From assembly GCF_014852005.1 (NCBI RefSeq), contig NZ_JACVAU010000002.1:930001-994000 (forward strand): 64,000 nucleotides of DNA, given 5' to 3'. The DNA is from Pseudoxanthomonas sp. PXM03. Its GTDB lineage: Bacteria > Pseudomonadota > Gammaproteobacteria > Xanthomonadales > Xanthomonadaceae. A program made the position numbers and the translations under genes. Shown here piece by piece: positions 1 to 64,000 of the stretch. The notes below the pieces were generated by a model. The model saw nothing but the letters and a program-made list of their open reading frames with translations. It did not search any database and had not been told where the DNA came from. Numbering within the stretch: position 1 is the first letter of the stretch; each line of letters begins with the position of its first letter.

Positions 1-308
1 CCGTTGTCGCGGACGCGCGTGCGGACCACGTGGAAACGCCGGTGGCCGCGCACGCGCAGCGACAGCAGCCCGTCCTCGCCCATGTCGAAGTTCTCGATGC
101 GCGCTTCGACGCCATAGGCCGCGGGCGTCGCGGGCGCACCCGCTTCGGAGCCCTCCAGGATCAGGCAGACGCCGAACCCGTTCCCGGCGCGCCCGCAATC
201 ACGCACCAGGTCCAGGTAACGCCGCTCGAAGATGCGGAGATCCATGGCGGCGCCAGGCAACAGCACCTTGTGCAGTGGGAACAGCGGCAGGGATTCCAGT
301 GATTGCAT
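1..308 (-). CDS. LON substrate-binding domain protein, 5' part only
   Basis: The gene runs off the left edge; 102 codons are visible from an ATG at 308. The N-terminus has the pattern of the LON N-terminal (PUA-like) substrate-binding domain: LPLFPLHKVLLPG, then IFERRYLDLV. Stand-alone proteins of about 190-200 residues with this domain are common in proteobacteria and lack the Lon ATPase and protease; their role is poorly defined. Whether this copy is stand-alone or the start of a full Lon cannot be seen. It is read away from the window and is separated from the subtilisin gene by a hairpin terminator. Confidence 0.8.
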   Translation of the reverse strand, partial: MQSLESLPLFPLHKVLLPGAAMDLRIFERRYLDLVRDCGRAGNGFGVCLILEGSEAGAPATPAAYGVEARIENFDMGEDGLLSLRVRGHRRFHVVRTRVRDN

Positions 309-353
309 GCAGGCAGTTTAAAGGCCGATGTTCCGCGCGGGGAAGCGGAAACG

Positions 354-384
354 AAAAGGGCCACACCGTGACCGGCGTGGCCCT
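354..384 (-). terminator. Rho-independent terminator of the subtilisin gene
   Basis: An 8-bp stem (357-364 with 377-384, AGGGCCAC/GTGGCCCT) is extended by three further pairs after one mismatch. On the minus strand it is followed by a short T-rich stretch (TTTTCG). It lies just past the stop of the minus-strand protease gene. Confidence 0.7.
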
Positions 385-412
385 CGCATCTGACAGTGTG
401 GAGGTCAACGCA

Positions 413-1798
413 TCATTGCGTGACGGCACGTCGCGCGTTCACGCGTCCCGCACCGAACGTCGCGTCGTTGCCCGGTTTGCCGAGATCATCCGCCGATGCG
501 CGCAGGATGCGTTCCACCGCCGCCGGCGAGAGTTCGCCACCGTGCTTGCCGATGATCAGCGCGGCGACGCCGGAGACGTGGGGCGCCGCCATGCTGGTGC
601 CGGCGGACCAGCCGTAGCCCGAGGTACCAGACGTGGTGCTGAACACCATGTCCCACACCCAGCACGCGCGCACGATGCCCTTGAACGTGCAGTTCTCGGT
701 CCCCGGGTAGTCGTAGTTGCCGCCCGGCGCGCCCAAGTGGATGGCCGACTGGCCGTAGTTGCTGTAGCTGGCGCGGATATCGAAGTCGGTGCCCGCGGGA
801 TTCTTCAGCCAGGCCAGCGGGCCGAGCGCGCTGACGGTGATGACGCCCGGCAGCTGGCCGGGGAACGAACGCAGGTTCACCGTGGTGCAGGTGCCATCGG
901 TGTCGCAGACCCGACCGCTGTCGTGGTCCAGGTCGCGGCCATCATTGCCAGCCGATGCGACCACGGTGGCGTTCTGCTTGTTCGCATAGCGCACGGCCCG
1001 CGCCGTGGCGTTGACCAGCTCCGCCACCTCGCTGCCGCCCACCTGCAGCCCACCGTTCACGCCCAGGCTCATGTTGATGACATCTGCATCCGCATCGGCG
1101 GCGTGCACGATGCCCTGGATGATGGCGGCGAACGAGCCGCTGCCCGTCACCGGATTCAGTACCTTCACTGCGATCAGTTCCGCCTCCGGGGCGACGCCGA
1201 TGGTACCGATGCCGTTGTCGGCCGCACCGATGGTGCCCATCACATGCGTGCCGTGCGTGCTGCCACTGGTGTTGCAGTACGTCTGCCCCGCGACGAACGA
1301 CGCCGACTTGGCGGTATTGAGATTGGGGATGATGTCCGCGTGCGCGCAGTAGACGCCGGAATCCAGCACGGCGACCGTCGCGCCAGCGCCCCGATAACCT
1401 GCGTTCCAGGCGCCCGCAGCATCGATGGCGGCGTGGCCCCACTGGAAATCGAAGAAGCTGTCGTTGTCACCGGATGCAGGCGGGTTCGCATAGTCGGCGG
1501 TGACCTCTTCCGCCGCGGTCGGCAGGTCGTACTGGATGGCCACGTCGGCGACGGCGGAACGCACTGCGGGAATGCGGCCCGCAGTCGTGCCGAACGCCGG
1601 ATTGTCGGATTCGACGATTGCAACGCCGATCTGCGGCAGGCGCGCTACGATGCGGCCGCCTGCGGCCTCGATGCGGCTGACAAGCTGGTTATCGAAACTG
1701 TTGTTGTTGGCGGTCACTACGTAGGTCGTGGCGTGCGCGCTTGCAGCGCACGCGAGCGAGGCGACGGCGAGTCCAAGGGCCTTGGCAAGTCGGGTCAT
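413..1798 (-). CDS. Secreted S8 (subtilisin-like) serine peptidase
   Basis: 461 residues from the ATG at 1798, chosen because AGGAG sits just upstream and the first 23 residues form a signal peptide (MTRLAKALGL..., ending AHA). Longer upstream frames have no such support. A propeptide region (about 24-110) precedes the subtilisin domain. Catalytic residues are visible: Asp146 in AVLDSGVY, His182 in THGTHVMG, and Ser near 402 in GTSMAAPHVSG. Cysteines suggest disulfides in the exported enzyme. The protein ends directly after the catalytic domain, with no autotransporter or P-domain. It is probably an extracellular protease; the substrate is unknown. Confidence 0.93.
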   Translation of the reverse strand: MTRLAKALGLAVASLACAASAHATTYVVTANNNSFDNQLVSRIEAAGGRIVARLPQIGVAIVESDNPAFGTTAGRIPAVRSAVADVAIQYDLPTAAEEVTADYANPPASGDNDSFFDFQWGHAAIDAAGAWNAGYRGAGATVAVLDSGVYCAHADIIPNLNTAKSASFVAGQTYCNTSGSTHGTHVMGTIGAADNGIGTIGVAPEAELIAVKVLNPVTGSGSFAAIIQGIVHAADADADVINMSLGVNGGLQVGGSEVAELVNATARAVRYANKQNATVVASAGNDGRDLDHDSGRVCDTDGTCTTVNLRSFPGQLPGVITVSALGPLAWLKNPAGTDFDIRASYSNYGQSAIHLGAPGGNYDYPGTENCTFKGIVRACWVWDMVFSTTSGTSGYGWSAGTSMAAPHVSGVAALIIGKHGGELSPAAVERILRASADDLGKPGNDATFGAGRVNARRAVTQ

Positions 1799-2056
1799 GC
1801 GGCATCTCCTGGGAATGGACGAAGGACGCGGCTTCGCCGCGCGTATGCGCACTCTACCCATTCGGCATGCCGCCGCTTGCCACGCGAATTGATTGCAGGA
1901 CCGGACACGCGATACGCGCACCCTCCATGTGTCAGCGCATGTCGGCTCTGGCTGCTGCGCGCACGTCGTTCTTCAAAAGATCTCGATTGCGCTGCAGCGC
2001 AACACATCGCCGCAGCATGATCGAGAACATCGCTCTTTTGTGAGATGAATTGGCGG

Positions 2057-3445
2057 CTATGTGCGCGAGACGCCCGACGCAGGCACGCCATCGGACAGAG
2101 TCGCCAGGAAACGTCGCGGCGCACCGTCGAAGCCGCCGTTCGACATGAACACCACATGGTCGCCGGGCCGCACCTGCGTCTTCAACGCTGCGATCAGCGT
2201 ATCGGCGTCGGGGACGGTGCGTGCGTCGCCACGGATGGCGGCAACGATCTTGCCGGCGTCCCATGCGAGTTCCGGCCGATGCAGGAAGACGACCGCATCG
2301 GCGATGTCGAGCGAGGGTGCCAGCGCCCCGGCATGCGCGCCGGAGCGCATCGAGTTGCTGCGCGGCTCCATCGCCACCAGGATGCGCGCATCGCCGACAC
2401 GCGCACGCAGACCTTCCAGGGTGGTGTGGATGGCGGTGGGATGGTGGGCGAAGTCGTCGTAGACGGTGATGCCGTCGTGCTGGCCGATCACTTCCAGCCG
2501 CCGCTTCACGCTGCGGAACGTCGTCAGCGCCGGCAGCACGGTGGCGACCTCGACGCCGACCGCATGGCAGGCGGCGAGCGCGGCCAGGCCATTCAGCACG
2601 TTGTGGCGGCCGAGCATGGGCCAGTGCACCTCGCCGATCTCGTTGCCGTGGTGGCGCACGGCGAACGCGCTGCCGTCTTCGCGGATCAGGCGCGCACTCC
2701 ATTCCAGCGCGGCATCGAAACCGAAGCGCTCCACCGGGGTCCAGCACCCCATTGCGAGCACTTCTTCCAGCCTCCGGTCTTCGCCGTTGACGATCAGGCG
2801 ACCACGGCGCGGCACGGTACGCACCAGGTGGTGGAACTGGCGCTGGATCGCCGCCACGTCCGGGAAGATGTCGGCGTGGTCGTATTCCAGGTTGTTGAGA
2901 ATGGCGACCAGAGGGCGGTAGTGGACGAACTTGCTGCGCTTGTCGAAGAAGGCAGTGTCGTACTCGTCAGCCTCAACCACGAACTCGCGGCCGCCGCCGA
3001 TGCGCGCCGACACGCCGAAGTCCTCGGCCACGCCGCCGATCAGGAAGCCCGGCGAACGCCCGGCCGCGTCCAGCAGGTAGGTCAGGATGGTCGTCGTGGT
3101 GGTCTTGCCATGGGTGCCGGCCACGGCCAGCGTGTCGCGGCCCGGCAGTACGCGTTCGGACAGCCATTGCGCGCCGGAGATGTAGCGCCGACCCTGGTCC
3201 AGCACCGCCTCGACCGCGGGATTCCCGCGCGACAACGCGTTGCCGATCACGATCTCGTCGCAGTCCGGCGCGATGTTCTGCGGCTGGTAGCCCTGCGCCA
3301 GCGCGATGCCGAGCTGCTCGAGCTGGGTCGACATGGGCGGGTAGATGGCCTGGTCGCTGCCTTCGACGATGTGGCCGAGTTCGCGTGCCAGGGCGGCCAC
3401 GCCGCCCATGAAGGTGCCGGCGATGCCGAGGATGTGGATCTTCAA
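2057..3445 (-). CDS. mpl: UDP-MurNAc:L-Ala-gamma-D-Glu-mDAP ligase (Mpl)
   Basis: 462 residues, the usual length for Mpl. This cytoplasmic Mur-ligase paralogue attaches recycled murein tripeptide to UDP-MurNAc. The N-terminus MKIHILGIAGTFMGG and the ATP-binding loop GTHGKTT (about 110-116) are typical; the central and C-terminal Mur ligase domains follow, including the EADEYDTAFFDKRSKF segment characteristic of Mpl. Reading the strand directly, the start is TTG (3445-3443) rather than ATG; the family N-terminus fits this position exactly. It is followed upstream by the GH5 gene on the same strand, 85 bp away. Confidence 0.95.
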   Translation of the reverse strand: MKIHILGIAGTFMGGVAALARELGHIVEGSDQAIYPPMSTQLEQLGIALAQGYQPQNIAPDCDEIVIGNALSRGNPAVEAVLDQGRRYISGAQWLSERVLPGRDTLAVAGTHGKTTTTTILTYLLDAAGRSPGFLIGGVAEDFGVSARIGGGREFVVEADEYDTAFFDKRSKFVHYRPLVAILNNLEYDHADIFPDVAAIQRQFHHLVRTVPRRGRLIVNGEDRRLEEVLAMGCWTPVERFGFDAALEWSARLIREDGSAFAVRHHGNEIGEVHWPMLGRHNVLNGLAALAACHAVGVEVATVLPALTTFRSVKRRLEVIGQHDGITVYDDFAHHPTAIHTTLEGLRARVGDARILVAMEPRSNSMRSGAHAGALAPSLDIADAVVFLHRPELAWDAGKIVAAIRGDARTVPDADTLIAALKTQVRPGDHVVFMSNGGFDGAPRRFLATLSDGVPASGVSRT

Positions 3446-3530
3446 GACTGCGGTTCCCGAATGAGTCCGTGAACTTTAGCCGAGCGCGCCGGGTTCGGCA
3501 CGTCCTGCAAGGCGTGGGCGTGACGAGGGT

Positions 3531-5240
3531 TCAGCGGGAAAAATGCAGGGCCTGCAGATCCAGGCCATCGCTCTCGGCCTTCACTACCAGCGTGTTGCGC
3601 CCGGGCGCGAGTCGCAGCGCACGGAATCCGCGGGCGCGTTCGGCGGCCTTCACCGGTACCCCGTTGAGCACCAGCGAGACACGCCCCGTGCCGCGCCCGT
3701 CCAGCGCCAGCCGATAACGGCCGCCGGCACCGGCATCGAGGGTGTACTTGAGCCACTCGCCGCGTCGCATGCCCGCGACACGGAGTGCACCGTCGTCGCC
3801 CTTGCCCAGGTCGACACCGTCGTTGCGGTAGGTCATGGCCGGGTTCCACACCACGCGCTCGCCACCGTCGGAGATATGGTGATTGGCCGGCGTGAGATCG
3901 TGGTAGGCCACGCCGTTGCGGCCCATGTCGAAATCGACCGCCGCGATGATACCGCCCTGCGCACCGATCGCGTGCGCCTTGAACGGCACCGACTGGTCCG
4001 AATGCGGCGCGCGGAACAACGCATCGATCACGTCCGGATGCTGCACGTTGTTTTCGTAGCGCACGTCCTCGCGGGCGAGGCGCATCAGCGCCGCTTCTGC
4101 CTCTTCCGAGGACGGACGCGGACCCTCGCCCTTCCAGTACGCAAGCACCCGGCGATACCCGTCGTTCGGCACCACCTGCAGCGGGTTGTTGTAGCGGATC
4201 TTCTTCAGCGGCCACCACGCCCAGCCGATGCCCTCGCCTTCGACCAGGGCCACGGTGCGGGCGAACCAGTCGTTGGAGTTCTCGCCGGTCTCGCCCAGCC
4301 ACAGCGGCATGCGGTGCCTGTCGCGAAGCGCCAGCAGGTCGGCGATGCTCTCACGCGTGGTGACGTTCCAGTACTTGTGGAAGCTGATCACCAGATTGTC
4401 GTCCCACGGGCCGTCGTCGAGCACGCCGCGATAGTTGTTGCCCCAGCAGTTGCCCTCGATGACGATGATGTGGCGTTTGTCCACCTCGCGGATCGCGCGC
4501 GTGGTGCGGACCAGCAAGTCCTTCAGCGGCGCGTTGCCGTCTTCCTTGCAGCCGTTGCTGTCAGCCTTGTCGGCGAAGCCCCAGTTGGGCTCGTTGATGA
4601 TGTCGTACGCGGCGATGTACGGCTCGTCCCTGTAGCGCTGCGCCAGCTTCTTCCACAGCGCCACCATCTTGTCCTGGTGGCGCGGGTCGTCCCACAGCGA
4701 GGGCTGCGTGGGATCGCGGTCGGCGATGTTGTTGTCGTTGCCCTGCCCGCCGGGCGCGGCGTGCAGGTCGAGGATCAGGTACAGATCATTGGCCTTGGCC
4801 CAGGCCAGCAGTTCGTCGGTACGGCGGAAGCCTTCTTCCACCCAGGTCTGCCGGCCGGCAACCGGCTCCTGTCCCACCGGCAGCGTATACAGCGCGTAGT
4901 GCATCGGCAGGCGCACGGAGTTGAAACCCCAGCGCGCCATCGCGTCGATATCGGCCTTGGCGGTGTGGTTGTCACGCCAAGCTTGGTAGAAGGCACCGGC
5001 CTTCTCCGGCCCGATCAGCTCGACGATGCGCGCATGGATACTGCGCTGCGTGCCCGTGCCGTCGATGTCCAGCATGTAGCCTTCCTGCAGCATCCAGCCG
5101 CCCAAGCCCATGCCGCGCAGGATCACCGGCTTGCCCGCTTCGTCGACGATCTGCGTGCCCTGCGTGCGCAGGAAGTCCTTGGCTTCGGCGGCGGATACGG
5201 CGAGCAGGCTGGCAAGCAGCAGGCTGGCGATGCGCTTCAT
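3531..5240 (-). CDS. Secreted GH5-family glycosidase with C-terminal carbohydrate-binding domain
   Basis: 569 residues from the ATG at 5240, which has a GGAG ribosome site and opens with a 20-residue signal peptide ending AEA. Residues about 25-360 form a GH5 TIM barrel (clan A): acid/base Glu217 in DIINEPN and nucleophile Glu317 in WLGETGE, with FNSVRLPMHY and LDLHAAPGG also typical. Residues about 430-569 look like a CBM6/35-type beta-sandwich (EWLKYTLDAGAGGRYRLAL). The enzyme probably acts on beta-glucans, but GH5 covers many specificities, so the substrate is open. An earlier upstream ATG at 5339 lacks a ribosome site. Confidence 0.88.
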   Translation of the reverse strand: MKRIASLLLASLLAVSAAEAKDFLRTQGTQIVDEAGKPVILRGMGLGGWMLQEGYMLDIDGTGTQRSIHARIVELIGPEKAGAFYQAWRDNHTAKADIDAMARWGFNSVRLPMHYALYTLPVGQEPVAGRQTWVEEGFRRTDELLAWAKANDLYLILDLHAAPGGQGNDNNIADRDPTQPSLWDDPRHQDKMVALWKKLAQRYRDEPYIAAYDIINEPNWGFADKADSNGCKEDGNAPLKDLLVRTTRAIREVDKRHIIVIEGNCWGNNYRGVLDDGPWDDNLVISFHKYWNVTTRESIADLLALRDRHRMPLWLGETGENSNDWFARTVALVEGEGIGWAWWPLKKIRYNNPLQVVPNDGYRRVLAYWKGEGPRPSSEEAEAALMRLAREDVRYENNVQHPDVIDALFRAPHSDQSVPFKAHAIGAQGGIIAAVDFDMGRNGVAYHDLTPANHHISDGGERVVWNPAMTYRNDGVDLGKGDDGALRVAGMRRGEWLKYTLDAGAGGRYRLALDGRGTGRVSLVLNGVPVKAAERARGFRALRLAPGRNTLVVKAESDGLDLQALHFSR

Positions 5241-5327
5241 CGACGACTCCGGGCGACCCCTCGGGACCCGGACCATAACAGCCGGCCCCTGCGGCCCGCG
5301 ATCCCCGCCACCACAGCCCTCAACGAA

Positions 5328-5350
5328 GAAGCCCCGCATGGCGGGGCTTC
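5328..5350 (-). terminator. Terminator between adk and the GH5 gene
   Basis: A perfect 10-bp stem with a 3-nt loop (GAAGCCCCGC / GCGGGGCTTC) lies just beyond the adk stop. On the minus strand it is followed by TTCGTTG, a weak T-tract, so it is likely to end or attenuate adk transcription. Confidence 0.65.
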
Positions 5351-5379
5351 GTGGAGTCGCGTCCGGGAATGCGGGGACG

Positions 5380-5958
5380 TCAGCCCACTTCCTTGGCCGG
5401 TGCCAGCGCCTCGGTGATGCGGGTGAACACCTCGTCCAGCGAACCCACGCCGTCCACCACGGTCAGCTGGCCGTGCTGGCGGTAGTAATCGATCACCGGT
5501 GCGGTCTGGGTGGTGTACTTGTCCAGGCGGTTGCGCACCACCTCGGGCGTGTCATCGTCGCGGCCTTCCGCGGCGGCACGGCCGGCGATGCGTTCGACCA
5601 GCAGGTCGGCCGGCACTTCCAGTTGCACCGCATAGTCCATGGGCTGGCCAAGCCGGGCCAGCAACGTGCCCAGCGCATCGGCCTGGGCCTGGTTGCGCGG
5701 ATAGCCGTCCAGGATGAAACCGTTGGCGGTGTCGGGGCGTGCGAAGCGGTCTTCCAGCATGCCGAGCAGGATGTCGTCGCTGACGAAGTCGCCGCGCGCC
5801 ATGATTTCCTTGGCCTGCAGGCCCAGCGGGCTGCCGGCGGCCACTTCGGCGCGCAGAAGGTCGCCGGTGGAGATGTGTGGTACCTGCAGGTAGTCCTTCA
5901 GGCGCGCTGCCTGGGTGCCCTTGCCCGACCCGGGTGGGCCCAGTAGAACCAATCGCAT
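5380..5958 (-). CDS. adk: Adenylate kinase, short-lid form
   Basis: 192 residues; interconverts ATP + AMP and 2 ADP in the cytoplasm. The P-loop GPPGSGKGTQ is at residues 7-16, followed by the AMP-binding segment (HISTGDLLR) and DGYPRN. The ATG at 5958 is preceded by GGGAG and begins MRLVLLGPPG, the family N-terminus; an earlier ATG at 6078 has no support. The enzyme is shorter than the 214-residue E. coli type: after GRAAAEGRDDD it goes straight to TPEVVRNRL, so the lid insert is missing, as in other xanthomonads. It is divergent from the PPi-phosphofructokinase gene. Confidence 0.96.
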   Translation of the reverse strand: MRLVLLGPPGSGKGTQAARLKDYLQVPHISTGDLLRAEVAAGSPLGLQAKEIMARGDFVSDDILLGMLEDRFARPDTANGFILDGYPRNQAQADALGTLLARLGQPMDYAVQLEVPADLLVERIAGRAAAEGRDDDTPEVVRNRLDKYTTQTAPVIDYYRQHGQLTVVDGVGSLDEVFTRITEALAPAKEVG

Positions 5959-6078
5959 GCTGTCACTCCCAAACTGGAATCCTGCGGGCGGTGGACCGCG
6001 CCGGGCGCCGGGCGCCGCGCTGCACCGCGTCATCTGTGTGAAGCTTACCGCATCCCGGCAACCCGGAACGAACCCCAC

Positions 6079-7335
6079 ATGGCATCTGGCACCCTACTTT
6101 ATGCGCAGTCCGGCGGTGTCACCGCCGTCATCAACGCCTCCGCATCGGCGGTCATCACCGAAGCGCGGGGCCGGAAAATCAAGGTCTTGGCGGCACGCAA
6201 CGGCATCCTCGGCGCCCTGCGCGAGGAGCTGATCGACACCAGCAAGGAGTCGGCCGCCGCCATCCGCGCCCTGGCCCACACGCCGGGCGGCGCCTTCGGC
6301 AGCTGCCGCGTGAAGCTGAAATCACTGGAGGCCGACCGCGCGAAGTACGAGCGCCTGCTGGCCGTGCTGAAGGCGCACCACGTGCGCTGGTTCCTCTACA
6401 ACGGCGGCAACGATTCGGCCGACACGGCGTGGAAGGTCTCGCAGCTGGCGCAGGCGTTCGACTACCCGTTGACCTGCATCGGCGTGCCGAAGACGGTCGA
6501 CAACGACCTGGCCGTCACCGACACCTGCCCCGGCTTCGGCTCGGCGGCGAAGTACACCGCAGTTTCCGTGCGCGAAGCCGCGCTGGACGTGGCGGCGATG
6601 GCCGAAACCTCCACCAAGGTCTTCGTCTACGAGGCCATGGGCCGGCACGCCGGCTGGCTGGCCGCGGCGGCGGGCATGGCCGGGCAGACGCCCGACGAGG
6701 CGCCACACATCATCCTGTTCCCGGAGCGCGCCTATGACGAGACGCAGTTCCTCGCGCAGGTGAAGAAGGTCGTCGACCGCGTGGGCTGGTGCGTGGTGGT
6801 GGCCAGCGAAGGCATCCAGCATGCCGATGGCCGCTTCGTCGCCGATGCCGGCGGTGGCAAGGACTCGTTCGGCCATACGCAGCTCGGTGGCGTGGCGTCC
6901 TACCTGGCGGGCCGGGTGAAGGACCAGTTGGGCCTGAAAGTGCACTGGACCCTGCCCGACTACCTGCAGCGGTCGGCGCGCCACATCGCCTCGAAGACCG
7001 ATTGGGAGCAGGCGCAGGCGGTGGGCAAGGCCGCCGTGCAGTTCGCGCTGAAGGGACAGAATGCGGTGATGCCGGTGATCGTGCGCACGTCCGACGCACC
7101 GTTCCGCTGGAAGATCGAGGCCGCGCCGCTGTCGAAGGTGGCCAATCACGAGAAGAAATTCCCGCCGGGCTTCATCCGCAAGGACGGGTACGGCATCACG
7201 CCCGCCGCGCGGAAGTACCTGCAGCCACTGATCCGCGGCGAAGCCTATCCGCCCTACGGCACCGACGGCCTGCCCAAGTACGTCGCACTGAAGAACGTAG
7301 CGGTGAAGAAGAAACTGCCGGCGTGGGAAGGCTGA
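6079..7335 (+). CDS. pfp: Pyrophosphate-dependent 6-phosphofructokinase
   Basis: 418 residues. It phosphorylates fructose 6-phosphate to the 1,6-bisphosphate and is expected to use PPi rather than ATP, reversibly. Two diagnostic sites support this: GGNDS (109-113), where Asp112 replaces the Gly of ATP enzymes, and PKTVDND (137-143), where Lys138 replaces the Gly of GTIDND. Xanthomonas campestris is known to have a PPi-dependent enzyme of this type. The start is directly upstream of MASGTLLYAQSGG, the family N-terminus. The adk gene is transcribed away from the other side of the 120-bp promoter region. Confidence 0.93.
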   Translation: MASGTLLYAQSGGVTAVINASASAVITEARGRKIKVLAARNGILGALREELIDTSKESAAAIRALAHTPGGAFGSCRVKLKSLEADRAKYERLLAVLKAHHVRWFLYNGGNDSADTAWKVSQLAQAFDYPLTCIGVPKTVDNDLAVTDTCPGFGSAAKYTAVSVREAALDVAAMAETSTKVFVYEAMGRHAGWLAAAAGMAGQTPDEAPHIILFPERAYDETQFLAQVKKVVDRVGWCVVVASEGIQHADGRFVADAGGGKDSFGHTQLGGVASYLAGRVKDQLGLKVHWTLPDYLQRSARHIASKTDWEQAQAVGKAAVQFALKGQNAVMPVIVRTSDAPFRWKIEAAPLSKVANHEKKFPPGFIRKDGYGITPAARKYLQPLIRGEAYPPYGTDGLPKYVALKNVAVKKKLPAWEG

Positions 7336-7342
7336 CGGGCGC

Positions 7343-7735
7343 GTGACGCTGCGCATTGTCCGGCTCGGCAGTCCGCGCGCGAAGGACGAAGGCCTGCGCA
7401 TCGGCACGGTGCGCAGGCCGCCACGTGGCGTGCCGAAGGCGGAGTTCGCGGCGCAGGACTGGTACGACCTCTGGTATCCCAATCTCGCGCCCAGCACGGA
7501 GCTGGTGAAGCAAGCGCAGCAGGCGACGACACCCAAGGCCTGGGCTTCCTTCGCCAGGAAGTATCGCGCCGAGATGGCCGCGCCCGACAATGCCCGCACG
7601 CTGGACCTGCTCGCCGCGCTGTCGCACGGCAGCGACTTCTCGGTCGGCTGCTACTGCGAGGACGAAGCACACTGCCACCGGTCGGTGCTGCGCGCGTTGC
7701 TGGCCGAACGCGGCGCGAGCATCAAGGCAGGATGA
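7343..7735 (+). CDS. DUF488 family protein
   Basis: 130 residues from a GTG start seven bases after the pfp stop, so it is probably co-transcribed with pfp. Features of the DUF488 (YeaO-like) family are visible: an N-terminal IVRLGSPR strand, the DWYDLWYPNLAPS segment, and a C-terminal CYCEDEAHCHRSVLRALL motif with conserved Cys and His. The molecular function of the family is not established, although a nucleic-acid or metal link has been suggested from the Cys/His cluster. Confidence 0.85.
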   Translation: MTLRIVRLGSPRAKDEGLRIGTVRRPPRGVPKAEFAAQDWYDLWYPNLAPSTELVKQAQQATTPKAWASFARKYRAEMAAPDNARTLDLLAALSHGSDFSVGCYCEDEAHCHRSVLRALLAERGASIKAG

Positions 7736-7768
7736 CTTCAGGCACCGTCGCGGCTTGCGCGGCGGTGC

Positions 7769-7774
7769 TAGCGT
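7769..7774 (+). promoter_or_regulatory. -10-like box TAGCGT
   Basis: A TANNNT hexamer in the context GCTAGCGT lies 30 nt before the 43-codon ORF at 7805. It belongs to the recurrent TAGCRT boxes seen ahead of many genes here. No clear -35 was found. Confidence 0.4.
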
Positions 7775-7804
7775 GGATCCGTCGCCACGCCACCGGATGC
7801 TCCC

Positions 7805-7936
7805 ATGTTCCGCAAAGTGCTCATCGGACTGCTTGCCGTCGCCATCGGGCTCGCTGTGGCAGGTGCCGGCTACCGTTTCGGGCAGTATCTCGCGCACAAG
7901 GACGCGGCAAGCTCCACCCTGCGCGCAACGTCCTGA
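7805..7936 (+). CDS. Small membrane protein, 43 aa
   Basis: A short ORF of 43 codons from ATG to TGA. It begins MFRKVLIGLLAVAIGLAVAG, one hydrophobic helix (about 4-21) after a basic N-terminus, followed by a short polar tail (YRFGQYLAHKD). The ribosome site is weak, but a TAGCGT box precedes it, third positions are GC-rich, and it fills the gap between DUF488 and the next gene. It could be a single-pass inner membrane peptide or a secreted fragment; its function is unknown. Confidence 0.5.
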   Translation: MFRKVLIGLLAVAIGLAVAGAGYRFGQYLAHKDAASSTLRATS

Positions 7937-7953
7937 TCGCCGTCTCCTCGCGC

Positions 7954-7959
7954 TAGCAT
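7954..7959 (+). promoter_or_regulatory. -10-like box giving a probable leaderless start
   Basis: TAGCAT ends exactly 6 nt before the ATG at 7966. A -10 element here would place transcription start on the A of the start codon. There is no Shine-Dalgarno sequence in the gap. A -35 element is not evident. Confidence 0.45.
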
Positions 7960-7965
7960 GGCCCG

Positions 7966-8334
7966 ATGGATGATCTGCTCGCCGAACTGTCGGCCCTCGA
8001 ATCCGAACTCCATCACCCCGGCGTGACCTGTACGCGCGAACGGCTGGAGCGCCTGTTGCATGCCGACTTCCATGAGGTCGGCCGTTCGGGCACGCGCTAC
8101 ACGCGGCAGACCGTCATCGACTTTCTCGCCGATCGCCCGTCTCCACCCCGCATCCTCGCCTACGATCACCGCATCGAGCGGCTCTCGGACGGCGTGGCGT
8201 TGCTGCACTTCGCCTCGCACGGAGTCGCTGGCGACGGCACACGGCACAGTGCCGCGCTACGCATGTCGGTGTGGCGACATACCGCGCTCGGCTGGCAGCT
8301 GTCCTATCACCAGGGTACCCCTGCCGCTTCGTAG
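7966..8334 (+). CDS. NTF2-like / DUF4440 domain protein
   Basis: 122 residues with the size and layout of the DUF4440 branch of the SnoaL/NTF2-like fold: an N-terminal helix (LLAELSALESELHH), a LHADFHEVGRSG segment, YTRQTVIDFL, and C-terminal strands ending in SVWRHTALGWQLSYHQGTP, where the WRH...GWQL pattern is typical. These small proteins form a pocket, but the ligand here is unknown. It probably starts from its own promoter and may be translated without a leader. Confidence 0.75.
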   Translation: MDDLLAELSALESELHHPGVTCTRERLERLLHADFHEVGRSGTRYTRQTVIDFLADRPSPPRILAYDHRIERLSDGVALLHFASHGVAGDGTRHSAALRMSVWRHTALGWQLSYHQGTPAAS

Positions 8335-8407
8335 CGGGCGCCTGCGGCACCCGGCCCTGGCCACGGAATGGCCGCTTCCCCCGCTTGGCGACCCCTTTCT
8401 GTTGCGC

Positions 8408-8413
8408 TAGCGT
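8408..8413 (+). promoter_or_regulatory. -10-like box TAGCGT
   Basis: A TANNNT hexamer (context GCTAGCGT) 17 nt before the ATG at 8431; a strong purine ribosome site (AAGGGGGAAC) lies between box and start. No clear -35. Confidence 0.4.
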
Positions 8414-8430
8414 TGCCACCAAGGGGGAAC

Positions 8431-9078
8431 ATGCAAAGACAATGGACATGCGTGGGCGCGGGCCTGCTCGCGGTACTGTGCGCCTTGCCGTGCGGCGCGC
8501 AGGACGCGCCGGTGCCGCCTGCTCCCGTCAGCGGTGAAGCAGCCCCGCCTGCGCAGCCTGCGCGCTGCGTACTGCCTGATGGCACGCTGCTCGTCATCGA
8601 GATACTCGACCCCATCAGTTCCGCGCACGCCCATCGCGGCGACGCCTTCCGTCTGCGCCTGAAGGAACCGGTGGTCGTGGACGATGCAATCGTAATCCCC
8701 GCTGGCATCGAAGGCGCCGGCGAGATCGTGCATGCCGAGCCCTCGCGCGGTGGAGGCAAACCCGGCGAACTCATCCTCGCGGCGCGACGCCTCCAGCTCG
8801 GCGACCACACCATCCGGCTGCGCGGCTTCAAGCTGGGCGGTGCCGGACGCGACACCAGCGGCGCCGCACTGGGCGCGTCGCTGGGCATCGGACCCTTCGC
8901 GCACTTCATCCACGGCAAGGAAATCGAAATCCCCGCGCTGACGACGGCGACGGCCAAGCTGGCTGGCTCCTTTTCCACGGAAGCCGCCACGAGCGGCATC
9001 GCGCCAGACGCGGCTGCTCCAACGCCCTCGACGCCCGACATCCCATCCACCCCGAAACCACCCGACACACAGGAGTAA
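8431..9078 (+). CDS. Exported protein of unknown function
   Basis: 215 residues from the ATG at 8431, preceded by AAGGGGGAAC. The N-terminus is a signal peptide (about 1-22, ending CGAQ). A beta-rich domain follows (about 45-180) with GTLLVIEILDPISS, an internal IPAGIEGAGEIV and RLQLGDHTIRLRGF, and the tail is rich in Pro, Ala and Thr. I do not recognise a named family. It is three bases upstream of the DUF2846 gene, so the two are almost certainly one operon and may act together in the envelope. Confidence 0.75.
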   Translation: MQRQWTCVGAGLLAVLCALPCGAQDAPVPPAPVSGEAAPPAQPARCVLPDGTLLVIEILDPISSAHAHRGDAFRLRLKEPVVVDDAIVIPAGIEGAGEIVHAEPSRGGGKPGELILAARRLQLGDHTIRLRGFKLGGAGRDTSGAALGASLGIGPFAHFIHGKEIEIPALTTATAKLAGSFSTEAATSGIAPDAAAPTPSTPDIPSTPKPPDTQE

Positions 9079-9081
9079 CCC

Positions 9082-9573
9082 ATGCGTCATCCGTTGAACC
9101 GTTCGCTGCTCTGCCTCGCCCTGCTGCTGCCGATGGCGGCCGGCCACGCCCAGTCGCAGGAGGCCGCTGCGCCTGCCGCCACGGAAGCACCCGAGGCAGC
9201 GCCCGCGCCTGCGCCGGCAGCGGGCGACAGCCTGATCGGCGCACCGTCCGAAGGCATGGGCCAGATCGTGTTCTTCCGCGAGAAGAAATTCGCCGGCGCC
9301 GCCGTGAAGTACAAGGTCCGCGAAGGCGAAACGGAGCTCGGCAAGCTCAGCAGCGGCACGTACTTCGTCGCCTCCGTCGCGCCGGGCACCCATCAGTACA
9401 CGGTGCACTCCGAAGCCAAGGACGTGCTGACACTGGAAGTGGAAGCAGGCGAGACCTACTACGTGCTCGGCTCGATCACGATGGGCTTCATGGCCGGTCG
9501 CCCGAACCTGTCGCCTTCCGACGAGGCCGCCTTCAACGGCATGGCGAAAGAGCTCAAGCCCGCGAAGAAGTAA
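9082..9573 (+). CDS. DUF2846 domain exported protein
   Basis: 163 residues with a signal peptide ending near GHAQ, an Ala/Pro-rich linker (about 25-55), and a DUF2846-type beta domain: GQIVFFREKKFAGAAVKYKV, then a GTYFVASVAPGTHQYTVHSE segment and ETYYVLGSI. Family members are small periplasmic or lipoprotein-like proteins without a defined activity. It is co-transcribed with the exported protein just upstream and ends at a strong hairpin. Confidence 0.8.
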   Translation: MRHPLNRSLLCLALLLPMAAGHAQSQEAAAPAATEAPEAAPAPAPAAGDSLIGAPSEGMGQIVFFREKKFAGAAVKYKVREGETELGKLSSGTYFVASVAPGTHQYTVHSEAKDVLTLEVEAGETYYVLGSITMGFMAGRPNLSPSDEAAFNGMAKELKPAKK

Positions 9574-9591
9574 GCGCGGAAGCGGACCCCG

Positions 9592-9624
9592 CGGCGACGG
9601 TCTCCCCCAGGGAGACCGTCGCCG
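9592..9624. terminator. Bidirectional terminator
   Basis: A perfect 15-bp inverted repeat (9592-9606 and 9610-9624) with a 3-nt loop lies between the convergent genes ending at 9573 and 9628. The T-tracts are short on both sides, but the stem is very stable. Confidence 0.75.
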
Positions 9625-9627
9625 TCC

Positions 9628-10149
9628 TTATTTGCAGGCCTTGCCTTCCACCTCAAGCTTCGCCGCATACAACGTCAGCGACGGTGCTTGTGCCGCAGCG
9701 CCTGCCTGCTGCTTCGCTTCCTGCAGGTAGATACGCGACTGGCCCTGGCCATCCAGCGGCGGCGGCGTGGCGCTGCCGGGCTTGCGCCACACACGCACGA
9801 CCGCCTGCTGCGAGGGACACGCGGCGTTCGGCACGCGGATCACATCATTGAGTTTCCAGCCTGTCGCGACCGATGGCTTCGCTTTGTCGAAATCGATGAA
9901 GCGCGCGCGCGGCTGGCACTGCGGACTCGTTCGCACTGGGGCATAGCGATAAGGCTGCGTCGCGTCGCCGGTGAAGGCGCCTTCCAGCCGCGCGCAGGCC
10001 TCGGGGATCTGCCGCAGGCTGTGCACCACACCGACCGCCTGCGGCGCGCCGGCAGGACGCTGGATCTCGGGCGCCGGATCGGCCGCCTGTGCGGGCATCG
10101 CCAGTGCGAGGCAGGCGGCGAACAACGGTAGTGCGACGGTCTGGCGCAT
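9628..10149 (-). CDS. Exported protein of unknown function
   Basis: 173 residues from the ATG at 10149, which has an AAGGAG ribosome site and begins a signal peptide ([17 protein letters not shown], cleavage after AQA). Mature sequence includes [20 protein letters not shown] and a C-terminal [14 protein letters not shown]; cysteines at several positions suggest disulfides in the periplasm. I recognise no named family. It converges on the DUF2846 gene and is divergent from hppA. Confidence 0.7.
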
Positions 10150-10409
10150 GGCAACTCCTTGAAACGGATGCGAAAACAGGATCGGGGGCGAAAGGCTGGC
10201 ATGGAATGCCTGAACCGGCCCGTCACCGCTGGCGGCACGCATCGCATCCGGTCATACTCGGGCCAGCTCCAGGGATGTCTGAACAAGGGTTTCGTGCTGC
10301 AGTCCATCGCAGCGGTCGAGTGCGCTCAATCGTTCAACAGGCTCCACCGGGATTGGGTTGCGTGTTCAAGCGTTCTGCTGGACGACATCCATCAACCTTG
10401 GGAGGGGTC

Positions 10410-12833
<2,424 letters not shown>

Positions 12834-12856
12834 GCGAAGCACGATGCGTCAAGAAG

Positions 12857-12880
12857 AAGGGCGGCCATTGGCCGCCCTTT
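12857..12880 (+). terminator. Terminator of hppA
   Basis: A 10-bp stem (12857-12866 with 12870-12879, AAGGGCGGCC/GGCCGCCCTT), a 3-nt loop and TTTCTT downstream, 24 bp after the hppA stop. Confidence 0.85.
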
Positions 12881-12890
12881 CTTAATCCCC

Positions 12891-13045
12891 TGTAGGAGCG
12901 ACGTGAGTCGCGACCGCACGCTATCGGCGCACGTAAGCCGAACCCACTAAGACAAACAAAGGAACATCGTCATTCGATCTGTTCCTGCCGATTGGGCGCT
13001 TCCCGGCGCTTACACCGTGCGGTCGCGACTCGCGTCGCTCCTACA
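12891..13045. repeat. REPIN-type element, copy 1
   Basis: Two REP sequences in inverted orientation: TGTAGGAGCGACGTGAGTCG... at 12891-12920 and its near-perfect complement at 13016-13045, with about 95 bp between. The same REP occurs twice more, also as inverted pairs. Such elements are non-autonomous and are moved by a RAYT (REP-associated Y1 transposase), which is not in this window. Confidence 0.85.
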
Positions 13046-13076
13046 GGGACCTTAGTTCGCAAGGGCGATGATCGGA

Positions 13077-13607
13077 TCAGGACGTCGGCTGCAGCGCCAC
13101 CACGCGCACGTCGACATCCTTGCACGCGTCATCCTTGCAGATGCCGTTCACCCAGGCTTCGCCGTTGCCGAACATCACGCCCTTGTAGTTGACCATCAAC
13201 TGCGAATACTTCTGCCGCGTGATGGCCTCGGCGATGGCCGGCAGCATGATCCTGTCGTAGTCGCGCACGAACGCTTCGGCATCCGCCACCTTCATCGGCT
13301 GCCCTTCCCGCACGGTGGAGAACGGATAGTCCACCAGCGCGGCGACGGCCGCCGCGTCGTTCGCTGCGACCGCCTGCTGCAGTTGGCGGATCACGGCTTC
13401 ATAGCGCGCGTGCTCGCCCAGCACTTCATCGATCGTCTGGTTGACCGCCGCAGGATCGTCCGCAACCTCGGCGGGAGGTGCCGCCGTCTTGACCACCGCC
13501 GCCTGCGCGGGCGCCGCCGCGGGCGTGGCCCGGGTATCCACCTCGGGCGCCGATGGCGCGCAGGCCGCGAGGCACAGCACCATCGATGCTGTCATCAGCT
13601 TGTTCAT
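13077..13607 (-). CDS. Putative lipoprotein of unknown function
   Basis: 176 residues. The N-terminus MNKLMTASMVLCLAAC has a lipobox with the acceptor Cys at 16. An Ala/Pro-rich linker follows (about 20-50), then a folded domain with a helix (NQTIDEVLGEHARYEAVIRQL) and the segment AEAFVRDYDRIMLPAIAEAI; the C-terminal part has a short Cys pair (ICKDDACKD). The layout resembles small NTF2-like lipoproteins, but I cannot assign a family. A TAGGAT box (13690-13695 on the complement) lies upstream. Confidence 0.75.
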   Translation of the reverse strand: MNKLMTASMVLCLAACAPSAPEVDTRATPAAAPAQAAVVKTAAPPAEVADDPAAVNQTIDEVLGEHARYEAVIRQLQQAVAANDAAAVAALVDYPFSTVREGQPMKVADAEAFVRDYDRIMLPAIAEAITRQKYSQLMVNYKGVMFGNGEAWVNGICKDDACKDVDVRVVALQPTS

Positions 13608-13753
13608 CGTTCGGATTCCTGGTCAGGTGGCAGACGCGGTGCGGTGGTCCATCCATGGCGCGACAACCCAGCTCCGGCGATGCGCCTCCATCCTAGCCAG
13701 CCGCACGCCGGCTTGCGTTCGGGAATCGTTAGCCGGAACCCGACCGCATCCAC

Positions 13754-13857
13754 CGTCGTCCCGGCGAACGCCGGGACCCAGCTTGCCTTTGCTCGTGCTC
13801 GCAAGCTGCGGGAGCAGCCGCAAACGCCAATGGGATGCAGCGAACGCTGGGACGACG
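13754..13857. repeat. Inverted-repeat element of a second family
   Basis: The outer arms CGTCGTCCCGGCG (13754-13766) and CGCTGGGACGACG (13845-13857) are inverted copies with one mismatch. The left arm continues into a 9-bp palindrome with a 2-nt loop (13758-13777). A further AGCTTGC/GCAAGCT inverted pair lies inside. The structure is REPIN-like but the sequence is unrelated to the 12.9-kb element. Confidence 0.65.
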
Positions 13858-13874
13858 TTGCGTGGCTGCCGTCG

Positions 13875-14903
13875 TCAACTCAGCACGTCGGCCAGCACCT
13901 TGCGCCCCACCGCTGCTGCAGCTTCGGCCTCGGGCGCCGTCCCGGCGGCGGCGCGCGCTTCGGCCTGCTGCTTCAGGTAGACCGGGCAGTGTTCCATCAT
14001 GTAGTCCACGTCGAACTTCATCCGCTCGACCAGGAAATCGACGAACGCGCGCACCTTCGGCGACTGCACGTGGCCGCGCGGGAAGACCGCGTTGAACTCG
14101 TACTCCTGCCCGGTCCAGCCGGCCAGGACACGCTGCAGGTGGCCCTGCTCCAGGTACGACTTCACCATGACATCGGCGCCCAGCATCAATCCCTCCCCGC
14201 ACAGCAATGCGCCCTTGAGCGCGGCCGGGTCGTTCGCGACCAGGATGGGGTTGATCGGGTAGTCGCGCTCGCCGTTCGCATCACTGAGCGTCATCGCCCA
14301 CCCGTTGCCGCGGCGGTGCTTCTGCATGGCCAGCACGCGATGGTGCTGCAGGTCGTCGGGATGCAGGGGCTCGCCATAACGCGCCAGGTACTTCGGGCTG
14401 GCATACACCTGCGTGCGCAGGGTGCTCAGCCGGCGCGCGACGAGGTTGGAATCCGGCAGGCTGCCTATGCGCAGCGCCACGTCGATCTCGCCGGAGATCA
14501 GGTCGAGCGTGTCGTTGGCGAGCACCATCTCCACGCGGATCTCGGGATACTGCGCATGGAATTCGCCCAGCAGCGGCGAGATCTTGTCGATGCCGATCGA
14601 GTATGGCGCGGTGAAGCGAAGCCAGCCGCGGGGACCGGCGTGCAGCTGGCTGACCGCACTCGCGGCCTCGTTCAATTCGCGCGCGATGCGCTGGCAGTGT
14701 TCGTAGTAGACGTTGCCGGCTTCGGTGAGGCCGAGCTTGCGCGTGGTCCGGTGCAGCAGTTGCGCGCCGAGGCGCGTCTCCAGCTCCTGCACCTTGCGGC
14801 TGACCGTGGTCTTGGGCAGGCGCAGCACATTGGCAGCGGCGATGAAGCTGCCCTGCTCCACCACCTTGACGAAGATCAGGGTGTCGTTGAGATCGTGGCT
14901 CAT
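13875..14903 (-). CDS. LysR-family transcriptional regulator
   Basis: 342 residues from the ATG at 14903; the in-frame ATG at 14930 only adds a tail. The N-terminal winged helix-turn-helix (about 5-62) is clear: LNDTLIFVKVVEQGSFIAAA, then LPKTTVSRKVQELE and LHRTTRKLGLTEAG. The LysR substrate-binding domain follows (about 90-290), then an unusual Ala-rich tail. It is divergent from the gene chain at 15034-16528 and lies next to an RND efflux operon, the same arrangement as MexT beside mexEF-oprN, so it probably controls these genes. The inducer is unknown. Confidence 0.9.
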   Translation of the reverse strand: MSHDLNDTLIFVKVVEQGSFIAAANVLRLPKTTVSRKVQELETRLGAQLLHRTTRKLGLTEAGNVYYEHCQRIARELNEAASAVSQLHAGPRGWLRFTAPYSIGIDKISPLLGEFHAQYPEIRVEMVLANDTLDLISGEIDVALRIGSLPDSNLVARRLSTLRTQVYASPKYLARYGEPLHPDDLQHHRVLAMQKHRRGNGWAMTLSDANGERDYPINPILVANDPAALKGALLCGEGLMLGADVMVKSYLEQGHLQRVLAGWTGQEYEFNAVFPRGHVQSPKVRAFVDFLVERMKFDVDYMMEHCPVYLKQQAEARAAAGTAPEAEAAAAVGRKVLADVLS

Positions 14904-14956
14904 CGTATGACTCCAGAGGACGAAGGGCACATTGGCCCGCTGACGGGATGATTATT

Positions 14957-14992
14957 CCCCTAAATCAGGACTAATCAAGTCCTCATTGGGGG
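14957..14992. promoter_or_regulatory. Candidate LysR operator
   Basis: The divergent intergenic region holds a perfect inverted repeat AGGACT-N5-AGTCCT (14967-14972 and 14978-14983), flanked by CCCCTAA and TTGGGGG that are almost symmetric. T-N11-A patterns typical of LysR sites overlap it (for example T14961 to A14973). It is centred between the regulator and the first divergent ORF. Confidence 0.45.
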
Positions 14993-15033
14993 CGTAACGT
15001 TGCGCCCATCGTCCTCCACCGGGTACCGCCCCC

Positions 15034-15261
15034 ATGCTGTTCGCCCGCCTCTTCCAATCCCTGGAACACCCCGAAGATCCGCAGGAAGCCCCGGCACCAC
15101 GCGCTTTCCGTCGCGGAAAAAGCCTGTTGTTGCGGGATCTGCCGGGCCACGTGGCCGCGCCGCGGTCGCAGCGTGGTGGCGTGCTGGGTGGTGGACGCCG
15201 CATGGGCGGGTTTGCCTCGCTGGCCGGGATTATCCCGGTCGCGGGAGGATTCATCCCATGA
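15034..15261 (+). CDS. Small protein of unknown function, 75 aa
   Basis: A 75-codon ORF divergent from the LysR gene. The N-terminal part is amphipathic (LFARLFQSLEHPED), the middle basic, and the end Gly-rich and hydrophobic (FASLAGIIPVAGGFIP). No family is recognised and its ribosome site is poor. It is listed because its stop overlaps the next start (ATGA), the next ORF overlaps the SDR in the same manner, and its third positions are GC-biased. It may be a leader peptide or a small regulatory protein. Confidence 0.45.
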   Translation: MLFARLFQSLEHPEDPQEAPAPRAFRRGKSLLLRDLPGHVAAPRSQRGGVLGGGRRMGGFASLAGIIPVAGGFIP

Positions 15262-15725
15262 GCGGGACACTAGCCCGTCGCCTTCCGACGAACGGCGTCG
15301 CCCCCGATGCCGATGACCGCAGCGCCCCCGCGCTGCGCCTTGGCACCTGCCAGGCGTTCGTGGCCGCCGCCCTCGAGGGCATGCAGGATCAGGCAATCGC
15401 GCAACAGGATCCGGATATCGCGATCAGCGCACCGGTCGCCAGACTGGCGCCCATGCCCTTTTCCTTTCCGAGTGCCGCCATGCGCTGGCTCCGTGCCGTT
15501 GCGCGTGCGCTGGCCGAACGCTTCCGCAGGCCGGCCGACCCGTCGTCATCCTCCCCCGCGACGGGTCGGTCCGCCGTGCGCCTGCCGTTCGCAAGCAAGG
15601 CCACCGGCTTCCGCGAGTTCACGCTGCCCCGCCATCTGGCCGATGGCGATCGTCTGCGCCTGCGGGTGAAGGCGGCCGGTGCCAGCGCGCGTATCGCACC
15701 GCTTTCGATGCGGAGCAAGCAGTGA
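15258..15725 (+). CDS. Protein of unknown function, 155 aa
   Basis: 155 residues. GGGAGGA sits 8-9 bases before the ATG at 15258, third positions are strongly GC-rich, and both ends overlap neighbours (ATGA with the ORF before, GTGA with the SDR after), so translation is probably coupled. The sequence shows an acidic then helical N-terminal half, a Ser/Pro linker near 100, and a C-terminal FTLPRHLADGDRLRLRVKAA strand pair. No known domain is recognised. Confidence 0.55.
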   Translation: MSGTLARRLPTNGVAPDADDRSAPALRLGTCQAFVAAALEGMQDQAIAQQDPDIAISAPVARLAPMPFSFPSAAMRWLRAVARALAERFRRPADPSSSSPATGRSAVRLPFASKATGFREFTLPRHLADGDRLRLRVKAAGASARIAPLSMRSKQ

Positions 15726-16528
15726 ACACGATGAAGGACACCCTCACCCCGGGCGCGCTGGTGCTGGGCGCAGGCGGCAACGTCGGATTCGGCGTGGTCG
15801 GTGCGCTGCTCGAAGCCGGCAGCCCGGTGCTGGCCGTCGGTCGCGACGGCCCGCGCATGAGTGCGCTGGCGGAGCATTTCGAGGACGAGCCCGGACTGGA
15901 GCTGATCCATTCCCCCTGCATCCACGACGACCGCGATGCCGCACGCCTGGCCGAGCAGGTACGCGAACGTGGTCGCCCGCTGCGTGCGGTGTTCGCCAGC
16001 ATGGGCACGCCGCTGCAGAGCGGACGCCTGCTGGATCGCCCGGCATCGTTCCTGCTGGAAAAGCTTGAAGCCGACCTGATCCCCCATCTCGCCGCCGCTC
16101 GCCACCTGCTGCCGGTGCTGGCCGAAAGCCAGACCGCCGCCAACTACGTGCTGATCGGCGGGCCGTATGCGGAGCGCGGCTGGTCGGGCTATGGCCATGC
16201 CTCGGTCACCGGTGCCGCGATGCGCATGCTGGCGCAGGTGCTGCACGAAGAAGCGCATGCACTCGGCGTGCGCGTGCAGCTGCTGTCGGTGGACAAGCCG
16301 GTATGCACGCCTGAAAACGCGATCAACGCGTGCGCGGAATGGCCCGATGCGCTGGCCGTCGGACGCAGCGCAGTGTCGCTGCTGACGCGTACTGGCCGCT
16401 CTTCGCAATCCATCGTCACCTGGTCCGCACGCGACGCCAAGCCGCCGGAGCAGACCGTGGCGTGCGACTTCGAGGACGCGTTGTGGGCCGTCGCCGGCGC
16501 CCGGCGCAATGGCCGCGCTTCCGCCTGA
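15722..16528 (+). CDS. NAD(P)-dependent SDR-type oxidoreductase
   Basis: 268 residues from the GTG at 15722, which has GGAG six bases upstream and overlaps the preceding stop. The Rossmann motif GAGGNVGFG (about 17-25) is visible. The classical Tyr-x3-Lys site is not obvious: the segment GWSGYGHASVTGAAM sits where it would be expected, with Tyr but no Lys four residues on, so the protein may be an atypical or non-catalytic SDR. It lies between the LysR regulator and the RND operon, and is the last gene of the overlapping chain. Confidence 0.8.
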   Translation: MNTMKDTLTPGALVLGAGGNVGFGVVGALLEAGSPVLAVGRDGPRMSALAEHFEDEPGLELIHSPCIHDDRDAARLAEQVRERGRPLRAVFASMGTPLQSGRLLDRPASFLLEKLEADLIPHLAAARHLLPVLAESQTAANYVLIGGPYAERGWSGYGHASVTGAAMRMLAQVLHEEAHALGVRVQLLSVDKPVCTPENAINACAEWPDALAVGRSAVSLLTRTGRSSQSIVTWSARDAKPPEQTVACDFEDALWAVAGARRNGRASA

Positions 16529-16654
16529 CTGTCACGCCACACCGCATCGCTCCGTCTCCACCTGCATCGATCCGATCCGCCGCTTGACCTCAACCTGACT
16601 TCAGGTCGCAGTCTTGGCCCCCGTTTCCTCCTCTCCCCCAAGAGACCACCACCC

Positions 16655-17863
16655 ATGAACACGAATCTCCCCACTCCCCCGCGCGCCCGCCGCCTGCTGG
16701 CGCTGGGTGCGTTCAGTGCGCTCGCCCTTGCCGTGCTGGCCGGTTGCAGCGGACAGGCCGCCGAACACGGCGCACCGCCCCCGCCGGAGGTCAGCGTCGC
16801 GGCCGTACCCGTGAAGTCGGTCAGCCAGTGGGACGAATTCAGTGGCCGCGTCGAGGCCATCGAGCACGTCGACCTGCGTCCGCGCGTGTCCGGCTACATC
16901 GATCGCGTCAACTACACCGAAGGCCAGGAAGTGAAGAAGGGCGACGTCCTCTTCACCATCGACGCGCGCAGCTACCGTGCCGAACTGGCACGCGCGCAGG
17001 CCGAACTGGCACGCGCCCGCACCCTGGCCGAACTCGGCCGCAGCGAGGCCTCGCGCGCCAAGCGCCTGTCCGACCTGCAGGCCCTGTCCACCGAGGAATA
17101 CGAACAGCGCCGCGCCAACGCCGACCAGGCACAGGCGAATGTCGCCGCCGCACAGGCCGCGCTGGAAAGCGCGCGCCTGAACCTGGAATGGACCCAGGTG
17201 CGCGCCCCCATCAATGGCCGCGCCGGTCGTGCGCTGGTCACCGCCGGCAACCTGGTCAGCGCCGGCGATGCCGCCAGCGTGCTGACGACCGTCGTCTCGC
17301 TGGACAAGGTGCACGTGCACTTCGATGCCGACGAACGCGCCTTCCTGCGCTACGCCGAGATGGCCCGCAAGGGCGAGCGTCCCAGCGAACGCGACGGCAA
17401 GGTGCCCGTGCAGGTGGCGCTGGCCGACGAAACCGACTTCCCGCATGCGGGCGTGGTCGACTTCCTCGACAACCAGGTGGACCGCAGCACCGGCACCATC
17501 CGCGCCCGCGCGCTGCTGGACAACGCCGACCGCGTCTTCACCCCCGGCCTGTATGCCCGCGTACGCCTGTTGGGCAGCGGTGAATTCAAGGCCGCGCTGG
17601 TGGACGACAAGGCCGTGCTGACCGATCAGGACCGCAAGTACGTCTACGTGGTGGACAAGGAAGGCAAGGCCCAGCGCCGCGACGTGCAGGTCGGCCGCAT
17701 GGCCGACGGCCTGCGCATCGTGGAGAAGGGCCTGTCGGCCGGCGACCGCGTGATCGTCAGCGGCGTGCAGAAGGTCTTCTTCCCCGGCATGCCGGTGCAG
17801 GCCAAGGCCGTGGTGATGGGGGCGGCCGAAGTGCCGCCGACCCAGGCCGTCGCCAAGAACTGA
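16655..17863 (+). CDS. RND efflux periplasmic adaptor (MexE-like)
   Basis: 402 residues. It bridges the inner-membrane pump and the outer-membrane channel. The N-terminus has a lipobox ending LAGC (Cys31), so it is anchored to the inner membrane. The membrane-fusion-protein order is present: barrel-sandwich (VSGYIDRVNYTEGQEVKKGD), a long alpha-hairpin (about 110-180, rich in Ala, Arg and Glu), then VRAPINGRAGRALV, a beta-barrel and the membrane-proximal domain. It is the first gene of an RND operon, 90 bp ahead of the pump. Confidence 0.94.
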   Translation: MNTNLPTPPRARRLLALGAFSALALAVLAGCSGQAAEHGAPPPPEVSVAAVPVKSVSQWDEFSGRVEAIEHVDLRPRVSGYIDRVNYTEGQEVKKGDVLFTIDARSYRAELARAQAELARARTLAELGRSEASRAKRLSDLQALSTEEYEQRRANADQAQANVAAAQAALESARLNLEWTQVRAPINGRAGRALVTAGNLVSAGDAASVLTTVVSLDKVHVHFDADERAFLRYAEMARKGERPSERDGKVPVQVALADETDFPHAGVVDFLDNQVDRSTGTIRARALLDNADRVFTPGLYARVRLLGSGEFKAALVDDKAVLTDQDRKYVYVVDKEGKAQRRDVQVGRMADGLRIVEKGLSAGDRVIVSGVQKVFFPGMPVQAKAVVMGAAEVPPTQAVAKN

Positions 17864-17953
17864 CGCTCCGCGCATTGCCCTGATTGACCCCACGCCTGCC
17901 ACTCCCCTGGCAGGCGACGGGGACGCTCTTTCTTCTTTCCAGGAAATCCACCC

Positions 17954-20900
17954 ATGGACTTCTCAAGATTCTTCATCGACCGGCCGATCTTCGCCGCCGT
18001 GCTGTCGATCGTGATCTTCGCCGCCGGCCTGATCTCGATCCCGTTGCTGCCGATCGGCGAGTACCCCGAAGTGGTACCGCCGTCGGTCGTCGTCCGTACG
18101 GTCTACCCCGGCGCCAACCCCAAGGTGATCGCCGAAACCGTTGCCACGCCGCTGGAGGAAGCCATCAACGGCGTCGAGGACATGATGTACGTCAAGTCCG
18201 TCGCCGGCTCGGATGGCGTGCTGTCGCTGACGGTGACCTTCAAGCCGGGCACCGATCCCGACGAAGCCGCCGTGCGCGTGCAGAACCGCGTGGCGCAGGC
18301 GCAGGCGCGCCTGCCCGAGGACGTGCGCCGGCAGGGCGTCACCACCCAGAAGCAGTCGCCCGTGTTCCTCATGGTCGTGCACCTGACCTCGAAGGACGGC
18401 AAGTACGATTCGCTGTACCTGCGCAACTACATGCGCCTGCACGTCAAGGATGAGCTGGCTCGCATCCAGGGCGTCGGCGATGCGCAGCAGTTCGGCGGCG
18501 GCGACTACGCGATGCGCCTGTGGCTGGACCCCGACAAGGTGGCCGCCCGCGGCATGACCGCCGGCGACGTGCTGCGCGCCGTGCGCGAACAGAACGTGCA
18601 GGTCTCGGCCGGCCAGCTCGGTGCCGAGCCGATGCCGAACGGCAGCGACTTCCTGCTGCCGATCAACGCCAAGGGCCGTCTGGAAACCGTCGAGGAATTC
18701 GGCAACATCGTGCTGAAGAGCGGCACCGACGGCGAGATCGTGCGCCTGGCCGATGTCGCCCGCATCGAACTGGCGGCCGGCGACTACACCCTGCGCGCCC
18801 GCCTGGACGGCAAGAACGCCTCGGCCATCGGCATCTTCCAGGCCCCCGGCGCCAACGCGCTGGAGATCCGCGACGCCGTGGTCGCCAAGATGGACGAGAT
18901 CCGCCCCACGCTGCCGCCGGGCGTGGAGATCCAGTCGATCTACGACACCACCATCTTCGTCCGCGACTCCATCAAGTCCGTCGTCATGACCCTGCTGGAA
19001 GCCACCCTGCTGGTGGTGCTGGTGGTGATCCTGTTCCTGCAGACCTGGCGCGCCTCCATCATCCCGTTGCTGGCGGTGCCGGTCTCGGTGGTCGGTACGT
19101 TCGCCGTGCTGTACCTGCTGGGCTACTCGATCAACACCTTGACCCTGTTCGGCCTGGTGCTGGCCATCGGCATCGTGGTGGACGACGCCATCGTGGTGGT
19201 GGAGAACGTCGAGCGCCACATCGAACTCGGCGCCACGCCGCTGGAAGCGGCCCACCTGGCAATGAAGGAAGTCTCCGGCCCGATCATCGCCATCGCGCTG
19301 GTGCTCTGTGCGGTGTTCGTGCCGATGGCTTTCCTGACCGGCGTGACCGGCCAGTTCTACAAGCAGTTCGCCGTCACCATCGCCATCTCGACGGTCATCT
19401 CGGCGATCAACTCGCTGACCCTGTCGCCGGCGCTGGCCGCCAAGTTGCTGAAATCGCACCATGCGCCGAAGGACGGCCCGTCGCGGCTGATCGACCGCCT
19501 GTTCGGCTGGCTGTTCCGTCCGTTCAACCGCTTCTTCAACCGCAGCTCGCAGGGCTACGAAGGCGCGGTGTCCCGCGCGCTCGGCAAGCGCGGTGCGGTG
19601 TTCGCGGTCTACATGGTGCTGCTGATCGGCGCGGGCCTCATGTTCAAGGCGGTGCCGGCGGGCTTCATTCCCGTGCAGGACAAGCTGTACGTGATCGCCG
19701 GCGTGAAGATGCCGGAAGGCGCCTCGATCGAACGTACCGACACCGTGCTCAAGAAGATGGCGGCACTCGCCAACGAAGTCGACGGCGTCGCCAGCGAGAT
19801 CGCGTTCCCGGGCCTCAACCCGCTGCAGTTCACCAACACACCCAACAACGGTGTGATCTTCTTCACCCTCGACCCCTTCGGTGAGCGCTCGCGTTCGGCC
19901 GAGGAGATCACCGCCGAACTCAACCAAAAGTTCTCCACCATCCAGGAAGGCTTCACCTTCGCCTTCATGCCGCCGCCCATCCAGGGCCTGGGCAATGGTT
20001 CCGGCTGGTCGCTGTTCATCGAGGACCGCACCCGCCTGGGCTATGGCGAACTGCAGAACGCCGTGCAGGCGTTCCAGGGCGCGGCGTCGCAGACGCCGGG
20101 CCTGGGCTTCCCGATCAGCAGCTACCAGGCCAACGTGCCGCAGCTGGATGCCGAGGTCGACCGGGTGAAGGCGAAGGCGCAGGGCGTGCCGCTGACCGAG
20201 CTGTTCGACACGCTGCAGACCTATCTCGGTTCGGCCTACGTCAACGACTTCAACATGTTCGGCCGTACCTGGCAGGTGATCGCCCAGGCCGACGGTCCGT
20301 TCCGCGACAACGTCGAGGACATCGCCAATCTGCGTACCCGCAACGGCAATGGCGAGATGGTGCCGATCGGCAGCATGGTCAGCGTCAAGCAGACCTACGG
20401 CCCGGACCCGGTGATCCGCTTCAACGGGTATCCCGCCGCAGACCTGCTGGGCGACGCCGATCCGCGCGTGCTGTCCTCCGGCGAAGCCATGGCCAAGGTC
20501 GCCGAGCTGGCGCAGCAGGTGCTGCCGACCGGCATGGGCATCGGCTGGAGCGATCTGAGCTACCAGCAGATGACGCAGGGCGGCGCGGCGCTGGTGGTGT
20601 TCCCGCTGGCCGTGCTGCTGGCGTTCCTGGTGCTGGCCGCGCTGTACGAAAGCTGGACGCTGCCGCTGGCGGTGATCCTGATCGTGCCCATGACGCTGCT
20701 GTCCGCCCTGTTCGGCGTGTGGCTGGCCGGTGGCGACAACAACGTGTTCGTGCAGGTGGGCCTGGTGGTACTGATGGGCCTGGCGTGCAAGAACGCCATC
20801 CTGATCGTCGAGTTCGCCCGCGAGCTGGAGCTGCAGGGCAAGGGCATCGTCGAATCAGCACTGGAATCCTGTCGCCTGCGCCTGCGTCCGATCATCATGA

Positions 20901-21124
20901 CGTCGGTGGCCTTCATCGCCGGCACCGTGCCGCTGGTGCTGTCCAGCGGTGCCGGCGCCGAAGTCCGCTCGATCACCGGCATCACGGTGTTCGCCGGCAT
21001 GCTGGGCGTCACCCTGTTCGGCCTGTTCCTGACGCCGGTGTTCTACGTGGCCCTGCGCAAGCTGGCCAACCGTCCGCTCGTTTCCCATGCGCCGGCCAAC
21101 GCCGATGCACATGCCCATTCCTGA
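17954..21124 (+). CDS. RND multidrug efflux permease (MexF-like)
   Basis: 1056 residues, the normal length for the HAE1 family. It is an inner-membrane proton-driven pump with 12 helices and two large periplasmic loops. The N-terminus MDFSRFFIDRPIFAAVLSIV is close to MexF. Helix 4 carries the proton-relay pair in GIVVDDAIVVVENVER, and helix 10 the conserved Lys in GLACKNAILIVEFA. Substrates of MexF-type pumps include chloramphenicol, quinolones and aromatic or nitrosative stress products; the substrate here is inferred only by similarity. It is followed 27 bp later by an SDR gene. Confidence 0.95.
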   Translation: MDFSRFFIDRPIFAAVLSIVIFAAGLISIPLLPIGEYPEVVPPSVVVRTVYPGANPKVIAETVATPLEEAINGVEDMMYVKSVAGSDGVLSLTVTFKPGTDPDEAAVRVQNRVAQAQARLPEDVRRQGVTTQKQSPVFLMVVHLTSKDGKYDSLYLRNYMRLHVKDELARIQGVGDAQQFGGGDYAMRLWLDPDKVAARGMTAGDVLRAVREQNVQVSAGQLGAEPMPNGSDFLLPINAKGRLETVEEFGNIVLKSGTDGEIVRLADVARIELAAGDYTLRARLDGKNASAIGIFQAPGANALEIRDAVVAKMDEIRPTLPPGVEIQSIYDTTIFVRDSIKSVVMTLLEATLLVVLVVILFLQTWRASIIPLLAVPVSVVGTFAVLYLLGYSINTLTLFGLVLAIGIVVDDAIVVVENVERHIELGATPLEAAHLAMKEVSGPIIAIALVLCAVFVPMAFLTGVTGQFYKQFAVTIAISTVISAINSLTLSPALAAKLLKSHHAPKDGPSRLIDRLFGWLFRPFNRFFNRSSQGYEGAVSRALGKRGAVFAVYMVLLIGAGLMFKAVPAGFIPVQDKLYVIAGVKMPEGASIERTDTVLKKMAALANEVDGVASEIAFPGLNPLQFTNTPNNGVIFFTLDPFGERSRSAEEITAELNQKFSTIQEGFTFAFMPPPIQGLGNGSGWSLFIEDRTRLGYGELQNAVQAFQGAASQTPGLGFPISSYQANVPQLDAEVDRVKAKAQGVPLTELFDTLQTYLGSAYVNDFNMFGRTWQVIAQADGPFRDNVEDIANLRTRNGNGEMVPIGSMVSVKQTYGPDPVIRFNGYPAADLLGDADPRVLSSGEAMAKVAELAQQVLPTGMGIGWSDLSYQQMTQGGAALVVFPLAVLLAFLVLAALYESWTLPLAVILIVPMTLLSALFGVWLAGGDNNVFVQVGLVVLMGLACKNAILIVEFARELELQGKGIVESALESCRLRLRPIIMTSVAFIAGTVPLVLSSGAGAEVRSITGITVFAGMLGVTLFGLFLTPVFYVALRKLANRPLVSHAPANADAHAHS

Positions 21125-21151
21125 CCCTTCCCCCCATCACGAGGCAAAGCC

Positions 21152-21894
<743 letters not shown>

Positions 21895-21901
<7 letters not shown>

Positions 21902-23310
21902 TCCGTTCCCTCACGCTGGGCGTGGCAGCCGCGCTGCTCGCCGGCTGCGTCACCGTGGGCCCCGACTACACCGCACCGCAAACCGCACCGGCGGCACTGC
22001 AGCATGCGGCATCGGCCGGCTACGTGGCGGACCATCCGGTCGCCACGTGGTGGGGCCAGTTCGACGACCCGGTGCTGGACCAGCTGGTGCGCGATTCGCT
22101 GCTGGCCAATCCCGACGTACGCATCGCGATATCGCGCGTCAACGAAGCGCGCGCGGTGTTCTCCGAACGCCGCCTGGACCTGGCCCCGCATGTCACCGCC
22201 GGCGTGGAAGGCACGCGCACCAAGCAGCCCGTGGAAGGACAGGGCCGCGTGGAGACCGACAGCTACTCCGCCGGCTTCGACGCCGCGTGGGAGCTGGACC
22301 TGTTCGGTCGCGTGCGCCGCAATACCGAAGCCGCGCACGCGGACCTGCAGGCGCAGCGCAATGACCTGCAGGCCGCGCAGGTGAGCGTGGCTGCGGAGGT
22401 GGCGCGCAACTACTTCGAACTGCGCGGTACGCAGAAGCGGCTGGAGGTGGCGCGCCGCATTCTGGAGACGCTGGGCGACACCCAGCGCCTGACCGAATCG
22501 CGTTTCGACCTGGGCGCCGGCAGCCAGCTGGAAGTGCAGAGCAGCCTGGCGCGCGTGCGTGCGGTGGAAGCCGACGTGCCCGCACTGGAAGCGAGCGAAG
22601 GCCAGTCGCGGCATCGGCTCGCCGTGCTGGTGGGCAAGCGCCCGGGTGAACTGGACGCATTGCTCGCCCCGCGCGAGGCCCCGGCGTTCGCCAAGGCCCT
22701 GCCGATCGGCGACACCACCGAACTGCTGCGCCAGCGCCCCGACGTGCGCGCGGCCGAACGTCGCCTGGCGGCGGCCACGGCCCGCGTCGGCGTGGCAACG
22801 GCCGATCTGTTCCCGCGGGTCAGCCTGCGCGGCTTCATCGGCTTCCTGTCCGGCGGCTGGGGCAACCTGGTGAGCGGCGACAACCGGGCCTGGCAGGTCA
22901 CGCCCTCGATCAGCTGGGCCGCGTTCGACATGGGCAGCGTGCGCGCACGCCTGCGTGCCAGCGAAGCCCAGGCCGATGGCGTGGCGGCGCAGTACGAAAA
23001 GACCGTGCTGGGTGCCCTGGAGGAAACGGAAAACGCACTGCTGTCCTATGCCAAGCAGCAGGCACAGCTGAAATTCCGGCTGGAACAATCCGTTGCCGCG
23101 CGCCGTGCAGCAGAACTGGCGGAAGTCCGGTATCGTGCCGGCTCGTCCGACTTCCTCACCCTGCTGGACGCGCAGCGTACCCAGCTGGCCGCCGACGACG
23201 CGCTGGCACAGGCAGAGGCAGGCGTGAATGTCGGGGTGGTGGCGATCTACAAATCGCTGGGCGGCTGGGGCGAACAGGACGTGGCCCCCGCGTTGGCGGC
23301 GCAGCCCTGA
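21895..23310 (+). CDS. RND outer-membrane factor lipoprotein (OprN/NodT family)
   Basis: 471 residues. It starts at the ATG at 21895, inside the SDR's last codons (7-bp overlap), so it is translationally coupled. The signal peptide ends with LLAGC (acceptor Cys18), followed by VTVGPDYTAP, the standard start of NodT-type factors. Two TolC-like repeats are visible, each with the long helical stretches and the RPDVRAAERRLAAA signature. It forms the outer-membrane exit duct for the pump. The operon ends about 50 bp later at a hairpin. Confidence 0.94.
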
Positions 23311-23360
23311 GCCTGACGCGTCGCCTTCACTCGCCCTGACCCAACCTGGAAAATGTACCG

Positions 23361-23385
23361 CCGCGCCCACGGGCGCGGCTTGTTC
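23361..23385 (+). terminator. Terminator of the RND operon
   Basis: The 8-bp inverted repeat CCGCGCCC/GGGCGCGG (23361-23368 and 23371-23378) is followed by CTTGTTCCCCTT. It stands between the efflux operon and the pagL-like gene. Confidence 0.65.
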
Positions 23386-23398
23386 CCCTTGATCGAGT

Positions 23399-23986
23399 GT
23401 GTCCGTGTCCAACCAGAACCTTGCCGTCACCCCCCCACGCGCCCGTCGCCCCTTCCCCCTTCCCTTGCTGAGCCGCTGGTCCCTGGCCGGCCTGCTGGCA
23501 CTTGCCGCCGGTACCGCCACCGCCGCCGAGCCGCGCGCGGCCTGGTTCGTGCAGGGCGGCGTCGCCGAAGACGCGCACGCGCTGACCGTCGGCGCGAGCC
23601 GCGACTGGCGTTGGGAAAAGCAGTACCGCTACGGCCACGTCAGCGGCCAGTGGCAGGGCGAGATCGGCCGCTGGCACAGCGACAGCGACAACAGCACGCA
23701 GGTCGGCTTCACGCCCGCGCTGCGCTGGCGTCCGAATGGCTGGAGCGAAGGCTGGTTCGTCGAAGGCGGCATCGGCGTGAACGTGATCTTCCCGAAGTAC
23801 AACACACGGAAGAAAGAGTTCGGCACCACCTTCAACTTCGGCGACCACATCGCCGTGGGCAAGGCCTTCGGCGCGGATCGCCAGCACGAATGGTCGCTGC
23901 GCTTCCAGCATTTCTCCAACGCACGCATCGAGAAGCCGAACCCGGGCGAGAACTTCCTGCAGTTCCGCTATACGCACCGGCTTTGA
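23399..23986 (+). CDS. pagL: PagL-type lipid A 3-O-deacylase
   Basis: 195 residues; the ORF opens with GTG at 23399, or possibly the GTG two codons later. After a basic N-terminus comes a signal peptide (about 24-42, ending TAA). The mature part is the short beta-barrel of the PagL family, with the catalytic pair His171-x-Ser173 in RFQHFSNA and a Glu at 184 that could complete the triad. The enzyme would remove the 3-position acyl chain of lipid A in the outer membrane and so change LPS recognition. Confidence 0.85.
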   Translation: MSVSNQNLAVTPPRARRPFPLPLLSRWSLAGLLALAAGTATAAEPRAAWFVQGGVAEDAHALTVGASRDWRWEKQYRYGHVSGQWQGEIGRWHSDSDNSTQVGFTPALRWRPNGWSEGWFVEGGIGVNVIFPKYNTRKKEFGTTFNFGDHIAVGKAFGADRQHEWSLRFQHFSNARIEKPNPGENFLQFRYTHRL

Positions 23987-23998
23987 CGTTCCGACTTT

Positions 23999-24122
23999 TG
24001 TAGGAGCGACGTAAGTCGCGACCGCGAGAACGGAGGCTCCAGCGAATCCACAGCAAGCGCGGCGGGTACTGGCGCTACAAAGACCATCACGCCGTGCGGT
24101 CGCGACTCACGTCGCTCCTACA
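23999..24122. repeat. REPIN-type element, copy 2
   Basis: Inverted REP pair: TGTAGGAGCGACGTAAGTCG... at 23999-24025 and the complement at 24094-24122, separated by about 70 bp. The arms match the 12.9-kb and 26.4-kb copies. It lies between the convergent pagL and lipocalin genes. Confidence 0.85.
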
Positions 24123-24139
24123 ACGGCAACATGCGTCTT

Positions 24140-24688
24140 CTATCTCAGCGGCGCCGCCATGATCAACGGGGCCAGGTCGTAACCCATCGCTTCGGCCTTC
24201 GCCTTCAGCTGCTCGAACTGCGCGCGCTCCATCGACGGCTCGCGCGACAGGATCCACAGGTAGTCGCGGCCGGGTTCGCCCACCATCGCCCACTGGTACT
24301 CCGGGTCGAGCGCGATCACCCAGTAGTCCGCCCATACCCAGGGCAGCCATGACAGCCATTCGGGGGCGAAGCGGACCTCCAGCCGACCCGGGTGACCTTC
24401 CACCGCACGTGCCACGCCCTGGGCCTGGTCGATGCTGCCGTCCTTCGTCCTGCACGCATTGAGCACACCGATCTTCCCCGGCGCATCCAGCGAATAGCGC
24501 GCGGTGATGTCGCCCACGCACTGCTTCTGGAATGCCATCGGCAGGTGCGCGATCTCATGCCACTGTCCGGCATAGCGCGAGATGTCCAGCTGTGGCACCG
24601 AGGTGACGGGCGCGGCGGCCTGCACGGAGAACATGCTGCACGCCAGCAGCGCGGCAACGGTGATCGGACCCAGGTGTCGGCGGTTCAT
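24140..24688 (-). CDS. blc: Bacterial lipocalin (Blc-like)
   Basis: 182 residues. The N-terminus is a signal peptide with a Cys in LLAC (17), which could be a lipobox, although cleavage after VQA by signal peptidase I is also possible. The lipocalin signature appears as RYAGQWHEIAHLP (G-x-W), followed by strands including ARYSLDAPGKIGVLN and YWVIALDPEYQWAMVGEP, and the closing RxP-type segment YLWILSREP. Family members bind fatty acids or lysophospholipids at the outer membrane under envelope stress. Confidence 0.92.
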   Translation of the reverse strand: MNRRHLGPITVAALLACSMFSVQAAAPVTSVPQLDISRYAGQWHEIAHLPMAFQKQCVGDITARYSLDAPGKIGVLNACRTKDGSIDQAQGVARAVEGHPGRLEVRFAPEWLSWLPWVWADYWVIALDPEYQWAMVGEPGRDYLWILSREPSMERAQFEQLKAKAEAMGYDLAPLIMAAPLR

Positions 24689-24800
24689 CGGTCACGCCCT
24701 TGATGGATGAAAAAGGTGGAAGGCATACGCCAGAAACAGAGGAGCGGATGCACCCTACGCTGGAGTACATCCGCTCCGTGCCACACCTCGGAACCGCGGC

Positions 24801-25154
24801 TTACTTCGCGGCGAGTGTCAGGCCGCCGGCGTCAACCTTGGAAACGCCCTTGATCTGCTTGGCCACTGCGATGGCCTTGTCCTTCTGCGCCTGGTTGGAA
24901 ACGGCGCCGGTGAGCGTCACCACCCCATTGACGGTCTCGACCTTGATGTCGAGGCCGGACACGTTTTCCGTGGCCAGCAGGTCGGCTTTCACCTTGGTGG
25001 TGATCCAGGTGTCGTTGACGGGCTGCGAGGAGTCGTTCTGCGTGTTCTCCTCGGGCTCGTTGGGGGGATTGTCGGCCAGCACATGGGCGCTGGAGAACAA
25101 CAGGGCCGTCGACAGAGCGGCGGTCAACATCGAACGTGTGCGTACATGGTTCAT
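24801..25154 (-). CDS. BON-domain periplasmic protein
   Basis: 117 residues from the ATG at 25154, which follows GAAAGGAGAAAG. Signal peptide of about 27 residues (ending VLA), an acidic, Asn- and Pro-rich linker, then a single BON domain: DTWITTKVKADLLA, VETVNGVVTLTGAV and AVAKQIKGVSKVD. OsmY-like proteins have two BON domains; this is a one-domain form. Such proteins are linked to osmotic and envelope stress and are thought to contact phospholipid. Upstream ATG 25211 has no ribosome site. Confidence 0.9.
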   Translation of the reverse strand: MNHVRTRSMLTAALSTALLFSSAHVLADNPPNEPEENTQNDSSQPVNDTWITTKVKADLLATENVSGLDIKVETVNGVVTLTGAVSNQAQKDKAIAVAKQIKGVSKVDAGGLTLAAK

Positions 25155-25324
25155 GGTTCTTTCTCCTTTCGTGGTGCGTTCGGAGTGTCGGGGCGCGGGG
25201 GTACAGCGCACGTGAAGAGGATACGTACTGTTCAGTTAAGCGTTGCGTGACGTTCATGCAGGTGGACGCGTGATCAACGCGCGCGTTGCACCTACCATGT
25301 CCACTGGCTTCTGGAATTGTCCGC

Positions 25325-26365
25325 ATGACTGACACACTCAACGTCGCACTGGTCGGCTACGGCTTCGTGGGCAAGGTGTTCCACGCACCCCTGATCCAGG
25401 CCACGCCCGGCCTCGCACTGCATACGGTGGTTTCGCGCGACGCCGGCAAGGTGCACGCCGACTGGCCCCGCACGCATGTCACTCCCGATGCACACGCTGC
25501 CTTCTCGGATCCCGCCGTGGACCTGGTGGTCATCGCCTCTCCGAACGACTCGCACGCACCGCTGGCAATCGCGGCGCTCGGCCTGGGCAAGCATGTGGTG
25601 GTGGACAAACCGTTCACCCTCACGTTGCGGGAGGCGCGGGAGGTCGTGGCGGCCGCGGCGCACGCGGGGCGCGTGGTCAGCGTGTTCCAGAACCGTCGCT
25701 GGGATGCGGATTTCCTGACCGTGCAGCGTTTGATCGATGAAGGGACGATCGGGCGCGTGGCCGAATTCCACTCGCACTTCGACCGCTTCCGCCCCGCCGT
25801 GCAGGACCGCTGGCGCGAGCGCGACGAACCCGGCGGCGGGCTGTGGTACGACCTGGGCCCGCACCTGCTGGACCAGGCAGTGCAGCTGTTCGGCGTTCCC
25901 GAGTCGATCACGGCCGACATCGCCCGCCTGCGCGACGGCGCGCGCGCACCGGACTACTTCGACGTCACGCTCCGCTATCCGCACCACCGCGCACTCCTGC
26001 ATGCGTCCGCGCTCGTCGCCGGCAACGGCCTGCGCTTCGCGGTGCACGGCACGCGCGGCAGCTACCTCAAGCACGGGCTGGACGTGCAGGAAGACCAGTT
26101 GCGTGCCGGCGTGGTGCCGGGCGCGCCGGGCTGGGGCGTGGATACGCGTGCGGGAGAACTGGTGGCCGAACGCGAAGGCCGTCTCGTCGCCGGCGTCGCG
26201 CAGGCCGAGGCCGGCGACTATCGCCGCTATTACGGCGGCATCCGCGATGCGATCCTGCTGGGCACCGCGCCCCCGGTGACGACCCAGGAAGCGCTGGACG
26301 TGATGCGCCTGATCGAGTCGGGCGTGCAAAGCAGCGAGGAGCAGCGCGCGATCCCGCTGGGCTGA
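25325..26365 (+). CDS. Gfo/Idh/MocA-family oxidoreductase
   Basis: 346 residues. N-terminal Rossmann domain with VALVGYGFVGKVFHAPLI (GxGxxG) and the family signature DKPFTLTLREA; the Lys is the usual catalytic residue. The second domain has GGGLWYDLGPHLLDQA, where the His is also conserved. The arrangement is that of YhhX/YdgJ-type NAD(P)-dependent dehydrogenases acting on sugars or inositols; the substrate is not deducible. The start at 25325 fits the family N-terminus. A TACCAT box is about 27 bp upstream. Confidence 0.9.
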   Translation: MTDTLNVALVGYGFVGKVFHAPLIQATPGLALHTVVSRDAGKVHADWPRTHVTPDAHAAFSDPAVDLVVIASPNDSHAPLAIAALGLGKHVVVDKPFTLTLREAREVVAAAAHAGRVVSVFQNRRWDADFLTVQRLIDEGTIGRVAEFHSHFDRFRPAVQDRWRERDEPGGGLWYDLGPHLLDQAVQLFGVPESITADIARLRDGARAPDYFDVTLRYPHHRALLHASALVAGNGLRFAVHGTRGSYLKHGLDVQEDQLRAGVVPGAPGWGVDTRAGELVAEREGRLVAGVAQAEAGDYRRYYGGIRDAILLGTAPPVTTQEALDVMRLIESGVQSSEEQRAIPLG

Positions 26366-26374
26366 CTGCTTCCC

Positions 26375-26518
26375 TGTAGGAGCGGCGCGAGTCGCGACCG
26401 CATGGCCGGATCACCCAAGGCACCAGGTGCATTGCGCTCACCCGGACGACATGTCGGGAGCGCGCCCGGGATCCTGTGTTGCGGATGGCGTGCGGTCGCG
26501 ACTCACGTCGCTCCTACA
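26375..26518. repeat. REPIN-type element, copy 3
   Basis: Inverted REP pair at 26375-26404 (TGTAGGAGCGGCGCGAGTCG...) and 26489-26518, separated by about 85 bp, between the convergent oxidoreductase and HAD genes. The left arm has diverged at two bases relative to the other copies. Confidence 0.85.
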
Positions 26519-26529
26519 GGAACGCAGAT

Positions 26530-27147
26530 TCAGGCCACCGCCTTGCCGCGATACGTCCGATGGTGCGCCATCGCCAGCATGGCTTGGTCTTCAGGCGTAT
26601 CGCCGTAGGCATGGATGGCGGCATACGCCCTTGGATCGCATAGCGCGTGCACGCGGCGCACCTTTTCTTCGCCGACGCATTGCGGCCCGGCATAGCCGGT
26701 AATGCGTCCATTCCGTTCGGCCAGCACCGAGCACAGCAGGTCGACGCCGTGTGTCGCGCACCACGGGGCGAGATACACGTCCAGCCCGCCCGAGACGACC
26801 ACGATGCGGTCGCCACGCTCGCGATGCCACGCCAGTCGCGCCATCGCCTCCGGCCGCAGCACCCCGGGCAGCGCGTCATGCGCGAAGGCTGCGCCCTGCG
26901 CCCGCAGGCGTTCCGCATCCACGCCGCGCAGTCCCACCTGCACGATGCTGGCCCGGGTGGGATTGCCCGCCACCCAGCCACGCCGGTAGCCGAACACCAC
27001 CGGCGCGAGCAGCACGCTGCCGACCAGCAGCCGCGAACGCGCGACGGCATGGCGCATGAAATCCGGAAACGTCTCGCGCGTGGTCAGCGTGCCGTCGAAG
27101 TCGAACAGCGCAAGGTCCCGTCCGCCCGTGTGCTCAGTGGCCACCAT
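26530..27147 (-). CDS. HAD-family phosphatase (HAD-IB, SerB-like)
   Basis: 205 residues. Motif I is DFDGTLT (16-22) with nucleophile Asp16 and Asp18; motif II is VVSGG (around 118); motif III and IV lie in the second half (YGDTPEDQAML). The helical cap is between motifs I and II. The layout matches HAD-IB hydrolases such as SerB and the YfhB-type enzymes, which dephosphorylate small metabolites. Its start overlaps the end of the DUF2059 gene by 14 bp, so the two are co-transcribed. Confidence 0.88.
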   Translation of the reverse strand: MVATEHTGGRDLALFDFDGTLTTRETFPDFMRHAVARSRLLVGSVLLAPVVFGYRRGWVAGNPTRASIVQVGLRGVDAERLRAQGAAFAHDALPGVLRPEAMARLAWHRERGDRIVVVSGGLDVYLAPWCATHGVDLLCSVLAERNGRITGYAGPQCVGEEKVRRVHALCDPRAYAAIHAYGDTPEDQAMLAMAHHRTYRGKAVA

Positions 27148-27661
27148 GCGGTGCCGTCGCCTCGGGCTCTGCCTGGGCGTTTTCCAGCTCCTCGGCCAGC
27201 AGCTTCTGCATCTCGGGCATCAGGCTGCCCATGCGCGACTGCATCGCCTCCATCGAGTGCTGCATGACCACCGGCATCTTGTCGACCACGGCCTGCCCGG
27301 CTGGCGTCCGGTAGAACACGAGCATGCCCTGCACCTCGTCCTCGGTGAACGACTTGCCGTAGATGTCGACGTACATCGGCGCCAGCACCTCCCAGGACAA
27401 CTCCTTCTTCATCAACGCCATCATGCGCGTGCTGAGCCGGTCGACGCGGGCCTGCTGTTCGGCGGACAACGTGCCCCCGAACGCCTGGCGCATCGAACCC
27501 GCGTACATGGCGTCCATCTGGGCATACACCTGGTCCAGCATCTGGCGCGTCTTCGTGACGTCCAGCAGCTCGCGCACCGAGGCTTCGCTGGCCGGCGCGG
27601 CGGCGGCAGTGAATACGGGCGACACCACGACAAACAACAAGCACAGCATCCACTTCTTCAT
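27134..27661 (-). CDS. DUF2059 exported protein
   Basis: 175 residues from the ATG at 27661 (AGGAGG upstream). Signal peptide of about 20 residues (MKKWMLCLLFVVV..., ending AAA). The mature part is alpha-helical and matches DUF2059: VRELLDVTKTRQMLDQVYAQM, WEVLAPMYVDIYGKSFTEDEV and FYRTPAGQAVVDKMP. The family is common in the proteobacterial periplasm and its function is unknown. The tail is Glu-, Ala- and His-rich. A TATGCT box lies on the complement of 27699-27704. Confidence 0.9.
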   Translation of the reverse strand: MKKWMLCLLFVVVSPVFTAAAAPASEASVRELLDVTKTRQMLDQVYAQMDAMYAGSMRQAFGGTLSAEQQARVDRLSTRMMALMKKELSWEVLAPMYVDIYGKSFTEDEVQGMLVFYRTPAGQAVVDKMPVVMQHSMEAMQSRMGSLMPEMQKLLAEELENAQAEPEATAPHGGH

Positions 27662-27722
27662 GCGTCCTCCTATGCGGCGCCAACCTTGGCGCCCGCGCAG
27701 CATAGGACATCTCCCATCCCGC

Positions 27723-28187
27723 TTACCCGTCCGCTTCCAGCAACCGGGCACCGGGGCCCTCCTCGCCCAGTTCGTCCCACGGATTGCGCAACGGGCACGC
27801 CTTCAACGAGAGGCAGCCGCAGCCGATGCAACCGTCGAGCTGGTCGCGCAAGCGGGTGAGGCTGGCAATGCGGGCCTCGAGTGCGGCATGCCAGCGCGCG
27901 GAGAGCTTCTTCCAGTCGGCGGCGGTGGGCGTGCGGTTGTCGGGCAATGAGGACAACGCAGACTGGATCTCCGCCAGCGGAATGCCGGTGCGTTGCGCGA
28001 CCTTGATGACGGCCACGCGGCGCAGCACCTCGCGTGGATAGCGGCGCTGGTTGCCCGCATTGCGCCAGCTGTGGATCAGTCCCTTCGCTTCGTAGAAGTG
28101 CAGGGTGGAGACCGCGACGCCGGAACGCGCGGCCACCTGGCCGACGGTGAGTTCCGTTTCGATGGGCGGATGCTGTTTTCCAGGCAT
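27723..28187 (-). CDS. soxR: Redox-sensing MerR-family activator SoxR
   Basis: 154 residues, the normal length. N-terminal MerR winged helix ([24 protein letters not shown]), a dimerisation helix, and the [2Fe-2S] cluster cysteines 120, 123, 125 and 131 in [12 protein letters not shown]. SoxR is activated by redox-cycling compounds. Outside enteric bacteria it usually controls its own small regulon rather than soxS. A perfect SoxR box lies in the divergent promoter region, and the neighbouring gene encodes an FMN reductase, a typical direct target. Confidence 0.96.
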
Positions 28188-28193
28188 GGCGGG

Positions 28194-28224
28194 TTGACCT
28201 CAAGATTGCTTGAGGTTCTACCCT
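28194..28224 (+). promoter_or_regulatory. SoxR-controlled promoter and SoxR box
   Basis: The 18-bp palindrome CCTCAAG-ATTG-CTTGAGG occupies 28198-28215 and matches the classical SoxR operator. A -35 TTGACC (28194-28199) and a -10 TACCCT (28219-28224) flank it with a 19-bp spacer, the over-long spacing that MerR-family activators correct. It drives the plus-strand FMN reductase gene and may also affect soxR. Confidence 0.88.
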
Positions 28225-28257
28225 GCCCGCCTCTCCCCTGGCAATACGTGGACCGGC

Positions 28258-28830
28258 ATGACGCCACCCCTCAACCTCGCCCTGCTGTACGGCAGCACGC
28301 GTGAAGGCCGCTTCTGCGACACCGTGGCCGACTGGCTGCGCGGCCTGCTGGCGCAGCGCCGCGACTACGCCGTCGATGCGATCGATCCGGCCATGCTCGA
28401 CCTGCCGCATCGGCACGGGGGCGCGCCGAGCGTGGACCTGGTGAATCTGCAACAACGCATCTGGCGCGCAGACGCCTTCGTCGTGGTCACGCCGGAGTAC
28501 AATCACGGCTACCCCGCCGCGCTCAAGCACATGATCGACCTGGTCGCCTCGCACTGGCATGCGAAGCCGGTCGGCTTCGTCGCGTATGGCGGGCTCAGCG
28601 GCGGCTCGCGTGCGGTGGAGCAGTTGCGACAGGTCTTCAGCGGGCTGCACGCTGCACCGGTCCGCGACGGCGTGTATTTCACCCAGGCCTGGAGCCGCTT
28701 CGACTCCGGCGGCCGACCGCACGACGCCGATGCCAGCGAGCGTGCGGCGCGGCGCATGCTGGACCAGCTGGCGTGGTACGGGCATGCGCTGCGCCAGGCA
28801 CGCGCGGCCTGGCCGTATCCCGCGGGCTGA
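28258..28830 (+). CDS. NAD(P)H-dependent FMN reductase-family protein
   Basis: 190 residues from the ATG at 28258; upstream GTG/ATG candidates overlap the promoter. Flavodoxin-like fold: NLALLYGSTREGRFCDTVADW binds the FMN phosphate, and VVVTPEYNHGYPAALKHMID is the family hallmark (TPEYN). Enzymes of this group reduce FMN, quinones, chromate or azo compounds. Its promoter carries a SoxR box, so it should be induced by redox-cycling agents and probably helps to remove quinones or other electrophiles. Confidence 0.92.
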   Translation: MTPPLNLALLYGSTREGRFCDTVADWLRGLLAQRRDYAVDAIDPAMLDLPHRHGGAPSVDLVNLQQRIWRADAFVVVTPEYNHGYPAALKHMIDLVASHWHAKPVGFVAYGGLSGGSRAVEQLRQVFSGLHAAPVRDGVYFTQAWSRFDSGGRPHDADASERAARRMLDQLAWYGHALRQARAAWPYPAG

Positions 28831-28876
28831 GCACGCAAACCCCACTCACCGGTGCGCCGTGACGGCGGCACCTGCC

Positions 28877-30736
28877 ATGGACAGACCGATGTTCCGATTC
28901 TTCGAAACCCGCATCAATCCGTATCCCAAGGGCGAACCCGCCACTCCGCCCCGCAAGCTGCTGCCGTTCCTGCTGCACTATTCGCGGCCGCTGCTGCCGT
29001 GGCTGATCGCGATGTCGGTGCTGACCGGCGTGATCTCCGCGCTGGAGATCACCTTCTTCGACTACATGGGCCAGCTGGTCGACTGGATGGGCAGCACGGG
29101 CCGCGACAGCTTCCTGCAGGTGCATGGGCAGAAGCTGCTGTGGATGGGCCTGCTGGTCGTGGTGGCCTACCCGCTGCTGGTGCTGGTGCAGTCGCTGATC
29201 ATCCACCAGACCATCTTCGGCAACTACCCGATGATCGCCCGCTGGCTGTCGCACCGGTACCTGCTGCGGCAGAGCGTGGGCTTCTTCCAGGACGAGTTCG
29301 CCGGCCGCATCTCGCAGAAGGTCATGCAGACCGCACTGTCGATCCGCGAAACGGTGATGAAGCTGATGGACGTGTTCGTCTACGTCGTCGTCTACTTCGT
29401 CGGCACCGTGGTGCTGGTGGCGCAGGCCGACGTGTGGCTGGTGCTGCCGCTGGTCGTGTGGCTGGTGAGCTACCTGCTGCTGGTGTTCCACTTCGTGCCA
29501 CGCCTGCAGAAGGTCTCGATGGCGCAGTCGGATGCGCGTGCGCAGATGACCGGTCGGATCGTCGACAGCTACACCAACATCCAGACCATCAAGCTGTTCG
29601 CCCACACCATGCGCGAGCAGGACTACGCGCGCGGCGCGATGGACGAGTTCATGGTCACCGTGCACGCGCAGATGCGGCTGGTCACCCAACTGACCGTCGC
29701 CCTGCACACGCTCAACGCCTTCCTGCTGGCCAGCATCGCCGGCGTGGCGATCTGGGCGTGGCTGCAGGCGTCGATCTCGATGGGCGCGATCGCGGTGGCC
29801 ATCGCGCTGGTGATGCGCATCCGCTCGATGTCGGACTGGATCCTGTGGGAAGTGGCCGGGCTGTTCGAGAACATCGGCACGGTCGAGGACGGCATGGGCA
29901 CGCTGGCGCAGCCGCTGGCCATTGCCGATGCGAAGGACGCGAAGGATCTGGACGTCGCGCACGGCGAGATCCGCTTCGACCACGTGAAGTTCCACTACGG
30001 CCGCGAGGCCAAGGTGATCGACGACCTTTCGCTGGTGATCAAGCCGGGCGAGAAGGTCGGCATCGTCGGCCGCTCCGGCGCCGGCAAGTCGACGCTGGTG
30101 AACCTGCTGCTGCGCTTCTACGACGTGGAAGGCGGGCGCATCCTGATCGACGGCCAGGACGTGGCGCACGTCACCCAGGAATCGCTGCGCCGGAACATCG
30201 GCATGGTCACCCAGGACACCTCGCTGCTGCATCGCTCGATCCGCGACAACATCCGCTACGGCCGCCCCGATGCGACCGAGGAGGAACTGCTGCAGGCCTC
30301 CGAACGCGCGCACGCCGACGAGTTCATCCGCGGCCTGACCGATGCCAAGGGCCGCAGCGGTTACGACACGCAGGTGGGCGAGCGCGGTGTGAAGCTGTCC
30401 GGCGGGCAGCGCCAACGCGTAGCCATCGCGCGCGTGCTGCTGAAGGACGCACCGATCCTGGTACTGGACGAAGCCACCTCGGCGCTGGATTCGGAAGTCG
30501 AAGCCGCCATCCAGGAGCAGTTGTACGCACTGATGGAAGGCAAGACCGTCATCGCCATCGCGCACCGCCTGTCGACCATCGCCGTGCTCGACCGCCTCGT
30601 GGTGATGGATGGCGGCCGCGTGATCGAAAGCGGCAGCCACGAGGAATTGCTCCAGCAAGACGGCCTGTACGCCGCGCTGTGGCGCCGCCAGTCGGGCGGT
30701 TTCATCGGCGTGGATCTGGAGGATGTCGAGGCTTGA
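28877..30736 (+). CDS. ABC exporter, fused permease and ATPase
   Basis: 619 residues. N-terminal membrane domain with six helices (about 30-330), then the nucleotide-binding domain (about 365-600): Walker A GRSGAGKST, signature LSGGQRQRVAIARVL, Walker B ILVLDEATSALD and the H-loop in AIAHRLST. Exporters of this MsbA/MDR-like layout work as dimers and move lipids, peptides or drugs outward; the substrate is unknown. ATG 28877 is used; ATG 28889 four codons on is an alternative. It follows the FMN reductase gene by 46 bp and may share its transcript. Confidence 0.92.
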   Translation: MDRPMFRFFETRINPYPKGEPATPPRKLLPFLLHYSRPLLPWLIAMSVLTGVISALEITFFDYMGQLVDWMGSTGRDSFLQVHGQKLLWMGLLVVVAYPLLVLVQSLIIHQTIFGNYPMIARWLSHRYLLRQSVGFFQDEFAGRISQKVMQTALSIRETVMKLMDVFVYVVVYFVGTVVLVAQADVWLVLPLVVWLVSYLLLVFHFVPRLQKVSMAQSDARAQMTGRIVDSYTNIQTIKLFAHTMREQDYARGAMDEFMVTVHAQMRLVTQLTVALHTLNAFLLASIAGVAIWAWLQASISMGAIAVAIALVMRIRSMSDWILWEVAGLFENIGTVEDGMGTLAQPLAIADAKDAKDLDVAHGEIRFDHVKFHYGREAKVIDDLSLVIKPGEKVGIVGRSGAGKSTLVNLLLRFYDVEGGRILIDGQDVAHVTQESLRRNIGMVTQDTSLLHRSIRDNIRYGRPDATEEELLQASERAHADEFIRGLTDAKGRSGYDTQVGERGVKLSGGQRQRVAIARVLLKDAPILVLDEATSALDSEVEAAIQEQLYALMEGKTVIAIAHRLSTIAVLDRLVVMDGGRVIESGSHEELLQQDGLYAALWRRQSGGFIGVDLEDVEA

Positions 30737-30740
30737 TGTC

Positions 30741-30916
30741 CTTCTCCCCGCACGGCGGGGAGAAGGTGGCCGAAGGCCGGATGAGGGGCGAGCGCGGCGA
30801 CGAATCGCTTCGCGTCTTGAATCCGATCCTGGATACGATCCGTCGGCATCAAGAGCACGGGCTTCGTCGCCCCTCACCCGCCTTCGGCACCCTCTCCCCG
30901 CTGTGCAGGGAGAGGG
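30741..30916. repeat. Inverted-repeat element of a third family
   Basis: A perfect 11-bp hairpin (CTTCTCCCCGC / GCGGGGAGAAG, 30741-30765) is followed by GGATGAGGGGCG. About 60 bp on, the inverted parts recur: CGCCCCTCACCCG and then CCCTCTCCC...GGGAGAGGG, ending at 30916. The whole looks like a REP/MITE-type pair with each end folding alone. Confidence 0.65.
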
Positions 30917-30925
30917 GAAAACACG

Positions 30926-31369
30926 TCACGACAGCCAGCCGCGCGCCTTCACCTTGTCGGCGTACCGCCACAGGAACAGCGCGATCACCAGCAGCACCGC
31001 CGGCATCACCAGTCCCACCGGCCCATAGGCCGCCCAGGCCGGCGTCACCACGTAGGCGCCGATCATCTGCACCAGCAGGGCGACCAACGACAGCAGGAAC
31101 ATCGTGCCTGCCCAGCGCTTCTTCAGCAGCAGTCCCAGCGCGCCCAGCACGCCGGCGAACACCGCCACGGCGAAGGCGATGTTGAGCCAGCCGGGTGTCG
31201 CTTCGTAGACCTGGCGTTGCGGCTCGGTCATCGCCGCCAACTGCTCGGCGGACATGTTCACCTGCAGGTACCACATGGCCACGCCGATCAGGTTCCAGAC
31301 CAGCGCGAACGCGCCGATGATCCAGAAACCGAGCGGACGCTTGGATGCAACAGTGTTGGTCGTGTTCAT
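30926..31369 (-). CDS. Four-helix inner-membrane protein
   Basis: 147 residues with four predicted membrane helices: about 13-35 (GFWIIGAFALVWNLIGVAMW), 62-82, 88-108 and 116-138. A periplasmic or cytoplasmic loop (QVNMSAEQLAAMTEPQRQVYEATPGW) separates helices 1 and 2. Homologous proteins are found in many xanthomonads with no assigned role. A TATGCT-type box lies about 40 bp upstream of the start. Transcription is convergent with the ABC exporter. Confidence 0.8.
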   Translation of the reverse strand: MNTTNTVASKRPLGFWIIGAFALVWNLIGVAMWYLQVNMSAEQLAAMTEPQRQVYEATPGWLNIAFAVAVFAGVLGALGLLLKKRWAGTMFLLSLVALLVQMIGAYVVTPAWAAYGPVGLVMPAVLLVIALFLWRYADKVKARGWLS

Positions 31370-31435
31370 CTCCCCTCCCCAGGGTTGGTTGTCGGACCGA
31401 GGCGGAGCATACGCCCGCCCGCCGCGATACGCGCG

Positions 31436-32746
31436 TTACGGTCGCGCGGCCGGAGCCACGCGCCAGACCACGTTGCCCACGTCGTCGGCCAGCAGCACGC
31501 CGTCGCGCGCATCCACGGCGACGCCCACGGGCCGGCCACGCGCGTTGCCGTTGGCGTCGAGGAAGCCGGTCAGCACATCGACCGGTGCGCCCTGCGGGCG
31601 TCCATTGGCGAAACGCACGAACACCAGCCGGTAACCGGCCGGCTCACGCCGGTTCCAGGACCCGTGCTCGCCGATAAAGGCACCGCCCTGCAGCGCCGCC
31701 GGCCAGCCCGCCCCATCGTGGAAGGCCAGTCCCAGCGCGGCGACGTGCGCGCCCAGCGCGTAGTCCGGCGCAATCGCCCGCGCCACGAGGTCCGGGCGCG
31801 GCGGCTGCACGCGTGCATCGACATGGCCACCGTAGTAGCTGTAAGGCCATCCGTAGAACGCACCCTCGCGCACCGACGTCAGGTAGTCCGGCACCAGCGC
31901 GTCGCCGAGTTCGTCGCGCTCGTTGACGACGGTCCACAGCGCGCCGCCTTGCGGTTCCCACGCCAGGCCCACCGGATTGCGCAGGCCCGAGGCGAACACG
32001 CGGCGCGCGCCGGTCGCCACGTCCACCTGCAGGATCGCGGCGCGGTCGTTTTCCATCGCCATGCCGTTCTCGCCGACATTGCTGTTGGAGCCCACGCCGA
32101 CATACAAATGGCGCCCGTCCACGCTGGCCAGCAGGCTCTTGGTCCAGTGATGGTTGAGCGGGCCGCCGGGCAGGTCGACGAGTTTCACCGGTGCCGCGTC
32201 GCTGGCGGTCTGTCCCTCGCGGTACGGCACGCTGACGATGGCATCGGCATTGGCGATGTAGAGCCGTCCATCGACGAGCGCCATGCCGAACGGCGAGAAC
32301 AGGCCGGTGAGAAAGACCGTGCGCAGCTCCGCCACGCCATCGCTGTCGGCGTCGCGCAGCAGGTTGATGCGGTTGGCGCTGGGCGTGGCCGCACCTGCCT
32401 TCTTCATCGCGCGCTGCATGAACCAGGTGCGCAGGCCCTTCTTCTGCGCCGGCTTGGGCGGCGCATGGGTCTCGGCAACCAGCACGTCGCCGTTCGGCAG
32501 GACGTAAAGCCAGCGCGGATGGTCCAGCCCACGCGCGAACGCGGTGACGTCCAGGCCGGGCGCGGCCGTCGGCGCAGTACCCTCCGGCCAGCCCACGGCC
32601 GGGGCCACGTTCACCGTGGGAATCCAGCGCTCCTGCGGCGCCGGCAACGTGGGCTGCGGCCCCGTTTCGGCCGGCGATTGCGCACGCCCGTTGCAGGAGA
32701 GGCAGCCCAGCAGCAGCACCGGCAACAGGCAGCGGATCGGCACCAT
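31436..32746 (-). CDS. Sorbosone/glucose dehydrogenase-like PQQ beta-propeller lipoprotein
   Basis: 436 residues. The N-terminus (IRCLLPVLLLGCLSC) has a lipobox-like region. The mature protein is a six-bladed propeller of the L-sorbosone/soluble glucose dehydrogenase type: RGLDHPRWLYVLPNGDVLVAE, VGVGSNSNVGENGM, FASGLRNPVGLAWEP and ADDVGNVVWRV. Enzymes of this fold oxidise sugars with PQQ in the periplasm; cofactor binding here is by family only. A TAGGCT box lies about 27 bp upstream of the start. Confidence 0.87.
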   Translation of the reverse strand: MVPIRCLLPVLLLGCLSCNGRAQSPAETGPQPTLPAPQERWIPTVNVAPAVGWPEGTAPTAAPGLDVTAFARGLDHPRWLYVLPNGDVLVAETHAPPKPAQKKGLRTWFMQRAMKKAGAATPSANRINLLRDADSDGVAELRTVFLTGLFSPFGMALVDGRLYIANADAIVSVPYREGQTASDAAPVKLVDLPGGPLNHHWTKSLLASVDGRHLYVGVGSNSNVGENGMAMENDRAAILQVDVATGARRVFASGLRNPVGLAWEPQGGALWTVVNERDELGDALVPDYLTSVREGAFYGWPYSYYGGHVDARVQPPRPDLVARAIAPDYALGAHVAALGLAFHDGAGWPAALQGGAFIGEHGSWNRREPAGYRLVFVRFANGRPQGAPVDVLTGFLDANGNARGRPVGVAVDARDGVLLADDVGNVVWRVAPAARP

Positions 32747-32810
32747 GGCACGCGCTCCCGACGGAATGCTGCGAGCCTAGGCGCGGCGGTGCGAACACCG
32801 CGTCAACGGA

Positions 32811-33005
32811 TCAGGCCTCGTCCTGCCCCCATGCGTCGATCTCGACCACGCCATCGTCGTCGACGCTCACCCGCACTTCGATGGGCTTGCAGCAGACGTG
32901 GCAGTCCTCGATGTAGCGCTGGTCGCCGGCCGAATCATCCACGACCAGCGTGATGACTTCCCCGCAGTACGGGCAGGCGATGTCGGCGGACGGCAGGTGC
33001 GGCAT
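32811..33005 (-). CDS. CPXCG-motif cysteine-rich protein
   Basis: 64 residues. The start is the ATG at 33005, whose last base is shared with the stop of the upstream DUF3247 gene (ATGA), so translation is coupled. A probable zinc site is formed by CPYCG and CHVCC. The family is a small protein common in gammaproteobacteria without known function. The longer upstream frame from 33050 overlaps the neighbour and was not chosen. Confidence 0.88.
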   Translation of the reverse strand: MPHLPSADIACPYCGEVITLVVDDSAGDQRYIEDCHVCCKPIEVRVSVDDDGVVEIDAWGQDEA

Positions 33006-33292
33006 CAGGCCGAACCCAGCGCCGTCACCGACGCGATACGGTCCAGCCACAGGTAATGCGCCACCTCCGGGCGCTTGCCGTCGTCGATGCGGACCACGGC
33101 ATTGAAGCCTTCATGGCCTTCGCCGTCGCGGAACACCTGCACGCTGGGCCGCACCGGCACGATGCCGGTGATGGAGCCGCCATCGGTGAGCTTCAACTCC
33201 ACCATCGCCTCGTCAGGCAACTGCAGGATCAGCGCCTCCATGCGGGCGATGTCGTCCTGGCGGGTGTAGAGGTGCTGTGGCGCGTGCGTCAT
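33005..33292 (-). CDS. DUF3247 family protein
   Basis: 95 residues from the ATG at 33292. The sequence has an N-terminal helix (RQDDIARMEALILQLPDE) and then a small beta-barrel: MVELKLTDGGSITGIVPVRP and a VVRID segment. Members of this xanthomonad family have an Sm-like fold, which suggests RNA or protein binding, but no function has been shown. It is followed without a gap by the CPXCG protein. A TAGGGT box is about 26 bp upstream. Confidence 0.87.
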   Translation of the reverse strand: MTHAPQHLYTRQDDIARMEALILQLPDEAMVELKLTDGGSITGIVPVRPSVQVFRDGEGHEGFNAVVRIDDGKRPEVAHYLWLDRIASVTALGSA

Positions 33293-33353
33293 GGCTCGGC
33301 TCCGTGCGGATGGCCCCACCCTAGTCCCGGCGCGGTAAGCGGCCGTGAACACA

Positions 33354-34031
33354 TCAGCGCAGCAGGCGCAGCACGTCCTCGGCCGCGGCTTCGGACGAGG
33401 CGGGATTCTGTCCCGTCACCAGCCTGCCATCGGTCACCACGTACGACTGCCACACGGCGCCGCGCTCGTAGTGCCCGCCGTTCTTCTTCAGCACGTCTTC
33501 CAGCGAGAACGGCACCACGTCGACCAGACCGACCGCCGCTTCCTCTTCGTTGGAGAAGCCGGTCACGCGCTTGTCCTTCACCAGCGGTTCGCCCAGGGCG
33601 CCGCGCGTGTGCCGGAACACCGCCGGCCCATGGCACACCGCCGCCACCGGCTTGCCGGCGGAGAACGCCTGCTCGATGAGCCGGATGGAATCGGCATCCT
33701 CGGCCAGGTCCCACAGCGGACCATGCCCGCCCGGATAGAACACGGCATCGAACTCGCCATCCACCACGTCCTTCAGGCGCAGCGTGCCGGCCAGTGCGGA
33801 CAGTGCGTCCGCATCCTCGTTGAAGCGCACGGTGGCGGCGGTCTGCGCATCGGGTGCGTCGCTCTTCGGGTCCAGCGGGGGCTGCCCGCCCTTCGGCGAC
33901 GCCAGTACGACCTCAGCGCCCGCATCCTTGAACACGTAGTAAGGTGCGGCGAATTCCTCCAGCCAGAAGCCGGTCTTGTGCCCGGTATCGCCCAGGCGAT
34001 CGTGGGACGTCAGTACCATCAGGATCTTCAT
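33354..34031 (-). CDS. DJ-1/PfpI-family protein (Hsp31-like)
   Basis: 225 residues, the length of the class I glutamine-amidotransferase-like DJ-1/Hsp31 proteins. The nucleophile elbow is AVCHGPAVF with the reactive Cys, and PGGHGPLWDL contains the conserved His/Asp region. N-terminal MKILMVLTSHDRLGDTG is typical. Members act as holdases, deglycases or glyoxalases against methylglyoxal, so a role in carbonyl stress is likely but not proven. A TAGTCT box lies about 28 bp upstream. Confidence 0.9.
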   Translation of the reverse strand: MKILMVLTSHDRLGDTGHKTGFWLEEFAAPYYVFKDAGAEVVLASPKGGQPPLDPKSDAPDAQTAATVRFNEDADALSALAGTLRLKDVVDGEFDAVFYPGGHGPLWDLAEDADSIRLIEQAFSAGKPVAAVCHGPAVFRHTRGALGEPLVKDKRVTGFSNEEEAAVGLVDVVPFSLEDVLKKNGGHYERGAVWQSYVVTDGRLVTGQNPASSEAAAEDVLRLLR

Positions 34032-34092
34032 CGGCGTTTCCCTCGTGTCGATGCGGCCAGACTAGCCTCGCCTGCGATAAGGCCAGGTGAGC

Positions 34093-34998
34093 CTAGCCCT
34101 GCTTCACCGCATGCCCGCCGAACTCGTTGCGCATCGCCGCCAGCAGCTTGTCGGCATAGGAATCGTCATCGCGCGAGCGCAGGCGTTCCAGCAGCGACAG
34201 CGTGATCACCGGTGCGGAGACATTGAGGTCGATGGCCTCGGCCACGGTCCAGCGGCCTTCGCCCGAATCGGCCACGTAAGGCGCGATGCCCTGCATCTCC
34301 GGATTCTTCTTCAGCGCATCGGCCGTCAGATCCAGCAGCCACGAGCGCACCACGCTGCCATCGCGCCAGATGTCGGCCAGCGCCCCCAGGTCGAACGCCA
34401 TCTCCTGCTTTTTCTTCAGGATGGCGAAGCCCTCGGCGTACGCCTGCATCATTCCGTATTCGATGCCGTTGTGGACCATCTTGGCGAAGTGGCCCGCACC
34501 GCTCGGACCCACCCGGCCCCAGCCACTGTCCGGCGCAGGCGCCAGCGTGGCGAACACGGCGCGCAGCTGCTCCACCGCGCCGGCGTCGCCGCCGATCATC
34601 AGGCTGTAGCCTTCCGCCAGGCCCCACACGCCACCGCTGGTGCCGCAGTCGAGATAGTGGATGCCGGCGTCGCCCAGCTGCGCGGCACGGCGCTGGCTGT
34701 CCTTGTAGTTGGAGTTGCCGCCATCGATCACCATGTCGCCCGCCGACAGCAGCGGACGCAACTGGTCCAGGGTGTCGTCGACCACGTGCCCGGCCGGCAC
34801 CATCAGCCACACCACGCGCGGCGTGGGCAGCGCCGACACCGCGTTCTGCAGACTGGCGTGCGCGACGATGCCGCGCGCCTCCGCCTGCTGGCGCGCGGCA
34901 TCGCCCGGATCGTAGCCGCGCACCGCGTGGCCGCCGCGTACCAGCCGCTCGGCCATGTTGGCGCCCATGCGCCCCAGCCCGATCATCGCCAGTTCCAT
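34093..34998 (-). CDS. gnd: 6-Phosphogluconate dehydrogenase, short decarboxylating type
   Basis: 301 residues from the ATG at 34998. It oxidises and decarboxylates 6-phosphogluconate to ribulose 5-phosphate. N-terminal Rossmann motif MIGLGRMGANMAERL, IDGGNSNYKD, and the active-site GPSGAGHFAKMVHNGIEYG (with catalytic Lys) are visible. It is the short form (about 300 residues) as in Gluconobacter and Bacillus YqeC/GntZ, which often prefers NAD+, rather than the 468-residue dimeric form. Its 45-bp upstream extension has no support. Confidence 0.93.
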   Translation of the reverse strand: MELAMIGLGRMGANMAERLVRGGHAVRGYDPGDAARQQAEARGIVAHASLQNAVSALPTPRVVWLMVPAGHVVDDTLDQLRPLLSAGDMVIDGGNSNYKDSQRRAAQLGDAGIHYLDCGTSGGVWGLAEGYSLMIGGDAGAVEQLRAVFATLAPAPDSGWGRVGPSGAGHFAKMVHNGIEYGMMQAYAEGFAILKKKQEMAFDLGALADIWRDGSVVRSWLLDLTADALKKNPEMQGIAPYVADSGEGRWTVAEAIDLNVSAPVITLSLLERLRSRDDDSYADKLLAAMRNEFGGHAVKQG

Positions 34999-35088
34999 GT
35001 GTACTCCCGTGTGGTCAGTCAAGAAGAAGAGGTTCCCGCGCATTGTCCGCCCTGCGCACGGCCATGGCGTGCATGCGCGTGCGGCGAC

Positions 35089-35787
35089 TCATGCGGCCAG
35101 CAGCCAGTCGCGCAGGACCGTCGAGGTTTCCTGCGGGACTTCCATCGGAGGCAGGTGCCCGCAGCGCGCGAACACATGCAGCCGCGCGCCCGGAATGCGC
35201 TCGTGCAGGATCCGGGATTCTTCCGGCAGCGTCATGCGGTCGTCCTCGCCCACGCCGACCAGCGTCGGCACGGCGAGGGTGGGCAGCAGCGGCAGGGAAT
35301 CCGGACGATCGATGATGGCGCGCTGCTGGCGCAGGAACGCATCGCGGCCGACACGCTGCGCCATGGCCATCACCTCCGCGCCCACGGCGTCGTCCACCCG
35401 GCTCTCGTGCACCAGCTGCGGCAGCAGCTTGCGGGTGACCCCCGCGAAACGCCCGGACTCGGCCATCGCCAGCCCCGCCCGCCGCACGGCGAGCCGCTTC
35501 GGCGGATCCAGGCGCGCACTGGTGTCCAGCAACGCCAGCCGCGCAACGCGCTGCGGCGCCTGGCGCAGGATCTCGAACGCGACATAGCCGCCCATGGACA
35601 ACCCCGCCAATGCGAACACCGGCGGCGCCGTGGCCAGCACGCGCGCGGCCATGCCGGCGACGCTGTCGTCCCGGGTCAGGTCGGCGTGATGCACCGCCGC
35701 GACATCGGCCAGGGCTTCAGCGGGCGCATGCCACAAGCGCTCATCGCACAGCAGACCGGGGAGCAGGAGCAGGGGTAGCGAAGCCAT
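35089..35787 (-). CDS. Alpha/beta-hydrolase
   Basis: 232 residues. The frame continues far upstream antisense to the next gene, but the protein begins at MASLPLLLLPGLLCDERLWH. The oxyanion region LLLPGLLCD, nucleophile elbow GLSMGGY (Ser about 65) and C-terminal His in RCGHLPPMEVP form the usual triad with an Asp in VGVGEDDRMT. This resembles MenH/BioH-like small hydrolases; the substrate is unknown. No good ribosome site is seen at 35787, so translation could begin a few codons upstream. Confidence 0.82.
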   Translation of the reverse strand: MASLPLLLLPGLLCDERLWHAPAEALADVAAVHHADLTRDDSVAGMAARVLATAPPVFALAGLSMGGYVAFEILRQAPQRVARLALLDTSARLDPPKRLAVRRAGLAMAESGRFAGVTRKLLPQLVHESRVDDAVGAEVMAMAQRVGRDAFLRQQRAIIDRPDSLPLLPTLAVPTLVGVGEDDRMTLPEESRILHERIPGARLHVFARCGHLPPMEVPQETSTVLRDWLLAA

Positions 35788-35871
35788 GCCGACAGTGTAA
35801 TGACCCGCATGCCGGATCATCGCCGATCGCCGCCGACGGTCCGTTCCACATCCGCAACACGCACACCTGCG

Positions 35872-35877
35872 TAAGCT
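35872..35877 (+). promoter_or_regulatory. -10-like box TAAGCT
   Basis: A TANNNT hexamer in the context GCGTAAGCTGG, 27 nt before the ATG at 35905. The same context appears before 60069. No clear -35. Confidence 0.4.
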
Positions 35878-35904
35878 GGAGGCAACCCTCACGAGTCCCG
35901 CTGC

Positions 35905-36801
35905 ATGCGCGTCCTGATCACCGGCGGTACCGGCTTCATCGGCCAGGCCCTCTGCGCCCGCCTGCTGCAGGCCGGCCACACCGTCAGCGTGCTGACGCGC
36001 AACCCTGCCCGCGCCCGCGCGCAGCTGCCGGGCGTGGACACGCTCGCCACGCTGGAGGAGGCCAGCGGAGTGGAAGCGGTCGTGAACCTGGCCGGGGAGC
36101 CGCTCATGGCCGGGCGATGGAACGCGGAGCGCAAGGCGGCATTCCGGGCTTCGCGCATCGGTACCACGCAGGCGCTGATCGCGTGGATGGCGCGCCAGGC
36201 CGCGCGCCCGCGCGTGCTGGTATCCGGCTCGGCGATCGGCTACTACGGCCCGCGCGACGACGTGGCGCTGGACGAATCCGCCGCCCCCGGCGACGACTTC
36301 GCTGCACGCCTGTGCCTGGACTGGGAAACCGAAGCGATGCAGGCCGAAAGCCTGGATGTCCGCACCTGCCGCGTGCGGACCGGCATCGTGCTGGGCAACG
36401 AGGGCGGGGCACTGGCGAAGATGCTGCCCCCGTTCCGCATGGGAGTGGGCGGACCGATGGGCGATGGCCGGCAATGGATGAGCTGGATCCATCGCGACGA
36501 CCTGGTCAGCCTGGTCCAATGGCTGCTGGAACGCGATCAGGCCGGCGGCGCCTACAACGGCACCGCACCCGCGCCGGTGACCAACCGCGACTTCGCACGC
36601 GCGCTGGGCAAGGCCCTGCATCGCCCCGCCGTACTGCCCACGCCGGCCTTCGCGCTGACCCTCGGCTTCGGTGAAATGGCCCAGCTTCTGCTCACCGGCC
36701 AACGCGTGCTGCCCGCGCATGCACTGGCAGAGGGGTTCACGTTCCGCTTTCCCACGCTGGAGACGGCGCTTGAGGATCTGCTGCGGAGCCCGGCGAGGTG
36801 A
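35905..36801 (+). CDS. TIGR01777-family epimerase-like protein (YfcH)
   Basis: 298 residues, an extended-SDR fold. The NAD(P) motif GGTGFIG is at 7-13; VVNLAGEPLM, the SGSAIGYYG segment carrying the catalytic Tyr, and a C-terminal DUF1731-type tail (QRVLPAHALAEGFTFRFPTLETAL) define the YfcH/SulA family. The biological substrate is not known. It is divergent from the alpha/beta-hydrolase and is followed by the 42-bp repeat array. Confidence 0.92.
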   Translation: MRVLITGGTGFIGQALCARLLQAGHTVSVLTRNPARARAQLPGVDTLATLEEASGVEAVVNLAGEPLMAGRWNAERKAAFRASRIGTTQALIAWMARQAARPRVLVSGSAIGYYGPRDDVALDESAAPGDDFAARLCLDWETEAMQAESLDVRTCRVRTGIVLGNEGGALAKMLPPFRMGVGGPMGDGRQWMSWIHRDDLVSLVQWLLERDQAGGAYNGTAPAPVTNRDFARALGKALHRPAVLPTPAFALTLGFGEMAQLLLTGQRVLPAHALAEGFTFRFPTLETALEDLLRSPAR

Positions 36802-37379
36802 CCGCCGCCGCCCGCGGGACGTTTTGCCTGAGCCACCCGCCCATGTGTGAGTGGAACGAGGCTTTTCGCCTCGTGCGCCAGCCCGGATGAGAGAAGCGCC
36901 AGGCTTTTCGGCTGCCGCGTCAGGCTATGTGTGAGTAGAGAGAGGCTGTTCGGCTGACGCGTCAGGCTTGATGAGAGAGGAACGAGGCTTTTCGCCTCGT
37001 GCGTCAGCCCGGATGAGAGAAGCGCCAGGCTTTTTGGCTGTCGCGTCAGGCTATGTGTGAGTAGAGAGAGGCTGTTCGGCTGGCACGCCAGGCTTGATGA
37101 GAGAAGAACGAGGCTTTTCGCTTCATGCGTCAGCCCGAGTGAGGGCAGCGCCAGGCTTTTTTGCTCGCGCGCTAGCCTTGGCGGGAGAAGCGCCGGCCTT
37201 CTCCACGGACACGCCAGGTCATCGGTGACGCGAGTCCGGTTTCCGGATGCCCACGGCGAGCGCAGCGTGAATGTCGCGTGCCCCCATGGCGGCAGCGATC
37301 ACGACGATCTTCATCGCCTGCCGACGGAGGCGTAACGTCCGCGCACTTAGGGTCGGGACGTTCCTTCCAGGAGTGCGTC
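36802..37379. other. Intergenic region carrying the tandem-repeat array
   Basis: This 578-bp gap has no confident gene. The first 42 bp and the last 158 bp are unique; the middle holds the nine-unit array described separately. A frame of 92 codons opens at a GTG at 37057 and runs through the last three and a half units into unique DNA, but it has no ribosome site and is not called as a gene. The downstream SDR has its own AGGAG site. Confidence 0.7.
36844..37221. repeat. 42-bp tandem repeat array, nine units with 126-bp super-period
   Basis: Nine consecutive 42-bp units start at 36844, 36886, 36928, 36970, 37012, 37054, 37096, 37138 and 37180. Units alternate in three types, so units 1-3, 4-6 and 7-9 form 126-bp blocks (1=4=7, 2=5=8, 3=6). 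A core AGGCTTTTCGGCT is shared; units 1 and 4 contain a perfect GAGGC-TTTTC-GCCTC hairpin. Units 8 and 9 are degenerate. Because 42 is a multiple of three, one plus-strand frame reads a 14-residue repeat through all units, broken by a single TGA at 36955. Confidence 0.95.
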
Positions 37380-38243
37380 ATGCCCACCAAGAAGCGCGTC
37401 AACCGTCCGCAGACCCAGCGCCGCCAGCCCGGCCGCCAACCACGGATGCAGCCCGAACCCGAAACCATCCGCCCCGGCTACCGCGGCAGCGGCCGGCTGG
37501 AGGGCAAGGTGGCGCTGGTGACCGGTGGCGACAGCGGCATCGGACGGGCGGTGGCGGTGCATTTCGCGCACGAGGGTGCCGATGTCGCGATTGCCTACCT
37601 GGAAGAAGATCGCGATGCACGGGAAACGCAGCGCTTGATCGAGGCCACGGGGCGGCGCGCCCTGGTAGTGCGTGGCGACCTGGCCACGCCGGCCCGCTGC
37701 CGCCGCGTGGTCGCGCGTACGGTGAAGCAGTTCGGTGCGCTGGACGTGCTGGTCAACAACCACGCGCAGCAGTACCCCGTGGATGCGCCGGAAGACCTGA
37801 CGCCCGAGCGCCTTCGGCATACCTTCGAGACCAACCTGTTCTCGTTCTTCCATTTGGTCGACGCCGCGCTGGAACACCTGCCGGAAAAGACCGGCTGCAT
37901 CATCAACACCGGCTCGGTGACCGGCGTTCGCGGCCACGACACGTTGCTGGACTATGCCGCGACCAAGGGCGCGATCCATGCGATGACGTTCTCGCTGGCC
38001 AAGTCGCTGGCGGACCGGGGTATCCGCGTCAACGCGGTCGCACCGGGCCCTATCTGGACGCCGCTGATCCCGGCCTCGTTCACCCGCAAGCAGGTAGCGG
38101 AGTTCGGCTCGGACACGCTGATGAAGCGCCCCGGTCAGCCGTCGGAAGTCGCACCGGCGTATGTATTCCTGGCCAGCGAGGATGCGCGCTACATCACCGG
38201 CCAGCTGATCCACATCAACGGGGGCGGGCATATCTCGGCGTGA
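37380..38243 (+). CDS. SDR-family oxidoreductase (YghA-like)
   Basis: 287 residues from the ATG at 37380, with AGGAG seven bases upstream. A basic, Gln- and Pro-rich N-terminal tail (about 1-38) precedes the SDR domain, as in YghA and the Bacillus stress protein GSP39. TGGDSGIG is the cofactor site; NNHAQQ replaces the usual NNAG; catalytic residues are Ser in NTGSVTG and YAATKGA with Tyr and Lys. It is probably NAD(P)-dependent with an aldehyde or alcohol substrate. The 42-bp array ends 158 bp before it. Confidence 0.92.
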   Translation: MPTKKRVNRPQTQRRQPGRQPRMQPEPETIRPGYRGSGRLEGKVALVTGGDSGIGRAVAVHFAHEGADVAIAYLEEDRDARETQRLIEATGRRALVVRGDLATPARCRRVVARTVKQFGALDVLVNNHAQQYPVDAPEDLTPERLRHTFETNLFSFFHLVDAALEHLPEKTGCIINTGSVTGVRGHDTLLDYAATKGAIHAMTFSLAKSLADRGIRVNAVAPGPIWTPLIPASFTRKQVAEFGSDTLMKRPGQPSEVAPAYVFLASEDARYITGQLIHINGGGHISA

Positions 38244-38294
38244 GCCGAGGCACGGCATACTGAGAATGCCGCCCCGGTGTCCTCGTCCTCGTCC

Positions 38295-38768
38295 ATGCCG
38301 ACGCTTCGCCCCTACCGTCCCGACGACGCGTCCACGCTGGCCGATCTGTACGCCAGATCCGTCATGCACTACGGCCCGCGCGCCTACACCGCGGCGCAGG
38401 TGTCCGCATGGGCGGCGACGGCGACGGTCGAGGGGACCGCAGCCCGTTGCACCGACGGGCGCCACGTGCTGGTCGCGCAGGATGCCGACGGATCGGTGCT
38501 GGGCTTCGGCGACATGCAAGACGATGGGCACCTCGACTTCCTCTACGTCGCACCGGAGGGCGAAGGCATGCGCGTGGGTTCGCTGCTGTACGCCGCGCTG
38601 GAGACGCATGCGCTGCACTTGCACGTGCCGCGCATCTTCGTGGAAGCCAGCGAGCTGTCGCGGCCGCTGTTCGAGCGCCGCGGCTTCCAGATGCTGGGCC
38701 GCAACGATCTGTCGCTCGGCGGCGTGACCATCCACAACTACCGGATGGAGAAGCGGTTGCCGGCGTGA
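38295..38768 (+). CDS. GNAT-family N-acetyltransferase
   Basis: 157 residues. The acetyl-CoA fold is visible: LRPYRPDDASTLADLYARSV at the start, DFLYVAPEGEGMRVGSLLYAAL containing the R/Q-x-x-G-x-G/A-like segment (here MRVGSL), and FVEASELSRPLFERRGFQML. The layout is that of YafP-type acetyltransferases. The ATG at 38295 is used; a GTG six codons upstream also opens the frame. It follows the SDR by about 50 bp. The acceptor is unknown. Confidence 0.87.
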   Translation: MPTLRPYRPDDASTLADLYARSVMHYGPRAYTAAQVSAWAATATVEGTAARCTDGRHVLVAQDADGSVLGFGDMQDDGHLDFLYVAPEGEGMRVGSLLYAALETHALHLHVPRIFVEASELSRPLFERRGFQMLGRNDLSLGGVTIHNYRMEKRLPA

Positions 38769-38794
38769 TGGGCGCGACGCCGGGATTCCGCAAG

Positions 38795-39190
38795 CTACTT
38801 TTGCCTGGCCTTCGCCTGCTGCACCTCGCGCGCTTCACGCGCCATCAGCTCGTAGCGCTCGCGCAGGGCATCGAGTTCCTTCTCTTCCATTTCCTCCAGG
38901 TCGAGCAACGCGTTGTTGGCGTTGCGCGAGACACGGATCAGCTCGTCCAGCTTGATCTGCATGGCTTCGGTGTCGCGGTTCTGGGTGTTCTGGATCAGGA
39001 ACACCATCAGGAAGGTGATGATGGTGGTGCCGGTATTGATGACGAGCTGCCACGTGTCGCTGAAACCGAACATCGGTCCGCTGATCGCCCACGCCAGCAG
39101 CACCGCCAGCGCAAGCGCGAAACACGTGGGCCTGCCGGTGAACGTGGAGGCCGCCTTGGCCACGTGGGTGAACAGGGAGGGGGACGACAT
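38795..39190 (-). CDS. Low-affinity iron permease-family membrane protein
   Basis: 131 residues from the ATG at 39190. Two membrane helices (about 20-40 and 48-70) are followed by a long charged coiled-coil-like helix (about 72-128, EEMEEKELDALRERYELM). The sequence matches the family named after yeast Fet4 (TFTGRPTCFALALAVLLAWA, NTGTTIITFLMVFLIQNTQNRD). Bacterial members are too short to be full transporters, so iron uptake is not established. It converges on the GNAT gene. Confidence 0.87.
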   Translation of the reverse strand: MSSPSLFTHVAKAASTFTGRPTCFALALAVLLAWAISGPMFGFSDTWQLVINTGTTIITFLMVFLIQNTQNRDTEAMQIKLDELIRVSRNANNALLDLEEMEEKELDALRERYELMAREAREVQQAKARQK

Positions 39191-39324
39191 GGCGGGCGAT
39201 CCTGTGCATGGCAAGGCACGCAAGGTAATCCGTTGCACGAAGGCGGGTGTGAACATCGTCGCCTCGCGGACAGCCGCTGCCCTCGACCGTGTCGGGGCTG
39301 GCGCTTCGCCCGCAGTGGCGGCGT

Positions 39325-39330
39325 TAGCAT
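39325..39330 (+). promoter_or_regulatory. -10-like box giving a probable leaderless start
   Basis: TAGCAT ends 6 nt before the ATG at 39337, which places a predicted +1 on the start codon. No ribosome site is possible in that gap. Confidence 0.45.
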
Positions 39331-39336
39331 GCCCGC

Positions 39337-39723
39337 ATGGATGTCACCGCCCTCAAACGCCATTGCAGGTCCCTGCCCGGCGCCGTCGAACAACGGTACG
39401 ACGCACCGGCCAACATCCTGGTGTATGCGGTGGGCGGCAAGCGCTTCGCTTACTTCAAGACCAGCGAACCGGAACGGTGGCGTTTCAGTTTCAAGGTGCC
39501 GCCGGAGCGCTTCCTTGAACTGACCGACCAGCCCGGCATCAAGCCCGCGCGCTGGCTGGGGCACCACCGCTGGGTCACGGTGGTGGACGTTTCCACCGTG
39601 CCGGCCGATTACCTGAAGGACCTGGTGGCGTGGTCATACCGGTACGCCTGGGACAGGTTGAGCCGGCGGCAGCGTGTCGAGATCCGGGAAGGGGCGTCGG
39701 CCCCGGACGGAAAGGTCCGTTGA
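39337..39723 (+). CDS. MmcQ/YjbR-family DNA-binding-like protein
   Basis: 128 residues, the family length. The YjbR fold is apparent: LKRHCRSLPGAVEQ, then VYAVGGKRFAYFKTSEPERWRFSFKV, and a C-terminal LGHHRWVTVVDVS and LVAWSYRYAWDRLSRR. The CyaY-like fold has DNA-binding members, but the role of this protein is not known. It stands upstream of the VOC and ECF42-type sigma genes. Confidence 0.88.
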   Translation: MDVTALKRHCRSLPGAVEQRYDAPANILVYAVGGKRFAYFKTSEPERWRFSFKVPPERFLELTDQPGIKPARWLGHHRWVTVVDVSTVPADYLKDLVAWSYRYAWDRLSRRQRVEIREGASAPDGKVR

Positions 39724-39842
39724 GCGACGTGCACCCCGAATGAAGAAGACCGGCCCGGCATGTCGATTCCGGCCACGCCGGTTCGTCGAAGGAAAGAAGC
39801 AGGGCTGGCCAGGCCCGTACCCATCACCCCAAGGAGCGCACC

Positions 39843-40256
39843 ATGAACGTCAATCCCTACCTGATCCTCAATGGCGACTGCGAAGCCGCCTTCACCTTCT
39901 ACGCCCAGGCCACGGGCGGCACGCTGGGGCCGATGATGCGCTTCGAGGGCACTGAAGGCTGCGAGGACATGCCGGCCGAGTACAAGCAGAAGATCATGCA
40001 TACGCATGTGATGTTCGGCCAGACCGTGCTGATGGGGTCGGACAACCACCCGTCCTATCCGTACGAAGGCGTGAAGGGCTGTTCGGTGTCGCTGTCGGTG
40101 GACAGCATCGCCGACGCGGAACGCATCTTCGCCGCGCTCTCCGATGGCGGCCAGGTGACCATGCCGCTGGCGCAGACTTTCTGGGCGGTACGCTTCGGCA
40201 TGCTGGTCGACAAGTTCGGCGTGCCGTGGATGATCAACTGCGAGAAGGATGCCTGA
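39843..40256 (+). CDS. VOC-family protein (PhnB-like)
   Basis: 137 residues. N-terminal VNPYLILNGDCEAAFTFYAQ and internal HTHVMFGQTVLMGSDN, with VDSIADAERIFAALSDGG and FGMLVDKFGVPWMINCEK at the end, define the PhnB/YjdN branch of the glyoxalase/dioxygenase superfamily. Enzymatic activity is unproven. It has AAGGAG before its ATG and lies 91 bp upstream of the ECF42-type sigma factor, a neighbour commonly seen for such sigma genes together with DGPF/YCII proteins. Confidence 0.9.
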   Translation: MNVNPYLILNGDCEAAFTFYAQATGGTLGPMMRFEGTEGCEDMPAEYKQKIMHTHVMFGQTVLMGSDNHPSYPYEGVKGCSVSLSVDSIADAERIFAALSDGGQVTMPLAQTFWAVRFGMLVDKFGVPWMINCEKDA

Positions 40257-40347
40257 TGCCCGTGCGGGAACGTCATGCACACCGTGATGCCCCTGTTCGC
40301 TGCGCTGCGACTTTCACCGGTCGCGGCGCCGTGGTGTGATGCGCGGC

Positions 40348-41613
40348 ATGTCGACCTCCCCTACCCATCGCACGATCGATGCCGTCTGGCGCATCGAATC
40401 CGCGCGCGTGATCGCCGGTCTCGCCCGCATGCTGCGCGACCTGGACCTGGCCGAGGAGCTGGCGCAGGACGCGCTGGTGTCCGCCCTGGAAACCTGGCCC
40501 CGTGACGGCGTGCCGGACAACCCGGGGGCGTGGCTGATGACCACCGCCAAGCGCCGTGCGATCGACCGGTTGCGGCGGCTCCAGTTGCTGGACCGCAAGC
40601 ACGAGGAACTGGCGCGCGAGCTGGAGGATGTGCAGGAGGAACGGCGCGCGCGTGACGAAGACGCGCTGGACCACGACATCGACGACGACCTGCTGCGGCT
40701 GGTCTTCGTGTCGTGCCATCCGGTGCTGTCGATGGAGGCCCGCGTGGCGCTGACGCTGCGCCTGCTGTGCGGGCTGACGACGGACGAGATCGCGCGCGCG
40801 TTCCTGACCTCCGAACCTACTGTCGCCCAGCGCATCGTGCGTGCCAAGCGCACGCTGGCCGACGCCGACGTGGCGTTCGAGGTGCCACGCGGGGAAGAAC
40901 TGCAGGAGCGCCTTTCGTCGGTACTCGGCGTGGTGTACCTGGTCTTCAACGAAGGGTATTCGGCCACCAGCGGCGACGGCTGGATGCGGCCCGCGCTGTG
41001 CGAGGAAGCGCTGCGTCTGGGCCGCATGCTGGCCGCACTGGCGCCGCGCGAACCGGAAGTGCACGGGCTGGTCGCGCTGATGGAGATCCAGGCCTCGCGC
41101 CTGCACGCGCGCACCGGCAAGGACGGCGAGCCGGTGTTGCTGCTGGACCAGGATCGCGGCCGTTGGGATCACCTGCTCATCCGGCGCGGCCTGGCCGCGC
41201 TGGAGCGCGCCGAGCAGCTGGGCGGTGCATTCGGCCCCTATGCGCTGCAGGCCGCCATCGCCGCCTGCCATGCCCGCGCCGGCACGGCGGACGCAACGGA
41301 CTGGGCGCGGATCGCGACGCTGTACGCGGCACTGGCGCAGGTGAATCCGTCGCCGGTGGTCGAACTGAACCGTGCGGTCGCCGTGTCGATGGCCGCCGGT
41401 CCGGCCAGTGCGTTGCCGCTGGTGGACCGGCTGCGCGACGAGCCGGCGATGAAGCAGTACCACCTGCTGCCCAGCGTGCGCGGCGATCTGCTGTTCAAGC
41501 TGGACCGTCGCGACGAAGCACGTGCGGAGTTCGAGCGCGCCGCGGCGATGACCCGCAACGCGCGCGAGCAGGCCTTGCTGCTGGCGCGCGCGCGCGAGTG
41601 CACCGCCGGGTAA
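40348..41613 (+). CDS. ECF42-type sigma factor with C-terminal TPR extension
   Basis: 421 residues. Sigma2 (RVIAGLARMLRDLDLAEELAQDALVSAL) and sigma4 (CGLTTDEIARAFLTSEPTVAQRIVRAKRTL) are followed by the DUF6596 region (GVVYLVFNEGYSAT) and TPR-like helices to the end, which define ECF42. These have no anti-sigma factor; the long C-terminal extension controls activity. The typical neighbour set is small VOC and DGPF proteins. ATG 40348 is chosen; ATG 40339 and GTG 40336 are alternatives. Confidence 0.92.
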   Translation: MSTSPTHRTIDAVWRIESARVIAGLARMLRDLDLAEELAQDALVSALETWPRDGVPDNPGAWLMTTAKRRAIDRLRRLQLLDRKHEELARELEDVQEERRARDEDALDHDIDDDLLRLVFVSCHPVLSMEARVALTLRLLCGLTTDEIARAFLTSEPTVAQRIVRAKRTLADADVAFEVPRGEELQERLSSVLGVVYLVFNEGYSATSGDGWMRPALCEEALRLGRMLAALAPREPEVHGLVALMEIQASRLHARTGKDGEPVLLLDQDRGRWDHLLIRRGLAALERAEQLGGAFGPYALQAAIAACHARAGTADATDWARIATLYAALAQVNPSPVVELNRAVAVSMAAGPASALPLVDRLRDEPAMKQYHLLPSVRGDLLFKLDRRDEARAEFERAAAMTRNAREQALLLARARECTAG

Positions 41614-41619
41614 GCCCCG

Positions 41620-43359
41620 CTACATCCAGCGTGACAGGCGTATCTCGGGCCCGGCCAGGGCGGCAGTCTGGTCGTAGTCCAGTTCGCGCAGTTCCTGCGA
41701 CGTGTGTTTCACCAGGTCGCTGACCTTCAGCCGTCGCCGGTCGCCATGGCCCCCGGCCAGCATGCGGCGCCAGTTCTTCACCAGCGCATAGGTGAACGCA
41801 CCATGCTGGACGGCGCCGTGCTCGTATTCGTAGGCGAATTCGCCTTCCTGGCACGCGTACAGCAGCAGCGGCATGTACGGCCCCTTGTGGCCGAGCTTCT
41901 TGCGCATCTGGCGCGCTTGGCCCAGCGGCAGCGTGCGTACCGGCAATGCGTAGCCCAGGCGGCCGCTCATGTCGCCCAGCGGCATGGTGTCCTGGTCGAC
42001 GGCCAGCTGCTTGCGCTCGTTGAGTTCCAGCTCGCGCGGCACCCACATCTCCCGGGCGGCGTTCCATTTCATCGCACGATGGCGGATGTCGTCCGGCGGG
42101 TTGAGTCCGCGCATGCGCGCCGGACCACCCTTGGCCATGCCGCCGGAATGGCAGCAGTCCAGCAGGATGCTGAAGTCCACGTCGTACGGCAGCTGCACGT
42201 AGCGCTCGAACAGCCAGTCGTCGGTGAGCGCGGTGTCCTCCGTCCAGTCGAAGTCGTAGGGCACCAGCGTTTCGTCCATGCGGTCGACACGGTCCCCCAG
42301 GCCGTAGCTGGGCAGCTGGGCGCCGTGCCCGCTGTAGTACAGGATGCGCTGGTCGCCACTGCGCACGCCTTCGAGCAGCCAGTCCACGCGCTCGCGGATG
42401 CCGTCGGCGGTGGCGCGCTCGTTCAGCACCACGCGGATGTCGCCGGCATCGAAGCCCTGTTCCTGCAGCATCGCGCTCATCAGGAAGACATCGTTGACGC
42501 AACCGCCCAGGCGCTGGTCCGGGTCGGGATAGTCGTTGATGCCGATCAGCAGCGCACGCTTGCGCGGCGTCGCCACGCGGCCGGCGACCGGCGTCTGCTC
42601 GCGCATGGCGCGGGTGATGCGCGTGGTTTCATCGTTGAGCACATCGAACCAGAACGTGCTGATGGCCTGCGGATGGCGCAGGTACTCCTCGGCCGCATGG
42701 TCGGCGTTGCCGGGAATGTCGAAATGCGTGTCGACCTGGCGGAAATTGTCGGCGGCAATGGAAACGCGCGCCGTGAACACCGAATCGAAGCGGTTGTAGA
42801 GGTGGTACCAGAAGCGCGCCTTCTCGATCGCGCTCAAGCGGCCGGCCTGGTACTCGCCACGCACGAAGGGATTGCCGATCTGCGAGCCGAGCGATGCGAA
42901 GTAGCGGCCATTCGCGGTGGCGCGGGTTTCTTCATGGGTGAAGGTGTCGTAGCAGACCAGCGACCCGAGGCTGTGGCCGAGCACCACGTGCGGCTTCATC
43001 GCCTCGATGCGCTGTACCAGCCGCGTCCGGGTCTGCTTGCGGAACGTCGCGCTCTCGACCCACTTCACCACCATGCCGGCGGTGTGGCGCAGCTTCGAGT
43101 CGTCGCCGCGCGCACGCCTGAACGGGGCAGTGATGCCGTTCGCCAGCAACCGCGCCAGCGCTTCGAGCGTGTCCCCGAGGCTGACCTTGTGCTGGGCGAA
43201 GATATCGTCGTAGTGGCAGTACTGGATGTCGAGCGCGCGCTCGGCATCGACCTGACGGCAGGCATCGTGGATCGCCGCCTCCCATTGCTGCTGCCATGCC
43301 CCGCCCGGCGGATGCTGGCCCACGCCATGCACGCACAGGATACGTAGTGCCGTTGCCAT
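41620..43359 (-). CDS. Alpha/beta-hydrolase fused to a C14 caspase-like peptidase
   Basis: 579 residues from the ATG at 43359 (GAGGAAACAGCG upstream). Residues about 1-240 are a lipase-like alpha/beta-hydrolase: RILCVHGVG gives the oxyanion loop and VVLGHSLGSLVCYDTF the nucleophile Ser130. Residues about 266-579 are a metacaspase-like C14 domain: ALLIGINDYPDPDQRLGGCVNDV, His345 in YYSGHGAQ and Cys403 in LLDCCHSGG. No signal peptide or membrane helix is seen, so it is cytoplasmic. Both domains keep their catalytic residues. The combination suggests an effector that couples lipid or ester hydrolysis with proteolysis; the target is unknown. Confidence 0.9.
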   Translation of the reverse strand: MATALRILCVHGVGQHPPGGAWQQQWEAAIHDACRQVDAERALDIQYCHYDDIFAQHKVSLGDTLEALARLLANGITAPFRRARGDDSKLRHTAGMVVKWVESATFRKQTRTRLVQRIEAMKPHVVLGHSLGSLVCYDTFTHEETRATANGRYFASLGSQIGNPFVRGEYQAGRLSAIEKARFWYHLYNRFDSVFTARVSIAADNFRQVDTHFDIPGNADHAAEEYLRHPQAISTFWFDVLNDETTRITRAMREQTPVAGRVATPRKRALLIGINDYPDPDQRLGGCVNDVFLMSAMLQEQGFDAGDIRVVLNERATADGIRERVDWLLEGVRSGDQRILYYSGHGAQLPSYGLGDRVDRMDETLVPYDFDWTEDTALTDDWLFERYVQLPYDVDFSILLDCCHSGGMAKGGPARMRGLNPPDDIRHRAMKWNAAREMWVPRELELNERKQLAVDQDTMPLGDMSGRLGYALPVRTLPLGQARQMRKKLGHKGPYMPLLLYACQEGEFAYEYEHGAVQHGAFTYALVKNWRRMLAGGHGDRRRLKVSDLVKHTSQELRELDYDQTAALAGPEIRLSRWM

Positions 43360-43580
43360 CGCTGTTTCCTCCCTGATGTGGTCCCGGCGTCCGCGCAGGC
43401 GAGGTGGTCTCGCATGGCGTGGATGCCCGGCCGACAGTATCGGAGCAGCGGGTCGCATGCCGTGACACGGGCAGCACTCCGTCGCCGCAGGGCAACCGGC
43501 TCCTCAGGGAAGCCACCGCACGGCAGGGAGCGCACGGTTCACTCCTGACAACGCCATGCGGTGGCGGAGGCGGACATCCG

Positions 43581-44099
43581 TCAGGCGGCGGGACCGAGGT
43601 AGTCCTGCTTGCCCAGCGGCACGCCGTTGTGGCGCAGGATGGCGTAGGCGGTGGTCACGTGGAAGAACAGGTTGGGCAGCGCGAAGCCGAGCAGATAGCC
43701 ACTGCCGTTGAAGGTGAGCTCGCCGCGCGAGCGCGAAGAGAGCGTGACCACGCGATCTTCACTGCCTTCGAGGGCTTTCTGGTCGAACGTGCCGAGATAC
43801 GCAGCCACCGCATCGAGTCGCGCGAACAGTTCGGCGAACGTGGTCTCCACGTCTTCGAAGCGTGGCGATTCCACTCCCGCCAGACGCGCCGCGCCGAACT
43901 TCGCGGTATCGGTGGCGATCTGCACCTGCCGCACCAGGGGCAGCATGTCCGGATACAGCCGCGACTGCAGCAGCACGGCAGGTTCATATCCCTGTTCGCG
44001 CGCGTGCGCTTCGCCCTTCTCCAGGACCTGGCGCAGATTGCCAAGCGCACGCAGGAAGACGGGAATGGAAGCCTGGTACATCGAAAGCGCTGCGCTCAT
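43581..44099 (-). CDS. DUF1993 family protein
   Basis: 172 residues, all helical, with the family pattern: MYQASIPVFLRALGNLRQVLEKGEAHA, then SRLYPDMLPLVRQVQIATDTAK and GSGYLLGFALPNLFFHVTTAYAILRHNGVPLGK. The LPNLFFHVTTAY segment places a conserved His in a DinB-like four-helix bundle. Its function is not known; the fold suggests a small-molecule or metal-binding pocket. A TATCCT box (complement of 44128-44133) lies upstream. Confidence 0.9.
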   Translation of the reverse strand: MSAALSMYQASIPVFLRALGNLRQVLEKGEAHAREQGYEPAVLLQSRLYPDMLPLVRQVQIATDTAKFGAARLAGVESPRFEDVETTFAELFARLDAVAAYLGTFDQKALEGSEDRVVTLSSRSRGELTFNGSGYLLGFALPNLFFHVTTAYAILRHNGVPLGKQDYLGPAA

Positions 44100-44416
44100 G
44101 GCGGAGTTCCGGAGAAAGAAGAGCGCGAGGATAGTCGGGCGCGTGGTGGTTGATTAGCCGCCGTTCGCGGGAGAGTGCATCCCATCGCGCCCGTTCCGCG
44201 CGCGATGCGCCGGAACGTGCTGCGTGATGCAGGAAGGGAGCAGGGCCGCGTGTGTTCCATCTGCGGGAAGGTGCGTCGCCATCATCGACCTTGGACGCCC
44301 TCCCGCCACGCCCATCTTCTCCGTGCAACGACAGCTGCCCTGGCATTCCGCCCGGACCTGTCGCTGGCGACACCGCTCTTCCTCCCCCCGCGGTGTTCCT
44401 GCTGGAGTTGATGGCA
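44100..44416. other. Divergent intergenic region
   Basis: 317 bp between the divergent DUF1993 and beta-barrel genes. It holds the DUF1993 -10-like box at 44128-44133 and must carry the promoter for the beta-barrel gene; a weak TTGGAC at 44291-44296 is the only -35 candidate noticed. No ORF, repeat or hairpin of note was found. Confidence 0.5.
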
Positions 44417-44950
44417 ATGAAGAAGAACAAGATCCTGTCCCGCACTCTCCTCGCCGTGCTTGTCGGCGCTGCCGCGTTCGGTGCGCAAGCCGCCGACAAG
44501 GGGTTCCATGTCGGCGCAGGCGTGGGCCAGTCGCTGGTGGACGAAGCCGGTTACGACGACGAGGACACCGCGTTCTCCGTGTTCGGTGGTTACCAGTTCA
44601 ATCGCTGGTTCGGTCTTGAAGGTGGCTACGCCGATCTCGGCAAACTGGAAACGGACGGCATCGGCCGCGACATCGAAGCCAGCTCGGTCTACCTGACCGC
44701 AGTGGGCACGGTGCCCTTTACCGACAAGTTTTCCGGCTACGCCAAAGCCGGCTTCCAGCGCTGGGACCTGGATACTGCGCTGCCGGGCGTGACCGGCACG
44801 ACAGACGACAACGGTACCGACCCGGTCTACGGCGTCGGCCTGCAGTACCGGCTCAATGACACGGTCGCCCTGCGCGGCGAGTACAGCCGCTTCGAAGTGG
44901 AAGATGCCGATCTGGACCTGGCGCAGCTTCAGGTCCGCTACGACTTCTGA
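44417..44950 (+). CDS. Opacity/OmpA-like outer-membrane beta-barrel protein
   Basis: 177 residues from the ATG at 44417, where GGAG is 9 bases upstream; the ATG two codons earlier would be too close to it. A signal peptide (about 1-25, ending AQA) is followed by eight short amphipathic strands ending in Phe (VRYDF): FHVGAGVGQSLV, FSVFGGYQFNRWFGLEGGY, KFSGYAKAGFQRWDL and YGVGLQYRLNDTVALRGEYS. The pattern is an 8-stranded OMP barrel of the OmpA N-terminal/opacity type, with no periplasmic domain. A strong terminator follows. Confidence 0.88.
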   Translation: MKKNKILSRTLLAVLVGAAAFGAQAADKGFHVGAGVGQSLVDEAGYDDEDTAFSVFGGYQFNRWFGLEGGYADLGKLETDGIGRDIEASSVYLTAVGTVPFTDKFSGYAKAGFQRWDLDTALPGVTGTTDDNGTDPVYGVGLQYRLNDTVALRGEYSRFEVEDADLDLAQLQVRYDF

Positions 44951-44972
44951 GCAGCACCCGACTGCAAGCCAC

Positions 44973-45006
44973 GAGCCGCTGGCCCTGCCAGCGGCTCTTC
45001 TTTTTT
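44973..45006 (+). terminator. Terminator of the barrel-protein gene
   Basis: A perfect 10-bp stem (GAGCCGCTGG/CCAGCGGCTC, 44973-44982 and 44988-44997), 5-nt loop and TTCTTTTTT. Confidence 0.93.
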
Positions 45007-45027
45007 CTGCGGATGATGCGACTGCGT

Positions 45028-45033
45028 TAGCAT
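45028..45033 (+). promoter_or_regulatory. -10-like box TAGCAT before apt
   Basis: TAGCAT in the context GTTAGCAT, 28 nt before the apt ATG. Confidence 0.4.
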
Positions 45034-45061
45034 CGGCGGCCTCCCTGCATCCGAGCTTCCC

Positions 45062-45580
45062 ATGCCCGCCTGGACCGATCACATCCGCGACGTGCCCGAC
45101 TTCCCCAAGCCCGGCATCCTGTTCAAGGACATCACGCCGGTACTGGCGCACGCGGTTGCCTTCGCCGATGCGATCACCTCGATGGCCGAACCCTGGCGTG
45201 ACGCAGGCATCGACGCGGTGGTGGGCGTGGAAGCCCGCGGCTTCATCCTGGGCGCCGCGGTGGCGCGCGAACTGGGAGTCGGCTTCGTGCCCGTGCGCAA
45301 GCCGGGCAAGCTGCCGGCGCACACGCTGGCGTTGGACTACGGGCTGGAGTACGGGCGTGATCGCCTCGAGATCCACGCCGATGCCATGCCTGCGGGCGCG
45401 CGCGTCATCGTGGTGGACGACGTGCTGGCGACAGGTGGCACGCTCAAGGCGGCCGTGCAGCTGGTCGAGCAACAGGGCGCCACGGTGGTCGGGACAGGCG
45501 TACTGGTCGAACTCGGCTTCCTGGGAGCGCGCAGCGCGTGGACCCATCCCGCGCCGCTGTACGCATCGGTGGTGTTCTGA
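45062..45580 (+). CDS. apt: Adenine phosphoribosyltransferase
   Basis: 172 residues; converts adenine and PRPP to AMP in purine salvage. The start MPAWTDHIRDVPDFPKPGILFKDITP is the family N-terminus. The flexible loop region (VEARGFILGAAVA), and the PRPP site VIVVDDVLATGGT (about 115-127) with the acidic pair, are complete. Length is normal. It has its own TAGCAT-type box and no obvious operon partner. Confidence 0.95.
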   Translation: MPAWTDHIRDVPDFPKPGILFKDITPVLAHAVAFADAITSMAEPWRDAGIDAVVGVEARGFILGAAVARELGVGFVPVRKPGKLPAHTLALDYGLEYGRDRLEIHADAMPAGARVIVVDDVLATGGTLKAAVQLVEQQGATVVGTGVLVELGFLGARSAWTHPAPLYASVVF

Positions 45581-45616
45581 CATCCATCGCGTCGCCGTCT
45601 GGCGCGGTCACCGCGC

Positions 45617-45826
45617 TCAATCGATGACGCGGCTCACATAGGCCCCGGTGCCGACGACCAGGAAAGTGTCGTTGTCGATGCGACGTACGCGGCTTCCATC
45701 CTCCAGCACATACCTCGGCATGTCGGGAGCGTCGCCATGCGTCGCATCGCCTGCGTTGCCACGATGTACCTCGATACGGCAGCGACGACCTTCAGCATCC
45801 TGCGCCGTGAAGACATGGGTGCTCAT
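45617..45826 (-). CDS. Small protein of unknown function, 69 aa
   Basis: 69 residues from the ATG at 45826, with AGGAG seven to eight bases upstream; a much longer frame upstream is unsupported. The sequence begins STHVFTAQDAEGRRCRIEVHRGN and ends in a beta-like RYVLEDGSRVRRIDNDTFLVVGTGAYVSRV. The pattern of short strands suggests a small beta-rich protein; no family is recognised. It lies next to the candidate small RNA region on the same strand. Confidence 0.65.
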   Translation of the reverse strand: MSTHVFTAQDAEGRRCRIEVHRGNAGDATHGDAPDMPRYVLEDGSRVRRIDNDTFLVVGTGAYVSRVID

Positions 45827-46259
45827 GCGGGTGCTCCTGACACCAGGGTGCCCAAGCATAGGCGGCGAACCGTTAAGCGGACTGAAGCGGAATGTGATCA
45901 ATCCGTGTGTGCGCAAAAAAAACGAGGGGGAGGCATTGCACCTCCCCCTCAGGCGCCGAAGCGCGATACCCGTCATGTGTCGGGCATGACGGGCTGCGAG
46001 CCGGTTCCTTGGGGATCGGGCCGGCCCACCTAGCTGTCGGGCGGGGAGCGCCGACAGATAGTCTTCGGGAAGAGGCGATGTCGCGCAGGCAGCTGCGCCT
46101 GCAGAAGCATTCCCCCTCACCACGTGATGAATCCGCGGATGCATGTCGCGCCATGACACCGGGCCATCACGCGATGCAGCGCGGGCTACCGCACCCGGGG
46201 GAGGCTTTCCACCGGGCGCCCTGCTTTCCACTTCCTGTACATGCCGCGCGAAACGCGCC
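45827..46259. other. Intergenic region between the 69-aa gene and the IS5-type gene
   Basis: 433 bp without a convincing gene. The part 45915-46060 holds the candidate small RNA on the minus strand. From about 46061 to 46259 there are only frames that mirror other frames; the stretch probably includes the RNA's promoter, although no clear -35/-10 pair could be assigned. Confidence 0.55.
45915..46060 (-). ncRNA. Candidate structured small RNA with C-rich loops
   Basis: Reading the minus strand from about 46060, at least four hairpins occur in order. A 7-bp stem (46057-46051/46040-46034) has a loop containing CUCCCC. A GGGC/GCCC-closed hairpin (46027-45991) has GAUCCCC in its loop. A perfect 9-bp stem (45993-45985/45977-45969) has loop CCCGACA; it shares its first bases with the previous helix. 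A GCGC-UUCG-GCGC tetraloop (45964-45953) follows. The end is a perfect 10-bp terminator (45950-45941/45933-45924) and eight U. The 5' end is not fixed. It could be an independent RNA or the 3'UTR of the orphan IS5-domain gene. Confidence 0.65.
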
Positions 46260-46742
46260 TCACGATGCGCGCATTGCCCGGCTGAGATGCTTGGTGTTGT
46301 TGCGATGGAGATAGCGTTCGACCAGGGCCTGGAGGTCTCGCCCACGCTGGTCCTGCCGATCGAACCGCGCAAGTACCTCGTTCCAGTTGCCGTCCTGCGC
46401 CCAACGGATGAACCGCACATAGATGCCGTGCCAGGAGCCGAATTCGCGCGGCAGATCCGACCAGTACGCGCCGGTCTGCGCCACCCAGAGAACCGCTTCG
46501 ATAAACCGGCGCGCATTGCCGCCGTGGCGCGCACGCGCGCCAACCCGGCCCGGGAGCGCCTGCATCAGGAAACTCCATTCCTCCGCACTAAGCCGCTGCG
46601 TAATCGGCCATTGGCTGATGGCACGCGGGCCCAGCCCCTGGGGCAGAGGCCAGGATTGCGGCCCTGCAACGAGGGGGTGCTGACGTGTCACGAGTTCGTC
46701 GCCTTCTTCACGCAACGTGCCGATCAATGCCTCATGCCGCAT
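46260..46742 (-). CDS. Orphan IS5-type transposase N-terminal domain protein
   Basis: 160 residues. Residues about 50-125 match the DUF4096-like N-terminal domain of IS5-family transposases: RLSAEEWSFLMQALPG, ARRFIEAVLWVAQTGAYWSDLP and FGSWHGIYVRFIRWAQDGNW. The catalytic DDE domain that normally follows is missing, and no remnant was found downstream, where the candidate small RNA lies. No terminal inverted repeats were found either. It is either a remnant of an insertion sequence or a domesticated DNA-binding protein. An extra N-terminal tail of about 48 residues is unlike the usual transposase. Confidence 0.7.
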   Translation of the reverse strand: MRHEALIGTLREEGDELVTRQHPLVAGPQSWPLPQGLGPRAISQWPITQRLSAEEWSFLMQALPGRVGARARHGGNARRFIEAVLWVAQTGAYWSDLPREFGSWHGIYVRFIRWAQDGNWNEVLARFDRQDQRGRDLQALVERYLHRNNTKHLSRAMRAS

Positions 46743-47017
46743 GCGGAAACCCTCGGGCCGCCGCGAGGGAAAATCCCCGCCTCATGGCCAGATCGGCTGA
46801 AAGACCCCTACCACAGACTCTTTTCACGCTATGCATGACACCCCTCTTGCTGGTCGACCGTTCGCCCGGAAACACCCAGGCCCCCCACTTCCCATCCCTT
46901 GGCAGGGATGCCTTCTCCACTGCGACGTGACCCGCGAATGCGCCGTTACGGCTTGCATGTCCAAGCGCAGCCGGGTCATATATGGGACGAGATCGTGATG
47001 AAAGGCACAGTCCGGAC

Positions 47018-47680
47018 ATGAGAGAGAAGAGGGACCCGGATGGCGCTGGACCTGATACGAGCGGCATGCTGCACCCCCGAGACAACGAGGATCTGGCCCC
47101 GCCGGACCCGGATTCGGTCACCCAATTGCTGCGCAACGTGGAGAACGGGCAGCCCGGAGCCTGGAACCAGATCTACGCGTTGCTGTACCGGGACCTGCAC
47201 CAGATTGCCCGGTCGCAGATCCGCCAGCAGCGCCGCAGTCATGTGAGGTCTCCTACCTCGCTGATCAGCGAGACCTGGCTCAAGCTCGCCAGCGCCGATT
47301 TCAGCGTCGAGAATCGTGCCCACCTGGTCGCGCTGGTGGCGCGCGCGATGCGCTTCGTGCTGTTGGACGAAGTGCGGCGTGCGCTGGCGGAAAAGCGCGG
47401 CGAAGGCATGGACCTGTTGCCGCTGGACGAGAACACGGAGCCGGGTCAGGGTTCACGGCTGGAGCAACTGCTGATCCTCGATCAGGCGTTGAACGACCTT
47501 GCCAAGCTGGATGCCCGGTTGGCGCAGGTGGTGGAGATGCGCTATTTCGGGGGCCTCAGCGAGCTTGAGATCGCCGGCGTGCTGAAGGTGACCGAGCGCA
47601 CCGTGCGCCGGGATTGGCGCAAGGCGCGCGCGTTCCTGTTCAGTCACCTTGGCGACGGTGAACTGCCTGAACCGTTCTGA
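47018..47680 (+). CDS. ECF-type sigma factor of the kinase-linked group
   Basis: 220 residues if the ATG at 47018 is used; the ATGs at 46982 and 47066 (204 residues) are alternatives. Sigma2 contains SVTQLLRNVENGQPGAWNQIYALLYRDLHQIARSQI, and the segment SPTSLISETWLKLA is typical of this group (TIGR02999 type). Sigma4 is LAQVVEMRYFGGLSELEIAG with VTERTVRRDWRKARAFL as the recognition helix. Genes of this group are usually followed by a membrane Ser/Thr kinase. Here only a short protein with a kinase-like N-terminal segment follows. Confidence 0.88.
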   Translation: MREKRDPDGAGPDTSGMLHPRDNEDLAPPDPDSVTQLLRNVENGQPGAWNQIYALLYRDLHQIARSQIRQQRRSHVRSPTSLISETWLKLASADFSVENRAHLVALVARAMRFVLLDEVRRALAEKRGEGMDLLPLDENTEPGQGSRLEQLLILDQALNDLAKLDARLAQVVEMRYFGGLSELEIAGVLKVTERTVRRDWRKARAFLFSHLGDGELPEPF

Positions 47681-47833
47681 CCGGGCAGCGCGCGTATCTT
47701 TCATTACGCCGCACGTCCGGGATTGCGGCCGGAAGGCGAATGATCCCGATGTGAGCGAAAACCTTCCCCTCCCTCAAAGATTCACGGCCCCGGAAGCGGA
47801 GCCGTCCCCGTCGTCTGACAGGGCGGCGATGGG

Positions 47834-48115
47834 ATGAAGGCCTGCCTGACGCTCGCGCTGGAACTGTTCGACGCCTATTCCGACATGGGCGATGAAGAGC
47901 AGGCCGCGGCCCTGGCCGTCCTGAGACGGTCCGATCCAGCGCTGCATGACGCGCTGGTCCAGCTGCTGGTCACCGATGCCCTGGACCATGAAATGGACGT
48001 GCCGCCCTGGGTCGGCCACGCGGGCGCAGGCGACGCCATGCCAATGGACGAACTGCCGGATGGCGCGACGGCGGAACCGGCGGAACCGGCGGGCCCGCGC
48101 GCCCGGCAAGCCTGA
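47834..48115 (+). CDS. Short protein resembling the N-terminus of sigma-linked Ser/Thr kinases
   Basis: 93 residues. The start ALELFDAYSDMGDEEQAAALAVLRRSDPALHDALVQLLVTDA resembles the helical N-terminal segment of the kinases and anti-sigma-like proteins that accompany TIGR02999 sigma factors. No kinase domain follows; the frame ends in a Pro/Ala-rich tail and the next gene is unrelated. It may therefore be a truncated kinase or a small stand-alone regulator of the sigma factor just upstream. The match is from pattern recognition only. Confidence 0.6.
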   Translation: MKACLTLALELFDAYSDMGDEEQAAALAVLRRSDPALHDALVQLLVTDALDHEMDVPPWVGHAGAGDAMPMDELPDGATAEPAEPAGPRARQA

Positions 48116-48224
48116 TGACGGCACCACGCTGCGGCTCGTCGCGCACGCCGATGCAATGCGGGGGAGCCCTGCGGCGCGATGCTGCCGTCTCGGACCACCG
48201 TCCGCGTCATGAGGGCACGCTGCC

Positions 48225-48863
48225 ATGTCTCCCATGCAGGGCTATCCCGCCGGGCGCACCGCGCTGCTCTTCGTAGACCCCTACAACGACTTCCTCGCGG
48301 AAGACGGAAAACTCTGGCCGCTGGTGGCCGACATTGCGCGCAGCGTGGATCTGCATGCCCACCTTCGCACCGTGGTGTCCTGCGTCAGGCAGGCGGGATT
48401 GCCCGTGTTCATCGTGCCGCACCATCGCTCGGAGCCGGATGATTTCAAGGGTTGGGACCATCCGACGCCGTACCAGTTGGGCGCGGCACGCGTGCAGCCC
48501 TTCGCAAAGGACAGCTGGGGCGGCGAGTGGCACCCGGATTTCGCGCCTCAACCCGGCGACATCATCGCCAAGGAACACTGGGGAGGCAGTGGCTTCTCCA
48601 ACACCGACCTCGATTATCTGCTGAAACAGCACCGCATCACCCACGTGATCCTGGTGGGCCTGATCGCCAACACCTGCATCGAAACCACGGGCCGGTTCGC
48701 CTCTGAGCTGGGCTACCACGTGACCCTTGTGCGCGATGCCACCGCAGCCGCCAGCGCGGCCGCGATGCATGCCGCGCACGAAATCAACGCCCCCACCTAC
48801 GCGCACGCCATCCTGACCACCCAGGGCCTTGTCGATGCGCTGACGGCACGTGCGCGCACCTGA
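48225..48863 (+). CDS. Isochorismatase-family cysteine hydrolase
   Basis: 212 residues. The catalytic triad of the family is visible: Asp18 in LLFVDPYNDF, Lys116 in IIAKEHWGG and Cys151 in IANTCIETTG. The fold covers nicotinamidases, isochorismatases and N-carbamoyl hydrolases; the long loop after the Asp does not settle which. It is likely cytoplasmic. It lies downstream of the sigma gene pair but 109 bp away, so linkage is uncertain. Confidence 0.9.
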   Translation: MSPMQGYPAGRTALLFVDPYNDFLAEDGKLWPLVADIARSVDLHAHLRTVVSCVRQAGLPVFIVPHHRSEPDDFKGWDHPTPYQLGAARVQPFAKDSWGGEWHPDFAPQPGDIIAKEHWGGSGFSNTDLDYLLKQHRITHVILVGLIANTCIETTGRFASELGYHVTLVRDATAAASAAAMHAAHEINAPTYAHAILTTQGLVDALTARART

Positions 48864-48876
48864 CCGGCTCCGCGCC

Positions 48877-49620
48877 CTACATCCGCGATGACCAGGCTGC
48901 GTAATCCGTCGGCGCGATGCGGGGGGCGCCCGTGGGCAGCAACGTGTCGTCGTCCAGCGACACGCCGAAATACAGGGCCCCGGAGGTAGCCCTGACCTCG
49001 CGCTTGTCACCGCAGGTTCGCAGGTGGTCTGCAACGAAGGTCGCCATCGGGCGCGCCTCCGGCCCGGCAATCTCCACGATGCCTTCCTCCGGCGTCGAAT
49101 CGACCACGACCGCCAGCATGGCGGCCACGTCATCGGCCGCCATCGGTTGCATGCGCGCCATCGGCAGCAGGATGTCTTCGCCCTGCACGCCGGATTGCGC
49201 GATGCCATCCATGAATTCGAAGAACTGGGTCGCACGCACGAGGGTGTAAGGCACCCCACCCGCCCGGATGCGTTGCTCCTGCGCCCACTTGGCGCGGAAA
49301 TAGCCGCTTCCCTGCAGGCGCTCTGTACCGACCACCGACAGCGCCACGTAGTGACGCACACCGGCGTGCGCTGCGGCAGCCAGCAGGTGTCCCGTGGAGG
49401 CTTCGAAGAATGCCTTCACCGCCGCATCCTCGAACGAAGGCGCATTGGCGACATCGACCACCACATCGGCGTCCTCGAGTGCGGCCGCCACGCCTTCCCC
49501 GGTCACGGCGTTCACACCGGTGGACGGCGCTGCGGCCACCACTGCATGCCCCTCGGCCGTGAGCAGCGCAACCAGGCGCTTCCCGATCAGACCGGTACCT
49601 CCCACAACGACGACTTTCAT
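48877..49620 (-). CDS. NmrA-like NAD(P)-binding oxidoreductase
   Basis: 247 residues. The Rossmann motif GGTGLIGKRL is at 7-16. The protein lacks the SDR Tyr-x3-Lys motif, but contains YFRAKWAQEQRIRAGGVPYTLVRATQFFEF, which is typical of atypical extended SDRs (NmrA/YwnB-like). Those act as redox sensors or as quinone or ether reductases. ATG 49620 matches the family start. It converges on the isochorismatase gene. Confidence 0.88.
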   Translation of the reverse strand: MKVVVVGGTGLIGKRLVALLTAEGHAVVAAAPSTGVNAVTGEGVAAALEDADVVVDVANAPSFEDAAVKAFFEASTGHLLAAAAHAGVRHYVALSVVGTERLQGSGYFRAKWAQEQRIRAGGVPYTLVRATQFFEFMDGIAQSGVQGEDILLPMARMQPMAADDVAAMLAVVVDSTPEEGIVEIAGPEARPMATFVADHLRTCGDKREVRATSGALYFGVSLDDDTLLPTGAPRIAPTDYAAWSSRM

Positions 49621-49924
49621 GGATCGACTCCCTTGGACTGGATGGAATGGCAGCGCTTCGAACCGCCATGCCATCCAGGACGCCGTACCGCGTCACGGCG
49701 TGACAGCCTGCCGGTCGCGGCCGTTGCGCGCGTTTCCCGCCCGCATGCTGAGGCATGCGTCGCAATCCGGCTCACAGTCACGCCGAACGCCTGCCGCGCT
49801 GCCCCGTTCATCATCACGACGGAATGTGGAAGTGCGACGGTGTTAGCAACCGGCCACCCGGGGGTTGTCGCTAGCATGGCGTGGTCGGGCCGTCACCGGC
49901 CCGGTTCTCGCGCAAGGAGCGCAC
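49621..49924. other. Divergent intergenic region
   Basis: 304 bp between the divergent NmrA-like gene and the 140-aa gene. It contains a TAGCAT box at 49872-49877 for the plus-strand gene, and GTTAGCAA slightly upstream. No ORF or repeat was found. Confidence 0.5.
49872..49877 (+). promoter_or_regulatory. -10-like box TAGCAT
   Basis: TAGCAT in the context GCTAGCAT, 47 nt before the ATG at 49925, leaving room for a leader with AAGGAG. Confidence 0.4.
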
Positions 49925-50347
49925 ATGACCACACATGCGGCCGCCGGATTCGCCGGCACCTGGCACCTGCTACCCGAGCAGTGCGACTACCAACTCGGGC
50001 GCCCTCCGCGGAGGGGGCTGTATCAACTCGACTGCGCCGCCGACGGTGCGCTGTCGATCGCGTCGGAATGGCTGGGCAAGAACGGCAAGCGGCATCGGGC
50101 CGCCTTCGACGGCCGTGTCGACGGCACCCCGTATCCGTACCACAGCACGCCGCATGCCGATGCGCTGAGCTTCGAGTCCGTATCTCCCACGCAACTGCAC
50201 TCCACCACCTGGCACGACGGCCGCGAAGTGCAATGGTCCGAGCGCGAGCTGGTCGATCCGGACACCCTCGTGATCCGCATGCGCGGCCATCTCAGTGATG
50301 GCCGCTGCTACACCAATGTCGGCGTCTACCGTCGCCAGGACAGCTGA
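49925..50347 (+). CDS. Protein of unknown function, 140 aa
   Basis: 140 residues, starting at the ATG at 49925 with AAGGAG seven bases upstream. The sequence has the look of a small beta-barrel: AGFAGTWHLLPEQCDYQLG, GLYQLDCAADGALSIASEWL, then LSFESVSPTQLHSTTWHDG and VIRMRGHLSDGRCYTNVGVYRR. The G-x-W start recalls lipocalin-like or THAP4-like beta-barrels, but I cannot assign a family. No signal peptide. A bidirectional terminator follows. Confidence 0.75.
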   Translation: MTTHAAAGFAGTWHLLPEQCDYQLGRPPRRGLYQLDCAADGALSIASEWLGKNGKRHRAAFDGRVDGTPYPYHSTPHADALSFESVSPTQLHSTTWHDGREVQWSERELVDPDTLVIRMRGHLSDGRCYTNVGVYRRQDS

Positions 50348-50399
50348 CGCCACGGCGGAACGCCACGCCTGCCACACACCCCTCAGCAACTGACACAAG

Positions 50400-50422
50400 A
50401 AGGGCGCCCATGGGGCGCCCTT
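50400..50422. terminator. Bidirectional terminator
   Basis: A perfect 10-bp stem (AAGGGCGCCC/GGGCGCCCTT) with a 3-nt loop between the convergent genes ending at 50347 and 50470; T-rich on the plus side (CCTTTG). Confidence 0.75.
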
Positions 50423-50469
50423 CCTTTGCACGTCGTTCCCGGCCGTTCACGTCCGGGACCGGATGCGGG

Positions 50470-51306
50470 TCATCGCGTCTGCACGCAGTTCTGCAGCCAC
50501 AGTACGCGCTTGAAATCGTCATAGCGCAGGAACTGGCCCTTGAACGTCACCTTGTCGCCCTTGCGGAACGTCAGCACGTTGGCCAGCTGGTTGGGACGGA
50601 ACAGGCACGCCACGCCCACGCGCGGCTCGTTGTCGCCCGGCACCTGGATCAGCATCTTGCTCTGGTCGGGGATCTCGAAGGACACGTTGTAGTCCTCGCC
50701 ATCTTCCTGCACGTAGTCCACCCGGCCACGCAACGCGTAGTTGCGGCCCTTGTGGCGCGCGGTGACGGCCACGGCATTGCCTTTGGCTTCACGCGCGATC
50801 TCGCGCGAGAAAATGAAGACGTCCTTCACCGTGACATCGGCGTTGTTCTGCGTCTTCGCGCCCTGGGCCGCGGCGGCACGGCCTTCCTTGCCCCCCTTCA
50901 ACTTGGCGAACAGCGTGCACATATAGGGACGCATGGCATCGGCTTTGGCGATCTGGCCCTTCTCGGTCTTGACCGTCATCTGCACGATCGCGTCCTTGCC
51001 CTCGGCGCTCACGTTGATCAGGGTGGGAATGGCGCGCGTGGTGCCGGTGGAACGCTGTTCGACCAGCATGGAACCGGTCTCCGCATCCTCGGTGATCACG
51101 TCCATCTTCTCGGCGATCATGATGCCGCGCAGCTGGCCCATCGCATCCTTGACGGTCGAGTCCGGCACGGTGACGCGGCTGCTGAAATCGGTGCCGGAGA
51201 AAATGCTGCCGGACTTGCTGAAGTTGTCCTCGCATTCACCCGCGATGGCCGCGGGCGCCACGCTCGACAGGGCGAGCGCGATGGCGGCAAGTAGCTTGTA
51301 GGTCAT
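50470..51306 (-). CDS. Exported protein with C-terminal OB-fold (tRNA_anti-like)
   Basis: 278 residues from the ATG at 51306. Signal peptide of about 22 residues (ending AIA). The central domain (SRVTVPDSTVKDAMGQLRGI, TVKTEKGQIAKADAM) is unrecognised. The end, FRKGDKVTFKGQFLRYDDFKRVLWLQNC, has the pattern of the tRNA_anti-like OB-fold found in exported bacterial proteins, where it is not known to bind tRNA. A periplasmic or outer-membrane location is likely; function is unknown. Confidence 0.75.
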   Translation of the reverse strand: MTYKLLAAIALALSSVAPAAIAGECEDNFSKSGSIFSGTDFSSRVTVPDSTVKDAMGQLRGIMIAEKMDVITEDAETGSMLVEQRSTGTTRAIPTLINVSAEGKDAIVQMTVKTEKGQIAKADAMRPYMCTLFAKLKGGKEGRAAAAQGAKTQNNADVTVKDVFIFSREIAREAKGNAVAVTARHKGRNYALRGRVDYVQEDGEDYNVSFEIPDQSKMLIQVPGDNEPRVGVACLFRPNQLANVLTFRKGDKVTFKGQFLRYDDFKRVLWLQNCVQTR

Positions 51307-51513
51307 GTGGTCCTCACATAGTGGAAGTGTCTGGGGTCCGGATACGACGGGCGGCGCTTCCTGCCCGCGCCAGACCCGGCCCCCCGGCATTCTTGCAAGG
51401 GGGACCGTGCACCACAAGCAGCCCGTGCCTTCGCGCGCTGCACCTGCCGTACCGGGTCCACGATCCACCTGCCATAGAATGCGCAATCAAACTTCAAACG
51501 CGCATCAAACTCC

Positions 51514-51966
51514 ATGACCGCAGGACTCTGCCGTTCCCACCGCCATGGGGTTCTCCGCATTCCGGCGCTGGCAGCGTTGTTGCTGGTGGCGGGGATGGCC
51601 TGCGGCGGCGAGCCGGCCGCCCCGCGTGAACTCCCTCCGGACGTCCAGGCCGATGTCACCGCGATCGCCGGGCACCTGGCGCAGGTGAGCGACACCTCGC
51701 CGGCCCTGTCATGCGACAAGGCCGTGGAGAACGCCCGCTGGGGCGTGGAGACCATGCTGGAGGTCGGCGAGAAGAACCTGCGCGCCGGCTACATGAGCCA
51801 GCCCGCCTACGATGCGGCCATCCCGGCGCTGAAGCGCCTGCTGGCTGCACTGGCCGCGGAAGACTGCGCGGCCGCCACCGGCGCGCGGCGCGACTTCTAC
51901 CAGTGCATGTCCAGCGACTACAACCACGTCTACGCATGCGGCAAGGCCCATCCCTTCGATCCGTGA
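51514..51966 (+). CDS. Exported protein of unknown function, 150 aa
   Basis: 150 residues. The N-terminus (about 1-31) is a long signal sequence with the Cys in VAGMACGGE, which could serve as a lipobox acceptor. The mature domain is helical (DVQADVTAIAGHLAQVS, ENARWGVETMLEVGEKNLRAGYMSQ) and has four cysteines that may pair (SCDKAV, EDCAAA, YQCMSS, YACGKA). No named family is recognised. It is divergent from the OB-fold protein gene. Confidence 0.7.
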   Translation: MTAGLCRSHRHGVLRIPALAALLLVAGMACGGEPAAPRELPPDVQADVTAIAGHLAQVSDTSPALSCDKAVENARWGVETMLEVGEKNLRAGYMSQPAYDAAIPALKRLLAALAAEDCAAATGARRDFYQCMSSDYNHVYACGKAHPFDP

Positions 51967-52077
51967 TGGGCGCGTGGTTGACCATCCGCGAGGCGCGGGC
52001 CACCCTTCCAGCATGAACATCCAACCCTCACTGGCAAAAGCGCCGACGGCGCTGCATGCATCGCGGCAGGACGACTG

Positions 52078-52656
52078 ATGGCGGCGCTGCGACTTCCCGA
52101 CTGGTTGCAGGAATGGGCGAGCCTCGCGATTCCCGTCGCGCAGGCGCTCGGGATCCTGCTCGCCGCCTGGCTGCTGTTGCGCCTGCTGCGCATCGTGGTG
52201 CGCCGGATCTGCGATCACTACCGGTTGCCCGCGCAGGTCGCCGTCAGCGCGCGCCGGTTGCTCGGCGTGCTGCTCTACGTTTCGGCCTTCATGCTCGCAT
52301 TGGGGCGGCTCGGCGTATCGGGCAGCGTGCTGTGGACCGCGCTGACAGGCTTCACCGCCGTCGCCGCCGTCGCGTTCTTCGCTGCGTGGAGCGTGCTGTC
52401 CAACATCTTCTGCAGTGTGCTGATCCTGACCACGCGTCCGTTCCGCGTGCACGACCACATCGAAGTGCTGGAGAACGGCGACAAGCCCGGCCTGCGCGGG
52501 CGCGTGATCGACATCAATCTGCTTTACACCACCTTGCTGGAAGAAGACGCGCTGCGCGGCGACACCGTGCTGCAGATCCCCAACAGCCACTTCTTCCAGC
52601 GCACCACGCGGCGCTGGCGGTCGGGTTCGCCGCCCGCGACCACCTCGCCCGAATAG
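52078..52656 (+). CDS. Small MscS-family mechanosensitive channel
   Basis: 192 residues. Two membrane helices (about 18-38 and 58-80) precede the pore helix TM3 (GFTAVAAVAFFAAWSVLSNIFCSVLILTTRPF), then the MscS beta-domain begins: HDHIEVLENGDKPGLRGRVIDINLLYTTLLEEDALRGDTVLQIPNSHFFQ. The full-length MscS (286 residues) has a further alpha/beta C-terminal domain that is missing here. Short forms of this kind occur in other bacteria. The last 15 residues look unrelated. It converges on the chemoreceptor gene. Confidence 0.85.
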   Translation: MAALRLPDWLQEWASLAIPVAQALGILLAAWLLLRLLRIVVRRICDHYRLPAQVAVSARRLLGVLLYVSAFMLALGRLGVSGSVLWTALTGFTAVAAVAFFAAWSVLSNIFCSVLILTTRPFRVHDHIEVLENGDKPGLRGRVIDINLLYTTLLEEDALRGDTVLQIPNSHFFQRTTRRWRSGSPPATTSPE

Positions 52657-52677
52657 TCCACCAGCGCGGGCGCCCGA

Positions 52678-54822
52678 CTAGGCAGCGGCCAGTGCGCGTA
52701 CACGGCCAGGGGCGAGACCAGGCGACGCTCGCGGATCCAGCACGAACACATTCACCGCCCCGATGAGTTCGCGCGCCTGATCTTCCATCGAGCGGGCGGC
52801 GGCCGATGCCTCTTCCACCAGCGCGGCGTTCTGCTGGGTGGTTTCGTCCATTTGCACGATGGCCTGGTTGACCTGCTCGATACCGGCACTCTGCTCCTGC
52901 GAAGCCGCCGAAATCTCCGCCATGATGTCGGTCACCCGCTGCACGGCGGTGACGATTTCGCCCATCGTCGCACCGGCCTGGTTCACCAGCGCCGAGCCAT
53001 CGGCCACCTTGTCCACCGAGGTCTCGATCAGGCCCTTGATCTCCTTGGCGGCATTGGCGCTGCGCTGGGCCAGCGTACGCACTTCCGAGGCGACCACGGC
53101 GAACCCGCGGCCCTGCTCGCCGGCCCGCGCTGCTTCCACCGCCGCATTGAGGGCCAGGATGTTGGTCTGGAAGGCGATGCCGTCGATGACCGAGATGATC
53201 TCGGCGATCTTCCGGGAAGACTGCTCGATCTCGGTCATCGTCGTGACCACGCGTGCGACCGTCGTGCCGCCTTCCGATGCCACGCTGGCCGCGCCGATCG
53301 CCAACTGGTTCGCCTGGCGTGCGGATTCGGCGTTCTGTCGCACCGTGGAGGTCAGTTCTTCCATCGAAGCGGCGGTTTCTTCCAGATTGGCCGCCTGCTG
53401 CTCGGTGCGGCGCGACAGGTCGCTGTTGCCCGCGGCGATCTCGCCCGCCGCCGTGTTGATCGACGATGACGCGCCCTGAATCTGGCGCACGATGGTGCGC
53501 AGTTGCGCCACGGTGGCATTGGCATCGTCCCGCATGGTGGCGAACACGCCGTGGAAGTCGCCTTCCATGCGCGCCGTCAGGTCGCCGCGCGCGATGGCCT
53601 GCAGCAGCGACGAGACATCCGCCAGGTTGCCATCCGTGGTTTCCATCAGGCGGTTCAGGCCGTCCACCATGTCGCGGAAATCGTGCCGGTATCGCTGCGT
53701 GTCGCCGCGACGGCTGAAGTCGCCCGACGCCGCCGCCAGTGCCAGCTGCCTGATTTCGGCGTTGATCGCAGAGAGATTCGCCTTGGTGGTGCGCATGGCG
53801 TCCGTCAATGCGGCTTTCTCACCGGGCAGCGCCTCCATGTCGATGGACAGGTCGCCGACCGCGTAGCACTGCATGATCTCCACCAGCCGCTGCATCACCG
53901 CGATGTGCGACGCCACCAGCGCGTTGGTGTCGCGCACCATGCGCCCGTACTCGCCGGGGAAGCGCGAATCGTCCATGCGGAAGCTGATCCTGCCTTCGTC
54001 ATGGCGCAACGCCATTTCGCCCTGCTCGGCGATGACGCCCTGCAGGGTCGCGGTCATGTCGGCCATCGCCATGCCCAGCTGGCCGATCTCGTCGCCACTG
54101 CGCACATCGACCCGCTTGTCCAGGCGCCCGGCCGCGACCGCCCGCGCGGCAGCGGCGGCCTCGACCACGGGACGGATCACCGACCGCCGAATCCACCACG
54201 CCAGTACAAGCACCAGCACGATCGCCGCCACCACCGACAAGGCCGCGCACCCCACCAGCATGCGGCGCGCGTCCTGCGAGCGCGCCACCACCGCCGCATC
54301 GGCAATCGTCTTGGTGCGCGCCACCAGGGCTTCGAGCGTTTCGCCCAACTGGCGGTCCATGCCCTTCACCAGGCGATCGCCTTCCTGCGTGTCGTAGCCC
54401 CCTGCCGCGAACTGCACCAGTGCGGCGCGGTAGTTGCCTTCCAACGCGTGATGCTGGGTGGCGAAATCGGCCGCCAGCCTGCGCGCCTGCGGATCGGCGA
54501 TCCCGCTGGCCAGGGTCTTCGCCAGGGCGGCCACCTCGCGTCCCTTCCTATCGAAGGCGCCGACGTACTTCGCCCGCTGCTCCTCGTCGTGCCCGCGGAT
54601 GAGGATGTTCTTCCACTCCTGCACCTGCACGCGGAAGTCGCGGCTCAGGCGCTCACCCTCCGCGGCCTGGGCCACCTCTTCGGGCACCTCGGTGGAAAGA
54701 CTGAGCCATGCCGAACTCAGGCCGGCCAGCGCGCACAACAGGATGACGGCAAGCCCCAGGGTCAGGGCGCCCAGCAGCTTGGTCTGCAGGCTGAGGGGTC
54801 GGGAAGCGGAATAGGACGACAT
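52678..54822 (-). CDS. Methyl-accepting chemotaxis protein
   Basis: 714 residues. TM1 is about 12-36 and TM2 about 190-212, with a periplasmic four-helix sensor between them ([29 protein letters not shown]). A HAMP domain follows (about 213-265), then a long linker with a second helical segment, and the signalling hairpin [47 protein letters not shown] (tip at the E-x-A-R-A-G-E region). There is no C-terminal CheR/CheB pentapeptide. The ligand is unknown. Confidence 0.95.
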
Positions 54823-54974
54823 GGCAGTACGACGTTGGGAAGGAATGCACCTTCCTTAGCGGCGCGCGGCACGGCGAATTGACGCGCCGCCGCCCTGCAT
54901 TCCGCAATCCACGACCGCCATCTCTTTGTTTCAGTTTGATGACATCCATGTTGCCGCACGACGGCGCGCGTAGC

Positions 54975-56207
54975 TCAGCGCGACGGCTCGCAGGCGAGCG
55001 CCGTCGCCTCGGCACGGGCGGTATGCCGCGCCCATGCATAGACCAGCAGGCCCACCACGGCGGTCGCCGCACCGACGTAGCCGGTCGATGTCCAGCCCAG
55101 GCCGGCGGTGATCGCCATGCCGCCCAGCCAGGGGCCGAGTGCGTTCGCGGTATTGAAGGCCGCGTGGTGTGACGCGGCGGCAAGCGTCTGCGCATCGCCC
55201 GCCACGTCCATCAGGTGCGACTGCAGGATCGGCCCCAGCGCGCCCATCAGGCCGATGGCGACGGTGGCCAGCAGGATCGTCGGCAACGTGGTCGCCAACC
55301 ATGGAAACAGCAGCAGCGCCATGATCGCCCACGCCAGCACCATCCACGCACCGCGCAGCTGGAAACGGTCGAACAGCCAGCCACCGACGAAGTTGCCGAT
55401 CACGCCGCCCACGCCGAAACCGGCCAGGCCCAGCGGGATCCAGGCCGGCGATACGCGCGTCACGTCCAGCATCGTCGGCGCGAGGTAACTGAAGACGCAG
55501 AACATGCCTGCGAAACCGATCGCGCCGATGCCCAGCGCCTGCCAGACCGGCACGCGGTTGAAGGCACGCAGCTCATCCAGTGGCCTGGCCTTCGGACCAT
55601 CGATGCCGACCGGCAGCCAGACCGCCAGCAGCACGCCGGTCACCAGTGCGATGATCGCGACGAAGGCGAACACCCAGCGCCAGTCGATCACCTGGCCCAG
55701 CCAGGTCGCCAGCGGATTGCCGATCAGGATGGCCAACGTCAGGCCCAGCATCACCAGGCTGATCGCACGACCACGCTTGTTGGGCGGGCTGATCGCCACC
55801 GCCGTCAGTGCGGCCACGCCGAAGTACGCGCCATGCGGCAGCCCCGCGATGAAGCGGAACACCAGCAGGCTTTCGTAGGTCGGCCCGAGCGCGCTGGCCA
55901 GGTTGCCCAGCGCATAGAAGCCCATCAGGGCGAGCAGCAGCGTCTTGCGCTTCCAGCCCGCACCGAGGATGGCCAGCAGCGGCGCGCCCACCACCACGCC
56001 CAGCGCGTAGGCGCTGATCAGGTGGCCGACCTGCGGCTCGGTCACGCCGAGCGAGGCCACCATGTTCGGCATCAGCCCCATGCTGGCGAATTCGCTGGTG
56101 CCGATGGCGAAGCCCCCCAGCGTCAGCGCGAACAGGATCAGGCCGATCTGGCGCGCGGTGAGCTGGTCGGCGACGGAGGGGAAGGAGATCGGCGGCGTAA
56201 CGTCCAT
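54975..56207 (-). CDS. MFS efflux transporter (DHA1/AraJ-like)
   Basis: 410 residues, twelve predicted membrane helices, inner membrane. The DHA1 signature is visible in helix 1-2: LTLGGFAIGTSEFASMGLMPNMV, with GAPLLAILGAGWKRKTLLLALMGFYALG carrying the loop 2-3 pattern. It resembles AraJ/YdhP-type exporters of sugars or drugs. Its start lies downstream of a 7-bp tandem repeat (56257-56298) placed 50-90 bp upstream on its strand, which could influence expression. Confidence 0.92.
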   Translation of the reverse strand: MDVTPPISFPSVADQLTARQIGLILFALTLGGFAIGTSEFASMGLMPNMVASLGVTEPQVGHLISAYALGVVVGAPLLAILGAGWKRKTLLLALMGFYALGNLASALGPTYESLLVFRFIAGLPHGAYFGVAALTAVAISPPNKRGRAISLVMLGLTLAILIGNPLATWLGQVIDWRWVFAFVAIIALVTGVLLAVWLPVGIDGPKARPLDELRAFNRVPVWQALGIGAIGFAGMFCVFSYLAPTMLDVTRVSPAWIPLGLAGFGVGGVIGNFVGGWLFDRFQLRGAWMVLAWAIMALLLFPWLATTLPTILLATVAIGLMGALGPILQSHLMDVAGDAQTLAAASHHAAFNTANALGPWLGGMAITAGLGWTSTGYVGAATAVVGLLVYAWARHTARAEATALACEPSR

Positions 56208-56256
56208 GACGCATTATGCTGCGGCGCAGCAGTTGCAGTCGACCCCACGACTGGAA

Positions 56257-56298
56257 CGCTGTCCGCTGTCCGCTGTCCGCTGTCCGCTATCCGCCGTC
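56257..56298. repeat. Heptanucleotide tandem repeat
   Basis: Four perfect CGCTGTC units (56257-56284) are followed by CGCTATC and CGCCGTC, six 7-bp units in all. They lie 50-91 bp upstream of the MFS gene on its strand, and about 16 bp past the stop of the neighbouring minus-strand gene. Confidence 0.95.
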
Positions 56299-56313
56299 AG
56301 CCCCCGCACTGCC

Positions 56314-56928
56314 TCACTTGGCGACGAACTTCAGCGGTCCCGTGTACTGCGGCCAGGCGATCGAGGCGGGACCACGCGTGTTGAGCGCGGTTTCCGGCGT
56401 TTCGCCGGCCTCGGTCATGACGCGCGTCATCAGTGTGGGCATCCAGAAGTTGACCGCGAAGGTCGCGTCGCGACGGATCACCGGATTCACCGACAGCGTG
56501 GTGGTCTTGCCCGGCTCGATCCGGAACGCCACCACGTCCTCGTTCACGAACGCGCCCCGTTCCAGCACCTTCTTCACGCTGAAGGCGGTGGTCATCTCCA
56601 GGCCGATGCCGGTGACGCGGTAGTCGCCCGCCGGCAACGAAAGGGTCTCCTGCTGGCCATAGCGGGTCATGTGGTTGAGCGGGAAATCGATGAACTGCTT
56701 GTTGACCAGCGAGAACACCACCTGGCCATCGCGCACGCCCCATTCCAGCGCGCCGCTCTTCAGCTGCTCGTCCACCTTCTTCGGCAGTTCCTTCTCGCTG
56801 GTGAACGGCTTGACGTCCACCACCAACGTGCCGGTCTCCACCGCCGCTGCCTGCGGCGCCTGCTCCTGCGCCGACACGGACACCGCCACGCCCGCCTGCA
56901 GCAACAGGCCCATCATCAAGTTCCGCAT
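56314..56928 (-). CDS. Exported protein of unknown function, 204 aa
   Basis: 204 residues from the ATG at 56928, with AAGGGGA upstream. Signal peptide of about 20 residues (ending VSAQ). The mature sequence is beta-rich: TGTLVVDVKPFTSEKELPKKVDEQLKSG, SLPAGDYRVTGIGLEM, FRIEPGKTTTLSVNPVIRR. This pattern (exposed loop plus a Ser/Thr-rich strand) recalls periplasmic PEGA-like or carbohydrate-related domains, but I cannot name a family. The gene is on the same strand as the glycosidase just upstream and probably forms a unit with it. Confidence 0.72.
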   Translation of the reverse strand: MRNLMMGLLLQAGVAVSVSAQEQAPQAAAVETGTLVVDVKPFTSEKELPKKVDEQLKSGALEWGVRDGQVVFSLVNKQFIDFPLNHMTRYGQQETLSLPAGDYRVTGIGLEMTTAFSVKKVLERGAFVNEDVVAFRIEPGKTTTLSVNPVIRRDATFAVNFWMPTLMTRVMTEAGETPETALNTRGPASIAWPQYTGPLKFVAK

Positions 56929-57009
56929 GCAGTCCCCTTGGAGGCGCCCCCCGGCGCGCATGCGCCATTCCATCGCAGTCCGGTCAGGCGCGCAATCCTG
57001 CGGTTCGGC

Positions 57010-58299
57010 TCAGCGTTCCGCCACGCGGAACGGCAGGTTGGCGTATGCGGCATGGCCCTGCCCATCGAGCACGTCCACGAACAGCCGGTACGCACCGGGC
57101 TTGCCGGGGGCAGCGAAACGCACCCCGCCCTTGCCGTCGTCCTGCATCGCCAGCATCACCTGCGGCGGCACGTCCTCGCGATCGCCGCCGATGCTGGTGG
57201 CGGTGGTTTCATGCAGCACCGTCCAGCGATAGCGCAGCGTATCGCCGTCGGTGTCGCGCGCATCGACCTGCGCGGTGTACTCCCTGCCCGGCTCCAGCGT
57301 GATGCTGTCGATGGCGCGCCGGCCGTCCAGCGTCAACGGCTGGACCGATGGCGCACGGTTGGACGGCCACGCGCCGGTCCAGACGTACTGCATCGCATCC
57401 ACCGCCGGCGTGCTCTCCCCGCCCGGCAGGAACAGGCCGTACCACGTGGGCGTGCGCTCCTGCTTGTTGCCCCACAGGAACACATACGAACCCAGTCCCT
57501 GTTCCGTATCCGCCGCGATCACCTGTTCGTAGCGTTGTTGCAACAGCATCGCCTTGCGCGAGGCATCGTCCTCGATCGGCGCCTTCCACGCCGTCAGCGG
57601 GCTCTCCCAGTGGCCGGTCGGGCCCCATTCGGTGACCACGTACGGACCGGTCCAGCCGCTGGTCGCCAGCTTCTCCGGCAATGCGCCGATGTCGCCGTAA
57701 AGCTGGATGCCGATCAGGTCCAGCGACGGCGCGCGCGCTTTCAACAGGTCGATCAGCTTCCGGTCGAAACCGGCCAGCGTGGTCATCACCGGGTGGTGCG
57801 GGTCCTCGCGATGGATCATGTCCGCGATCTGCCCGACCGCATTCCACACCTTCGGGTTGCTGTAATGCAGGTTCAGTTCGTTGCCGACCACCCACATCAG
57901 CACGGCGGGATGGTCGCTGTAGAGGCCCACTTCCCGGCGGATGCGTTCGAGCTGTTCCGCTACCGCAGCATCGTTGTCGTAGTCGAAGCCATGGCGCTCG
58001 TTGCCCACCTCGATGCCCATCGCCACCTTCAGCCCGTTGCGCTGCGCGCGGTCCAGCATCGCGCGCACGTCGACGTGATCGGTTCCCGTGCTCCAGGTGC
58101 GGAAGCTGTTGCCGCCTCGCGCGGCCAGCGCCTCCTGACCGGCGCCGGCCATGCCGGCCCCTTTCACGTGGAAGGGCTGTCCGTCCACCAGCAATACGTA
58201 TGCGCCCTCCTGCTGCACGATGCGGACCTGCGACGGCGCCGCGACTGCCCACGCGGGCACGGCCAAGGCAAGGATCGACACGAACAGGTGCTGCAGCAT
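57010..58299 (-). CDS. Secreted GH2-barrel-like glycosidase
   Basis: 429 residues from the ATG at 58299 (GGAG upstream). A signal peptide of about 20 residues ends at AVAA. The catalytic domain is a TIM barrel of the GH2/clan A type: FHVKGAGMAG, ALAARGGNSFRTWST, acid/base Glu in VVGNELNLHYSN and nucleophile Glu in VVTEWGPTGHW. Residues about 315-429 are an immunoglobulin-like C-terminal domain (TAQVDARDTDGDTLRYRW). The substrate could be a beta-galactoside, beta-mannan or related glucan; it is not deducible. Confidence 0.82.
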   Translation of the reverse strand: MLQHLFVSILALAVPAWAVAAPSQVRIVQQEGAYVLLVDGQPFHVKGAGMAGAGQEALAARGGNSFRTWSTGTDHVDVRAMLDRAQRNGLKVAMGIEVGNERHGFDYDNDAAVAEQLERIRREVGLYSDHPAVLMWVVGNELNLHYSNPKVWNAVGQIADMIHREDPHHPVMTTLAGFDRKLIDLLKARAPSLDLIGIQLYGDIGALPEKLATSGWTGPYVVTEWGPTGHWESPLTAWKAPIEDDASRKAMLLQQRYEQVIAADTEQGLGSYVFLWGNKQERTPTWYGLFLPGGESTPAVDAMQYVWTGAWPSNRAPSVQPLTLDGRRAIDSITLEPGREYTAQVDARDTDGDTLRYRWTVLHETTATSIGGDREDVPPQVMLAMQDDGKGGVRFAAPGKPGAYRLFVDVLDGQGHAAYANLPFRVAER

Positions 58300-58369
58300 G
58301 CGGGCGTTCTCCGGCCATAAGGACGACGGGGCATCATGCCACGCAGCCCGTCGCGACACGGACGGGCGC

Positions 58370-58375
58370 TAGAAT
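58370..58375 (+). promoter_or_regulatory. -10-like box giving a probable leaderless start
   Basis: TAGAAT ends 6 nt before the ATG at 58382, with no ribosome site between. Confidence 0.45.
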
Positions 58376-58381
58376 GCCGGC

Positions 58382-58768
58382 ATGAATACCATCCTGATCC
58401 CCGTCTCCATCGGCGAACTGGCCGACAAACTCTCCATCCTCGAAATCAAGGCCGAGCGCATCGACGATGCCGGCAAGCGCGCGCACGTGCAGGTGGAGCT
58501 GGATGGCCTGAACGCCCTGTGGAGCGGGCTGGCGGCCGCGCAGCCGGAACTGGCGGGCCTGAAGGTGGACCTGCGCACCATCAACGAATTGATGTGGGAC
58601 GTGCAGGACGCCTTGCGCGCCAAGGAAGCGGCGCAGGCCTTCGACGCCGACTTCATCGCACTGGCGCGCGCGGTGGCGCAGCACAACGGCAAGCGCATCG
58701 AAGTGAAGAACACGATCAACCGCCTGGCCGGCTCGCGCTTCATCGAAGAGAAGCAGTACCAGGCCTGA
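58382..58768 (+). CDS. DUF6165 family protein
   Basis: 128 residues, the normal length. The opening ILIPVSIGELADKLSILEIKAERI is the family hallmark and may be an amphipathic dimer helix; the rest is helical (ELDGLNALWSGLAAAQPELAGLKVDLRTINELMWDVQDALR), ending EVKNTINRLAGSRFIEEKQY. In some genomes such proteins adjoin LPS or glycan biosynthesis genes; here it stands alone. No function is known. Confidence 0.88.
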   Translation: MNTILIPVSIGELADKLSILEIKAERIDDAGKRAHVQVELDGLNALWSGLAAAQPELAGLKVDLRTINELMWDVQDALRAKEAAQAFDADFIALARAVAQHNGKRIEVKNTINRLAGSRFIEEKQYQA

Positions 58769-58777
58769 CGGCAGCGC

Positions 58778-58978
58778 TCACGCCGCGCCGTGGCGTTCGC
58801 GGATCACCTGCAGGCGTTCGCGGTAGTACAGCGCATCGGCGGCGATCTTCGGCGGGTTGTCCGCCAGCCACTCCAGCGCGTCGCGCAGGATCGCCGCCGT
58901 GTCGGCTTCGGGGGCTTCCAGCGCGGTGTCCACGCGGTCCAGCTGCAGGATGACGTCTTCGCGGGTGGTCTGTGCCAT
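58778..58978 (-). CDS. Small helical protein of unknown function, 66 aa
   Basis: 66 residues. ATG 58978 is chosen because GGAGG is nine bases upstream of it; the ATG two codons earlier would leave only three bases. The sequence TTREDVILQLDRVDTALEAPEADTAAILRDALEWLADNPPKI looks like a helical hairpin, and ends ALYYRERLQVIRERHGAA. No named family is recognised, although similar short proteins are common in xanthomonads. It converges on the DUF6165 gene. Confidence 0.7.
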   Translation of the reverse strand: MAQTTREDVILQLDRVDTALEAPEADTAAILRDALEWLADNPPKIAADALYYRERLQVIRERHGAA

Positions 58979-59147
58979 GGCCATGCTCCTCCGGGATGGG
59001 TCACAGCGTAGGACGGCGCGCGTCATCACCACGTCATGGCGTGCCCTGCGCGCGTCCGCAGAGGCCGGTTCCCTCGCCTCTGCCGTCCGGCTCACGCCCT
59101 GAGACACGAATCCTGATCATGTCCCGATTGATCCGGAGTCCTGTCCC

Positions 59148-59966
59148 ATGTGCGGCTACTGCACGGAACACAGCGCGTTCGCCGCGCACCTGGTGGCGCT
59201 GGAAGCGCGCGTACCGCTTGCGCCCGATCCCCTCCTCCTTCCCGTCCACCTGCAGGAAGCCACCGACTGGCAGCAGACCTGGTTGCGCGCGGCGGCGCCG
59301 GACGATCCCGTCGCCGCCATCGTGATGCTGTGTCGCGCGTGGACCGACCGGCTGGACGGGAAGACCGGGACGCCGCTGCGCGATGTCCTGGGACCTGCGT
59401 TGCACGAGCGCCTGCAGCAATGGCTCGCCGCGTGCGACCTGCCCGATACCTGGGCGTGGCTCCGGCACACGGAGGGCGAACCGCCCCATCCCCTGCCCCT
59501 CGACGACGCACGCGATGCGCTGGACGCGTACCTGGCCGGCTGGCTGCTCGTGCAGGAAGGAACGTCTCCGGCATGGGACGAAGCCCTGCTGCACGAACGA
59601 CTGCCGCAACTCTCGGTGGCACTGGACATCCTCCGGCGTGATGCGCCCGACGACGACCGCATCCATCGGCTCGCATTCTCTTCGCCCAGCACCGGATCGC
59701 CCTTCAGTGCCATCGACCTGTGGCTGCAACGTCGCGCCGTGCGTGCACTGGTCGCACGCCGGGGCATGGCATCCATCGCCACGCTGGTGGACCGTCTGCG
59801 CAGCCCCACCCTTCTTGCCGCCGTGCTGCACGGCGAGATGGACCCCCATGATCTTCTGCATCTGCAAGCCGCACTGCAGGGCCATCCGGACACCGGATCG
59901 GAAGGCGCGGACAACCTGCATGCGGCGGTTGCCCTGCTGTTGGAATCGGGAATGGCTGTGCAGTAA
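59148..59966 (+). CDS. Protein of unknown function, 272 aa
   Basis: 272 residues, all predicted helical after a Cys-containing start (MCGYCTEHSAF). The central part is rich in Leu, Ala, Asp and Trp (WQQTWLRAAAPDDPVAAIVMLCRAWTDRLDG, DLPDTWAWLRHTEG), resembling a HEAT/TPR-like scaffold, but no repeat unit is clear. No signal peptide. I cannot assign a family. The neighbours (66-aa helical protein, nitronate monooxygenase) do not suggest a role. Confidence 0.65.
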   Translation: MCGYCTEHSAFAAHLVALEARVPLAPDPLLLPVHLQEATDWQQTWLRAAAPDDPVAAIVMLCRAWTDRLDGKTGTPLRDVLGPALHERLQQWLAACDLPDTWAWLRHTEGEPPHPLPLDDARDALDAYLAGWLLVQEGTSPAWDEALLHERLPQLSVALDILRRDAPDDDRIHRLAFSSPSTGSPFSAIDLWLQRRAVRALVARRGMASIATLVDRLRSPTLLAAVLHGEMDPHDLLHLQAALQGHPDTGSEGADNLHAAVALLLESGMAVQ

Positions 59967-60034
59967 GGGCGCCACATGCGACGCGTACCACTGCGCCTGA
60001 TCATGCCGATGGAATGGAGAACCTGACGCAAGCG

Positions 60035-60040
60035 TAAGCT
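60035..60040 (+). promoter_or_regulatory. -10-like box TAAGCT
   Basis: TAAGCT in the context GCGTAAGCT, 28 nt before the ATG at 60069; the same context precedes 35905. Confidence 0.4.
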
Positions 60041-60068
60041 ATCCACCGCACGTCGCCGGAGTTCCACC

Positions 60069-61103
60069 ATGGCTCTCATCCCGTCCCTGCCGGGCATCGA
60101 CCTTCCGCTCATCCAGGCGCCCATGGCGGGCGTGCAGGATGAAGCGCTCGCACTGGCCGTGGCCCACGCGGGCGGCCTCGGTTCGCTGCCATGCGCGCTG
60201 CTCGGCGCAACGCAGCTGGAAGCGGCCCTGCAGACGTTCGCCACGCTGGACCGCCCCATCAACCTCAACTTCTTCTGTCACGCGATGGCGGATCCCGACC
60301 CGGCGGATGAGCAGCGATGGCGGAACGCGCTCGCGCCGTACTTCGACGCGTTCGGCGTCGAACCTCCGCCGCCCTCCACGGCCGGTGCACGCCGGCCCAT
60401 CGATGCGGCCACCGTAGATCTGCTGGAACCGTTCCAGCCGAAAGTCCTCAGCTTCCACTTCGGCCTGCCCGACGACGCCCTGCTGGCGCGCATGAAGGCG
60501 TGGGGCGCACGGGTGATGGCGTCCGCCACCACGGTGGAGGAAGGCCGCTGGCTGCAGCAACGCGGTGTCGACCTGGTGATCGCGCAGGGGATCGAAGCGG
60601 GCGGCCATCGCGGGCATTTCCTTGCCGACGACCTCTCCGCGCAACCGACCACCCTCGACCTCGTCACCGCGCTGACGAAGGTACTGACGGTGCCGGTCAT
60701 CGCGGCCGGCGGCGTCGGCGACCGGACCGATGTGCAGCGGCTGCTGGCGGCAGGCGCCAGCGCGGTGCAGGCCGGCACCGCCTATCTGTTGTGCCCGGAA
60801 GCCACCACGTCGGCCGTGCATCGCGCCGCGCTCCAGCAGGAGGATCGCGACAGCGCGATCACCAACCTGTTCAGTGGCCGCCCCGCGCGCGGCCTGGTCA
60901 ATCGCCTGATGCGCGACCTCGGCGCGATCTCCACGCTGCCGCCCGCCTTCCCCTGGGCATCGCAGGCCCTCGCCCCCCTGCGTGCGGCGGCGGAAGCGCG
61001 CGGGCGGGATGACTTCTCGCCGCTGTGGTCAGGCACGCGTCCCGGCCGGTTCCCCGGCGTGGGCGCTGCGGCGGTGACGCGGGCGTTGATGGGGATGGAC
61101 TGA
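60069..61103 (+). CDS. Nitronate monooxygenase
   Basis: 344 residues, FMN-dependent TIM barrel that oxidises alkyl nitronates, detoxifying propionate 3-nitronate-like compounds. PLIQAPMAGVQDEALALAVAHAGGLGSLP binds FMN at the N-terminus; the active-site region VDLVIAQGIEAGGHRGHF carries the conserved His; VIAAGGVGDRTDVQRLLAAGASAVQAGTAYLLCPEA completes the barrel. Length and pattern fit class I enzymes. It is preceded by a TAAGCT box. Confidence 0.93.
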   Translation: MALIPSLPGIDLPLIQAPMAGVQDEALALAVAHAGGLGSLPCALLGATQLEAALQTFATLDRPINLNFFCHAMADPDPADEQRWRNALAPYFDAFGVEPPPPSTAGARRPIDAATVDLLEPFQPKVLSFHFGLPDDALLARMKAWGARVMASATTVEEGRWLQQRGVDLVIAQGIEAGGHRGHFLADDLSAQPTTLDLVTALTKVLTVPVIAAGGVGDRTDVQRLLAAGASAVQAGTAYLLCPEATTSAVHRAALQQEDRDSAITNLFSGRPARGLVNRLMRDLGAISTLPPAFPWASQALAPLRAAAEARGRDDFSPLWSGTRPGRFPGVGAAAVTRALMGMD

Positions 61104-61152
61104 GGGGTGCCGCAGGCGGGGCGACCCGACCTCCCACCTGCATCGGCCTGCC

Positions 61153-61788
61153 TCAATGACGGTGGGTGTGGAACGGGATCGCGGTGCACCGCCAGTACGG
61201 GATCAGCTTGCTGCGGACGCCCTTGAACGAAGACACATCGAAGCGCCGGGTGGCAAAGGTGCCGGTGGGCGTGTGGCGCAGCATGATCTCCACCTCGCGC
61301 GCATTTTCCAGCGCGTGCATCAGGTTCTCATCGCTGTACCAGACCTCCCAGTTGATCGCGATGGCATGGTCGCGACCCGGTGAGCCCTGCACATCGAAGC
61401 GACCGGGGAAGGGTTTGCCATCCAGCATCACACGCACGGCGTCGGTGTCCCAGGTGCGTGGACGGGTGCGATCCTTGAGCTCGTCACGGAACTGCAGGCT
61501 GGAAGTCATCAGGTCCGACAATGCACGGTGGTCGGGGGGACGCAGGTCGTGCGACTCATCCGAGGCAGCGTGACTGAAGGAAATGCCGAGGGTGAAGGTC
61601 TCGTTCGGCCCGGCATTGGGCGACGCGATGGAATAGCGCGCGGTCCCCACGATGACGCCACCCAGTTCACTCTGGTGCCAGCCTTCGATCTCGGTATCCG
61701 GCAGCACCGGCTTCGTGCACTGCTGCGACCAGGCGGTGGCAGGCAGCACGGCGAACAGAAGGGCCAGCCAGCCCGGATATCTGGACAT
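61153..61788 (-). CDS. Exported protein of unknown function, 211 aa
   Basis: 211 residues. Signal peptide of about 20 residues (MSRYPGWLALLFAVLPATAW, cleavage after WSQ region). The mature protein is beta-rich with conserved-looking segments ETFTLGISFSHAASDESHD, GRFDVQGSPGRDHAIAINWEVWYSD and HTPTGTFATRRFDVSSFKGV. Two cysteines (QQCTK near the start, YWRCTAI near the end) may pair. No family is recognised. It converges on the nitronate monooxygenase gene. Confidence 0.65.
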   Translation of the reverse strand: MSRYPGWLALLFAVLPATAWSQQCTKPVLPDTEIEGWHQSELGGVIVGTARYSIASPNAGPNETFTLGISFSHAASDESHDLRPPDHRALSDLMTSSLQFRDELKDRTRPRTWDTDAVRVMLDGKPFPGRFDVQGSPGRDHAIAINWEVWYSDENLMHALENAREVEIMLRHTPTGTFATRRFDVSSFKGVRSKLIPYWRCTAIPFHTHRH

Positions 61789-61903
61789 CGAATTCCCCTG
61801 GTGGATGGGCGCCCTCCCCAGGGCGCGACAGGGCTACTAAAGCACGCTTCCGGCGAAGGCGCCATCGTGGCGGAGGGCATGCGCGTGCATCGCATGGGAA
61901 CCG

Positions 61904-63394
61904 TCAGAAACGCGCAGGAAACGTCCTGACACTCCACTCCGCGTTTTTCTCGTCCAGCGTCGCTGCCAGCAGGGTCTCACCATCCGTGCGCACGTTGACC
62001 AGACCGTAGACCAGGCCCGACACCACGTAGGCCCCCCGCGCCTTGCGGGATCCCTTCTTCGGGCGCAGATCGCCCGCCTTGGTGGTGCGGTAATGCAGCG
62101 TGGTGCGGGCAAGATCGTCGCCCTCGACGGCCGCACCGCCGGGCACCTCGATCCTGTCCAGTTTGCCGACCGCATAGGAGCGGGCGAGTTCGGTGGAGTA
62201 CACCAGCGGCGTCACGATCTCGTCCTTGACCACCGTCAGGTGGCCCGTCGCGCCGCTGGCGGCCACGATGGCCGGCCGCGGGTGATCGTGTCCCTCTGCG
62301 TCCCCCGATGAAATGATGGTCGCCGAGGGCGCCATCGCCTGGAGGAAGGCCAGCGACACATCCGCGCTTCCATGGTGGCAGGCCTTGGCCACGTCGCACT
62401 GCAGTTCCAGCAGGCTGCCGGCCATCGCATGCAGGATGTCCTGCTGCGCGCCCTTGTTCAGATCGCCCGTCAACAGGGTGCGCGTGCGCCCGTAGTCGAC
62501 GCGCAGCAGGATGCTGTGGCCGTTGGTGTTCAGCTCGCTCCGGCCAAGGTTGCGCAGCGCCGCGCGTCCCTGCACCTCGGCCTCGATGGGGGCCAGCACG
62601 CGGATGGACACGTCGCCGGCATCGGGATCGAAGCCGGGGAGCCAGGGCGTCTCGTCGCTGAGCCTGGCGAATTCGCAATGGCCGCCCTCCGCGGTGGTGG
62701 TATCGGCCACGCGCTGGATGAACTTCGCCCACTCGCCCTGCAACGGCCGGGTGCTTGCGGCATCCAGGCCCTGCAGCGCGGAACCGCGGTCATCCAGCAG
62801 GTCGACCAGGTATCGTTCGCCGTCGTGTTCCACCACCTCGCCGAGCGAGCGCTTCCCGCCCAGCGTCCACCACGAAACACCGGCGTGATAGAAGCGGTCG
62901 ACGTGGATGGCCTCGGCATCCAGTTCCTCGGTCACGTCGACGCCCAGCAGATCGGAAAGGCCGCCGTAGTGGTCCTCGTCGTTGTGGGACGAGATCAGGG
63001 CGTCCAGCTCCACGCTCGACAGCCCGTAATCCTTCACGAACTTCCAGTCGATGAAATCCGCCGCCGATTTTCCGCTGGGCTGCTTGTCGCGCGGAAATCC
63101 CCCGTCGATGAGGATGTGCTGGAAGGAGGGAGTCTTCACCAGCACGCCATCGCCCTGCCCCACATCGATGAAGTAGAACTCCAGCAGCGATGTGCCATCG
63201 AGCGCGGAGGCCAGCACCCATCCCGTCCTGCCGCGCGCAGTGACCTTGCGCCGGTTGCCGGTGCCCGGCGCGCCTTCGAATTTCACCCCGTCGCCCCACA
63301 GCAGATACGCGAAGGCCTTCCCTTCCTCGGCCGCGTCGTACATCGGCACGGGCTTCCTGGATCCAACGAACGCGTCGAACGGATTGTCGATCAT
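61904..63394 (-). CDS. ComEC-like metallo-beta-lactamase-fold hydrolase with SH3-like N-terminus
   Basis: 496 residues from the ATG at 63394, where GAGGAA is upstream; the longer frame to 63844 overlaps the neighbour. An SH3-like segment (VKFEGAPGTGNRRKVTARGRTGWVL) comes first, then the MBL fold of the ComEC/Rec2 type: YFIDVGQGDGVLVKT, SSHNDEDHYGGL (His137, Asp141, His142), TLLTGDLNK and ACHHGSADVSLAFL. No membrane helices occur, so it is the soluble, cytoplasmic form and not the DNA-uptake channel. It is likely a nuclease or phosphodiesterase; the substrate is unknown. Confidence 0.85.
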   Translation of the reverse strand: MIDNPFDAFVGSRKPVPMYDAAEEGKAFAYLLWGDGVKFEGAPGTGNRRKVTARGRTGWVLASALDGTSLLEFYFIDVGQGDGVLVKTPSFQHILIDGGFPRDKQPSGKSAADFIDWKFVKDYGLSSVELDALISSHNDEDHYGGLSDLLGVDVTEELDAEAIHVDRFYHAGVSWWTLGGKRSLGEVVEHDGERYLVDLLDDRGSALQGLDAASTRPLQGEWAKFIQRVADTTTAEGGHCEFARLSDETPWLPGFDPDAGDVSIRVLAPIEAEVQGRAALRNLGRSELNTNGHSILLRVDYGRTRTLLTGDLNKGAQQDILHAMAGSLLELQCDVAKACHHGSADVSLAFLQAMAPSATIISSGDAEGHDHPRPAIVAASGATGHLTVVKDEIVTPLVYSTELARSYAVGKLDRIEVPGGAAVEGDDLARTTLHYRTTKAGDLRPKKGSRKARGAYVVSGLVYGLVNVRTDGETLLAATLDEKNAEWSVRTFPARF

Positions 63395-63549
63395 GGGGTT
63401 CCTCACGGGACCGTGGCGAAGGAGGGACGCGACCCGGGCAATGGCCATGTTCGCGCTCCTCCATGCCAACGCCATGACCATGCACACAAGGTCATCCATC
63501 GGTCGGGCGGCTTCGCTCGAAGCATCCCGGGTGTCGGCGCATCCCTGCA

Positions 63550-63567
63550 GGCGGGCTTGAGCCCGCC
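63550..63567. repeat. Short palindrome GGCGGGC-TTGA-GCCCGCC
   Basis: A 7-bp perfect stem with a 4-nt loop lies directly after the stop of the small membrane protein gene (minus strand). It lacks a T-tract, so it may be a repeat palindrome of the REP type or a weak terminator. Confidence 0.55.
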
Positions 63568-63765
63568 CTACGCCGGCGTGCGCAGGCCGCGGATTCCGAA
63601 CCAGACCAGGACCAGGGCCAACGAGAGGAAGGTCGAGGCGATCGCGGCTTCGCCTCCCGCCAGCGGTAGTCCCAGCGCGCGCGTGGGCAGGGAGGCATCG
63701 TAGAGACTGACGGTGGCGAGCACCGCTCCGCCGATGATGAGCAGGGTGGATCGTCGTTTCTTCAT
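63568..63765 (-). CDS. Small two-helix membrane protein, 65 aa
   Basis: 65 residues from the ATG at 63765; a longer frame to 63963 has no ribosome site. After the basic start (MKKRRS) come a helix at about 7-22 (TLLIIGGAVLATVSLY) and a second at about 42-60 (ASTFLSLALVLVWFGIRG), linked by DASLPTRALGLPLAGGE. It is an inner-membrane peptide of unknown function with no recognised family. It is on the same strand as the MBL hydrolase, separated by 173 bp. Confidence 0.65.
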   Translation of the reverse strand: MKKRRSTLLIIGGAVLATVSLYDASLPTRALGLPLAGGEAAIASTFLSLALVLVWFGIRGLRTPA

Positions 63766-63915
63766 GCGATTGCTCCGTTGCGGCCTGATGGCGGGGAGCA
63801 GGGTCGTGCGCGCGGCGGGGCACACGCAACCCGCGTGCGACCAAGCCACCGGAGATCCGACGAAACGGGGTATCGGATGACGGGCTTCGCCCGCGTGGAC
63901 CGGCTGCGGAAGTGG

Positions 63916-63921
63916 TAGCGT
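63916..63921 (+). promoter_or_regulatory. -10-like box TAGCGT
   Basis: TAGCGT, 43 nt before the ATG at 63965; a GGGGGGAT ribosome site stands in between. Confidence 0.4.
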
Positions 63922-63964
63922 GGCAGCCGCAACGCTGCAGGCCGTCATCCGGGGGGATGCCACG

Positions 63965-64000
63965 ATGAAACTGTTCTTGCCGGGTCCGATGACACTGCTG
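63965..64000 (+). CDS. Start of a gene cut by the right edge
   Basis: Twelve codons from ATG (MKLFLPGPMTLL) with a GGGGGGA ribosome site upstream and a TAGCGT box. The hydrophobic start resembles the first residues of some membrane receptors or transporters, but nothing can be assigned from this length. Confidence 0.55.
   Translation, partial: MKLFLPGPMTLL

Follow-up and report, generated by a model that had tools for sequence, protein, structure and literature searches.

The MIRU-VNTR loci of mycobacteria consist of one repeat family that forms tandem arrays of variable copy number at several intergenic loci, and CRISPR arrays are built of regular palindromic repeats with unique spacers. 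REP elements and BIMEs are intergenic palindromes that form mosaic clusters of varying length with alternating arms and are often adjoined by RAYT genes. The parts of Nunvar 2010 (PMC2817692) that deal with REP/BIME elements and RAYTs in Stenotrophomonas, Xanthomonas and E. coli describe BIMEs with preserved palindromes and complementary changes, place RAYT genes next to BIME clusters in a third of cases, and cite the binding of gyrase to BIME-2. Small extragenic palindromes are sorted by GTAG or CGTC tags in the pertinent sections of Di Nocera 2013 (PMC3733652), where some repeats are species-specific and some are reiterated in tandem; in its main text, Xanthomon and Pseudoxanthomonas have zero occurrences. 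Searches of the open-licence literature on Pseudoxanthomonas or Xanthomonadaceae repeats and on helical-turn mosaics gave no title or abstract opening that describes the arrays considered here, and the window, the whole 64-kb stretch of DNA that was analysed, contains no Rfam match at gathering score. The family of 21-base modular arrays to which the array in this window belongs is real and centred on Pseudoxanthomonas. Its members are most like BIMEs and depart from that class in three features: the tag, the high copy number and the cognate RAYT flank.

The array (36841..37221, minus strand), resolved by unit comparison, TRF and a 21-bp grid, lies behind the stop of a yfcH-type gene (35905..36801, plus strand; Pfam Epimerase and DUF1731). 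It precedes an SDR-family gene (37380..38243, plus strand; Pfam adh_short_C2), read from the ATG at 37380, and a GNAT-family gene (38277..38768, plus strand; Pfam Acetyltransf_10). An earlier note on this DNA had described nine units of 42 bp in the interval between yfcH and the SDR gene, and nine 42-bp steps are indeed found at 36844-37221. The order ABC ABC ABC proposed there for the units holds for units 1-6 and for unit 7, which is of type A, and breaks down at the third C unit. Block 1 (units 1-3, 36844..36969) and block 2 (units 4-6, 36970..37095), both of 126 bp on the minus strand, each carry types A, B and C in that order, and block 3 (37096..37221, minus strand) is composed of an A unit, a weak B unit and a decayed ninth unit that is not C. 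A-type units are identical at 37/42 (units 1-4), 39/42 (units 4-7) and 34/42 positions (units 1-7), the B-type units 2 and 5 at 40/42, and the C-type units 3 and 6 at 39/42, compared with 25-32/42 between types among units 1-7. Unit 8 matches unit 5 at 31/42 and unit 2 at 30/42 positions, while unit 9 comes closest to B, with 28/42 identity to unit 2 as against 23-24/42 to the C type. The best-scoring TRF period is 126 bp (2.5 copies, 92% matches, score 529), and beneath the 42-bp and 126-bp periods lies a basic period of 21 bp, the length of two helix turns. Both perfect hairpins that had been claimed are present, with the sequence ACGAGGC-TTTTC-GCCTCGT, in unit 1 (36856..36874) and unit 4 (36982..37000). 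On the yfcH side, a decayed extra palindrome module, GCGGGTGGCTCAGGCAAAACG (36820..36840, minus strand), recognised by eye on the grid, continues the same 21-bp register. Elsewhere in the window, at 56257-56298, the 7-base repeat CGCTGTC occurs in six copies.

On the minus strand of the array, G-poor linker modules alternate with modules that combine a palindrome and an A-rich linker. Modules on the 21-base grid open with a short arm (e.g. CCT, GGT or ACT), and AAG closes most of them. In the palindrome module, 14 bases form a palindrome centred on CG and seven more an A-rich linker, as in CCTGACGCGTCAGG, GGTGTCGCGACACC and ACTGGCGCGCCAGT, and the second kind of module holds a G-poor stretch (TTCTCTCACTAAG, TACTCACACATAG or AACACACACTAAG). 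Strict linker motifs are present in 27 of 32 array regions, and the 117 such motifs keep a single phase modulo 21 within each of the 27 arrays; all but one of these (26) contribute at least two motifs to this count. None was found on the opposite strand in the 27 arrays. The register count leaves out five array regions that have no strict linker motifs (L042, L143, L133, L141 and L048), as well as the array L149, which was found later. Modules are contiguous on the grid, with no unique spacers between them; a CRISPR array is thereby ruled out. In many arrays, the 5' end of the linker strand appears by eye to be CTCTACTCACACA or a near variant, which differs from the inner linkers and gives the impression of a fixed array end. 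Palindromes of the GTAGGGCGGGCTCAAGCCCGCC type, which are ordinary and REP-like, or near variants of them abut the arrays at L032, L142, L139 and L047.

With REP/BIME elements, these arrays share imperfect palindromes kept through complementary changes, with the exception of palindrome pair 4-11, which shows no excess, and regularly spaced palindromes with alternating arms. The tag, in contrast, is missing: among 198 non-linker modules, GTAG occurs in the six bases before two and, on the other strand, after one, and CGTC stands beside none of the 198. Nor do the arrays reach the high, scattered copy number of REP/BIME elements, as there are about four loci per genome, and the RAYTs that adjoin them carry other, GTAG-tagged palindromes instead of cognate ones. 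Unlike REP/BIME elements, the arrays are also built on a 21-bp module with a linker common to different loci. The repeats with GTAG or CGTC tags, as presented in the sections of Di Nocera 2013 (PMC3733652) mentioned above, resemble them as small extragenic palindromes that are partly tandem, whereas the arrays have no regular tag. From MIRU-VNTR loci they differ in that their modules are palindromic, 21 bp long and kept to one register, and copy number was here compared between species only. Our preferred reading, which we hold tentatively and with less than even confidence, is that the array is a tagless, BIME-like, length-variable hairpin tract that would work at the level of DNA structure.

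A search for the unit elsewhere, suggested in the earlier note, revealed four array loci in the genome that contains the window (G000) and related arrays in other species. BLAST against 61 genomes (this one, 36 of the same genus and 24 of the same order) gave matches in eight, all of the same genus. A sequence profile built from 34 units (E cut-off 0.01, with rough E-values) matched 12 of 38 Pseudoxanthomonas genomes. The own genome has four array loci and each of the other matching genomes one to four, to which a fifth is added in G028. The membership of G027 is based on one weak match (E 0.007), and the profile matches in G023 and G061 are weak as well, with loci that lie on the 21-base grid. 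Among 297 genomes of the family, seven matched, six within the genus and one borderline case outside it (E 9.9e-4), and a sample of the order (299 genomes) gave no match at 1e-4 other than the own genome; both samples were searched with stricter filters and held part of the genus only. An exact 24-base pattern was found in four stretches among 84,980 species genomes, all of them in Pseudoxanthomonas. That scan missed G014, G021 and G028, whose arrays hold the pattern, which implies that the collection or the pattern overlooks some arrays. No array copies were detected in plasmids, phages or viral contigs at the sensitivity used, the viral scan being one for the exact pattern. Within the genomes searched, the arrays are thus almost confined to Pseudoxanthomonas.

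Comparison of the flanks of the 32 array regions yielded about four shared neighbourhoods and a few single ones, with the arrays mostly in the same orientation. The four neighbourhoods are those of yfcH, of a DJ-1/PfpI-family gene (Pfam), and of the own-genome positions C3:1612 kb and C4:290 kb. Arrays behind yfcH are found in eight genomes (G000, G001, G014, G019, G021, G022, G028 and G030), and apparent remnants were noted by eye in G029 and G013. By eye, none was found behind this gene in G005, G016, G020, G023, G027 and G061, the more distant yfcH loci having been inspected only where sequence right of the gene was displayed. The palindrome type at yfcH is GGT in G001, G021 and G022 and CCT in G000, G014 and G030, and at the DJ-1-family locus it is GGT in G000 and CCT in G014 and G030. 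These differences at shared loci indicate that the position of an array is kept while its module type changes. A frozen binding site for one regulator is not favoured, as palindrome sequences differ between and within the arrays of one genome.

Behind yfcH, the present array measures 378 bp, compared with about 609 bp in G014 and 84 bp in G030; in these three close species, the lengths correspond to 9, about 14.5 and 2 units of 42 bp. Between species, the earlier suggestion of a mutable minisatellite is therefore borne out. The 294 bp by which the present array exceeds that of G030 equal 14 x 21 bp, and both array ends are retained in G030; slippage or recombination between modules may account for such length changes in 21-bp steps. 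Differences in length between close species also agree with a neutral minisatellite, in which hairpin-prone DNA would slip in replication without serving any function. Slippage that copies whole modules would keep the period, a constant period being the outcome of plain tandem duplication too, and correction of mismatched arms from each other would keep the palindromes. This explanation is nearly as likely as a structural array.

Gene content in the DJ-1-family neighbourhood (L033, L036, L041, L037, L044, L138 and L141) varies between species, and altered junctions there hold an array while the PF00144-family or the DJ-1-family gene is missing. The PF00144-family gene beside the array at the DJ-1 locus is absent in G014 and G030. 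Recombination between arrays may have caused such losses of neighbouring genes, but the SDR gene behind yfcH is, by eye, also absent in three genomes that have no array there (G016, G020 and G023).

The pairing of palindrome arms was assessed in 159 non-linker modules (126 distinct, from 25 arrays) that lie between linker modules and were drawn from linker-bounded stretches without selection for palindromes. Arms pair at 4.34 of 7 positions, a value reached in 0 of 2000 shuffles of the 3' arms among modules, which give 3.06 (sd 0.135). Restricted to one module per array, the comparison is 4.39 observed to 3.08 shuffled, and pairing falls to 1.0-2.5 when the 3' arm is shifted by one or two bases. 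The excess is seen at six of the seven palindrome pairs, pair 4-11 showing none (0.39 vs 0.44 shuffled), and opposite kinds of pair occur at several positions; pair 5-10, for example, comprises 31 T-A, 29 A-T and 6 G-C. The hairpin-rich character of the possibly regulatory tract proposed in the earlier note is upheld by these covarying palindrome arms. Three arm pairs to the next module also exceed shuffled values (0.60-0.69 vs 0.37-0.53); an A-loop hairpin between modules was rejected, such an excess being expected from any repeat with a dyad. Over 15 overlapping comparisons of orthologs, a pair is lost or gained in 97 cells, and in 3 cells both sides switch to a new pair. These counts speak against a strong constraint on the palindrome, and the predominance of one-sided pair decay over compensated change is in keeping with the neutral minisatellite.

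The G-poor linker, on the other hand, is an argument against neutrality. Across six ortholog pairs, its positions 7-21 changed in 36 of 510 cases, compared with 137 of 1065 for the rest of the modules (p 5e-4), counts that include 3 of 75 module positions where the linker occurs in one species only. Its substitution is thus about half that of the remaining module positions, although the calling of linker modules by likeness to four linker versions biases this ratio somewhat toward linker conservation. The G-poor linker is also found again from locus to locus and from species to species. Whole arrays of close species, in turn, diverge about as fast as their well-aligned flanks, as the neutral explanation would predict. 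In 13 overlapping ortholog comparisons, the array gaps are two of 21, one of 1 plus 20 and, where a pair aligns poorly, one of 1, whereas the flanks contain several off-register gaps. This deficit of indels in the arrays is suggestive only and weighs little against neutrality, as some flanks are coding and some are unaligned.

If the arrays act through DNA structure, as we tentatively prefer, the dyads, spaced by two helix turns, would all lie on one face of the helix, where a dimeric DNA-binding protein or a topoisomerase could bind in series along the array. The G-poor linker would most likely be read by its sequence and the palindrome by its shape. Any effect would probably stay local, acting on supercoiling or on the boundary between adjacent genes, and would involve no protein product.

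The frame on the plus strand to which the earlier note had drawn attention contains a single stop in the array, a TGA in unit 3, with TGG at the matching place in unit 6, as described there. Its further suggestion of a decayed repeat protein did not survive comparison: this frame has 43 stops over 27 arrays, 15 of which have none. The check for a bias toward synonymous changes between units gave 9 synonymous and 25 non-synonymous codon changes in seven pairs. The most open frame lies on the opposite strand and runs without a stop through 17 of 27 arrays and through the present one, and substitutions modulo 3 are slightly uneven (71, 58 and 44; p 0.04), with the highest count at the third position of that frame. 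Against these signs of coding, the most open frame has stops in 10 of 27 arrays, the other five frames have 43 to 205 stops in total, and in the window no ATG, GTG or TTG occurs in the most open frame from the upstream stop through the array. Protein coding is rejected, as no frame is open in all arrays, no start codon is available here and non-synonymous changes outnumber synonymous ones. A repeat protein, whether intact or decayed, is therefore highly improbable.

An RNA element, in which the array would be transcribed as the 3' end of its neighbour and its hairpins would stabilise or end the transcript, is improbable as well, though less so than a protein. The position of the present array behind yfcH would suit such a role, and its plus strand folds more stably than shuffled sequences (z -2.57, with 1 of 100 as stable), the minus strand giving z -1.35 (9 of 100). 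The mismatches point the other way: 71 mismatch cells are G-T and 58 are A-C, both below their shuffled means of 77.2 and 76.0, and this similarity implies no clear wobble preference and hence no sign of a preference for RNA. Array orientation relative to the preceding gene also varies by eye, being opposite to yfcH and the same as that of the DJ-1-family gene.

The arrays may have been founded or spread with the help of RAYT transposases, or RAYTs may simply settle beside them. PF01797 occurs in 35 of the 38 Pseudoxanthomonas genomes, which makes its presence alone uninformative. The 12 array-bearing genomes contain 28 PF01797 matches, seven of which belong to a YFFTV(N/T)L-like group defined by pattern and without a tree. 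Six of these seven lie within 2 kb of an array, compared with 0 of 21 other RAYTs (Fisher 1.9e-5), and the chance expectation is about 0.09, a rough estimate from round numbers. The adjoining copies are two in G019 and one each in G021, G022, G028 and G029, the copy in G027 being the one that does not adjoin. The six cases are not fully independent, the yfcH locus being common to G019 and G022, and a preference for long intergenic regions may simply be common to RAYTs and arrays. Every one of the six array-adjoining RAYTs is flanked by its own GTAG-tagged hairpins, which fall into at least four sequence kinds; by the usual rule, none of the six RAYTs is therefore cognate to the arrays. A founding role of the RAYTs is weakened by this result, which also slightly lowered our confidence in the structural reading and slightly raised it in the neutral one. 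No array modules occur near the three RAYTs of the own genome, and no linker-motif chain lies near the YFFTV(N/T)L-like RAYTs of the array-free genomes G002, G016, G020 and G032. The group is absent among the PF01797 matches of the array-bearing genomes G000, G001, G014, G023 and G030, and also from G061 as far as the interrupted match L167 can be judged. Arrays thus persist without it in at least five genomes, and the association between RAYTs and arrays is spatial and not causal.

It is conceivable, though rather doubtful, that these arrays form a separate mosaic class. Such a class would be a tagless BIME with a unit set by helix pitch, in which covarying palindromes on one face of the DNA stand between linkers read by sequence. 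Its arrays would have stayed at the same gene borders as the clade evolved while their palindromes were exchanged, and would be sought by one group of RAYTs. If the structural reading holds, two helix turns would provide a simple geometric rule for BIME-type elements, and natural arrays that occupy the same loci with differing palindromes and lengths would allow the roles of spacing, palindrome and linker to be separated. The arrays may also serve as length-variable typing markers for Pseudoxanthomonas, if strains differ as species do. In the own genome, at L031 (G000:C5 near 424917), repeated TAACAATTCATTCAAGCCGA...GTTAGGC sites were noticed by eye between small genes; they resemble attC sites, and the locus has the appearance of a chromosomal integron cassette array.
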